The position numbers were made by a program, and so were the translations under genes. Positions 1 to 44,005 of a DNA stretch of 44,005 nt are shown piece after piece. The notes beneath the pieces are model-generated. The model did no database searches, was not told where the DNA came from, and was given only the letters and a program-made list of their open reading frames with translations. How positions within the stretch are numbered: the first letter of the stretch is position 1; each line of letters begins with the position of its first letter. The stretch is taken from positions 1 through 44,005 of the forward strand of contig JANWVL010000079.1 in NCBI GenBank assembly GCA_025056655.1, read 5' to 3'. Source of the DNA: Candidatus Methylacidiphilales bacterium. GTDB lineage: Bacteria > Verrucomicrobiota > Verrucomicrobiia > Methylacidiphilales > JANWVL01.

Positions 1-1134
1 CCGGCCCGGGGGGGGGGCGCGGCGGCGGCGGGGGGGGTGGTGGGGGCGGTGGCGGAGGGAGGGGATGCTGTGGCGGGTGTGTAGGTGGTGGGGTAGGGCT
101 GGGAGGTTGCGTCGTGGGTGGGTGATGGTGAGGATGCCGGAGCGTGCGTGGGGGGGGTAGTCGAGCCAGGGGACGTGCCAGCCTTTTTCGGCGAGGGATT
201 GGGCGAGGGGGAGGAGTAGGTTGTGGATGGTCTGGCGGATGGTGGGGATGTGGAGGTGGGTGAGGAGGTCTATGGCGGCGGCCATGCCGAGGGAGCCGCA
301 GAGGTTGAGGGTGCCGGGTTCGTAGCGGCGGCCGTCGGTGTGGGGGTGGATGGTGGGTTGGGCGAGGAGGTGGGGAGAGTGGACGTTCCAGGAGCCGAGG
401 AGTGGGGGTTGGCAGAGTGGGGCGGCTCGGGGGCTGGTGTAGAATAGGCCTGCGGAGAGTGGGCCGAGGAGCCATTTGTGGGAGTCGGCGGAGATGAAGT
501 CGACGTAGGAGGCGTCGAGGGGGGCGATGCCTAGGGATTGGATGGCGTCGAGGGAGAGGAGGACGTGGGGGTGGTGTTGGCGGAGGGCTTTGCTGATGGT
601 CTGGTAGTCGATGAGGTAGCCACTGAGGTAGTGGCAGGTGGAGAGGGCGATGAGGCGGGTGCGGGGGGTGATGGCGGAGAGGACGAGGTCGGGGGTGATT
701 TGGCCGAGTTTTGTGGGGTGGAGGGGGATGGGACGGACGCCGCGGCGGGAGAGGTTGAGCCAGGGGTAGACGTTGGATGGGTAGTCGTGGGGGTAGTAGA
801 TGACTTCGTCTCCGGGGCGCCAGTCGAGGCCGAGGGCGATGAGGTTGAGTGTGAGGGAGGTGGGGCCTAGGAGGGAGATGTGGTTGGGGTGGGTGTGGAG
901 GAGGTGGGCGATGGTCTGGCGGAGGTTGTGGAGGGTGTGGGGGAGGTCGTGGTCTTCTTGTTGTTGGGTGGTGGATTTTTGTATGTGGCGTCGCATGGCT
1001 TCCGCAGCTGGGGCGCAGAGGGGGGCTACGGCTGCGTGTGCTAGGAAGTTGGAGTGGGCGGTGATGGGGAAGAGGGTGTGACGGAGGGAGGGGTTGTGAA
1101 GGATGTCGCGGATGGTGTAGGGGTTAGGCGACAT
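1..1134 (-). CDS. Class V aminotransferase (cysteine desulfurase/epimerase-like), C-terminus cut by window edge
   Basis: The frame is open from the ATG at 1134 to base 1 (378 codons) with no stop, so the C-terminus lies outside the window. The protein reads as a fold-type I PLP enzyme of aminotransferase class V. The motif SADSHKWLLGP carries the expected Schiff-base lysine at K220, preceded by a conserved-looking LSLDAIQSLG segment and followed by RRYEPGTLN. Families sharing this pattern include cysteine desulfurases and isopenicillin-N-epimerase-like proteins; the exact substrate cannot be read here. The start overlaps the stop of the upstream PKD gene by 11 bp, so translation is probably coupled. 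The coding strand is extremely C-rich at third positions. The last roughly 20 codons before the edge become a Pro/Arg/His homopolymer-like tail where the family normally has an ordinary alpha/beta segment, so the outermost bases may be unreliable. Confidence 0.85.
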   Translation of the reverse strand, partial: MSPNPYTIRDILHNPSLRHTLFPITAHSNFLAHAAVAPLCAPAAEAMRRHIQKSTTQQQEDHDLPHTLHNLRQTIAHLLHTHPNHISLLGPTSLTLNLIALGLDWRPGDEVIYYPHDYPSNVYPWLNLSRRGVRPIPLHPTKLGQITPDLVLSAITPRTRLIALSTCHYLSGYLIDYQTISKALRQHHPHVLLSLDAIQSLGIAPLDASYVDFISADSHKWLLGPLSAGLFYTSPRAAPLCQPPLLGSWNVHSPHLLAQPTIHPHTDGRRYEPGTLNLCGSLGMAAAIDLLTHLHIPTIRQTIHNLLLPLAQSLAEKGWHVPWLDYPPHARSGILTITHPRRNLPALPHHLHTRHSIPSLRHRPHHPPRRRRAPPPGR

Positions 1135-2875
1135 CGTAGTCGAGTCGGGAGTTGCTGTAGATGAGGGTTTCGCGGTTGGCGAGTTGGATGGTGGTGCGAC
1201 GGCGGAGGGGGAATGGCTCGCCGGGGAGGAAGCGGCGGCCGTTGACGTTGCATAGGACGTGAGTTAGGGTGGCTGTGGCGCGTGGGGCGTATTTTTTTCC
1301 TTTGAAGTGGAAGGTGATATAGCCGTCGGCTTCGGATTCGACGGCGGAGAGTGGGATGGTGAGTTTGCTTTTTCGCTTGTATTTGGCGAGGTCGATGGTT
1401 TTTTTACCGCTGAGGATTCCGTCGATGGGGGGGGAGAATCCGAGTGTGAGGAAGAGGGGGATGAGTAGGGTGAGTAGGATGGGAAAGGGGATGAGGAGCC
1501 ATGACCAGTCGCGCTTGACTGTGATGGTGCCGGTGAGCTCGACTTTTTGGTGGGTGGGGTCTTCGGGGATGATGGTGAGTTTGTAGTGGTAGGTGCCTGG
1601 GTGGCGGTAGGTGTGTTCGGTGAAGGTTTCGGTGGAGGTGCGGCCGTCGCCGAGGTCCCAGGTGAGTTTGCTGAAATCGCCCGTGATGGTGGCGCCGAAT
1701 GTGAGGGTGAGGGGGGCGGTGCCTGTGGTGGTGGGGATGTGGAGTTGGGCTTGGGGTTGGATGTAGTGTTCTTCGACGGTGATGGTTTGGGTGTGGGTGG
1801 TGGTGTTGCCGTGTTCGTCTTTGGCTTGGATTGTGATTTGGTGCTCGCCTAGGGTGTCAAATTTGGTGCGGAGTTCGTTTGCGTTGCTGATGGGGGTGTT
1901 GTTGATGAGCCAGGTGATTTCTTTTAGTGGGGAGTTGGATTGTGGGGTGAAGGTGACGGGTTGGCCTCGCTGAATGCGGGGTGGGGAGTGTGTGAAGGAG
2001 ACTTCGAGTGTGCCTATGGCGACTTGGATGTTTTCTTTTGTGAGGATTTCTTGGCCGGATTCTGTGTCGACGATGAGAGTGGCTGTGTAGAGGCCGGGTT
2101 GGTTGAAGAGGCGCTGGATGGTGCGTTGATCTCCGGCGGGGAGGTCGTTTATGAGCCATCGGTAGGATCGGAAGGGATGTTGGGTGGCCTCAGTGAAGGT
2201 GATGTTTGCTCCGGTAGTAGGTGTGGTGGGCTTCCAGGTGATTAGGGGGGGGGTTAGGTCTTTCATGTCGGGGTGTTGTGAGCTTTCAAGGCCTTCGTGG
2301 ATGGGGAGGGAAAATTTAGATGGACCGATGAAGAAAATGTGTGCGCAGATGTTTTTGCCGTTGAGTAGTGGATATTGTTTGAGGGTTGTGTCTAGGTCTG
2401 GAAAAGGCTCTGTGGGCTCAGGGTTGGCGGTGTAGATGTAGATGTGGGTTATTTCGTTGGGTGTGGAGAGGGAGTAGTTTGTCGCGTGTTGGAGGGACTT
2501 TGCTAAGGTAGAGGTTAGATTTCCTTGGCGGGAGGAAGGTTTGCGGTTGAGAATGTTTCGAATGGTGCGCTGGGCAGCTGATGCGGCCTTCGGTTCTGAA
2601 AATATGAATTCTTCGTCGTGAAAGATTTTGTCGTCGTGACCTATGATTCTCAGGCGTGTGTTTTTGGGGAGGGATTGGATGTATTTTGCAAGGCTAATTT
2701 CAAGGGGGCGCGGTGTCTGGGGGGGATTGGTCGTTTTTGAGGATTTGGAAAGGAGGTGATAAATGGCTGGTGTGTCAAGCAAAAAAATTACATTGGAGGC
2801 GGCGGAGTGATCGATGAGGATAGTGAGGTAGCTTATCAAACTAGCAATGGCTAAAGCGATCCTTCTTGTTAGCAT
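1124..2875 (-). CDS. Membrane-anchored protein with VWA-like region and three PKD domains
   Basis: 583 aa. Residues 1-26 form a hydrophobic signal sequence. Residues about 28-200 resemble a von Willebrand A fold: a buried beta strand VIFLLDTPA, an internal RIIGHDDKIF strand and a late HIYIYTANPEP strand. The usual DxSxS metal-site motif is replaced by DTPA, so metal binding is doubtful. Three Ig-like PKD modules follow (about 205-290, 291-370, 373-453); the third has the classic WDLGDG and GTYHYKLTI pattern. A transmembrane helix at about 457-478 is followed by a basic, probably cytoplasmic tail of about 104 residues that I do not recognise. The protein is thus likely exposed outside the inner membrane. 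It is divergent from the giant secreted gene at 3085 and overlaps the aminotransferase downstream. Function unknown; sensing or adhesion is a guess from the architecture. Confidence 0.8.
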   Translation of the reverse strand: MLTRRIALAIASLISYLTILIDHSAASNVIFLLDTPAIYHLLSKSSKTTNPPQTPRPLEISLAKYIQSLPKNTRLRIIGHDDKIFHDEEFIFSEPKAASAAQRTIRNILNRKPSSRQGNLTSTLAKSLQHATNYSLSTPNEITHIYIYTANPEPTEPFPDLDTTLKQYPLLNGKNICAHIFFIGPSKFSLPIHEGLESSQHPDMKDLTPPLITWKPTTPTTGANITFTEATQHPFRSYRWLINDLPAGDQRTIQRLFNQPGLYTATLIVDTESGQEILTKENIQVAIGTLEVSFTHSPPRIQRGQPVTFTPQSNSPLKEITWLINNTPISNANELRTKFDTLGEHQITIQAKDEHGNTTTHTQTITVEEHYIQPQAQLHIPTTTGTAPLTLTFGATITGDFSKLTWDLGDGRTSTETFTEHTYRHPGTYHYKLTIIPEDPTHQKVELTGTITVKRDWSWLLIPFPILLTLLIPLFLTLGFSPPIDGILSGKKTIDLAKYKRKSKLTIPLSAVESEADGYITFHFKGKKYAPRATATLTHVLCNVNGRRFLPGEPFPLRRRTTIQLANRETLIYSNSRLDYDVA

Positions 2876-3084
2876 CCGATCGTTTGAGATTGTGTAAGGC
2901 TGGAAATCTTACTTATTCGTTTATTGCATACAAGTATTCTTTTGCGTGTAGATAGTCATTCCGGGTAGTTCATATCAAGCTTTCATGTGCTGTGCAAATT
3001 GCACGGAAAAAATCTTCAAAAAAATTATTGACAAATCTACAGAGTATAAATAAAGAAATCGGCGCAAGCAAAAAGTGCCAGACT
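2876..3084. promoter_or_regulatory. Divergent intergenic region between PKD gene and He_PIG giant gene
   Basis: This AT-rich stretch separates two genes that run away from each other, so promoters for both must lie here unless they are within the genes. A weak sigma70-like pair TTGCAT and TAGATA with a 19-base spacer is visible around 2925-2955 on the plus strand, but the fit is poor. No clear Shine-Dalgarno sequence precedes either candidate start of the giant gene (GTG 2992, ATG 3085). Confidence 0.3.
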
Positions 3085-6000
3085 ATGAAAAATAATATCA
3101 AAAAAATTGTAAAGTTTTTGGCTTACGTATGCATCATAGCACAGCATTCTGAATTTTATGGAAATCCTCCGTGTGCGATTGGGGTAGGGATTTACACCAT
3201 TAATGGTCATGTGGGAAGAGAGTTAAACGTCAACTTAAATCAATTTGTCGAGAATGGTCCTTCCTGCGGAAAGGTCGATAGTTTCCGGATTCTGGAGACA
3301 CAAGGAAACATCCCTGCTGGTATCGAATTTGATTTACCTTTTATCCGAGGCATTCCGATGACTCCCACTTCTTCGTTGGCCCTACCTCGGATCCGAATAC
3401 GGGCTGAGAATCGCCACGGAGGCACCACACTTGAGCTACGGTTGAACATTACATCTCCCCCCGGCGGATCTGTGGCAGCTCCTTGTTGGCGAGCAGGGGG
3501 CGTTACTCTGACTGAGAATTTGACCGTTGTTGAAGGTCAACCGATAAATATTGATCTTCGCTCGAAGCTTTTCTTAGGGGGAACTTGCGGTGAGCCTCAA
3601 TCATGGGCTTTGCATTCAGGCTCGCTTCCACAGGGGCTACAGTTTGATCCAGTCCGAGCAGTGATTTCCGGGTCGGTCTCTGTCGCGACGAAGACTTCGT
3701 TTCAAATTATAGGTCGAAACGGGCAGGGGAGTGTATTTTACACCCTCAATCTGGAGGTTCAGTATGGTTTACGCGGCCCGGGGTATGTGTGTCCAAAAAG
3801 GAGCATCAATGCAGTGGGAATAACGGAAATTCTTCAGGCAACTGTTGGACGTTCATTCCGATATGATCTAAACGATGAGTTGGATCTCAGAGGCGAATGT
3901 GGGAGGGGCGTAGAATGGACTCTTCAGTCTGGTGAAATTCCTCCTGGGTTAAGTTTAGATCGGGCGAGGGGTATTCTGGAGGGAACACCTCAGCGTCATA
4001 CTGAAGTTGGTAAACCTTACGATACGTTTTATATCCGAGTCAAGGGGATAAGAGGACGAGATATTCCAATGGAGGTGCGGATAAAGATTTCCCTACAGGA
4101 AGGGCCACCCTGCGTGAGGATTAACAATATACTTCAAGGAGGAAGAGTAGGTGAGGCAATAAATTTAGATCTAAACAGCTTCTTGCGTCCACCTACTGGA
4201 GCATGTGGTTCTGCGCGACTCTGGCGCCAGTATGGTGCTCTGCCGCCTGGGCTCGTTTTGAATCCTCAAACTGGGCTCATCACGGGCATACCTACGCAGG
4301 CTATCCGAGGTAGGGAAGTCACATTTGAAGCGCTCAATACACAAGGGGGTGTAAATCTAATAATTAAGTTTGATATCTCAGAAAAGGCTTCTGGGATCTG
4401 TATTAAGTCAGGAGCTCCTCTCGAGATACAACTCACAGCGGGGAAACCGATGACCCCGATCCGATTACGCGACTATTTCTTTGAAAATGACGACTGTGTA
4501 TTACCAGAGATATGGAGAGTTTTAGATGGTCGATTGCCAGTTGGTTTACAGTTTGACGTTGAAAAAGGCCTTATCACTGGCGTCCCCACACAGTTAGGAC
4601 AAGAAAATATGTCAATTCAGGCTCTGGCTTTATCACCTCATTCTCAACACATTGTTCTTACTTTAAAAATTAAGGTTGTAAGTGACGACTCTAGGCCTTG
4701 CTTTATTCGACCTAGCGATACAATCCAATTCAACACTGAATCTCCTTTCACACTCGATCTTAATACATATCTTTCATCATCTTCCAGCTGTGGTCCTGGG
4801 CGAAGCTGGGAGGCGCTCGACGCATTGCCCAACGGCATCGAGCTCGATCCGAATCGAGGTCGTCTAACTGGCCGCTTCACCCAAGCTTTACTCAATTACC
4901 GCGTGCGGTTTTTGGCTCACAACTATTCCAACCAGCCTGCAGAGTTTGCACTTGTCTTCAACGTCTCTAGCCCAAGTGGTCTTGGCGATGAAAGCAACCC
5001 ACCGTGTATTCGCACCTTTAATCTTCCAGCACCCCTAATAACAGGCACGGTTGGTGTCCCGCTAGAATTTTCCCTCGAGCCTTATTCCCTAACTGGTGGC
5101 GTGTGTGGTGTGATCAGGCGTTGGGAAGTCGTTAACGGAAAGCTTCCCGAAGGCCTAACAATAGATCAAAACACGCACCGCATTATGGGCACACCGCGAG
5201 AAACATCAAATGCAGTCGTGACCCTTCGTCCCATAAACGCCAGTGTTCTAGCTGGTCGTCCTGGGCCTCTTTTGCCTTTTAAGGTCAACATAAGTGCCCC
5301 TCACATACCCTGTAGGATTAAGCCAGCGGAGCTGCGCTTAGTAGTAGGAGATCGCACTAACGTGAATTTAAATGACCTTCTACTAGACCGTAACGGCGGA
5401 ATATCGTGCGCCATACCCGAGCGCTGGCAGGTCCTGGGTGTCCCGCTTCCCCAAGGTCTCCAGATCGAACAAGGTCGTATTTTAACCGGTATCCCACTTG
5501 AAGAGACCTCCAGAGAGCTTCATCTTTTTGGTCAACACCCTGTTGCCTCGGTGCATGCCCGATTAAGCATCATCGTCTCTCAACGGCGTCACTGCCCCAG
5601 AGAAGCTACCTTGGTTACTCTCACTGGCCGTGTAGGGATGCCGATCAGCCTCAACCTTAATGATCTCATCCGTCAAAATCCGGATTGTGCACCCGTAACA
5701 CGATGGAGAATCTTCGGTGCACTACCTAATGGATTCCCCCAATTTACTCAAGGGCAAGAACTTAAAGAGTCCGTTATCACTGCCACCCCCACAGAGCCTA
5801 CGCATCCAGGATCCTCCCTGATCACTGAACTTATAGGGGATAACTTAACCCTCCACACTGAGCCCATTCGTTTCCAAATTGTTTGGCGCATCGAGCATCG
5901 CGATCCCCCCATCTGCCTGAAAACCAGAGAGTATTTCCTTGAGCTGGAAAAAGACAAACATGCCTTAGTTGATCTTAATAGCCTCTTCTTAAACGGCAAC

Positions 6001-9000
6001 TCATCATGCGCTCACCAGGCTAAATGGGGGCTCTCACCGGCTAACCCTCCTCTCCCAGAAGGATTAACTCTTACAGCAGACGGCCAGCTTACAGGCACCC
6101 CAAGCGTTATATGGACTGGCCGCTCGTATTCTCTATATGTAAGCAACTCCACAGGTTCTTATCCAGTCAACCTTAGGCTCTCTGTGAAAAGCAGTGATGA
6201 ACCCCTCTGCGTCAACCAATACTACCTCGAAATAAATACCCATGTTGGGAAACCCGAATATTTTGACTTGCGCAGCTTCTTTAGCCATCGCTCTGGCTGT
6301 GGCCGAATTCGATGGTGGACCTTTGATCCCCCAGAGCCAGGGCCAGGGAACAGGCTCGTCGATGGCATCACGTTCCGAGACGGGGTGATAAGTGGTCAAG
6401 CTATACGAGCCACTAAGACGCCTGTCCGTTATGTAGTTAAAGCCGGAAATGAAGTCGATACACGTCCAATCTTCATCTCGATAAGCGTAGCCGAAACCCC
6501 CTCACAATCCCCTCGCACCATGAGCACTGAGACCTGCCCTGATACTCTTTCCCCCGTTCGGCTACCTCAAGCTACCCGAGGAAAATCTTACACTGCCTCA
6601 ATCCCTCTTCCCTCTTTCCAAAATTGCATCTTGAGGGAAATTCCCCAACTTCTTCGTCCTCTTCCGCCGGGATTAACCTTTAGTGTAAACTTTGTCGATA
6701 ACCAGATTTACATTAATGGCGCCCCCACAGAAGTCGGTTCCTTCACAGCTGAATTTAGGATTCGACGGCAGAATAATCTCTCCCCTTATAATCTTCCCGT
6801 AACGATTATCGTTGGGGAAGATTCCAGCCGAAGGCCTTGCTCTTTCGATTCGATAGCCATACAAAACATCCCTAAAGCTGAGTTGTATAAGCCCTACTCT
6901 CACACCCTACGTCTATCCACACTAGATTGTATCCCGATACAAGAGATCACACTCCTCTCAGGCCAATTTCCTCCAGGGATCGCCTGGCGGCGAGTCCCAG
7001 AAGGAATCCTATTTGAAGGCACTCCGGCAGCGAGTGGTCGCTTCCAATCCGAATTCAATCTGATCCCCACAACTGGAAGTGAACGGCTCACGCAACAGAT
7101 TGCTTTAGAAGTTGTCAGCAGTAAACCCTGTCCCAATAATATCACTATCGAGCACTTCCGCGTGGGTGTTCCTGCTCGGTATCGGATTGATGACTCTCAA
7201 TTTATCACCGATCCTGTGACTCGAGTGGTGACGAAGTGTGCCGAGATTACCCAAGCGAATGTCCAACAAGGCCAGCTTCCTCGTGGGCTCGAGCTAAGGA
7301 ATACCGTTGACGGCTGGTATATTCAAGGTGTTCCATTGCAAAGTGGCGATTCCACAGTAGTAATCCGAGTCACTAACTCCGAGGGCGCTGCTAACGTCAC
7401 TTTCAACTTCAGAATCAGAGGTGAATCCAATCCCTCCCTCCTTCCACCGTGTAATAGACCAGAACAACAACTTCCCGCGGCCACTATCCGTCGCGATTAC
7501 AACTACGTGGTTTCTCCGGGCGATCCGAGTTCATGTGGTCCCATCCAGGAGATTTCTTTAGGCTTCGGAGCGCTTCCCCCAGGTTTAAATTTAAACTTTG
7601 AGGACGGACGATGGGAAATCGAAGGGGTCCCTAGCCAGATAGGGCAATATCGATTTGTGCTGCAAGTTCGCAACACCACCGGTCAAGCCAATCACACCTA
7701 TTCCATTCAAGTAGTCGATGCCCCACCATGCGATGCGGACACAACCGCTCCTATTATTCGCACGATCAATCAACCTTACAGATTTAATCTCATCAATACT
7801 CAAGTATCGTCTCAATGTGGTCAGCCCACACAGGCCCGATTGATTCAAGGCAATCTCCCTCCAGGCCTCCAAATCATCCCCAGGGCCGATGGTGTCTACA
7901 TCGAAGGCACTCCCAACCAAAGCGGAACTTATCCTTTTACTCTAGCAGTTGCTAATGCCTCAGGTCAGGCCACTATCAGGCTCATCATCCGCGTGGAGGG
8001 AGCTGGACAATCGACACCGGCATTACGGCCTCCCTGCACTGTTCAAAGGGAACTCACCCAAGGAGAGATTCAAATTCCTTACCGCTTTGAACTCGCCCCC
8101 ATCCTGACCCTCAACGGGTGTGGTTCCGCCGATCAGGTTACGCTTGCTTCCGGCTCTCTCCATGCCGGGCTTCGCCTCGAAAACGGGCCTAACGGCTGGG
8201 CGATCGTCGGCACTCCTACAGAACACGGCACACGCAATTTCACCCTCACTCTTACGAATGCAGCAGGCAGAGCTAACGCTCTACTTACCCTCACAATACG
8301 ACCATCATCTTTCGTTATTCCTCCTTGCACTGCGAAGGTCTCGATCCCAGAAGGTGTCGTCAACCAGCCTTACCTCTTTAGGTTGGCAGAAACTCAAAGT
8401 AAGCATTGCGGTCCGATAGAATCAGCCGTTCTTAGTTCCGGCTCTCTCCATTCGGGGTTGAGACTTGAGAGGCATAGTCAAGGTTGGGTCATTGTCGGCA
8501 CCCCAACTGAGGCCGGCGTTCGTAACTTCGTTATCATCGCTACAAATAACGGTGGTTCTGTAAACCTCGAACTCACCCTCAACGTCAGGCCTGATCCTGA
8601 TACCGCCCCGCCATGCAATGCTGAGGCTCAGGAAGAGGCTCTCATAGATAGAATCTATCGTTTTGACATCAATGCCTATCGAGGCGGAGGTGTGTGTGGT
8701 AAACCGACAGAGGTTCAACTTACCTCAGGCACTCTTCACAATGGACTAGCAATCATTAACCAACCCCCAGGCTTATGGCGTATCGAAGGTTACCCAAGAG
8801 AGTCTGGAACCCGTGAACTCGTCTTTAGCCTCCGCAACCAGTATGGATCCAGCATTGTCCGCCTGCGGTTGACCGTCAAAAACCCACCGCTGGGAGCTCC
8901 ATGTAACGTAGATTTTGACCTACGCGACATAGCAACCCTCGGGCAGCCCTTCCGTTATGCCATCGGTGATCTCTTCTATAGCCCCACCCGAGGCTGTGGA

Positions 9001-9939
9001 GCTGCTCAAAGGGTCACCCTAACCGAAGGGCGCTTGCCGAACGGAATCAACCTAGCTAGCTCCAACGGCACTTGGGTCATTGAAGGCACACCGACGGAAG
9101 CTGGAGAGTTCAGATGCGTCTTAATAGGCACGAATGACGCAGGCACAGGCACCCTAAGACTGCGGTTAGTAGTCAAGCCGGCTAACACAACGGGATCTGT
9201 CCAGCCTCCTCCCGTATCCTCCGGGAGTCCAGTCTGTCCAAATGAACTCATCGCGCCTAGCGGCAACGTAAACAACTTCTACCGCTACGATCTCACAGCC
9301 GCACTCCCCGCTTCCTGTGGACCGATCCGACTAATCACCATACAAAACGGAGTCCTGCACAATGGCCTCCGTTTACAAAACGAATCGGGCCGCTGGATCC
9401 TCTCGGGCACACCTATTGAATCCGGCAAACGATCGTTTATTCTTAGCCTCTTCCACATCTCAGGATCAACCACAACCCTCGTCCTAAATCTCAACATCCT
9501 CAGCCCATACAACGCCCTCTCCACAACGCCGACCATCGTCGTATCCCCCTCAATACCCACTGGTTCAACCAATACCCCAAACACCATCGTCTCCCCAGGA
9601 GTTACCCATACCACTTTACGACCTCAGACAACCCCATCTTCCTCCACAATCTTCATCCCACCTTGTCATTATGATCCTATAGTGCCAGATGCTCGCGTAG
9701 GTGTGCCATATCGGCTGGACATAGCTGCGACGCAACCTGTGGGGATCAACTGCGGTCCGGTTGAGCGCGTGAGTTTGCACTCGGGGACCTTACCTAGTGG
9801 CCTCCGCCTAGCTCAAGAGAACGGCCGCTGGTATCTCCTCGGCACGCCTACTCAATCAGGGCGACCTCTCATTGCCCTCACCCTTTCAAATTCCGCCGGA
9901 TCTGCTCTCACCGCCATCCGGCTTAATATTCAACCCTAA
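3085..9939 (+). CDS. Giant secreted protein of 22 cysteine-paired He_PIG (Ig-like) modules
   Basis: 2284 aa from the ATG at 3085. A GTG at 2992 would add 31 basic residues, but MKNNIKKIVKFLAYVCIIA at 3085 looks like a proper signal peptide. The rest is 22 consecutive modules of about 95-110 residues. Each carries the He_PIG signature (LPPGL...GTPT..G, then N..G) and two cysteines: one at the module start, usually in a P-P-C context, and one 25-40 residues later, often as CG. This predicts one disulfide per module in an oxidising compartment. Modules 1-11 tend to have a Trp after the second Cys. Modules 12-22, from about 6532, share the tighter pattern CGPI...SG.L..GL.L...W.I.GTPT..G. A Ser/Thr/Pro-rich linker of about 45 residues precedes the last module. 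No transmembrane anchor, sorting tail or catalytic domain is seen. Likely a surface or extracellular fibre or adhesin; the ligand is unknown. Confidence 0.85.
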   Translation: MKNNIKKIVKFLAYVCIIAQHSEFYGNPPCAIGVGIYTINGHVGRELNVNLNQFVENGPSCGKVDSFRILETQGNIPAGIEFDLPFIRGIPMTPTSSLALPRIRIRAENRHGGTTLELRLNITSPPGGSVAAPCWRAGGVTLTENLTVVEGQPINIDLRSKLFLGGTCGEPQSWALHSGSLPQGLQFDPVRAVISGSVSVATKTSFQIIGRNGQGSVFYTLNLEVQYGLRGPGYVCPKRSINAVGITEILQATVGRSFRYDLNDELDLRGECGRGVEWTLQSGEIPPGLSLDRARGILEGTPQRHTEVGKPYDTFYIRVKGIRGRDIPMEVRIKISLQEGPPCVRINNILQGGRVGEAINLDLNSFLRPPTGACGSARLWRQYGALPPGLVLNPQTGLITGIPTQAIRGREVTFEALNTQGGVNLIIKFDISEKASGICIKSGAPLEIQLTAGKPMTPIRLRDYFFENDDCVLPEIWRVLDGRLPVGLQFDVEKGLITGVPTQLGQENMSIQALALSPHSQHIVLTLKIKVVSDDSRPCFIRPSDTIQFNTESPFTLDLNTYLSSSSSCGPGRSWEALDALPNGIELDPNRGRLTGRFTQALLNYRVRFLAHNYSNQPAEFALVFNVSSPSGLGDESNPPCIRTFNLPAPLITGTVGVPLEFSLEPYSLTGGVCGVIRRWEVVNGKLPEGLTIDQNTHRIMGTPRETSNAVVTLRPINASVLAGRPGPLLPFKVNISAPHIPCRIKPAELRLVVGDRTNVNLNDLLLDRNGGISCAIPERWQVLGVPLPQGLQIEQGRILTGIPLEETSRELHLFGQHPVASVHARLSIIVSQRRHCPREATLVTLTGRVGMPISLNLNDLIRQNPDCAPVTRWRIFGALPNGFPQFTQGQELKESVITATPTEPTHPGSSLITELIGDNLTLHTEPIRFQIVWRIEHRDPPICLKTREYFLELEKDKHALVDLNSLFLNGNSSCAHQAKWGLSPANPPLPEGLTLTADGQLTGTPSVIWTGRSYSLYVSNSTGSYPVNLRLSVKSSDEPLCVNQYYLEINTHVGKPEYFDLRSFFSHRSGCGRIRWWTFDPPEPGPGNRLVDGITFRDGVISGQAIRATKTPVRYVVKAGNEVDTRPIFISISVAETPSQSPRTMSTETCPDTLSPVRLPQATRGKSYTASIPLPSFQNCILREIPQLLRPLPPGLTFSVNFVDNQIYINGAPTEVGSFTAEFRIRRQNNLSPYNLPVTIIVGEDSSRRPCSFDSIAIQNIPKAELYKPYSHTLRLSTLDCIPIQEITLLSGQFPPGIAWRRVPEGILFEGTPAASGRFQSEFNLIPTTGSERLTQQIALEVVSSKPCPNNITIEHFRVGVPARYRIDDSQFITDPVTRVVTKCAEITQANVQQGQLPRGLELRNTVDGWYIQGVPLQSGDSTVVIRVTNSEGAANVTFNFRIRGESNPSLLPPCNRPEQQLPAATIRRDYNYVVSPGDPSSCGPIQEISLGFGALPPGLNLNFEDGRWEIEGVPSQIGQYRFVLQVRNTTGQANHTYSIQVVDAPPCDADTTAPIIRTINQPYRFNLINTQVSSQCGQPTQARLIQGNLPPGLQIIPRADGVYIEGTPNQSGTYPFTLAVANASGQATIRLIIRVEGAGQSTPALRPPCTVQRELTQGEIQIPYRFELAPILTLNGCGSADQVTLASGSLHAGLRLENGPNGWAIVGTPTEHGTRNFTLTLTNAAGRANALLTLTIRPSSFVIPPCTAKVSIPEGVVNQPYLFRLAETQSKHCGPIESAVLSSGSLHSGLRLERHSQGWVIVGTPTEAGVRNFVIIATNNGGSVNLELTLNVRPDPDTAPPCNAEAQEEALIDRIYRFDINAYRGGGVCGKPTEVQLTSGTLHNGLAIINQPPGLWRIEGYPRESGTRELVFSLRNQYGSSIVRLRLTVKNPPLGAPCNVDFDLRDIATLGQPFRYAIGDLFYSPTRGCGAAQRVTLTEGRLPNGINLASSNGTWVIEGTPTEAGEFRCVLIGTNDAGTGTLRLRLVVKPANTTGSVQPPPVSSGSPVCPNELIAPSGNVNNFYRYDLTAALPASCGPIRLITIQNGVLHNGLRLQNESGRWILSGTPIESGKRSFILSLFHISGSTTTLVLNLNILSPYNALSTTPTIVVSPSIPTGSTNTPNTIVSPGVTHTTLRPQTTPSSSTIFIPPCHYDPIVPDARVGVPYRLDIAATQPVGINCGPVERVSLHSGTLPSGLRLAQENGRWYLLGTPTQSGRPLIALTLSNSAGSALTAIRLNIQP

Positions 9940-10145
9940 GGTCGTCCCATCGTCTGCCCAACCCAAACCATAACTCCCACACACTGCAACAAGAGCTAAG
10001 CGCCGCCACCCTGAGAGCTAACCACACCAAGCCAAAGGCCAGGGCACAGGGCGCAATCTTCCCCCTCTTATCCCCTTCAACTTTGAACATGGACAGCAGT
10101 GGCAGCGCTACTATTAATGAAGTGAGCTAGCAAGCCTCCAAAGGT

Positions 10146-10193
10146 ATGGAGTGCGGGGGCAAGCGCGGTGCGACACCGCTTCTTTTAAGGTAG
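10146..10193 (+). repeat. ECGGKR dispersed intergenic repeat, forward copy
   Basis: Read as codons from 10146 this element gives MECGGKRGATPLLLR and a stop. It holds a hairpin at 10161-10181 (arms AAG..CGGTG and CACCG CTT, loop CGA, two-base bulge). Related copies in the opposite orientation lie at 14046-14165. From memory, similar short sequences are common between genes in Verrucomicrobiota genomes and are often mis-annotated as small proteins, so I treat it as a repeat and not as a gene. Confidence 0.6.
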
Positions 10194-10399
10194 CTGGGAA
10201 AGCCTCTGATATTTATTTACAAGGTCATGATTGTGAAAAATGTGAAGCGTTTGAATGCGTAAATTGAGTAGGATTTTTTCTCTTGATTGAAACCCAACGC
10301 TCACTGTTTCAAATTCACTCAAGGCAGTCACCCAGTTTTGTCTTATAAGTTACTAAATTACGCTGATTTTTGTCTGTAGGCAAGGTGGGGCTATGGTTT

Positions 10400-10417
10400 G
10401 TTAACTCTTCGTTAACT
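10400..10417 (+). promoter_or_regulatory. Direct repeat GTTAACT x2 upstream of SBBP gene
   Basis: Two copies of GTTAACT start at 10400 and 10411, exactly 11 bp apart (about one helical turn), 20 bp before the start codon at 10438. The spacing suits side-by-side binding of a regulator, but it could be chance in an AT-rich promoter. Confidence 0.3.
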
Positions 10418-10437
10418 TTGGCATATTTTGTGCAGCA

Positions 10438-13400
10438 ATGGGCATTGAAAGAAAGATGATAGTTATGAAATCTAGCTTAGATAGTATTTTCAACACCTAC
10501 CGGGCCATTAAAAAAAACATATTGGAAAGATACAGAAGAATCGTTTTGTTAATAGCTATCTTCTCTATGTCTCCTTATGGGGCTGAAGCGCAGCCTTACC
10601 GAGTGTGGGGGACTTATTATGGAGGTAGCCAGGATGATTATGCTCATGCTATCGCCGTGGATCCGCAAAATGGGAGTGTCTATCTATGCGGTTTTACGGT
10701 TAGCACATCGCCTACAGGGGCTATTGCTACGCCAGGAACACATCAGACTACATTCGGCGGCGGAGGAGCCGATGTTTTCTTAGTAAAAATTAATCCAGTA
10801 AATGGCCAGAGAATATGGGGAACGTATTTCGGTGGAAACGGAGAGGAGAATTTTTACAACTACGAGGCTGGTTATGTCGCTGTCGGCCCTGACTCAGGAG
10901 TCTATCTTACGGGATATACTGGCTCTTCTTCAGGCATAGCGACTAGTGGCACTCATCAGACCGTCTACAGTGGAGGAATCGATGCTTTTTTAGCTAAATT
11001 TAACCCGAGCAATGGCCAAAGGATTTGGGGCACCTACTACGGCGGTCCCAGCGTTGAGCGTGCCTACGCCGTGGAAATCGATATGACCAACGGCCATGTC
11101 TATCTGGCAGGTTTTACACAATCGGCTACAGGAATAGCCACTACTGGGACCCAACAGCCAACTTTTGGGGGCAACACCGATGCGTTTTTGGCTCGGTTCA
11201 ATCCCACCAACGGACAGCTAGTGTGGGGCACCTACTATGGACAATCCGCCGGCGATATCGGATATGCTGTTGCGGTTGATCCAAACGACGGATCTGTCTA
11301 CCTCGCAGGGGCGACAAATTCCGCATCGGGAATTGCAACAACCGGCGCTCATCAAACTACCTTCAATGGCGGAGGGGATGGATTTATCGCTAAGTTCAAC
11401 CCTCTTAATGGCATACGAATCTGGGGCACATACTACGGAGGAAACCAAGACGACCGTGTTTTCGCAGCAGCTGTGGGTAATGATAGCAGCCTCTACATAG
11501 CCGGCACGACTCTATCTAACTGGCCCTCTTCTTCAATTGGCACTACGGGCACATTTCAACCTAATATGCTCAGTTCATCCTATAACGGCTTTGTGGCACG
11601 CATAAACCCTACCAATGGCCAAAGGATTTGGGGGACCTACTATGGGGGAACTGTCGGATCTGTATTTGGAGAATCTATTTTCGTCGGGCTCGACAACAGC
11701 GTTTACTTTGGCGGCTATACAAACTCCACCAGTCCCATCATTGCTTCAACAGGAGCTTATCAGCCCTCCTATGGCGGGGGCACTTGGGATGCCTTCCTAG
11801 CAAAATTTAATCCCACCAACGGCCAACGGATCTGGGGCACATACTACGGTGGGCCTCAAAGTGAATGGATACACTCCCTAACCAACGATCCGACGACCAA
11901 CGCTGCTTATATTGGTGGCTGGACCTCATCAACCTCAGGCATAGCCACTCCCGGCACCCATCAAACTGCCTTTAACGGCGGTCTCTTCGATGCCTTCATT
12001 GCCAAATTTTCCGAGGTGTTCATCAACCTAAGCAATGTTCCAAGTTGTGGCATCGTCGGCCAAACCATTAATGCCACTGTCACAGCTCAGACAGCGGCAG
12101 GTTGTCTACCGATCACTCTATCTGCTGCGACATTACCCAGCGGTCTCACATTTAACGCCATCCCCAACTCTGGCACAGTCTCGGGCACGCTCAGTGCTAC
12201 GGGCGTCCACACGCTCTCCATCACTGGCACTGATTCCTGCAGCTCTACGACCACCTATTCTAAAATAATACACGTCGGCACCCCTCCCACCTTGCCTAAT
12301 TATCCTACCGTATATGGAATGGTCGGTTTTGCCATGAATTTCAATGCTTCAGGGACTGTCCACCCATTCTTTACACCAGCCTCATATTCCATCTCGCCTC
12401 CGCTCCCCTCGGCCCTTACTCTTAATCCCTCGACAGGCTTTATCACAGGCTCTCCTAGTAATACTTCCCCGCTCACTAACTACACCGTCACCATCACCGA
12501 CTCTTGTGGACACACCGCCACCAGCATCCTCCCTCTACAAGTTGTCCCTTATCAGAGTTGCTCAGCCATCAACCTCTCAGCTACGGCCACTGCGCCTAAC
12601 TGCTCCAGCATTCAAATAAATTGGGCACCCAACGCCTTCTGTGGCACGGGAGATTTCGTCGCCATTCGCTACCGCATCGGCACTAATCCTTGGATAGACG
12701 TTCCCAACGCCTCTCGCCCATCGGTTCCCACACTCAGCACAACCCTAACGGGCCTCTCCCCATCCACAACTTACGAGGTCCAAATACAAACCGTTTTCGG
12801 TCAAAACACAGCTCCCAACCCTGCCGCCTGGATTACCATAGGGCACATTGCCGTCCCCGCATGTCCGTCTGCGCCTACTATCACAGGTCCAGCATCCGTC
12901 ACTCACTGCAATCCTGGAGCGGTGAGCATTACGATGACGGCTACGAATTCGCCGACGAGTTGGGCTGTGGTGGGGAGCTTGCCTACGGGCTTGAGCTTGA
13001 ATACGGGGACGGGTGTGATTTCTGGGAATGTGGCTGTGGGGGTGTATAGCTTTACGGTGACGGCGAGTAATGCAGGGGGGACGAGCGCGCCGTTTACGGT
13101 GAACTTAACGGTGAACAGCCAGCCTTCTATCACCTCAGCGGGGTCGCTTTCGGCGACGCTGGGGCAGACGTTTACCCATGTGGTGACAGCGACAGGGACA
13201 CCAACGCCGAGCGTGACGGTAAGCGCGATCTCCCCCGCACCTGGATTAGATATCAGCGGTAATACCGTCCTCGGCACTCTATCAGCTACGGGGACATTCA
13301 CGTATCAAGCAACAGCGACAAATAGCTGCGGGACAGTAAACCAGACGATCACGATCACAGTAACGCATACGCCCGCGACGATCCTCCTGACCCAAGCTCG

Positions 13401-13890
13401 GCTGCGAGCGATGCATGGGAGTTTTCAGGGGGACGTAGCGCTGACGCTAACGGGGTCGATTTCAAGCGTGGATCCACGGAGGCACACAGTGGCGAGGGAG
13501 TTGGTGTTGACGTTCAATCAAGCAGTGACAAGTATTAATCTGGAGCAAGAACTCGGTCCGACCATCACGTTCGGATCGCCTATCTTTTCAGGGAACACGG
13601 TGCGAATCCCATTAAGTGGACTAAAAAACAACGTAAAATATCAAGTAAAAATTAACACCGTGAATGGACAAACATTAATGGGCGTCAACAAAGTGAATTG
13701 GCGGATCATACGTGGAGATGTAAATGGGAATGGGACGGTGAGTGCGGTGGATAGTGCGCAGGCGACGGCGCATATAGGCCAGGCGATAACGAATGCGACG
13801 TTTCGGTCTGATGTGAATGCGGATGGGAGTATTACGAGCTTGGATGTGACGCAGGTGGTGAGTAACAACGGGGCGTACGTGGCGCCGTAG
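10438..13890 (+). CDS. Secreted SBBP beta-propeller protein with He_PIG/Fn3 modules and dockerin-type C-terminus
   Basis: 1150 aa. A long basic N-region leads into a hydrophobic stretch (RIVLLIAIFSMSPYGAEA) that fits a signal peptide cleaved near residue 51. Another possible start is the ATG at 10465. Seven SBBP repeats follow, each opening with WGTYYGG or a close variant (near 10605, 10815, 11025, 11222, 11421, 11624, 11829) and containing A.DP.NGSVYL and FLAKFNP segments. Seven copies of about 66-70 residues suggest one complete seven-bladed propeller. Then come two He_PIG-like modules, an Fn3-like module (about residues 705-805) and two more He_PIG modules. The end (about 1091-1150) is dockerin type I-like, with two calcium-loop motifs DVNGNGTVSAVD and DVNADGSITSLD. 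Codon composition flips from C-ending to G-ending near 12905 within the frame. Likely secreted and surface-associated; binding partner unknown. Confidence 0.85.
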   Translation: MGIERKMIVMKSSLDSIFNTYRAIKKNILERYRRIVLLIAIFSMSPYGAEAQPYRVWGTYYGGSQDDYAHAIAVDPQNGSVYLCGFTVSTSPTGAIATPGTHQTTFGGGGADVFLVKINPVNGQRIWGTYFGGNGEENFYNYEAGYVAVGPDSGVYLTGYTGSSSGIATSGTHQTVYSGGIDAFLAKFNPSNGQRIWGTYYGGPSVERAYAVEIDMTNGHVYLAGFTQSATGIATTGTQQPTFGGNTDAFLARFNPTNGQLVWGTYYGQSAGDIGYAVAVDPNDGSVYLAGATNSASGIATTGAHQTTFNGGGDGFIAKFNPLNGIRIWGTYYGGNQDDRVFAAAVGNDSSLYIAGTTLSNWPSSSIGTTGTFQPNMLSSSYNGFVARINPTNGQRIWGTYYGGTVGSVFGESIFVGLDNSVYFGGYTNSTSPIIASTGAYQPSYGGGTWDAFLAKFNPTNGQRIWGTYYGGPQSEWIHSLTNDPTTNAAYIGGWTSSTSGIATPGTHQTAFNGGLFDAFIAKFSEVFINLSNVPSCGIVGQTINATVTAQTAAGCLPITLSAATLPSGLTFNAIPNSGTVSGTLSATGVHTLSITGTDSCSSTTTYSKIIHVGTPPTLPNYPTVYGMVGFAMNFNASGTVHPFFTPASYSISPPLPSALTLNPSTGFITGSPSNTSPLTNYTVTITDSCGHTATSILPLQVVPYQSCSAINLSATATAPNCSSIQINWAPNAFCGTGDFVAIRYRIGTNPWIDVPNASRPSVPTLSTTLTGLSPSTTYEVQIQTVFGQNTAPNPAAWITIGHIAVPACPSAPTITGPASVTHCNPGAVSITMTATNSPTSWAVVGSLPTGLSLNTGTGVISGNVAVGVYSFTVTASNAGGTSAPFTVNLTVNSQPSITSAGSLSATLGQTFTHVVTATGTPTPSVTVSAISPAPGLDISGNTVLGTLSATGTFTYQATATNSCGTVNQTITITVTHTPATILLTQARLRAMHGSFQGDVALTLTGSISSVDPRRHTVARELVLTFNQAVTSINLEQELGPTITFGSPIFSGNTVRIPLSGLKNNVKYQVKINTVNGQTLMGVNKVNWRIIRGDVNGNGTVSAVDSAQATAHIGQAITNATFRSDVNADGSITSLDVTQVVSNNGAYVAP

Positions 13891-13987
13891 GAGGGAGTGA
13901 AGGGGGAGAGGATGAGGAGGAGGGGAGGATAAAAGAGTGTTTGGCAATGAGAGGCCAAGATAGGAGAGAGGAAGATTAAAGGAGGAG

Positions 13988-14037
13988 CCCCTCCGCGGGG
14001 AGGGGAGGGGGTTAAGGAGGGGAACTCTGCGGAGGGG
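13988..14037. repeat. GC-rich inverted repeat after the SBBP gene
   Basis: CCCCTCCGC at 13988-13996 is the exact reverse complement of GCGGAGGGG at 14029-14037. A tighter alternative hairpin, CCCCTCC with GGAGGGG and a four-base loop, sits at 13988-14005. It could end transcription of the SBBP gene, but no T-tract follows, so a simple intrinsic terminator is unlikely. Confidence 0.4.
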
Positions 14038-14045
14038 GGAAAGCA

Positions 14046-14165
14046 GTGGGGCACTTCGCTTCCCGCCGCACTCCAAAGAAAAGCAACACGGCGCTTTGTT
14101 TCATCTCACGGTCCAGAGAAAGCGCCGTGGCGTTTTGCTTCGCGCCGCACTTCAGAGGGGAAAGC
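14046..14165 (-). repeat. Three degenerate tandem ECGGKR elements, reverse orientation
   Basis: Three adjacent units of 39, 39 and 42 bp (14046-14084, 14085-14123, 14124-14165), each ending in AAGC on the plus strand. On the minus strand the unit next to the SBBP gene reads (L)ECGGKRSAPLL, and the outer unit reads LKCGAKQNATAL. The middle one is more decayed (LDREMKQSAVL). They are the same family as the forward copy at 10146, in inverted orientation, so the SBBP gene is bracketed. Confidence 0.6.
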
Positions 14166-14204
14166 TTGCTGCATTGTTTTTTTTGAGGTTAAATCAGATG
14201 GGAG

Positions 14205-15038
14205 ATGTCGGGCTATTACGTTCACGATCTCAGGCCATTTTTGATTGAATTCAGCGAGGGGGTCGGCATTCGATATTACGGATTGGCTTATGTGCTTGGG
14301 TTTGTGTGGCTGTATTGGGTGCTAGGTTTTTTTCAAAGAAGAGGGTGGTTGAGCTTGGGGCGGGGGAATCGCGATGAGCTTCTATTTTACGTTGCTATGC
14401 TGGGTGTGATTGTGGGAGGAAGGCTTGGCTACGCCATAATCTACGATTGGGGGAAGACAGTGCGTGATCCACTCAGTATTTTTCGGGTTTGGGAAGGGGG
14501 AATGGCGAGTCACGGGGGGATTCTGGGGGTTATTGTGGTGCTGCTCATCTATGCTCGATGGCGGGCAATCTCGTTTTGGTCTTTGGCGGATGCGGTCGCA
14601 TGGGCGGCGCCGCTGGCTATTGGTTTGGGCCGTGTTGCTAATTTCATTAATGGTGAGCTTTGGGGGCGCCCTTCGCAAGTGCCTTGGGCGGTTATTTTCC
14701 CGCAAGCTCCGCTTGTGGACGGTATGATGGTGCCTCGGCATCCCTCGCAACTTTATGAAGCTTTATTTGAAGGATTTTTGCTTTTTGGAATCTTGGCTTG
14801 GGTGCGGCTTGCAAAGAGCGAGATTCGCCCGGGCACTCTTTCTGTTCTCTTTATTGTGGGATATAGTGTGGCGCGGATCGGTTGTGAGTTTTTTCGTGAG
14901 CCTGACGAGGGGCACTTTGTTTTTTCGGGCATTACGATGGGGCAGCTCCTTACGGGCCTTTTGTTGCTCGGCTTGATGATCGGACTAGGGGTTGTCCACT
15001 TGCTCTCTCACTCGGCGCGTGCAAAAGAAAAACCTTAA
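14205..15038 (+). CDS. lgt: Prolipoprotein diacylglyceryl transferase
   Basis: 277 aa, usual length for Lgt. This inner-membrane enzyme moves a diacylglyceryl group from phosphatidylglycerol to the lipobox cysteine of pre-lipoproteins, the first step of lipoprotein maturation. Visible hallmarks: an N-terminal IRYYGLAYVLGF helix, ASHGG with H103, and the Lgt signature GLGRVANFINGELWGR with R143 and N146, which fall at the same numbers as the key residues of the E. coli enzyme. RHPSQLYEALFEG and the late VARIGCEFFREPDEG are also typical, and several further hydrophobic helices are present. The ATG at 14205 directly follows GGGAG. leuC follows after 45 bp, so the two may be co-transcribed although their roles are unrelated. 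Confidence 0.97.
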   Translation: MSGYYVHDLRPFLIEFSEGVGIRYYGLAYVLGFVWLYWVLGFFQRRGWLSLGRGNRDELLFYVAMLGVIVGGRLGYAIIYDWGKTVRDPLSIFRVWEGGMASHGGILGVIVVLLIYARWRAISFWSLADAVAWAAPLAIGLGRVANFINGELWGRPSQVPWAVIFPQAPLVDGMMVPRHPSQLYEALFEGFLLFGILAWVRLAKSEIRPGTLSVLFIVGYSVARIGCEFFREPDEGHFVFSGITMGQLLTGLLLLGLMIGLGVVHLLSHSARAKEKP

Positions 15039-15083
15039 TGGCACATTGACGGGGAGAGCCATGCGGATAGATTGGTATCTAAT

Positions 15084-16451
15084 ATGACTCTCACTGAAAA
15101 ACTCATGGCGCGAGCCGCGGGGAAGGCCTCCGTTAGGCCCGGTGACAACATCTGGGTGAATGTAGATACGCTGCTTACTCACGATGTCTGCGGCCCGGGA
15201 ACGATCGGTGTTTTCAAGCGAGAATTCGGTCCGCATGCTAAGGTCTGGGATCGGACACGGGTAGTGATTATCCCGGATCATTATATTTTTACTGCGGACT
15301 CGATGTCGAACCGCAACGTGGATATTTTACGAGAGTTTGTGCGTGAGCAAGGGTTGCCCTACTTCTACGATGTGATTGATGATCCTAACGGGCGGTGGGT
15401 TTTTGATCCGTCTAAGGGCCAGCTTAAGCGGCAATATGGCTCGAGGTATGCAGGGGTCTGCCATACGGCGTTGCCTGAAAAGGGTCATGTGCGGCCTGGG
15501 GAGGTGCTTTTGGGGACGGATAGTCACACGTGTATGGCTGGGGCGTTTAATATGTTTGCGACGGGGATTGGCAACACGGACGCAGGTTTTGTGCTCGGCA
15601 CGGGGAAGCTACTGCTGAAGGTGCCGGAGACGATGCAGTTTTACCTCGAGGGGGCATTGCCACACGGGGTGATGGCAAAAGACTTGATCCTGCACATCAT
15701 TGGGGAGATTGGTTTTGATGGTGCCACCTATCGGGCTATGCAATATGAGGGTCCGGGTGTCGCTTCTCTGAGTATGGATGATCGTATGACGGTAGCTAAC
15801 ATGGCGATCGAGGCTGGGGCTAAAAACGGGATCTTTCCTTGTGATGAAAAGACCATCGAATATGTCGAGGATCGCATCCGTGCCAACGGCACGCGCTCCG
15901 AATATGAGCCTGTAGAACTCGATGCGGATCAAAAGTTCGTCTACACTTTGCGCATCGACATGAGCCGGCTTGAGCCTACTGTGGCGCAGCATCCCAATCC
16001 AGGCAATCGTGCATTGGCTAAAGAACTCGGGCACATTCGACTTGATCGTGCTTATATCGGCTCTTGCACAGGCGGTAAGACCTCGGACTTTCTTGCCTTT
16101 GCGCGAGTGATCAAGGGACGCCGAGTCGCGATTGATACCTTTGGCGTGCCTGCGACGCCGACCGTTGTCGAAGAGCTGAAGAATACATATTGGGACGGGG
16201 TCTCTGTCTGGAATATCCTTGAAGATGCCGGCGTGCAGATGACTGAAAACGCCTCATGCGCTGCTTGTCTAGGCGGTCCAGTCGATACGTTTGGACGATT
16301 AAATAAACCGATGAACTGCATCTCTGCTACGAACCGTAATTTTCCTGGACGTATGGGGCATAAGGAATCGAGGGTTTTTCTGGCGTCTCCTTATACGGTT
16401 GCGGCTTCTGCCATTACTGGACGCATTACGGATCCGCGCGAGTTTTTGTGA
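15084..16451 (+). CDS. leuC: 3-isopropylmalate dehydratase large subunit (aconitase family)
   Basis: 455 aa from the ATG at 15084; an in-frame TTG at 15072 is less likely because MTLTEKLMARAAGK matches the family start. It should isomerise 2- to 3-isopropylmalate in leucine synthesis with a 4Fe-4S cluster. The cluster cysteines are visible in IGSCTGGKTSDF and NASCAACLGGP, and GTDSHTCMAGAF is the usual substrate-site segment. The C-terminus NRNFPGRMGHKESRVFLASP is classic. The variants SCTGG and CAACLGG (instead of SCTNS and CAMCLAM) place it in the LeuC/homoaconitase-type branch, so a homoaconitase-like role is the main alternative. The small subunit LeuD is not next to it. The downstream NamZ gene starts on the A of the TGA stop. 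Confidence 0.92.
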   Translation: MTLTEKLMARAAGKASVRPGDNIWVNVDTLLTHDVCGPGTIGVFKREFGPHAKVWDRTRVVIIPDHYIFTADSMSNRNVDILREFVREQGLPYFYDVIDDPNGRWVFDPSKGQLKRQYGSRYAGVCHTALPEKGHVRPGEVLLGTDSHTCMAGAFNMFATGIGNTDAGFVLGTGKLLLKVPETMQFYLEGALPHGVMAKDLILHIIGEIGFDGATYRAMQYEGPGVASLSMDDRMTVANMAIEAGAKNGIFPCDEKTIEYVEDRIRANGTRSEYEPVELDADQKFVYTLRIDMSRLEPTVAQHPNPGNRALAKELGHIRLDRAYIGSCTGGKTSDFLAFARVIKGRRVAIDTFGVPATPTVVEELKNTYWDGVSVWNILEDAGVQMTENASCAACLGGPVDTFGRLNKPMNCISATNRNFPGRMGHKESRVFLASPYTVAASAITGRITDPREFL

Positions 16452-17668
16452 TGAGCGGAATTTTAAGGGTGGTATGGATACTTTTGTGGAGCCTGGGTAT
16501 TTTGAGGGCTCAGGAAGTCAGGCTTGGGATAGATCGTCTAGTAGAGCTTGATTTTGAGCCGATTCGCGGTAAGCGCATTGGGCTCGTCACCAATCCTTCT
16601 GGGGTGGACCATCAAGGGCGGAGCACAATAGACATATTGTATCATGCACCGGGGGTGCGTCTTGTCGCGCTTTTTGGGCCTGAGCATGGAGTCTATGGAA
16701 AAGTGCCTGCTGGGGAATACGTTGAGAGTCATCGCGATACGGCTACGGGACTATGGGTGCACTCGCTTTATGGGAAAACGCGAAAACCGACATCGGAGAT
16801 GTTGCGTGGACTGGATGCGATTGTGTTTGATCTGCAAGATATCGGTAACCGAAGCTACACATATATCAGCACGCTTGGGCTCGTGATGGAGGCGGCTGCG
16901 GATGCTGGAATTGAAGTGTTGGTGCTTGATCGTCCGAATCCTCTTGGAGGACTGCGTGTTGAGGGGCCGCGGCTCAATCCACAGTGGCGGTCTTTTGTTG
17001 GACAATACGATATTCCATACGTGCATGGGATGACTGTGGGTGAGCTTGCTCTGTGGATTAATCGTCGTCATTTGTCTATTCCTTGTCGGTTGCGCGTGAT
17101 CCCCATGCGGGGATGGAGACGTGAGATGGTGTGGGAGGCTACGGGTTTGCGCTGGATACCGACATCTCCGAATATTCCTAATATTGCGGCGGCCAGGGGC
17201 TACACGGTGACGGGAATTTTGGGTAATATAGGAATTACGACGATCACGGGTGATGCGTTTCCATTTCAAGTGATCACTACTAGCTATCTTGATCCGGAGC
17301 GCTTCACAGCGCGTTTGATGAGGCGAAATTTTCATGGTATCCGAGCTTGGCCGTATCATTATCGAGTGGAGACTGGACGTTTTAAGGGTTCGCATTATTA
17401 CGGAGCGAGGTTGAGGATCGATCCTTATGCGCAGGCAAATTTTACGGCTTTTGCTTTTCACGCTATGGATACCATCCGGGAGATGACGGGGCGTAACCTT
17501 TTTGCGCGAGTCTCTGCGAATAATCTCTCGATGTTTGATAAACTCAACGGTTGCTCATTGTGGAGGATTCGTTGGATTCGCGGGCAGCGTGCGATCGATT
17601 TTGAAAGGCAATGGGAGCCAGGGGTGCAGGCATGGTTGAGGGAGCGTGAAGCTTTTTTGCTATACTGA
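16451..17668 (+). CDS. DUF1343 / NamZ-type exo-beta-N-acetylmuramidase, exported
   Basis: 405 aa from the ATG at 16451, which overlaps the leuC stop (TGATG); a GTG three bases earlier is the other option. Residues 1-20 form a signal peptide ending LRA before QEVRLG. The rest matches the DUF1343 family throughout: GKRIGLVTNPSGVD, LFGPEHGVYG, DLQDIGNRSYTYISTLG, LDRPNPLGG and SPNIPN. The characterised member NamZ removes terminal MurNAc from peptidoglycan fragments (family GH171). This protein would therefore act in the periplasm on wall turnover products. A sugar kinase of the BadF family at 20271 and an amidase at 24064 could act in the same recycling, but they are in other operons. Substrate assignment is by family, not by visible specificity residues. 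Confidence 0.88.
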   Translation: MSGILRVVWILLWSLGILRAQEVRLGIDRLVELDFEPIRGKRIGLVTNPSGVDHQGRSTIDILYHAPGVRLVALFGPEHGVYGKVPAGEYVESHRDTATGLWVHSLYGKTRKPTSEMLRGLDAIVFDLQDIGNRSYTYISTLGLVMEAAADAGIEVLVLDRPNPLGGLRVEGPRLNPQWRSFVGQYDIPYVHGMTVGELALWINRRHLSIPCRLRVIPMRGWRREMVWEATGLRWIPTSPNIPNIAAARGYTVTGILGNIGITTITGDAFPFQVITTSYLDPERFTARLMRRNFHGIRAWPYHYRVETGRFKGSHYYGARLRIDPYAQANFTAFAFHAMDTIREMTGRNLFARVSANNLSMFDKLNGCSLWRIRWIRGQRAIDFERQWEPGVQAWLREREAFLLY

Positions 17669-17721
17669 GCTTGTCTTGAGAGAGGGGATCCGTTAAGAGG
17701 GAGCGGTTGATTGAGTGGAAA

Positions 17722-17795
17722 GGGCCCTTAGCTCAGTGGATCAGAGCATCTGACTTCGGATCAGAGGGTCGTAGGTTCGAATCCTACAGGGCCCA
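17722..17795 (+). tRNA. tRNA-Arg (anticodon UCG)
   Basis: 74 nt with a full cloverleaf. The acceptor stem is GGGCCCT with AGGGCCC plus discriminator A. The anticodon stem TCTGA/TCAGA encloses the loop CTTCGGA, so positions 34-36 are TCG, which reads CGA arginine codons. The T arm is GTAGG-TTCGAAT-CCTAC and the variable loop has five bases. The 3' CCA is not encoded. It lies on the plus strand after the NamZ gene, and the strongly G-rich block with ligA begins just beyond it. Confidence 0.97.
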
Positions 17796-17879
17796 ATTTG
17801 TATGTGGGGAATGTCGGGGTGGGATATGTTGTGTGGTGGAGTTATGCGACTGCTCACGATTTTTGGGATGGCGAGGTTA

Positions 17880-20238
<2,359 letters not shown>

Positions 20239-20270
20239 TATGGGGGGTGTGGATTTAGGATAGTGCCGAG

Positions 20271-21209
20271 ATGATAGATGTTGACAATGTGATTTTGGGA
20301 ATCGAGGGGGGCGGCACGAAGACGACTTGGGCTTTGGTGGCAGCGGAAGATGAGAGGGTCTTGGCGAGAGGAAAGACTTCACAAGGGAATCTGCAGGTGA
20401 TGGGGGATGAGGAGCTGGAGAGACTGTTAGAGGGGATTGTGTGTGGGGTCGAGGGAGTGGTGAGTGTGAATCGGGTGAGAGGGATTGGCGCGGCGTTTGC
20501 GGGCTGTCATTTGGAACGGGAGCGGGAGCGGCTGAGGGGGGCTTTGAAGAGGAAGTTTCCGGATGCGGAGAGGATAGTCGTCGGCGAGGATACACATTCG
20601 GCGCTTGCGGGGGCATATGGTGATGGCGATGGGATCTGTGTGATTGCTGGGACTGGCTCGAATACGTTTGGCCGTAGGGGGCCTTATTTTGCTAAGGCAG
20701 GGGGATGGGGGCATTTGTTTGCGGACTTGGGGAGTGCATATGATACTGCTCGGAGGGGGTTGCAAGCGGTGTATGAGCATTATGATATGACGCGTGCGGT
20801 AAGTGAACTTGGGAGACGGTTTCTGGTGGAGACGGGGCAGAGGGATCTAGCAGATTTGGTTCCGTGGATGCTTGAGCATTCGAGCAAGACAGAGGTTGCG
20901 GGATTGGCGCGTTGTGTGTTGGCTGCGGCTGCGGAGGGAGAGCCTATGGCTTTAGTTGTGCTCAAGGACGGGGCACATGCTTTGGGGAAGAGAGTATGGG
21001 CTGTCGCAAGGCGGCTGGGGTTGACGGAACCTAAGGTGGGGTTGATTGGGGGTATGTTTGAACATAATCCGATGTATGTTGAGATGTTTAAGGAGGAGGT
21101 TTTGAAGTTGCTTCCGCAAGTGGACAGAATTTTTGTGTGTGAGACGCCTGGGGAGATTGGTGCGGTGCGGATGTTATCGAGCCATATTCCTTTGGAGATG
21201 AATGCTTGA
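20271..21209 (+). CDS. BadF/BadG/BcrA/BcrD-type ATPase, probable amino-sugar kinase
   Basis: 312 aa. This is an actin/hexokinase-fold ATPase: phosphate 1 motif GIEGGGTKT at residues 10-18, GAAFAGCH, the adenosine-side motif IAGTGSNTFG from residue 125, and GWGHLFADLGSAYD. GLIGGMFEHNP is the late glycine motif. The family includes N-acetylglucosamine kinases and CoA-reductase activases; no cysteine cluster typical of activases is seen, so a sugar kinase fits better. GlcNAc or MurNAc from wall recycling is a reasonable substrate given the NamZ and amidase genes nearby, but this is inference. It begins a plus-strand run of four genes that ends with lpxB, and its GC-rich, G-heavy codons differ from Gfo/Idh and lpxB downstream. 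Confidence 0.8.
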   Translation: MIDVDNVILGIEGGGTKTTWALVAAEDERVLARGKTSQGNLQVMGDEELERLLEGIVCGVEGVVSVNRVRGIGAAFAGCHLERERERLRGALKRKFPDAERIVVGEDTHSALAGAYGDGDGICVIAGTGSNTFGRRGPYFAKAGGWGHLFADLGSAYDTARRGLQAVYEHYDMTRAVSELGRRFLVETGQRDLADLVPWMLEHSSKTEVAGLARCVLAAAAEGEPMALVVLKDGAHALGKRVWAVARRLGLTEPKVGLIGGMFEHNPMYVEMFKEEVLKLLPQVDRIFVCETPGEIGAVRMLSSHIPLEMNA

Positions 21210-21221
21210 GGTGTGGAGGGA

Positions 21222-21968
21222 ATGAGTGTGAGAGGGGCAGTGGTGAGGTGTTGTATTTTACTTGTGGCATTGTGTGCGGGGTTGTGTCATGCACAAGGGA
21301 GTGAGAGTCGACGAGTGGCAGGGCCTGAGCCTTCGGTAAATGGTGCTGAAACGTTGTCGAACTTGGGGAGTTTTAGGGCTCGATATGAGCAGGCTGGAAG
21401 ACCAAAGATAGTCGGGCTTGTGGTGCCGTATTATGATGAACTGTGGGGCGGAAAGTTTATAGGTGAGGGTGAGGAGAGGGAAGTGTATTTTAAGGCCGAT
21501 GCCCAAGAGGATGGGGTTGGATTAGACGGCGGACGCTTGACAGAAGAGCAAATACGGGTGATTGAAGAGGCGTTTGAGTTGGTTTTTAAAAATGCTGGGG
21601 TAGAGATCGTTTTTGTGAGCTTCAGCAAAATTCAATCAACAGGGCGGAGTTGGCCGTCGAGGGATTTACTCTATCCGCGCTATGGGGAAGGGAACAGGTG
21701 GAGGGAGCTTGGAGATATGATTATCGAAATCGGGGCTGCTTTTAGAAAGGAGACACCGAGCCGTTGGGAAGTGGTGGCTTTGTTGTATGATGTAAGAAGG
21801 AATGGGGTCTTAGTTTTTAGTGTTAATTCGAATGAGATTTTGGGTTTTACGAATCGACAGCCGCCAAGAAGGGTGGAAGGGGTAACAAATTTGCGGACTG
21901 TGTGTCGGCGTGCGGCGAGCTATTTGATCCAGGGGGTGAAGTTGCCGGCTTTTGATTATTTGTATTGA
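21222..21968 (+). CDS. Secreted protein of unknown function
   Basis: 248 aa from the ATG at 21222; a GTG at 21213 is possible. Residues 1-26 look like a Sec signal peptide (VVRCCILLVALCAGLCHA before QG). The cysteine at the end does not form a good lipobox. The mature part has alternating strands and helices, including PKIVGLVVPYYDELWGG, an acidic stretch and a central helix RVIEEAFELVFKNAGVEIVFV. I recognise no family or catalytic motif. It sits 12 bp after the kinase gene and 16 bp before the Gfo/Idh gene, so it is almost certainly in the same operon. Confidence 0.75.
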   Translation: MSVRGAVVRCCILLVALCAGLCHAQGSESRRVAGPEPSVNGAETLSNLGSFRARYEQAGRPKIVGLVVPYYDELWGGKFIGEGEEREVYFKADAQEDGVGLDGGRLTEEQIRVIEEAFELVFKNAGVEIVFVSFSKIQSTGRSWPSRDLLYPRYGEGNRWRELGDMIIEIGAAFRKETPSRWEVVALLYDVRRNGVLVFSVNSNEILGFTNRQPPRRVEGVTNLRTVCRRAASYLIQGVKLPAFDYLY

Positions 21969-21984
21969 ATGCAGGGAGTTGTTT

Positions 21985-22902
21985 ATGAAAGTGCGAGTAG
22001 GAGTCATAGGGGTCGGGCATATCGGTAAAGAGCATGTCAGGATTTATGCTGGGCTTCCGGGTGCGGAATTAGTTGGGATATATGATCTCGATAGAGAACG
22101 GGCAGAGCGAGTGGGGGCACGATATCGGGTTAAAGTATTCTCTGACTGTGCCGAGATGTGGTCGAATGTGGATGCCGTGAGTATAGCTAGTGTGACGTCA
22201 TCGCATTATCCGATAGGCAAAGAGGCGTTGCAAGCAGGTAAGCATGTGTTAGTTGAAAAACCCATTACGGATAATCCTGGGCACGCGCGGGAGCTGGTCG
22301 AATTGGCCTCTGAGCGAGGGCTTGTCTTGCAAGTGGGACACGTTGAGCGGTATAACCCTGCATTTAAAAATTTTCTTCAATATCTGACTCAACCACGGTT
22401 TATTGAGGCTCATCGGCTTTCGCCATATCCAGAGCGGAGCACGGAGATTGGTGTGGTGTTGGATTTAATGATTCATGATTTGGATATTATTCTTCACATT
22501 GTGAGGTCACCAATCACTTTAATTGATGCGGTTGGGGTGCCTGTTTTGAGTCGTGATGAGGATATTGCGAATGTGAGGTTGAGATTTGCAAATGGGTGTG
22601 TTGCCAATGTGACGACGAGTCGCATAAGTCGGGAAAAACTCAGAAAGATCAGGGTGTTTCAGAGCGATGCTTATTTGTCGTTAGATTATCAAAATCAAGA
22701 AGGAGAAATATACCGTAAAAAGGAAGGGAAGATTATCCGTGAAAAGATCGAGGTGCATCGGGATGAGCCGCTGAAATTGGAACTAGAGTCGTTTATTGAA
22801 TGCGTTCGCTTTGGAAGGAAGCCGGTCGTCAGCGGCGTAGAGGGTATGAATGCATTAGAATTGGCGATAGAGATAACACGTCGAATACAACAAACCTTAT
22901 GA
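21985..22902 (+). CDS. Gfo/Idh/MocA-family oxidoreductase linked to lpxB (GnnA-like candidate)
   Basis: 305 aa from the ATG at 21985, preceded by AGGGAG at good spacing; an upstream in-frame ATG at 21952 lies inside the previous gene. The N-terminal Rossmann fold has the NAD-binding motif GVIGVGHIG (residues 6-14) and the family EKP motif at 91-93. GHVERYNPAF and the histidine-containing LDLMIHDLDIILH follow in the C-terminal domain. Its stop overlaps the lpxB start by 4 bp (ATGA), which ties it to lipid A synthesis. GnnA, a related enzyme in some bacteria, oxidises the 3-hydroxyl of UDP-GlcNAc so that an aminotransferase (GnnB) can make the diamino sugar for lipid A. That role is plausible here, but no GnnB is in the window. 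Confidence 0.85.
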   Translation: MKVRVGVIGVGHIGKEHVRIYAGLPGAELVGIYDLDRERAERVGARYRVKVFSDCAEMWSNVDAVSIASVTSSHYPIGKEALQAGKHVLVEKPITDNPGHARELVELASERGLVLQVGHVERYNPAFKNFLQYLTQPRFIEAHRLSPYPERSTEIGVVLDLMIHDLDIILHIVRSPITLIDAVGVPVLSRDEDIANVRLRFANGCVANVTTSRISREKLRKIRVFQSDAYLSLDYQNQEGEIYRKKEGKIIREKIEVHRDEPLKLELESFIECVRFGRKPVVSGVEGMNALELAIEITRRIQQTL

Positions 22903-24062
22903 TGGGGATAAACGAAGAGATAAATTCTGGTGGGGTGAATGTTTTTATCGTAGCTGGGGAGACTAGTGGAGATATTATTGGAGCTGAGTTGATTCGAGCT
23001 TTGCTCTCTGCTCATGAAAATATGCAGATCACTGGCTGTGGTGGTCCTCACATGCGTGCGGCTGGACAGCAACAGCTTATAGACTTAGTCAAATGTGCTG
23101 TTGTCGGTCTTGTGGAGGTTATAAAACATTATCCTCGCCTGCGTTCGTATTTTTCAGCGACTTTGAACTATATCCGAAAGAATCGGCCGGATGTTATTGT
23201 GTTAATAGATTATCCCGGATTCAATATTCGTCTGGCTCAGGCGATACGTAAAAAGTGGCCACGTGCAAAAATTGTTTTTTATGTGAGTCCACAGGTGTGG
23301 GCATGGCATGCCTCTCGGGCACAAGTGTTGGCTAGGACAGTAGATTTATTGATCAGCATTTTGCCTTTTGAAAAAGAATGGTATGAGCGGCACGCTCCCG
23401 GACTTCGAGTGGAGTGGGTTGGACATCCTATTTTAGATCGTCTAACGATTCAGTATCGAAGAGATATTTGTGTGAAGCTTGTCGGCTTACTTCCAGGAAG
23501 CCGAAAGAAAGAACTCGAAAATCATCTTCCGTTGCTGATTGACGTTGCGAATCAGATGTATGTTCGAGACCCATCCTTGCGTTTTATTTGGGTTGCTCCT
23601 GACGAGGAGCGCCATCAATACGGTCTTGAAATTATCAGCCCTTTGCGCGGGAATCTGCCATTGACGACGATCGCAGGTTATTCGTTGACGCAACTGAGTC
23701 GTTGTGAAATTGCACTTGTTGCGTCTGGCACGGCATCGTTGGAATGTGCATGCGTGGGGGTGCCGCAGATAGTTTTTTATCAAGTCAACCCGATTACTTA
23801 CTGGGCTGCGAAGAAATTCGTTAAAATCAGATACGTGAGTATGGTGAATGTATTAGCCAATATGCCGATAATCACAGAGTTCGTCGGAGACAGAATTGAT
23901 TCACGTGAGTTAGCCAACGCGGCTTTGAGCTTGCTTCAACATCCGGTCAAACAAAAGGCGATGATGGATCGTGTGCAGGAGGTCGTTGCAAAACTGGGCA
24001 CTCCGGGTGTGGCAGATCGAGCTGCAAAGCTGATATTGGAGCTGGTAGATGAGGCAGGTTGA
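22899..24062 (+). CDS. lpxB: Lipid-A-disaccharide synthase
   Basis: 387 aa. Starts are possible at ATG 22899 (4-bp overlap with the previous stop) or ATG 22902. LpxB joins UDP-diacyl-glucosamine and lipid X to make the lipid A disaccharide at the inner membrane. The GT19 features are clear: VFIVAGETSGDIIGAELI at the N-terminus, GCGGPHM, VVGLVEVIKHYPRL, IDYPGFNIRLA, YVSPQVWAWHASRA, GHPILDR, LLPGSRKKELENHLP, and the nucleotide-sugar end motif VASGTASLECACVGVP. Presence of this gene shows that the cell makes lipopolysaccharide or lipid A. It converges with the amidase gene, with one base between the stops and no visible terminator. Confidence 0.97.
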   Translation: MMGINEEINSGGVNVFIVAGETSGDIIGAELIRALLSAHENMQITGCGGPHMRAAGQQQLIDLVKCAVVGLVEVIKHYPRLRSYFSATLNYIRKNRPDVIVLIDYPGFNIRLAQAIRKKWPRAKIVFYVSPQVWAWHASRAQVLARTVDLLISILPFEKEWYERHAPGLRVEWVGHPILDRLTIQYRRDICVKLVGLLPGSRKKELENHLPLLIDVANQMYVRDPSLRFIWVAPDEERHQYGLEIISPLRGNLPLTTIAGYSLTQLSRCEIALVASGTASLECACVGVPQIVFYQVNPITYWAAKKFVKIRYVSMVNVLANMPIITEFVGDRIDSRELANAALSLLQHPVKQKAMMDRVQEVVAKLGTPGVADRAAKLILELVDEAG

Positions 24063-24063
24063 T

Positions 24064-25350
24064 TTAACGCGCTCCGTAATAAGCTTTGAGGCCTGCGACA
24101 ACAGCGTCAGCATATTCGCGAAAAATGCTTTTTCGTTTCTTCCCTGCGATTTCTAATTCCCCGGCGTAATCGCCTGCTTGGATACGGGCATAAACTTCTT
24201 TGTTATTCATCACATAAGGCTCCAAAAAAATTACAGGGCATTCGTATAATCGATTGGCTAGTAGATTTCTGGCCCATACCCACCCGCTTTTTCCTACTGT
24301 AATCGCGTTTTTCCCTTTGTAAACATAACGCGGTAGCCCAGTCGCTTCTGCTAAATATTCGGCGACGACTTCGCTGGCCTCAATTTCAGTCATCCAGGAC
24401 CGATTCAGCAATTTTTTTAGCATTCCGAAGCGCACATCGTCTAGCCGCAGCTCATCTGCCATGTAACAACCGTTTACAATTAAATGTAAATGATTGTCGT
24501 CCCGTAGTCGTGGTGCTGAAGGATCTCCCCAAGCCTCTGCATTGAAATGGAGACAAACGACGACATCGGGCTTTAAAATTTCATTTACGAGACGTGCACG
24601 CTCGCGAATCTCGCTAGCTCGATAATAAAGCCTTTCGGCTTGCCATCGGACTGTGGAAAATCGTTTAGGGTCGTTTATACCGAAATAGTTTTGTCTTGGC
24701 GTTTTTACTCCTGATCGCAAGAGCAAGTCTCTTGCGGCCGGATATAAGTCAAAAATGTTTACCTTTGTGACGGGCTCGTTTTTCTCTCGCACGAGTGAGA
24801 CTCGAGCACCAAGAGCGACTAGCTGGGGGTAGATAAGTTTAGCTACTTTCAGCGTGAGTTCCCCCTCACAGATAGGCTCAGCTTCTCCTATGCGGAACCA
24901 ACGTTCCTCCATACGTGCCCACCTTCCACCGATGTGACCAGGATCAATTGCAATATGTAGTCCCTTCAAGGGCTTATCCGCTGGTGCCCGAGGCAACTCG
25001 TGCCGATGTCGCCAATATTTTTTAACATTTGATCTGTTTTCTTGATCTGCAGTTTTGAATTGAAGACGGTAGTGATTTTCAACGTTCGGCCACGAGACTA
25101 GAATTCTGGCGTCTTCTGGATTCACGCTTATAGTTTCGATCGAGGCGCGGTTGGGGGCAAAAATTGTATCTAAAAGATGCTTGAATTCTTCTTGCGTCAT
25201 GGTGCGTTGATATGGATCGAGCAACGACCAATCAGGTGGAGAAGCGAGAGGACTCAAATTTTGGCCGGCGACGAGGGTATCCTGGTCTGGTCTGATGAAA
25301 AACCAGCAGAGCAGAAAAAATACTGAAAATCTTTCGCTGGTTAATTTCAT
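24064..25350 (-). CDS. N-acetylmuramoyl-L-alanine amidase (Amidase_3, AmiC type), exported
   Basis: 428 aa with an N-terminal signal sequence (FSVFFLLCWFFI). The catalytic part begins near residue 130 with HIAIDPGHIGG. The zinc ligands are H139, a glutamate at about E162 in ICEGELTLKVAK, and the histidine of VVCLHFNAEA. The catalytic glutamate is probably in VIFLEPYVMNN near the end. This is the complete Amidase_3 set, so the enzyme should cut the MurNAc-L-Ala bond of peptidoglycan in the periplasm. The insert between the second and third zinc ligands is longer than in small members and includes a REIRERARLVNEIL-like helix region. It is convergent to lpxB and divergent from infC, so it forms its own unit. 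Confidence 0.88.
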   Translation of the reverse strand: MKLTSERFSVFFLLCWFFIRPDQDTLVAGQNLSPLASPPDWSLLDPYQRTMTQEEFKHLLDTIFAPNRASIETISVNPEDARILVSWPNVENHYRLQFKTADQENRSNVKKYWRHRHELPRAPADKPLKGLHIAIDPGHIGGRWARMEERWFRIGEAEPICEGELTLKVAKLIYPQLVALGARVSLVREKNEPVTKVNIFDLYPAARDLLLRSGVKTPRQNYFGINDPKRFSTVRWQAERLYYRASEIRERARLVNEILKPDVVVCLHFNAEAWGDPSAPRLRDDNHLHLIVNGCYMADELRLDDVRFGMLKKLLNRSWMTEIEASEVVAEYLAEATGLPRYVYKGKNAITVGKSGWVWARNLLANRLYECPVIFLEPYVMNNKEVYARIQAGDYAGELEIAGKKRKSIFREYADAVVAGLKAYYGAR

Positions 25351-25611
25351 AGCGCGCGCTTACAATCTGGCCATTTCAACATTAGACAAGTCTTGATTTT
25401 ATTAAAAAACGCTTGCTTGAGGCATCCTTCGTGCTAGTAGTTTAGACATGTTGCATGCTGCAATTCAAAATTCCGCTCGATCAATTTTGTGCTTGCTAGT
25501 TCCTCAAGTTGTTTCTTCAAAATAAGATCTGTCCATGGAAAACTTCCCGCGTCTTGCAGCAATTATCTTGCATCATCGTCAAAGGTATCTCTGCTAACCA
25601 ATCTTCTCACT
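25351..25611. promoter_or_regulatory. Divergent control region between amidase and infC
   Basis: 261 bp hold promoters for the amidase (minus) and infC-rpmI (plus). A possible plus-strand promoter is TTGCTT near 25409 with TAGTTT near 25435, spacing 19, followed by an infC leader of about 170 bases. The leader frame is open upstream of the GTG start but has no family similarity. No L20-type pseudoknot or riboswitch could be identified by eye. Confidence 0.35.
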
Positions 25612-26289
25612 GTGTCTCAAGCGAAAAAATCTTCCAATTCTAAGCACGCAGTCCGCGTCAACCAAGCCATCCGTGCTCGAGAAGTGCTTGTCATCAGTCA
25701 GGATGGCCACTCTCTAGGCGTAATGCCTATACAAGCCGCCTTGCAAAAAGCGCAGGCTGCCGGCCTTGATCTGATTGAAATATCCGCCAACGCCAATCCT
25801 CCTGTTTGCAAAATTTTAGACTACGGAAAATATCGTTACGAGCAGTCCAAGAAAGAAAAAGAAAGTAAAAAACATAACACTGCAGCCAAACTCAAAGAGC
25901 TTTACATTCATATGAATATCGAGCCGCACGACTATGAGATCAAACTTCGTGCCGCTGAGCGTTTCTTGTGGAAGGGAATGAAAGTCAAATTCAATCTCCC
26001 CATGCGAGGGCGAGAGTTGATCCATAAAGACTTAGCTGAAGAACTGATGCAAAGGGTGCGTGAGGATATGGCGCACATCGGCGTTACAGAAGCTGAGCCA
26101 AAACTTGTTGGCAAAAGTATCACTATGCTGCTAAACCCATTGCCCTTGCAAAAGCGCTCCAGAAAATACACTACGAGCGACGTTGCAGAAGAAACTGAAG
26201 AAAACGAAAGCAATGTGAATCACTCCAATACTCCAACGCCTTCTACTCCTGCCAACCCCATAAATTCAAGTAATACAAATTATGCCTAA
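25612..26289 (+). CDS. infC: Translation initiation factor IF-3
   Basis: 225 aa from GTG 25612; the in-frame extension upstream to 25489 is Ser-rich and unlike IF-3. Both domains are visible: the N-terminal domain (VRVNQAIRAREVLVISQDG, SLGVMPIQAALQKAQ, LDLIEISANANPPVCKILDYGKY) and, after the Lys-rich linker, the C-terminal domain (KELYIHMNIEPHDYEIKLR, KFLKKGxK-like FLWKGMKVKF, REL, KLVGKSITMLLNP). IF-3 binds the 30S subunit and checks start codons. A Ser/Thr/Asn/Pro and acidic tail of about 40 residues extends past the usual end. GTG start usage fits the known habit of infC to use rare starts for self-control. It overlaps rpmI by 8 bp. Confidence 0.93.
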   Translation: MSQAKKSSNSKHAVRVNQAIRAREVLVISQDGHSLGVMPIQAALQKAQAAGLDLIEISANANPPVCKILDYGKYRYEQSKKEKESKKHNTAAKLKELYIHMNIEPHDYEIKLRAAERFLWKGMKVKFNLPMRGRELIHKDLAEELMQRVREDMAHIGVTEAEPKLVGKSITMLLNPLPLQKRSRKYTTSDVAEETEENESNVNHSNTPTPSTPANPINSSNTNYA

Positions 26290-26497
26290 ACCCATCGCAC
26301 GCAGAAAAACAAAAAAAGCAGTTGCCAAGCGATTCAAAGTGACAGCGACTGGAAAAATCATAACCTCGCGCGCTGGTCGGCGTCACCTCGCCAGCACTAA
26401 GAATCGAAAGAAAATGCGTTCCCTCGGGAAACCCAAACCACTCGATCCGTCTGATTACTCCCGCATAGTTGAGAACCTGCCCTTTGGTGGTCGTTGA
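26282..26497 (+). CDS. rpmI: 50S ribosomal protein L35
   Basis: 71 aa, typical L35: MPKPIARRKTKKAVAKRFK at the start, TGKIITSRAGRRHLASTKNRKKMR in the middle and SDYSRIVENLPFGGR at the end. It overlaps the infC stop by 8 bp, so it is translationally coupled. In most bacteria rplT (L20) follows directly; here hisF starts converging 7 bp later, so rplT must be elsewhere. Confidence 0.97.
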   Translation: MPKPIARRKTKKAVAKRFKVTATGKIITSRAGRRHLASTKNRKKMRSLGKPKPLDPSDYSRIVENLPFGGR

Positions 26498-26504
26498 GAC
26501 GAGA

Positions 26505-27281
26505 TTAGGGCATTCTCACATTCACTCCTTGGCGACGCAGAAAAGCTTTTAATTCCGGGATCCGAATCTCCCCGGAGTGAAAGACTCCCGCAGCGAGGGC
26601 AGCGTCGGCCTTACCTTCCGTCAATACTGCTAAAAAGTCTTCCATTTTTCCGGCTCCTCCACTGGCGACAACGGGCACTGATACTCGAGTGGAAACTTCT
26701 CGAGTTAACTCAATATCATATCCCGTTTTCATCCCATCACGTTCGATACTATTGAGAACAATCTCACCTGCGCCGCGCTTTACTCCTTCTTCAATCCAAG
26801 CCAGCGCTTCAAGGCCTGTCTCCTTTCTTCCGCCTTGGACGTAGACGGTGTATATCCCTCTGGCGTTTTTCTTCACATCTACTGATAAGACGATGCATTG
26901 GCTGCCGAAAATTTCTGCGCCTTCGTTGATCAGGCGTGGGTTCAAGACTGCTGAGGAATTAATGCTCACTTTGTCGGCGCCAGCTCGTAAAAGCTGACGC
27001 ATGTCTTCAACTGTGCGAATGCCGCCGCCTACTGTCAAAGGCATGAAGCATTTTTCAGCGGTGCGCTCGATCACCTCGAGCATGTATTTGCGTCCTTGAG
27101 CAGAGGCAGTAATATCGTAGAAGACCAGCTCATCGGCGCCGTCTTCGTTGTAGCGCACGGCTAATTCGACTGGATCTCCTACGTTCCGCAATCCTCCTTC
27201 TTCTGCACGTCCGAATTGTTGACCGCGCGTGACGCGGCCATCATGCACATCTAGGCAGGGGATAATTCTGTGTGTGAACAT
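26505..27281 (-). CDS. hisF: Imidazole glycerol phosphate synthase, cyclase subunit
   Basis: 258 aa, normal for HisF. This TIM barrel uses ammonia from HisH to turn PRFAR into imidazole-glycerol phosphate and AICAR. The two catalytic aspartates are D11 in [12 protein letters not shown] and D135 in [50 protein letters not shown] and [14 protein letters not shown] are the phosphate-binding and barrel signatures. It is the last gene of the six-gene minus-strand run and follows purH by three bases. The AICAR product is a substrate of purH, so pairing them is sensible. HisH is not in the window. Confidence 0.97.
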
Positions 27282-27284
27282 GAC

Positions 27285-28814
27285 CTAATGTTTGAAATGG
27301 CGTTGACCCGTGAAAATCATGGCGAGGCCAAGGCGATCAGCGGCTGCAATTACTTCTGAATCACGGACACTTCCGCCGGGTTGAATGGCTGCGGTGGCGC
27401 CAGCTTCAGCGGCTGCTATCAATCCATCGGGGAAAGGGAAAAACGCATCAGAGGCGACTACGCTACCTTTAAGGGAAAGTCCGGCTTCACTAGCTTTCCA
27501 AACCGCTATTTTTGAGGCATCTACACGGGACATTTGGCCAGCACCGATTCCTAGTGTGCGGTTTTTTTGTGCGAAGACGATGGCGTTGGAGCGAACATGT
27601 TTCACCACTCGCCAGCTAAACTGCAAGGCGGCGCGTTCATCGGCCGTAGGTTGCCTTTGAGTGACGGTGCGCCAGGATTCGGTCGATCCAAAATCGGCTT
27701 CTTGTGCGAGAAGACTGTCACCGACGATCGTGCGAAATTCTGTATGAGTCAGTTTTTGAAGCTTATTGACGACCAGGCGAAGATTCTTTTTCTTTTGTAG
27801 GATGTGCAAGGCTTCCGCGCTGAAAGCAGGTGCGATGATGATTTCGCTGAAAATTTCAGCGATCGCTTGTGCTGTGGAGCCATCGAGCTCGCGGTTGACG
27901 ATGATCACACCTCCGAATGGAGCTTGACGGTCGGTTGCGTAGGCAAGCTCCCATGCCTCGTGAAGAGTGCTTCCAGAGCCTACGCCGCAGGGGTTGTTGT
28001 GCTTGAGAATGGCTAGTGTTGGTTGTTCTGGGAATTCGGAGATGAGTTGGACGGCGGCAGAAAGATCGAGCAGGTTATTATACGAAAGCTCTTTACCTTG
28101 GAGTTGCTGGAAGTGTTGGAAAAAATCACCGTAGAGGGCTGCGGTTTGGTGGGGGTTTTCGCCGTAGCGAAGCTCTTGTGCTTTTGAAAAGCTTAAGATG
28201 AGTTTTTCGGGGAAACGCTGAGTGGTCGAGGATTGCGTCAGGAGATAGTTTGCGATGTGGCTGTCATAGGCTGCGGTGTGGGCGAAGGCTTTTGCAGCAA
28301 GGCGCAGACGTGTCTCGGGAAGGGTTGTTCCTTGGTAACGGTTGAGTTCATCGAGGATCGCGGGGTAATCTTCGGGATCGACGATTACTGTCACGGTAGC
28401 ATGATTTTTAGCTGCGCTGCGAATCAAGGCTGGGCCTCCGATGTCTATTTGCTCGATGGCTTGTTGGTAAGTGCAAGATGGTCGAGAGATGGTCTTGTGG
28501 AAGGGATAGAGATTTACTACGACTAGATCGATTGGCTCTATCCCTTGGATAGTGGCTTGGGATTGATGAAGGGGATGCTCGCGTTTGTAGAGGATTCCGC
28601 CGTGGATTTTGGGATGGAGCGTTTTTACCCGGCCTTCAAACATTTCTGGGCTGCCTGTGTAGGCTGCGATATCGATGGCTGGGATAGAGGATTCACGGAG
28701 GGCTTGTGCCGTCCCGCCGGTCGAGAGTAGGCGAAAACCTATGGCATGGAGACCTCGCGCGAAATCTATGAGCCCTTGTTTGTCGGATACGGAGAGAAGG
28801 GCAAATGGTTTCAT
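27285..28814 (-). CDS. purH: Bifunctional AICAR transformylase / IMP cyclohydrolase
   Basis: 509 aa from the ATG at 28814, which forms an ATGA overlap with the recJ stop; an ATG nine bases upstream (28823) would add MSS. It carries out the last two steps of IMP synthesis. The N-terminal MGS-like cyclohydrolase domain shows ALLSVSDKQGLIDFA, LLSTGGTA, PEMFEGRVKTLHPKIHGG. The transformylase domain has LRYGENPHQTAALYGD, the catalytic KHNNPCGVGSG, AFGGVIIVN and, near the end, SDAFFPFPDGLIAAAEAG and IQPGGSVRDSEVI. All key motifs are intact. Its neighbours recJ and hisF overlap or abut, so these are co-transcribed. Confidence 0.97.
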   Translation of the reverse strand: MKPFALLSVSDKQGLIDFARGLHAIGFRLLSTGGTAQALRESSIPAIDIAAYTGSPEMFEGRVKTLHPKIHGGILYKREHPLHQSQATIQGIEPIDLVVVNLYPFHKTISRPSCTYQQAIEQIDIGGPALIRSAAKNHATVTVIVDPEDYPAILDELNRYQGTTLPETRLRLAAKAFAHTAAYDSHIANYLLTQSSTTQRFPEKLILSFSKAQELRYGENPHQTAALYGDFFQHFQQLQGKELSYNNLLDLSAAVQLISEFPEQPTLAILKHNNPCGVGSGSTLHEAWELAYATDRQAPFGGVIIVNRELDGSTAQAIAEIFSEIIIAPAFSAEALHILQKKKNLRLVVNKLQKLTHTEFRTIVGDSLLAQEADFGSTESWRTVTQRQPTADERAALQFSWRVVKHVRSNAIVFAQKNRTLGIGAGQMSRVDASKIAVWKASEAGLSLKGSVVASDAFFPFPDGLIAAAEAGATAAIQPGGSVRDSEVIAAADRLGLAMIFTGQRHFKH

Positions 28815-30568
28815 CGACGACATGCTGGAGCTAAGGGCTGGAGGGAGGCGTCAGTGGTGTAAATTTTGGGCGTGGGAGTGTTTTGCCAATCGGTGATGTG
28901 GATGCAAGGGGCGTCGTGGTAGGTGTCCCAGCTTAGTGTGCCAATGAGGGAGAAATTTTCGGGTGGCGCTGGGCGATGAGCTTGGCCGAAGGCAAGGGCA
29001 TGGAGCTCGCCATGGTGGGTTTTGATGAAGAGTTTGAGGTGGTTGCGGCCGAAGGTCTGTGGGGGGCGAGATTGGTGGATGTTACGGAGGAGGAAGATAG
29101 GCTCGGGATTGTCGCGCCCGAATGGGCGGAGGGTAGCGATTTCGTGGTATAATTCCTCTGTGACTTCGTCGGGTCGGAGTTCAGCTGAGATTTTAATTTC
29201 TTCTTGTAGGTGCTCGGGTGATAGTTGTGAGCGGGTCCAAGCTTCAAAGGCTTCTTTGAAGGCGTGGAGATTGCTTTCGTGTAAGGTGAGTCCTGCGGCG
29301 TATTCGTGGCCTCCAAATCCTGTGAGGTAGCTAGAGCAAGCGCGTAGTCCCTCGACTAAGCTGCAACCTTTAATGCCACGGCCACTGCCTTTGCCCATGC
29401 CTTCTTCGTCAAAGCCGATTACGAAGGTGGGGCGGTAGTAGAGGCGTTGTATGCGAGCGGCGACGATACCGATGATGCCGATGTGCCAGCCGCGAGAACC
29501 TAGCACGATGCTGTAGTCGCGGTCGGGATCGAATTCGGCTTCGAGTTTTTGTAAGGCTTCTTCGATGATGGTCGCTTCAGCGGATTGTCGTTGGCGGTTG
29601 TGGAGGTCGAGCTCTTGAGCAATTTTTTCGGCGCGGTGATAATCCTCTGTGAGTAAGAGCTCGAGGGAGAGGATGGCATCGGCCATGCGGCCGCTTGCAT
29701 TGAGGCGTGGACCAATGCGGAAGCCGATGTCATCGGGCTCGGGGGCATCATCGATGCGGCAGATGTCCATGAGGGCGCGGAGGCCGAGGTTGCGGGTTTG
29801 GGCGAGTTGTTGGAGGCCACGGTGGACGATGATGCGATTTTCGCCTATTAGGGGGACGATGTCGGCGATGGTGCCTGTGGCGGCGAGATCGAGGAAAGAT
29901 TTAAGATCTAAGTTTTCCCGATGTCTGGGTGAGAGCTTGAGGAGGCCATGACAGACTTTGAAAGTGAGTCCGGCCGTGCAAAGATACTCGAGTCGGCCGT
30001 CGCGGTGTGGATTGACAAGGATTGATGGGGAGGGGAGTTGGGGGGGGAGCTCGTGGTGGTCGATGATGATGACGTCGATGCCTTTTTGGGCGAGCCAGGA
30101 GACTTCTTTGTGTGAGGTGGTGCCGCAATCTAGCGCGATAAGGAGATTGGGGCGATGTTCTTGAATGCAGCGCTCAAGCGCGGACTGGCTTAGCCCGTAG
30201 CCTTCGTTTATACGGTGGGGGAGGAAGTATCGGGGGTTGCCTCCTTGTGCGCGCAAGCAGCGAGTGAGGATGGTGGTAGAGGTGATGCCATCGACGTCGT
30301 AATCGCCGTAGAGAGTGATGCGTTCGTTCTTGGCAAGGGCTTGGGTGATGCGGCGGACTGCACGCTCGAGATCGGTGATTAGAAAAGGATCAGAAAGATC
30401 TTGAAGGCGTGGATTGAGGAAACGAGAGGCGGACGCAGGGGTATGGTGGCCGAGCTGAAGAAGGAGTTGTGCAAGGGTGGGGGAGATGTTTAGTTGCCTT
30501 GCTAAGGGTAGAGTGTCGGGATGTGTTTTGGCTAGGCTCCAGCGAGCTTGCCGAATGGGTGTGGGCAT
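28811..30568 (-). CDS. recJ: Single-stranded-DNA-specific exonuclease RecJ
   Basis: 585 aa. RecJ degrades single-stranded DNA 5' to 3' in recombination and repair. DHH-family motifs are present: YGDYDVDGITSTTIL (motif I), ALDCGTTS (motif II), IIDHHELP (motif III) and LDLAATGTIADIVPL (motif IV). The DHHA1 part has GRGIKGCSLVEGL and TGFGGHEYAAGL, followed by an OB-fold end (LRPFGRDNPEPIF). All the metal ligands expected in these motifs are in place. It lies 30 bp after secDF and overlaps purH by 4 bp. Confidence 0.97.
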   Translation of the reverse strand: MPTPIRQARWSLAKTHPDTLPLARQLNISPTLAQLLLQLGHHTPASASRFLNPRLQDLSDPFLITDLERAVRRITQALAKNERITLYGDYDVDGITSTTILTRCLRAQGGNPRYFLPHRINEGYGLSQSALERCIQEHRPNLLIALDCGTTSHKEVSWLAQKGIDVIIIDHHELPPQLPSPSILVNPHRDGRLEYLCTAGLTFKVCHGLLKLSPRHRENLDLKSFLDLAATGTIADIVPLIGENRIIVHRGLQQLAQTRNLGLRALMDICRIDDAPEPDDIGFRIGPRLNASGRMADAILSLELLLTEDYHRAEKIAQELDLHNRQRQSAEATIIEEALQKLEAEFDPDRDYSIVLGSRGWHIGIIGIVAARIQRLYYRPTFVIGFDEEGMGKGSGRGIKGCSLVEGLRACSSYLTGFGGHEYAAGLTLHESNLHAFKEAFEAWTRSQLSPEHLQEEIKISAELRPDEVTEELYHEIATLRPFGRDNPEPIFLLRNIHQSRPPQTFGRNHLKLFIKTHHGELHALAFGQAHRPAPPENFSLIGTLSWDTYHDAPCIHITDWQNTPTPKIYTTDASLQPLAPACRR

Positions 30569-30598
30569 GGATTGGGGCGGTTTTAGAAAGCTTAGATT

Positions 30599-32974
30599 TT
30601 AGGAGGAAATAGGGGATGGAGTTGGATTGGAGGGAATTGGAATTCTTTTTGACGGCCGGAGCCAATAAATCAGTGCTGGAGCAAAAAGATGAGATGTGAA
30701 CATGCCAGTGAGAACACCGACGAGCATTGTGAGGGCGAAATTATGAATTATGCTACCGCCGAAGAAGAGAAGAGCGAGGATTGCAAGGACTAACGTGCCT
30801 CCTGTGATAAGGGTGCGGGCGAGTGTGAAATTGAGGCTTTCGTTTATGATATCTATCAACGATTCATTTTGCCTTAATTTCAGACCTTCGCGGATGCGAT
30901 CAAAAATGACGATTTTGTCGTTTATGGAGTAACCGGCGATCGTGAGGAAAGCGGCAATGAGAGGCATGTTGATTTCTACTCCGAGGCTTGCGATGATTAA
31001 AAAGGTCAAGGTTACATCGACAATTTGTCCGATTGTGGCGGCAAAGGCAAATGTCCAATTGTAGCGAATCATCGCGAATATGAGAATCCCGATCAGCCCG
31101 AAGCTTATGGATAGGATGGCGCGGTCTCGAAGCTCAGAGCCTACTACTGGACCCACTCGGTCGAGAGCTACTTTCTGTAACCCTGCTTCTGGAAATTGAT
31201 TTTGTAAGATCTGGAAAACTGCATCGCCGTTTTCGTAGCGTGTCTGAATGATAAAAAGGTTTTCTTCAGGGAAGGTAGAGATGTTTCCAGTGACTTCTTT
31301 TTTATCTTGAAGGGTCTTGCGGATGTCTTGGATGGGGATGGGTTGTTGGTAACGGATGGTGACCGCATCGCCACCGAGGAAATCTACTCCGTAGACGGAA
31401 GAGCCTTTTTGTTGATAGATGATGAAGGTTGCTAGAAACACGACGGCAAGAAAACCTGCCGAAAATAGGCGAAGGGAGAGGAAGTTGAGTTTTGGATTAT
31501 CGATAATCTGGAACATTGTGAGATGTTTGGGCTGAAATTTCGTGATGAGCCATTCCATGGCATTGCGTGTAACGATGAGAGCGGAGAAAAGATTAGCTAT
31601 AAGCCCCAGAGTCAAAGTTACAGCGAAGCCTTGAAGGGGGCCAGTTCCCAAAAAGATGAGGATTACGGCGGGAATCAACGTAGTGACGTTAGAATCAAAA
31701 ATAGCATTGAAAGCTCGCTCGAAGCCTGCGCGATAGGCGATCGGAATCGGAGTGCCGCGTTTGAGTTCATCTCGAATGCGCTCGTAAATCAGGACGTTGG
31801 CATCCACTGCCATGCCAATAGTCAAGATGATACCCGCGATCCCCGGTAGCGTGAGGGTGAATTGGAATTGGGCGAGAAACCCCAACAGCAGAAAGATGTT
31901 TATCGCTAGAGCTATCACGGAAATTATGCCAAGAAGATGATAATACAGAACCATGAACCCCACGACTGAGACAGAAGCGATTATTCCAGCACGTATTCCC
32001 CCCTCAATCGAGTCTGTGCCTAATGTGGCATCAATTGCACGTTCTTCGAGAATTTTTACGGGTGTCTCCAGGGGGTTTTCCAACACGCTGGCCACCTCTT
32101 CAGCCTCCTGGGGAGTCATGCCGCCGCCTGAAATCACGGCTTGTCCAAAGATTGCTTGATTGATAACCGGTGCGCTGCGCACCTCTCCGTCTAGCACGAT
32201 GGCTAGGCGATTGCCGATATTTTCGGATGTGAGTTTACCGAAAGCTGCTTTGCCCTCTTCTGTGAATTCAATTGCTACATTTGCTCGGCCTATTTCATCA
32301 AAGGTGCGGTAGGCTTGCGCAACAGCTTTACCGGTTAAGTCAGGTTTACGTTTCACCACGATTTTCTCTCGCACTTCGTTCCCCTGTCGATCGCGTTCCA
32401 CAAAGTCCAATATCTCATAGTCCAGTGGCGGACGCGTGCCGTTCTCCTTAAATTCTCTGATTAACTCTTCATTTTCGGGGTGCACCAACCGAAACTCAAG
32501 CTTCGCTACCCGCGAGAGCTGTTGACGAGCAGCAGCTTTGTTTTCCTCAGACAAGCCGGGGATTTGAACGCTAATCCGATTCGTCCCGACAGGTTGAATA
32601 ATCGGCTCCGTCAGCCCAAAATTATCCACGCGCTTACGAATCACTTCCACAGCTTGATTCAGTGCCGCCTCAGACGGTGTGCCATCGAGGCCAATTAAAA
32701 ACGCTGTTCCGCCCTTCAGATCCAAACCCAATCTTATATTTTTATCGATGGGAAATAACGATAGCCCACAACATGCCGCGATGCTCAAAATACAAGCCAG
32801 CCCCACTCGCAAGCGAGTCTCCATTTCATCTGTAGCAAGATACCAAATCAAAAAAACTAAGAAACCTATCGCCGTTAAAAAAAGTAAAGCTGTGTGCATG
32901 GAAGTTATGGAGTTCGTTAAAGCAAGAAAAATAGGTAAGCTCCACAAAAAAGTCATCAGCGAAAATTTAAGCAC
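30599..32974 (-). CDS. secDF: Protein-export membrane protein SecD-SecF fusion
   Basis: 791 aa joining SecD and SecF in one chain. SecDF uses the proton motive force to help SecYEG pull proteins through the inner membrane. The SecD half shows LGLDLKGGTAFLIGL, the periplasmic P1 domain and the motif TIGMAVDANVLIYERIRDE. The SecF half has VDFLGGDAVTIRY, RYNWTFAFAATIGQIVDV and TIAGYSINDKIVIFDRIRE. The N-terminus has one or two extra hydrophobic segments before the normal first SecD helix. A GTG start at 32974 follows one base after the MFS stop and has AGGAGAAGGGG upstream; ATGs at 32956 and 32899 are alternatives, the last giving a more usual length. It sits in the middle of the six-gene run. 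Confidence 0.95.
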   Translation of the reverse strand: MLKFSLMTFLWSLPIFLALTNSITSMHTALLFLTAIGFLVFLIWYLATDEMETRLRVGLACILSIAACCGLSLFPIDKNIRLGLDLKGGTAFLIGLDGTPSEAALNQAVEVIRKRVDNFGLTEPIIQPVGTNRISVQIPGLSEENKAAARQQLSRVAKLEFRLVHPENEELIREFKENGTRPPLDYEILDFVERDRQGNEVREKIVVKRKPDLTGKAVAQAYRTFDEIGRANVAIEFTEEGKAAFGKLTSENIGNRLAIVLDGEVRSAPVINQAIFGQAVISGGGMTPQEAEEVASVLENPLETPVKILEERAIDATLGTDSIEGGIRAGIIASVSVVGFMVLYYHLLGIISVIALAINIFLLLGFLAQFQFTLTLPGIAGIILTIGMAVDANVLIYERIRDELKRGTPIPIAYRAGFERAFNAIFDSNVTTLIPAVILIFLGTGPLQGFAVTLTLGLIANLFSALIVTRNAMEWLITKFQPKHLTMFQIIDNPKLNFLSLRLFSAGFLAVVFLATFIIYQQKGSSVYGVDFLGGDAVTIRYQQPIPIQDIRKTLQDKKEVTGNISTFPEENLFIIQTRYENGDAVFQILQNQFPEAGLQKVALDRVGPVVGSELRDRAILSISFGLIGILIFAMIRYNWTFAFAATIGQIVDVTLTFLIIASLGVEINMPLIAAFLTIAGYSINDKIVIFDRIREGLKLRQNESLIDIINESLNFTLARTLITGGTLVLAILALLFFGGSIIHNFALTMLVGVLTGMFTSHLFAPALIYWLRPSKRIPIPSNPTPSPISS

Positions 32975-32975
32975 T

Positions 32976-34202
32976 TCACCCCTTCTCCTGTTTTGCCTTT
33001 CCAGGTTGCCATATAATTAACAAGCATAACCCCAGCCCAAACCCAGCTAAAGGCACAATCAAAGCCCCTCGCAAGCTCCACAGGCTAGCCACTTCGCTAA
33101 AAAGCGGCAGAAAAACAACAGGCGCCAACTTCCCCGCGCATCCCCAAAATCCAAAAACCCTCCCCGCCTCGTCCCCCCTCGTAAAACGACTCAACGCCGC
33201 GCGCACCCCCGTCTGCACGCCACCAATTCCATACCCAGCGCAAGCCGCCACCCCATAAAACATCTCCACACTCCTCACCCCATAACACCCCACCACTGTC
33301 CCGCACCACAACACCAGCGTGCCGATCAACGTCACCCTCCACCCCCACCGATCCTGCATCCACCCCGTCACCAGCGCCCCTAAGATCGCCGCAAATTGCA
33401 AAGCCATAAACATCACCGTCAACTCCCCCCGCCCCATCCCAAGCTCAGCCTCGGCAAAAATGCTAGAAAAATAAACCACCGTCGCCAACCCACCACTGAT
33501 CATAAAAAAAACAACCAACATCCAACGAATCTCCCCCGACTCCTTCAGCGGTCGGATCAACTCATCCCACCGCGCCCTCACATTCAGACCTCCCCCCCTC
33601 TCCGCTCGCCTCACTCCGCGCTCCCTCAAAATCAAAAACGTCGGCAGACTCGCCAACGCAAAAAAAATCCCCGTCAACACAAACGCCCACACCTCATCCT
33701 CACACTGCCGCGCAAGTATCAAGCTCAACAATCCCCCCACATAACCAATCCCCCACCCGTAAGACGAAATCCGCCCCACATTCTCCCGCGTCGAAATCTC
33801 CGGCAAAAAACTCGCCACAAAATTCTCCCCGATCAAAAAAGCCACATTCGCCAACACAAACAACCCCAACCCCCACAACCACGCCTCCGCCGAAATCCAC
33901 CCCAGCGCCACCGTCCCACCCACACACACCACCGTGCTTCCCAACAAAAACGCCTTCTTACACCCCGCACGATCCGCCCACAAACCCAACCACGGCCCCA
34001 GCACCACCACCAATCCATTCGCCACCGCCCCTCCCCACCCCCACAACCGCTGCCCCACCTCAACACTCGGAGCCAACGCATTCACAAAATACACCGGAAA
34101 CAACACCGTCACCATCACCGTCGTAAACGACGAATTCGCAAAATCAAAAAAAGCCCACGCCACCACCTCCCGCCGCCGCACCATTCCAGCCTCTGCTTTC
34201 AT
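32976..34202 (-). CDS. MFS transporter, UMF1/Atg22-like family
   Basis: 408 aa with about 12 hydrophobic helices and a short charged loop in the middle (RERGVRRAERGG). The opening AWAFFDFANSSFTTVMVTVLFPVYF is the hallmark of the UMF1/Atg22-like branch of the major facilitator superfamily, and GPWLGLWADRAGCKKAFLLG is the usual loop 2-3 motif. The transported substrate is unknown; relatives have been linked to amino-acid efflux in yeast, which cannot be carried over. It starts with an ATGA overlap on the DUF971 gene and ends one base before the secDF start. Codons are very G-rich in third positions. Confidence 0.88.
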   Translation of the reverse strand: MKAEAGMVRRREVVAWAFFDFANSSFTTVMVTVLFPVYFVNALAPSVEVGQRLWGWGGAVANGLVVVLGPWLGLWADRAGCKKAFLLGSTVVCVGGTVALGWISAEAWLWGLGLFVLANVAFLIGENFVASFLPEISTRENVGRISSYGWGIGYVGGLLSLILARQCEDEVWAFVLTGIFFALASLPTFLILRERGVRRAERGGGLNVRARWDELIRPLKESGEIRWMLVVFFMISGGLATVVYFSSIFAEAELGMGRGELTVMFMALQFAAILGALVTGWMQDRWGWRVTLIGTLVLWCGTVVGCYGVRSVEMFYGVAACAGYGIGGVQTGVRAALSRFTRGDEAGRVFGFWGCAGKLAPVVFLPLFSEVASLWSLRGALIVPLAGFGLGLCLLIIWQPGKAKQEKG

Positions 34203-34543
34203 CCCCCCACCTCGTCCCTCTGAGCCCCCTCCACACGCTTCGCCAGCTCACGCAAATAACTAAAACTATACAACCCCGTCTCGTGCCCATCCCCCCACAT
34301 CAACTGCAACGCATAATTTCCCACCCTCCGCCACCCCCTCAACACAAAACCTTCAGCGCCCACCTCCCGTCGCGAAACCAAAAGCCCCTGCCCCCTCACA
34401 TCCGGCTCACCCCTACACACCGCACAAGGACAATGCCTCCGCAAAAATTCCCCCTCAAAATAACTCTCCCAGCCATCAGACCACGCAACCGCCACCCCCC
34501 CAGCACACTCAGCCACAGCAACAACATCCACACCCGCACTCAT
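34199..34543 (-). CDS. DUF971 protein (gamma-butyrobetaine hydroxylase-like N-terminal domain)
   Basis: 114 aa from the ATG at 34543, with a GGGGGG stretch just upstream; a longer in-frame ORF to 34642 lacks family similarity. The DUF971 pattern is clear: SDGWESYFEGEFLRRHCPCAVC with RGE, then LQLMWGDGHETGLYSFSYLRELA. The CPC..C cysteines plus the WGDGH histidine resemble the metal-binding arrangement of the family. Related small proteins have been linked to iron-sulfur handling, but the role is not settled. It is the first gene of the six-gene run and overlaps the MFS gene by 4 bp. Confidence 0.85.
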   Translation of the reverse strand: MSAGVDVVAVAECAGGVAVAWSDGWESYFEGEFLRRHCPCAVCRGEPDVRGQGLLVSRREVGAEGFVLRGWRRVGNYALQLMWGDGHETGLYSFSYLRELAKRVEGAQRDEVGG

Positions 34544-34728
34544 ACCCCCCACAAACTGCCGCCCCGCCAAAAAAAGTTCAACAAAATCACAAAAATAATT
34601 TGCGAAACTGACAATCCTATGAGATTTTAACGAATACCCCAACTATGTCACCAAACCCCAAAAAATAAATCATCCCAACACAAATCAAAAAAAATTCTAA
34701 CCCCCCTACAGTAAGCCTTCTAACTCCT
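34544..34728. promoter_or_regulatory. AT-rich divergent region between DUF971 operon and GH57 gene
   Basis: 185 bp with many A-runs, clearly different from the C-rich coding DNA on both sides. It must hold the promoter of the six-gene minus-strand run and that of the GH57 gene. I could not pick out convincing -35/-10 pairs. Confidence 0.4.
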
Positions 34729-37700
34729 ATGACTCCGCCAACCCCACACCATCCCCTCAAAACCCTCCTCAACCCAATACTCACCCTCCTCACCCTCACC
34801 ATCCTATCCCCAACTCTTGCCCCAACCCAAACCGTCTGGGTCTCCCGCTTCTGGCACAACCACCAACCCATCTACTGGCCAGAATGGAACACCAATGGCT
34901 CCCAAACCAACCGCGTCCAATACGCCTGGGACTCCATCGTCCTCAAGCCCACCCAAACCTACCCCAACAGCACCGCCCAACATCCCGAAAACAACCTCGT
35001 CGAAATCTTCAGCAACGCCGACCGCGTCGCCGCCTACCAAGGCCGCCCCCGCGATGCCCTCCAAAACATCAACTCCGCAGGCGGCTTCGCCATGAGCTAC
35101 TCCGGCTCCCTCATCGACAACGTCCGCCAACTCGCCGCCCACAACCAACTCGGCTACGGCCCAGGCTGGTGGGACGGCAACCGCCAAGCCCGCGGCTGGT
35201 CCACCCCCTCAGGCTCCCCGCGCCTCGACCTCGTCGGATTCACCTACCACCACTCCCTCGGAGCCGTCCTCCCCAAATCCGTATTCCGAAAAGAAATCCA
35301 ACTCTTCAAACAAGCCTGGTGGAAAGCCTGGAACGGCAACATGGACCTCTCCGACCACTCAAAGGGCTTCTTCCCCACCGAAATGGCCTTCACCATACCC
35401 ATGATCGACGTTCTTGTCGACGAAGGCTACCAATGGGTCATCGTAGCCAGTCACCATCTCTCCCGCACCTGTCCTACCTACTTTGACCCATCAAGAATCA
35501 ACCCACCCAGCAAATTCGACATCAAATACTCACCCCCCAACAAAGCCGACCTCCTCGGCCCCTCCCCCACCACAGGCTGGTGGTTCGGCGAGCCCAACCC
35601 CGGCCAAGCCGCATGGAACGTCTCCCCCTTCGCCTATCAACTCCACCGCGCCAAATACGTCAACCCCGCCACCGGCCAAGAAAAATCCATCATCCTCGTC
35701 CCCTCAGACGACGTCCTCTCCTACCGCTATGGCTATGCCAACGAAGGCATCTCCAAAATCCAAAACCACATCGCCCCCTTCGCCACCGACCCCAACCGCC
35801 CCGCCATCGTCCTTCCTGCCACCGACGGCGACAACGCCTGGGGCGGTGGATACGACTCCTGGATGGTCGCCACCCCACAACTCTTCTCCAACTCCCAATC
35901 CGCAGGTTACAAGATCACCACTATCCAAGACATGGTGAACCAAAAACCACCCCCCCCAGGCCAATTCGTTCACATCGAAGCCGGCTCTTGGATATTCCCC
36001 GAAATGTGTTACGGCTCACCCTATTTTCTCAAGTGGATCGAGCCACCTCTTAAGTCCGGGTCGCCCACGGCTTACCCGAACACTATCGTTGATCTTGAGA
36101 CACCTGGCTTCGCCCTCAAATTCTGGAGCTGGGCGGCTGTCGTCACTGGCGCCAACTGGGTTGAAACCGCCGAGCAAATCTGGAAAGGCGACGGCGGCAC
36201 CGTCGAAGCCTGGAAAATACAAGCCCCATACGACTGGCACGGCCCCTACACAAATCCCAACATAGTCGAATTAGCCTGGCACATCTACCTCAAAGGGCTT
36301 GACTCCGGCTTCAACTACTACGGCGGACTCGGCAATGACGACGAAGTCAAACCCTCCCTCGCCACCCTCCGCGCCATACAAAAACTCGAGCCCTACATCA
36401 ACGCCAACCTCCACAAAGACCAGACCCCCCCCACCGTCTTCTACCCTCAACGATTCCCATGGAATCCCGGTGGCTGGACTTTTGGATGGTTTAACCCCGT
36501 TCCCGGCAACAGCAACTACCTCAAAAAAATGAACTCCGAGTTCTACATCTGGACGCATGTTTACGACGTCTCCGGAGTCCAATCCGTCAACCTCAAAATC
36601 CGCATGGACAATGATGGCGTCAACACCCTCGCCAACAACCAAAACGAGACCTATGCCGGCGGCCCTGACGTCGGCCCCTGGATAACCATCCCCATGACCA
36701 AACGCACACTGCCTCGCACACGAGCTGAGCTCAACGCTGCCGCCAACAACGCACAAATCAACTACTTCATCGAACTCCCCCCCGGCAAACTCGCCGACTA
36801 CTACTACGCCAAAATCCACGACGGAAACGTCCCCAACTTCCGAGGCAAACTCTTCGACTACTACATCGAAGCCACCGACACCAAAGGCAACATAGCCCGC
36901 ACCGACATCCAACACGTCTTCGTCGAAGACGATGGCAACACCCCCACAATCCCCGCCACACCCACCAACCTCCAATCCACAACCCCCTCTGCCACACAAG
37001 TCAATCTCACCTGGAACGCTGTCCCCGGCGCCACACAATACGAAGTCAAACGCAACAACGTCCTCGTCGCCACAGTCACAACCAACAGCTACAACGACAC
37101 CAACCTCATCCCACAAACCCAATACTGCTACACCGTCGCCGCAAAAAATACGGCCGGCACCTCCCCCGACTCTGCACCACACTGCGTCACCACACCCGCA
37201 GCCGTTCCACCCCCCACGCCCACGGGTCTCACGGCTACAGCACAAAATCACACAACTGTCATCATCACATGGACAGCCACTCCAGGCGCCGCTCACTACA
37301 CCCTACGCCGCAACGGCAACATCATCGCCAGCAACCTCACAAACACAACCTTCACCGACACCGGTCTCTCACCCCTCACAACCTACTCATACACCCTCCA
37401 AGCACACAACATCTACGGCAACTCTGCTCAAACGGCTCCCGTCACCGTCACAACTCCCTCAGCCCCCATCAACTTCAACATGGATGGCCAATTCGAACAC
37501 CCAAACTACCTCATCGCCGATAACGGCATGCGCCTCTATGCCGCCGTCCGTGGCACCAAACTTTACGTCGCCACTTGGGCCACAGGAGCCTCTCCAAGCT
37601 CAAACGATCACTTCATCTATATCTCCGACTCCCTACTCTCTTCAGCCACCACACCCGCAGTCTGGGCTAAAGCAGGACAAATTGCCATTCCACCCAACAA

Positions 37701-38247
37701 GCCTTACCTCGCCGGCGAGGGCACGAACAACTACCGTGCATGGTTCAATGCTGGCACCACACACCAAAGCGCTGAAGGCACTGGCCCACAAGCTCTAGAG
37801 GGAGTCATCGATCTGGTGGAGGCCTTCGGTCAAGTCCCGCAAAACCTTTACTTTGCAGCCGTTGCATACGGCAACCCCGACGGTGCCGGCATCGCAGCCC
37901 AAGTCCCAGCAGGAAACGGCAACAACAACCTCGAGCCAAACGAATGGCTCCACATGCCCACAGTAGCCTTACGCGACGAAAATGCAGATTTCATCTTTGA
38001 TCGCCTCGATCCAGAGCGCGATTTCGTGATCCAACACACGATCACCGCATCCGGAAACCTCCAGCTCACCTTCAACACATTCCCCGGTCGCACCTACCAA
38101 GTCCAACACTCCCTAAATCTAACAACCTGGACCGACATAGGCACCCCCATCACAGCAGGCCCCGGAGAAATCACAAAAACCTTCACCCACACCGCTGCCG
38201 TCAACAACCATCAACGAAGCTTCTACCGCATACGCCTCAACCCATAA
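34729..38247 (+). CDS. Secreted GH57-like glycoside hydrolase with two Fn3 domains
   Basis: 1172 aa. A Leu/Thr-rich signal sequence spans about residues 10-33. The catalytic domain opens with the GH57 motif HNHQP (H43-P47). E218 in GFFPTEMAF fits the nucleophile and D366 in ATDGDNAW fits the general acid/base; the usual DGEN reads DGDN. GH57 enzymes act on alpha-glucans (amylase, pullulanase, branching types), but the specificity here is unknown. Two Fn3-like domains follow (about 742-826 and 827-915), then a domain resembling a carbohydrate- or substrate-binding module (about 920-1095). The C-terminal module (RTYQVQHSLNLTTWTDIG ... RSFYRI) is typical of secreted verrucomicrobial proteins. 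It is transcribed alone, and its third codon positions are extremely C-rich. Confidence 0.82.
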   Translation: MTPPTPHHPLKTLLNPILTLLTLTILSPTLAPTQTVWVSRFWHNHQPIYWPEWNTNGSQTNRVQYAWDSIVLKPTQTYPNSTAQHPENNLVEIFSNADRVAAYQGRPRDALQNINSAGGFAMSYSGSLIDNVRQLAAHNQLGYGPGWWDGNRQARGWSTPSGSPRLDLVGFTYHHSLGAVLPKSVFRKEIQLFKQAWWKAWNGNMDLSDHSKGFFPTEMAFTIPMIDVLVDEGYQWVIVASHHLSRTCPTYFDPSRINPPSKFDIKYSPPNKADLLGPSPTTGWWFGEPNPGQAAWNVSPFAYQLHRAKYVNPATGQEKSIILVPSDDVLSYRYGYANEGISKIQNHIAPFATDPNRPAIVLPATDGDNAWGGGYDSWMVATPQLFSNSQSAGYKITTIQDMVNQKPPPPGQFVHIEAGSWIFPEMCYGSPYFLKWIEPPLKSGSPTAYPNTIVDLETPGFALKFWSWAAVVTGANWVETAEQIWKGDGGTVEAWKIQAPYDWHGPYTNPNIVELAWHIYLKGLDSGFNYYGGLGNDDEVKPSLATLRAIQKLEPYINANLHKDQTPPTVFYPQRFPWNPGGWTFGWFNPVPGNSNYLKKMNSEFYIWTHVYDVSGVQSVNLKIRMDNDGVNTLANNQNETYAGGPDVGPWITIPMTKRTLPRTRAELNAAANNAQINYFIELPPGKLADYYYAKIHDGNVPNFRGKLFDYYIEATDTKGNIARTDIQHVFVEDDGNTPTIPATPTNLQSTTPSATQVNLTWNAVPGATQYEVKRNNVLVATVTTNSYNDTNLIPQTQYCYTVAAKNTAGTSPDSAPHCVTTPAAVPPPTPTGLTATAQNHTTVIITWTATPGAAHYTLRRNGNIIASNLTNTTFTDTGLSPLTTYSYTLQAHNIYGNSAQTAPVTVTTPSAPINFNMDGQFEHPNYLIADNGMRLYAAVRGTKLYVATWATGASPSSNDHFIYISDSLLSSATTPAVWAKAGQIAIPPNKPYLAGEGTNNYRAWFNAGTTHQSAEGTGPQALEGVIDLVEAFGQVPQNLYFAAVAYGNPDGAGIAAQVPAGNGNNNLEPNEWLHMPTVALRDENADFIFDRLDPERDFVIQHTITASGNLQLTFNTFPGRTYQVQHSLNLTTWTDIGTPITAGPGEITKTFTHTAAVNNHQRSFYRIRLNP

Positions 38248-38292
38248 GCCTTCACAGCAACACCCTTGCCGCTTCAAAAAAACTGCGCTTGC

Positions 38293-39168
38293 ATGAGCGT
38301 GCCCCATAAGCCGACTCTTGCGAGTCTTATTCAAGAAGGAGCTGAAAGATTAAGCTCTGTCCAGGGCATAGAAAACCCACGACTCGAAGCAGAGACCCTC
38401 GCAGCCCATATCCTCGGCATATCACGCATGACTCTGCTTGCGCAGCTCTGTCATCTTGCAATTTCCGATTCAGACCAAGAACGTTTTCTTCAATTCATCG
38501 AGAAGCGCGCCGCAGGAGAACCGATCGCTTACATCACACAGCAAGCTCAGTTTCTCCATCACACACTTTACGTCGATCCAGCCGTTCTGATTCCTCGGCC
38601 GGACACAGAGTTACTCTTTGAGACAGCCGCATCACTCTTCGATCCAAATCAAGGCTCATGGCTAGATGTAGGCACGGGCTCAGGTGCCATTGCCATAGCC
38701 GCGGCAGACCGTTTCCCAAATGCTAAAATCTATGCCACAGACATCTCTGCAGCAGCACTTTCCGTCGCTCATCGCAACGCCTGCAACTACCCACAGATCA
38801 CCTTTTTTCAGGCTGATTTACTCCAAGGCCTTCCCCTCACCGAGTGGAAACCTTATCTTGTTACCGCCAATCTTCCTTACCTTCCAAGTGAAGATTTATC
38901 GCGCCTCGCCCCACATGTGCAGCGAGAACCCCGACTGGCACTCGACGGAGGACACGATGGCCTAGAGATCATCCGCCGCTTCATATCACAAGCCTCTACA
39001 GTAGCCATTCCCGTGCTTGCATTAGAAATTGGTGACGGGCAGGATGAGCCCGTGTTGGCACTCATGCAGACCCACAACTATCAACCAATCCACAGACTCA
39101 GTTTCCTCGTCGGTCCGACTCGCGTAATTACGGCAGCCCACAGCTCCTCAATTTCTATCCATGGATAA
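38293..39168 (+). CDS. prmC: Release factor glutamine methyltransferase
   Basis: 291 aa from the ATG at 38293; a TTG at 38266 would be a longer start. PrmC methylates the glutamine of the GGQ motif in release factors RF1 and RF2. The N-terminal helical domain ends with YITQQAQFLHHTLYVDPAVLIPRPDTELL. The SAM site is LDVGTGSGAIAIAAA. The substrate-binding NPPY motif appears as NLPY (VTANLPYLPSEDL), a known but less common variant. REPRLALDGGHDGLEIIRR is the usual late motif. It overlaps murA by 8 bp and begins the prmC-murA-coaD run. Confidence 0.93.
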   Translation: MSVPHKPTLASLIQEGAERLSSVQGIENPRLEAETLAAHILGISRMTLLAQLCHLAISDSDQERFLQFIEKRAAGEPIAYITQQAQFLHHTLYVDPAVLIPRPDTELLFETAASLFDPNQGSWLDVGTGSGAIAIAAADRFPNAKIYATDISAAALSVAHRNACNYPQITFFQADLLQGLPLTEWKPYLVTANLPYLPSEDLSRLAPHVQREPRLALDGGHDGLEIIRRFISQASTVAIPVLALEIGDGQDEPVLALMQTHNYQPIHRLSFLVGPTRVITAAHSSSISIHG

Positions 39169-40420
39169 ATTTATCATCGAAGGTGGCCACAGACTTCAAG
39201 GTTCTCTCACCGTAAGTGGATCGAAAAACTCTGCTCTACCAATCCTAGCCGCGACACTTCTGACTCGAGAACGTTGCGTGATCCACCGCGTGCCCAATCT
39301 CTCGGACACCCGCCACATGCTCGAGTTACTTCGTTATCTCGGCGCTGAAGTCTATTACGAACAGGGCACCGTCATCGTCCGCGCTGAGACAATCCATGCA
39401 CAAGCACCTTACGATCTCGTCCGAAAAATGCGCGCTTCGATTTGTATTCTGGGCCCACTTCTTGCGCGCTGTGGATACGCCCAAGTCTCGCTTCCTGGCG
39501 GATGCGTGATCGGAGACCGACCGATTGATATCCATCTTCATGGGCTGAGAGCGCTTGGCGCTACAATCACCACAGAATCGGGCAATATCCATGCATCAGC
39601 TACGCGGCTTGTAGGGCAAGAAATCTTTATGGGAGGAAAGTTTGGCTCCACAGTCCTCGGCACGGACAACGTCATGATGGCGGCCACGCGAGCCGATGGG
39701 ACGACGATCATCGAAAACGCAGCTTGCGAACCCGAAGTAGTCGATCTTGCACAAGTCCTCTGCAAAATGGGCGCATCCATACAAGGAGCAGGCACACGCC
39801 GAATCGAAATCCAAGGCGCTCGCGAACTACACGGCTTTGAACACACCATCATCCCAGATCGAATCGAAGCTGGCACATTTATGGTAGCCGCCGCCATTAC
39901 GCGCTCCGCTATCCAAATCCGCGGCGTCTGCCGCAGTCACATGCAAGCCATCCTCTCACAACTTGAAGCCTGTGGAGTCCGATTTAGTGCGGAAGGACAG
40001 ACTCTGAGCCTCTCCGTCCCTGAGAAACTTAATGCGCTCGAAATTGCTACAGACACCTATCCAGGCTTCCCAACCGACATGCAAGCGCAGTTTTGTGCCC
40101 TTCTCTCGATCACTTCAGGGATCAGCGTCGTCACAGACAAAATCTTCCCTAACCGCTTCATGCACATCAGCGAGCTCAAACGCATGGGCGCACAAGCCGA
40201 TCTACAAGGCAACACAGTGATCATCAAAGGCGTTCCCTACCTTTCCGGAGCGCCAGTGATGGCATCGGATCTGCGTGCCTCGGCTGCACTGGTTCTCGCT
40301 GGGCTTGCAGCCAAAGGCAATACAGAAGTGTTGCGGGTCTATCACATCGATCGAGGCTATGAACGGATCGATGAAAAATTGCGAGCGGTCGGAGCCGTCA
40401 TTAAGCGTGTCCCTCAATAA
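39161..40420 (+). CDS. murA: UDP-N-acetylglucosamine 1-carboxyvinyltransferase
   Basis: 419 aa. MurA adds the enolpyruvyl group of PEP to UDP-GlcNAc, the first committed step of peptidoglycan synthesis. K22 and N23 lie in SGSKNSALPILAATLL, and the active-site loop has C115 in LPGGCVIGDRPIDIHL, exactly the E. coli numbering, so fosfomycin sensitivity is expected. GTDNVMMAATRADGTT, PEVVDLA, and DTYPGFPTDMQAQF are further signatures. The start overlaps the prmC end by 8 bp and coaD follows after 13 bp. Confidence 0.98.
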   Translation: MDKFIIEGGHRLQGSLTVSGSKNSALPILAATLLTRERCVIHRVPNLSDTRHMLELLRYLGAEVYYEQGTVIVRAETIHAQAPYDLVRKMRASICILGPLLARCGYAQVSLPGGCVIGDRPIDIHLHGLRALGATITTESGNIHASATRLVGQEIFMGGKFGSTVLGTDNVMMAATRADGTTIIENAACEPEVVDLAQVLCKMGASIQGAGTRRIEIQGARELHGFEHTIIPDRIEAGTFMVAAAITRSAIQIRGVCRSHMQAILSQLEACGVRFSAEGQTLSLSVPEKLNALEIATDTYPGFPTDMQAQFCALLSITSGISVVTDKIFPNRFMHISELKRMGAQADLQGNTVIIKGVPYLSGAPVMASDLRASAALVLAGLAAKGNTEVLRVYHIDRGYERIDEKLRAVGAVIKRVPQ

Positions 40421-40433
40421 ATTTCTAGACCAT

Positions 40434-40922
40434 ATGCCACGCACTGTCATCTACCCAGGGACCTTCGATCCGATTACTTACGGGCATCTCGACGTCATCG
40501 AGCGAGCGGCACAACTCTTCGATCACGTCCACATCGCCGTAGCAATCCACACGCCTAAGACGACGCTCTTCAATACAGAAGAACGATGCGCTTTGATCGC
40601 GGCCAGCTTAAAGGAGATTCAGACCTCGACCCCGATCACAGTCGCCGCTTTTGAAGGCCTCTTGATCGATTACGTACGAAAACAGCAAGCCGTAGCGATA
40701 TTGCGCGGCTTACGAGCAGTGTCCGATTTTGAATATGAATTTCAACTAGCGCTAATGAACCGAGAGTTGGCTCCAGAGATAGAGACACTCTTTCTCATGC
40801 CTCGGGCTAAAAATTCATTCATCAGTTCAACACTAGTGAAGGAAATCGCACGATTGGGCGGCAACGTCGAGTCGTTTGTCCCGATGCCCGTGGTGGAGGC
40901 TTTTAAGCGCCGGTTCAGTTAG
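40434..40922 (+). CDS. coaD: Phosphopantetheine adenylyltransferase
   Basis: 162 aa from the ATG at 40434; longer frames run into murA. CoaD joins ATP and 4'-phosphopantetheine to give dephospho-CoA. The nucleotidyltransferase motif YPGTFDPITYGHLDVIERA contains T10 and H18 as in E. coli. ILRGLRAVSDFEYEFQLALMN and ISSTLVKEIA are the remaining conserved blocks. It is the last gene of the prmC-murA-coaD run and converges with the beta-helix gene after 40 bp. Confidence 0.97.
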   Translation: MPRTVIYPGTFDPITYGHLDVIERAAQLFDHVHIAVAIHTPKTTLFNTEERCALIAASLKEIQTSTPITVAAFEGLLIDYVRKQQAVAILRGLRAVSDFEYEFQLALMNRELAPEIETLFLMPRAKNSFISSTLVKEIARLGGNVESFVPMPVVEAFKRRFS

Positions 40923-40962
40923 GCCTCTTATTTACTATAAGTGTAGGTGGGGGGAGGGGAGT

Positions 40963-42354
40963 TTAAAAGCCATGATGAGGCGGATTACGAATAGGTCCAG
41001 CGGAGTTGCCGTGGGCGCTGTTTCCGCGGCCGCGGACAATCTGGGCTCCTTGGTCATAGTCGTATCCCCAGAGACCGTTTTTGTTCGATCGGTTGAAATT
41101 GAGTTCTGGTTGGGTATCGGCTCCAGAGATCATGATGCCTGTTTCGAAATTGTTCTCGACAAGGTTGGCGTTGGCCACGCCTTTTGCTCCGTCCATGAAA
41201 TGGATTCCGCGGGCGTTGTTGCGACGGATGATATTGTAATTCAGGATTGGAGCGGTGTCGGGATCAAGGACGACGATGCCGTCCCATGCGTTGGACTCGA
41301 TCGTGTTGCTTTGTGCCAGACCTTTGGCTCCGCGGCTGAAGGCGAGACCGCGGCGACCGTTATCTGAGATGGTGTTGGAGTAAATGAGAGGGTTGGTTTC
41401 TGGGTCGAAAACGCCAACGCCATCCCATCCGTTTGCGATTATGATGTTTTTGCGAATAGCGGCACGCGCTCCTTCGGCGATAACAACACCTGTAAGCTCA
41501 TTGCTTTGGATTTGGTTTTCAATTAAGACGACTTGCGCTTTCTTGCCTACAACGTGAACTCCAAATCCTCGATTTCGTTGTATGTGGGATTGAATGATTC
41601 GCGTAGTGGTGTCTCCGGTAATTTCAATCCCGGAGCCTTGTGAAAATTGGAAAATGCAGCGTTCAATAGTGGGGCTTGCATCAGCGATGAATAGGAGAGC
41701 GGCTGGCTCGTCGGATTTGTAATCAGGAAGGTGTTCGAATGTGAGAAAGCTTATGCGCGGAACAGCACCGTTGCGGACTTGAATGACAGGCGAGTCTGCA
41801 TCAGTGCGAAGGGTGACGGTGCCTGGCTCGGTGGCTCCGATTTCAATCGTTTTGTCTATGACGAAGCTTTCTTCGTAGGTGCCGGGTGCAATGATGATTT
41901 GATTGCCAGGGACTGCAGCTTCAATTGCTTGCTGGATGGTAGGGTATTGGTCTGGAACGCGTAAAATGGTGCGTTTTCGTTCTGGACGAAGCCATTCGAG
42001 GCTTTTGTCGTGTTCCCATGGGTATTCTTGGATTATTTCGGTAGGAGCTTCTGTGGTAGATATGGAGCTAGGTGGGTCATCTTGTGAGACATTATCCTCA
42101 TCGACTGGCAATGCTGGACGCGAGAGGTTGACGAGAAACGGGACAGTTTGAAGGCCGCTCTGGACCGGTTTTTGGTAGGTGAAATGGTGGGTAGTTTTGA
42201 TCGGGCTTAGGATATAGTCTCCTGTGGTTTTTAAGACCCAGATCCCATATAGGGTGATAATTAGGAGTGTGAGGGAAATAAAAGCGACTAGAGCATGCTT
42301 GTAGGGGAAGTGTAGTTCTTCGCCGTGGGATGAGAAGGCTTCGGGGCGTTCCAT
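40963..42354 (-). CDS. Membrane-anchored right-handed beta-helix protein
   Basis: 463 aa. A short cytoplasmic start is followed by one transmembrane helix (about 21-42) and a Ser/Pro/acidic stalk to about residue 120. Then RVPDQYPTIQQAIEAAVPGNQIIIAPGTY opens a NosD/pectate-lyase-like parallel beta-helix. Near the C-terminus a repeat of about 47 residues is evident: WDG...DP.T.P...N.I..N..RG..F..GAKG.A..N, seen three times, corresponding to two coils each. Such folds are often used for polysaccharide binding or cleavage; no catalytic residues are clear, so the role is unknown. asd lies 48 bp upstream on the same strand and may share its transcript. Confidence 0.83.
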   Translation of the reverse strand: MERPEAFSSHGEELHFPYKHALVAFISLTLLIITLYGIWVLKTTGDYILSPIKTTHHFTYQKPVQSGLQTVPFLVNLSRPALPVDEDNVSQDDPPSSISTTEAPTEIIQEYPWEHDKSLEWLRPERKRTILRVPDQYPTIQQAIEAAVPGNQIIIAPGTYEESFVIDKTIEIGATEPGTVTLRTDADSPVIQVRNGAVPRISFLTFEHLPDYKSDEPAALLFIADASPTIERCIFQFSQGSGIEITGDTTTRIIQSHIQRNRGFGVHVVGKKAQVVLIENQIQSNELTGVVIAEGARAAIRKNIIIANGWDGVGVFDPETNPLIYSNTISDNGRRGLAFSRGAKGLAQSNTIESNAWDGIVVLDPDTAPILNYNIIRRNNARGIHFMDGAKGVANANLVENNFETGIMISGADTQPELNFNRSNKNGLWGYDYDQGAQIVRGRGNSAHGNSAGPIRNPPHHGF

Positions 42355-42402
42355 TCAAATACTGGCTACTTCCTCCTTAAGGCAATCTGTAGTCTAGACG
42401 AG

Positions 42403-43419
42403 TCAAGACGCTTTATCAAGAAGCAGTTCAGCGATTTGAACGGCGTTCCAGGCTGCTCCTTTGAGGAGTTGATCGCCAGAGATAAAGAGGGCGAGCCCTC
42501 GTGGGTGAGAAAGATCTTCACGAATGCGTCCGACAAGAATCTCAAGTTGGCCTGAAGCTTCAATCGGCATTGGGAAATGATTCGTAGCGGGATCATCTAC
42601 GAGGCGGATGCCTGGGGCGCGAGAGAGAATTTCACGAGCTTCTGCAGGGCTGAGTTTACGTGCTGTCTCAATGACGACGGATTCAGAATGGGCGCGGAAA
42701 ACCGGGACGCGAATGCAAGTGGCGCATATGGGAAGATCGGGGAGATGAAAGATCTTACGAATTTCTTGGCGGACTTTGTTTTCTTCGTCGTTGTAGCCGT
42801 TGTCGGCGATGGGGGTGTTGTGAGAAAAGAGGTTGAACGCGATCGGATGAGGGAAGACGCTGCATGTGAGAGGTTCATTTCGCAGATATTGAGCAACTTG
42901 CTTTTCAAGCTCAACCATTGCTTGTGCCCCCGCGCCACTCACGGACTGATAGGTGGAAACGATTATGCGCTGGATGGTAGCAGCCTGGTGGAGCGGCCAT
43001 AAGGCTACTGCAAGGATTGCAGCAGTGCAGTTTGGATTCGCGATGAGCCCTCGATGGGTGGAGAGGTCTTGAGGGTTGACTTCAGGCACAACAAGTGGGA
43101 TCGCAGGATCCATCCGAAAAGCTGAGGAGTTGTCAATTACGATGGCGCCCGCGGCTTGTGCGTGCGGGGCGAATTCGCGTGAACGCGAAGCGCCAGCGCT
43201 GAAGATGGCGATATCTACGCCGCGAAAGGATTCGGTCTTTACAGGCTGAACCGGAATGGACTCGCCTCGAAAGGACAGAGTTTTTCCTGCAGAACGCTCC
43301 GAGGCGAGGAGTGTGAGTTGGCGGATTGGGAAATTGCGTCGTTCAAGAGTGCGAATAACTTCTTGGCCGACGGCTCCCGTTGCGCCTAAGATAGCTAGGT
43401 GAATTGGCGGCTTAAGCAT
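42403..43419 (-). CDS. asd: Aspartate-semialdehyde dehydrogenase
   Basis: 338 aa, the usual length. Asd reduces aspartyl phosphate to the semialdehyde that leads to lysine/diaminopimelate, threonine and methionine. The NADP site is ILGATGAVGQEVIRTLE and the catalytic cysteine is C131 in LIANPNCTAAIL. VSTYQSVSGAGAQAM and the late CIRVPVFRAHSESVVIE with the active-site histidine are present. It follows the DUF2059 gene by 10 bp, so the two are co-transcribed. Confidence 0.97.
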   Translation of the reverse strand: MLKPPIHLAILGATGAVGQEVIRTLERRNFPIRQLTLLASERSAGKTLSFRGESIPVQPVKTESFRGVDIAIFSAGASRSREFAPHAQAAGAIVIDNSSAFRMDPAIPLVVPEVNPQDLSTHRGLIANPNCTAAILAVALWPLHQAATIQRIIVSTYQSVSGAGAQAMVELEKQVAQYLRNEPLTCSVFPHPIAFNLFSHNTPIADNGYNDEENKVRQEIRKIFHLPDLPICATCIRVPVFRAHSESVVIETARKLSPAEAREILSRAPGIRLVDDPATNHFPMPIEASGQLEILVGRIREDLSHPRGLALFISGDQLLKGAAWNAVQIAELLLDKAS

Positions 43420-43429
43420 GAGATGAGGA

Positions 43430-44005
43430 TCAGGGATTGGCCTGAGATGGATCTTTATCTGGTGAACTAGATTTTTTATCTGGGGCGGATTCTTCCTCAG
43501 GAGTAGATGTGGGAGGCGATGAGGGTGCAGGGGGGGGTTCAGGGGTCATCGCGGTGTTTTCCTGTGATGAAGGAGACAGAGAGCTCGGAAAAGGAGAGGC
43601 AAGTGTAAAAGCCCGGATAATTTCTTGTGTGAGCGGTTGTATCACGGAAGGATCGGTGGAAGCGGAGATTAATTGTGGAGAGATGCTGAGTAGGGTGTTA
43701 TTGAATTTTTGGCCTGCCTCGGTCGAATAGAAGTTTACGATTGTTTGGAGATCTTGGATGGAGAAGGATGAAAAAGTGTCCATGTAAATTTTTTCGATCC
43801 GTGGAATTATGGCAATGGAGAATTTTTGTGCAGCTTCTGCGAGTGATTTCTTAAGAGTCGCTTGACCGTCAGTAAATTGTTGAGCGAGGAGTGCGAGTTG
43901 CGCAGAGGCAGATGCTGAGAATTGATCTGCGATGGTTTGTGGGTCATTCGCTTTGGTGAGGGAAAGGAGCTGGCGGATGAGTTGCTGTTTTGATGAGGTT
44001 TCATC
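43430..44005 (-). CDS. DUF2059-domain protein, N-terminus cut by window edge
   Basis: The frame is open from base 44005 down to the stop at 43430 (191 codons), so the true start is outside the window; the internal ATG at 43783 is not the start. The first half is a helical DUF2059 domain: repeated amphipathic helices, then KIYMDTFSSFSIQDLQTIVNFYSTEAGQKF, the family hallmark. The last 60 residues are a Ser/Pro/Glu/Lys-rich tail that looks disordered. Members of this family are usually exported and have no defined function. It lies just upstream of asd. Confidence 0.85.
   Translation of the reverse strand, partial: DETSSKQQLIRQLLSLTKANDPQTIADQFSASASAQLALLAQQFTDGQATLKKSLAEAAQKFSIAIIPRIEKIYMDTFSSFSIQDLQTIVNFYSTEAGQKFNNTLLSISPQLISASTDPSVIQPLTQEIIRAFTLASPFPSSLSPSSQENTAMTPEPPPAPSSPPTSTPEEESAPDKKSSSPDKDPSQANP

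Follow-up and report, generated by a model that had tools for sequence, protein, structure and literature searches.

Adhesins of bacteria often contain tandem repeats, and the usual means of stiffening these are calcium ions or isopeptide or ester bonds. Several described systems provide points of comparison for the protein analysed here. In SraP a single Ca2+ ion is bound by Asp661, Thr663 O, Asp690/Asn691 and Asp734 (PMC4047093). The DraE fimbrial subunits contain a conserved disulfide between the A and B strands that is worth ~50 kJ/mol; in simulations it stops strand A detaching first under pull, and these link it to shear resistance (PMC5625045). The giant adhesin of Mobiluncus mulieris comprises 51 Ig-like domains with intradomain covalent cross-links, some of which are disulfides (PMC10619420). 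Finally, RTX adhesins have an extender of tandem β-sandwich repeats that reaches out from the surface, with linkers stiffened by Ca2+ (PMC7493085). Taken with the cross-linked Ig-like adhesins, these repeats show that such arrays serve as stalks.

We have analysed a 22-module protein encoded in a stretch of DNA of 44,005 nucleotides, referred to below as the window. The window is the entire contig C79 of a 2.44 Mb genome that is assembled in 178 contigs and is 96% complete.

A chain of 22 He_PIG modules

The open reading frame at 3085-9939 on the forward strand encodes a chain of 2,284 residues, in agreement with the length of about 2280 residues that had been predicted. The frame is open to 9939 from either GTG 2992 or ATG 3085. 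The chain begins with a signal-like N-terminus, MKNNIKKIVKFLAYVCIIA (3085-3141, +), in which a K-rich n-region is followed by FLAYVCIIA, with a putative cleavage site, and the product is probably secreted. Modules 1-11 then occupy 3160-6522 (+), starting at 3160, 3472, 3778, 4099, 4387, 4687, 4993, 5299, 5581, 5902 and 6196. Modules 12-22 occupy 6523-9936 (+), with starts at 6523, 6826, 7117, 7438, 7717, 8023, 8314, 8602, 8890, 9223 and 9652. Module length is ~93-109 residues, except that modules 20 and 21 come to 111 and 143 residues when their linkers are counted. These linkers are apparent in the sequence as a P/T/S-rich segment of 12 residues after module 20 (9187-9222, +) and a T/P/S-rich segment of 49 residues after module 21 (9505-9651, +); lying near the C-terminus, both are probably flexible.

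The whole protein matches the Pfam family He_PIG (PF05345) with E = 2.6e-87 and a score of 287.8 bits (curated cut-off 24). Nine stretches are significant singly, and the He_PIG core motifs LPxGL and GxIxGTP are present in the modules. As an independent test, we built an HMM from 13 paralogue modules only (see below), and scored it against 50 shuffles. This gave 22 in-register matches, 21 of which lay above the best shuffled score of 2.8 bits; the lowest of the 21 was module 13 with 6.9 bits, while module 12 scored 2.6 bits, below the shuffled best. An HMM constructed from the He_PIG modules of relatives also produced 22 in-register matches (shuffled maximum 1.6 bits), with weak scores for module 9 (0.8 bits), module 13 (1.7 bits) and module 12 (3.4 bits). 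Judged by these alignments, all 22 modules belong to one homologous He_PIG family, and the assumption of homology is upheld.

Pfam detected He_PIG and nothing else above cut-off in the protein, and NCBIfam gave no match. Neither library revealed an anchor or binding domain, as the original prediction had anticipated, and there is no sequence beyond module 22, whose last strand closes the chain. No secretion partner for the 22-module protein was identified. An assembly artefact or DNA tandem array was also considered, and was rejected. Tandem Repeats Finder found no tandem array in the DNA, which counts against an assembly repeat, and the modules are strongly diverged, being 18-45% identical to a reference module.

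The cysteine pair and its predicted setting

The open reading frame contains 46 cysteines: C16 within the signal-like segment, 44 in 22 alternating pairs, and C2011, an extra cysteine in module 20. Thus 44 of the 45 mature cysteines fall in the module pairs, and both members of the pair, C1 and C2, are present in 22/22 modules. In modules 1-11, C1 is residue 5 of each and C2 lies 30-36 residues on, and across the 22 modules of the window the C1-C2 spacing is 27-36 residues. Along the chain, short (27-36 residues) and long (62-79) gaps between cysteines alternate, a pattern broken only where the extra cysteine in module 20 or the long final linker intervenes. When the 45 mature cysteines were placed at random in 20,000 trials, the mean number of paired modules was 0.09 and the maximum was 3, compared with the 22 observed. 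The proposal that every module has two cysteines at equivalent positions is thus borne out.

The analysis was extended to a set of 35 modules, made up of the 22 of the window protein and the 13 encoded by two further genes of the same genome, on contigs C126 and C135. The mean column identity across these modules is 27%, and the C1-C2 spacing is 27-39 residues. No column of their joint alignment is invariant except those of the two cysteines; the LPxGL and GTP motifs rank behind them, and the pair is the strongest constraint in this family. Might the cysteines be ligands for a metal or haem? The equivalent corners of SraP do bind Ca2+ (PMC4047093), but with no invariant His, Asp or Glu accompanying the cysteines, and with no CXXC or CXXCH in the protein, where even the closest two cysteines (one of them in the signal-like segment) are separated by 14 residues, we regard such a role as highly improbable.

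AF2 models were calculated for modules 17-18 (mean pLDDT 95.2, pTM 0.66) and modules 4-5 (mean pLDDT 92.5, pTM 0.62), values that indicate confidence in the individual modules but not in their relative orientation. The modules are confidently predicted to adopt an Ig/cadherin-like β-sandwich, and Foldseek matches included the cadherin-like modules of SraP, fucoidanase domains, cadherins and titin Ig. In the modelled strand order C1 lies just ahead of strand A and C2 is in the B-C loop, so that C1 and C2 would share one pole of the up-down sandwich, and the following module would have its C1 at the opposite end. In the model of modules 4-5, the residues that form bridges according to DSSP include 4 and 6, which flank C5, and 37, which follows C36; in the second module they include 100 and 102, flanking C101, and 133-134, which include C133. 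It is as if the C1 and C2 segments paired with each other in this model.

We consider an intramodule C1-C2 disulfide to be likely, on the basis of both the alignment and the models, which indirectly favour the two cysteines lying close together. The alternative is that bonding occurs from chain to chain, linking filaments into sheets, or from one module to its neighbour, which would fix the joints. C1 is indeed located at the module joint, and module 20 has its extra, unpaired cysteine. However, the presence of the two cysteines at one pole in 35/35 modules fits an internal pair, as does a spacing that varies so little. A bond between adjacent modules is unlikely in particular, since C2 would be at the pole opposite to the C1 of the next module, as judged by strand order only. 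Overall we find bonding between chains or modules improbable. Placing the disulfide within the module has a consequence for the stiffened fibre that was first proposed. A staple internal to each module, joints of uncertain orientation and two probably flexible linkers do not add up to stiffening of the whole fibre, and that part of the proposal is not sustained.

Paralogues, module history and occurrence in other genomes

Is the cysteine-paired subtype confined to the window protein? This idea was rejected, since 13 more such modules are encoded by the C126 and C135 genes. Each of these encodes a β-propeller-like N-terminal part, followed in the C126 gene by 5 complete modules of the subtype and in the C135 gene by 8. 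Both genes sit at contig ends, and the two contigs begin with an identical 141 bases (L017:1-141 and L018:1-141), indicating that the assembly broke in a shared module repeat and that both genes are cut, with their 3′ parts missing.

The tree of the modules, which rests on ~98 columns, bears on their history. Modules 12-22 form a single group on one side of a branch, with support of 91/79, while modules 1-11 are interleaved with those of the C126 and C135 genes. Constraining all 22 modules of the window to group together gave a worse fit (p-AU 0.037), and constraining modules 1-11 to do so was borderline (p-AU 0.052). Of the two subfamilies that had been proposed, therefore, the second is recovered and the first is not. 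Growth by two rounds of duplication is likewise unsupported, as modules 1-11 are not a single duplicated block. We tentatively suggest that the N-terminal half draws on a pool of modules held in common with the propeller genes, and that the C-terminal half may have expanded separately.

The genome gave 62 He_PIG matches in all, and its He_PIG genes, of which there are nine or more, differ in their cysteine layouts. The He_PIG gene on contig C45 is free of cysteine. In those on contigs C73, C100 and C147, and in the downstream gene of the window (10438-13890, +), the cysteines are found mainly in the B-C and F-G loops. A cysteine in the B-C loop is accompanied by one in the F-G loop in 17/19 modules, an association with Fisher p = 6e-5 using motif labels that were set after looking, and p = 0.03 using profile columns. 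The protein encoded by 10438-13890 comprises by Pfam a secreted β-propeller (SBBP), He_PIG, fn3 and a C-terminal dockerin; it belongs to the same broader family but its modules are of a different subtype, with cysteines in the B-C and F-G loops. Together with the loci L020, L022, L023 and L024 it makes up a family of secreted propeller-plus-He_PIG proteins. The fn3 and dockerin assignments were made by Pfam in the window copy, and the C-termini of the other copies are similar. No cohesin was found in the genome, leaving the dockerins without an obvious partner. Elsewhere in the window, the 1172-residue product of 34729-38247 combines a domain of glycosyl hydrolase family 57 with two of fn3.

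With the 35-module profile we searched two sets of genomes, 62 from the order and a sample of 388 from the phylum, the own genome being included in each set. The subtype was not seen in any genome of either set apart from its own. The best score outside the own genome was ~49 bits, compared with 57-111 bits for the own-genome modules (43 for module 12), scores that are raised by the derivation of the profile from those same modules. Cysteine-free versions of He_PIG occur in relatives within the order, and at the loci taken from relatives in the phylum 4/55 of the longer He_PIG modules contain any cysteine and 0/55 contain two. Two scans of 85,000 species genomes with short peptide patterns revealed no relative, but the method is insensitive and this is a weak negative. 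Matches on viral contigs start after the C2 residue, as do most of those on plasmids, so that both, taken as whole matches rather than module by module, look like ordinary He_PIG; in phages there was no match. The genomes searched included no other from the same family, and the subtype may therefore be more widespread. We found no paper in the literature that relevantly linked He_PIG with a disulfide. Thus the cysteine-paired subtype, for which a search had been suggested, is present in two further genes of the same genome and was not seen in the others searched. The premise that He_PIG modules normally lack disulfides holds for those of the relatives, but other He_PIG proteins of this genome carry a different cysteine pair, in the B-C and F-G loops.

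Could the pair be an ordinary disulfide that stabilises the fold of a lineage-specific He_PIG family, with no mechanical or calcium-replacing role, the protein then being one of the genome's many secreted repeat proteins? The variety of layouts among the nine or more He_PIG genes suggests that cysteine pairs arise readily in this lineage, and the versions free of cysteine in relatives of the order also favour this explanation. Full retention of the pair in 35 diverged modules, however, argues for a continuing requirement, although that requirement may be for folding stability. We think this explanation rather unlikely.

Calcium, oxidation and the proposed filament

When SraP was added to the module alignment, Asp661 fell on C1 in 35/35 modules and Asp734 on an asparagine in 28/35. 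Asp690 stands 13 residues before LPxGL, which is the commonest spacing for C2 (19/35), but this is a match by spacing only, as Asp690 and C2 were not aligned with each other. The SraP-type set of Ca2+ ligands, comprising Asp/Asn at the N-terminus, the B-C loop and the F-G loop, was not found. With cysteine at the position of Asp661 and mostly asparagine at that of Asp734, an SraP-type Ca2+ site has probably been lost. The change at Asp734 is not specific to the cysteine-paired subtype, since asparagine is also common there in the genome's other He_PIG modules. Residues that share one ion must be close together, so that cysteines placed at those corners could bond.

A possible but doubtful extension is that the lineage has undergone a switch from calcium to disulfide at the three corners of SraP, i.e., the N-terminus, the B-C loop and the F-G loop. 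The N-terminus and B-C loop would then be joined in the window protein and its two paralogues, and the B-C and F-G loops in the propeller-dockerin proteins. If the switch were real, the product would be a calcium-independent, mechanically stapled cadherin-like filament. Replacement of the calcium corners by the pair would also allow stapling by metal and by disulfide to be compared, as they occur in nature, within a single fold and a single genome, and the array would be a candidate for a repeat scaffold that does not need calcium.

How might the cysteines become oxidised? The presence of lpxB in the window suggests a Gram-negative type of envelope. The DSBA family (PF01323) and VKOR were both absent from the 96%-complete genome, and this counts against the disulfide model. 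The sole DsbA-like match, to thioredoxin_4 (L089, on contig C16 with 35.7% GC), contains CNYC and has a second half lacking CXXC, and the sole DsbB match (L090, on contig C27 with 43.7% GC) is a stub. As these are small or low-GC loci (the GC content of the window is ~52%), they may be contamination of the assembly. If the genome truly has neither DsbA nor VKOR, the manner in which 22 disulfides get made becomes a question.

We favour, with a probability of roughly 0.6, a secreted non-enzymatic filament of 22 stapled modules, most likely a surface or matrix stalk or an adhesive fibre. The signal sequence would direct export of the 22 cadherin/Ig-like He_PIG modules in series, and in each a disulfide would tie C1, the residue that immediately precedes strand A, to C2 in the B-C loop. 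The staple would lie at the N-terminal pole, where the preceding module joins. With the lead-in strand pinned to the module core, neither pull nor protease could unzip the module from its N-terminal end, an effect comparable with that of the A-B disulfide in DraE, and the disulfide would substitute for the Ca2+ ion that ties the equivalent corners in SraP-type modules. Oxidation to disulfide, export, calcium replacement and the role as filament or adhesin are all things that we infer, and surface attachment and adhesion are so because neither an anchor nor a head domain was found in the protein, nor a partner for its secretion. The neighbouring divergent gene (1124-2875, -) encodes PKD domains and, close to its C-terminus, a hydrophobic stretch that probably spans the membrane.

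How does the protein compare with those already described? CDHL-1/2 of SraP (PDB 4m00, 4m02 and 4m03) are relatives in both sequence and fold, and likewise form a rod-like tandem, and the cysteine pair of the window modules is at the same pole that Ca2+ ties in SraP. SraP, however, has two modules, a lectin head and a serine-rich region, whereas the window protein has 22 modules and neither head nor serine-rich region. The DraE disulfide connects the regions of strands A and B within an Ig-like fold, and by strand order the positions of the window pair are compatible with this. But DraE consists of separate chaperone-usher subunits assembled by donor-strand exchange, whereas the window encodes a continuous chain of another Ig-like family in which the bond is predicted. 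The M. mulieris adhesin is similarly a long single-chain Ig-like array. It differs in having mainly ester and isopeptide bonds and other domains, and the disulfide mapped in it, Cys6887-Cys6895, bridges neighbouring strands. In the RTX repeats the stiffening comes from Ca2+ in the linkers; the window modules have instead a cysteine pair at the pole on the side of the joint. Lastly, the window modules belong to He_PIG (PF05345), but add the invariant cysteine pair to it. Tandem Ig/cadherin-like surface filaments are thus known, and what is new is a He_PIG variant with an invariant cysteine pair in each module.
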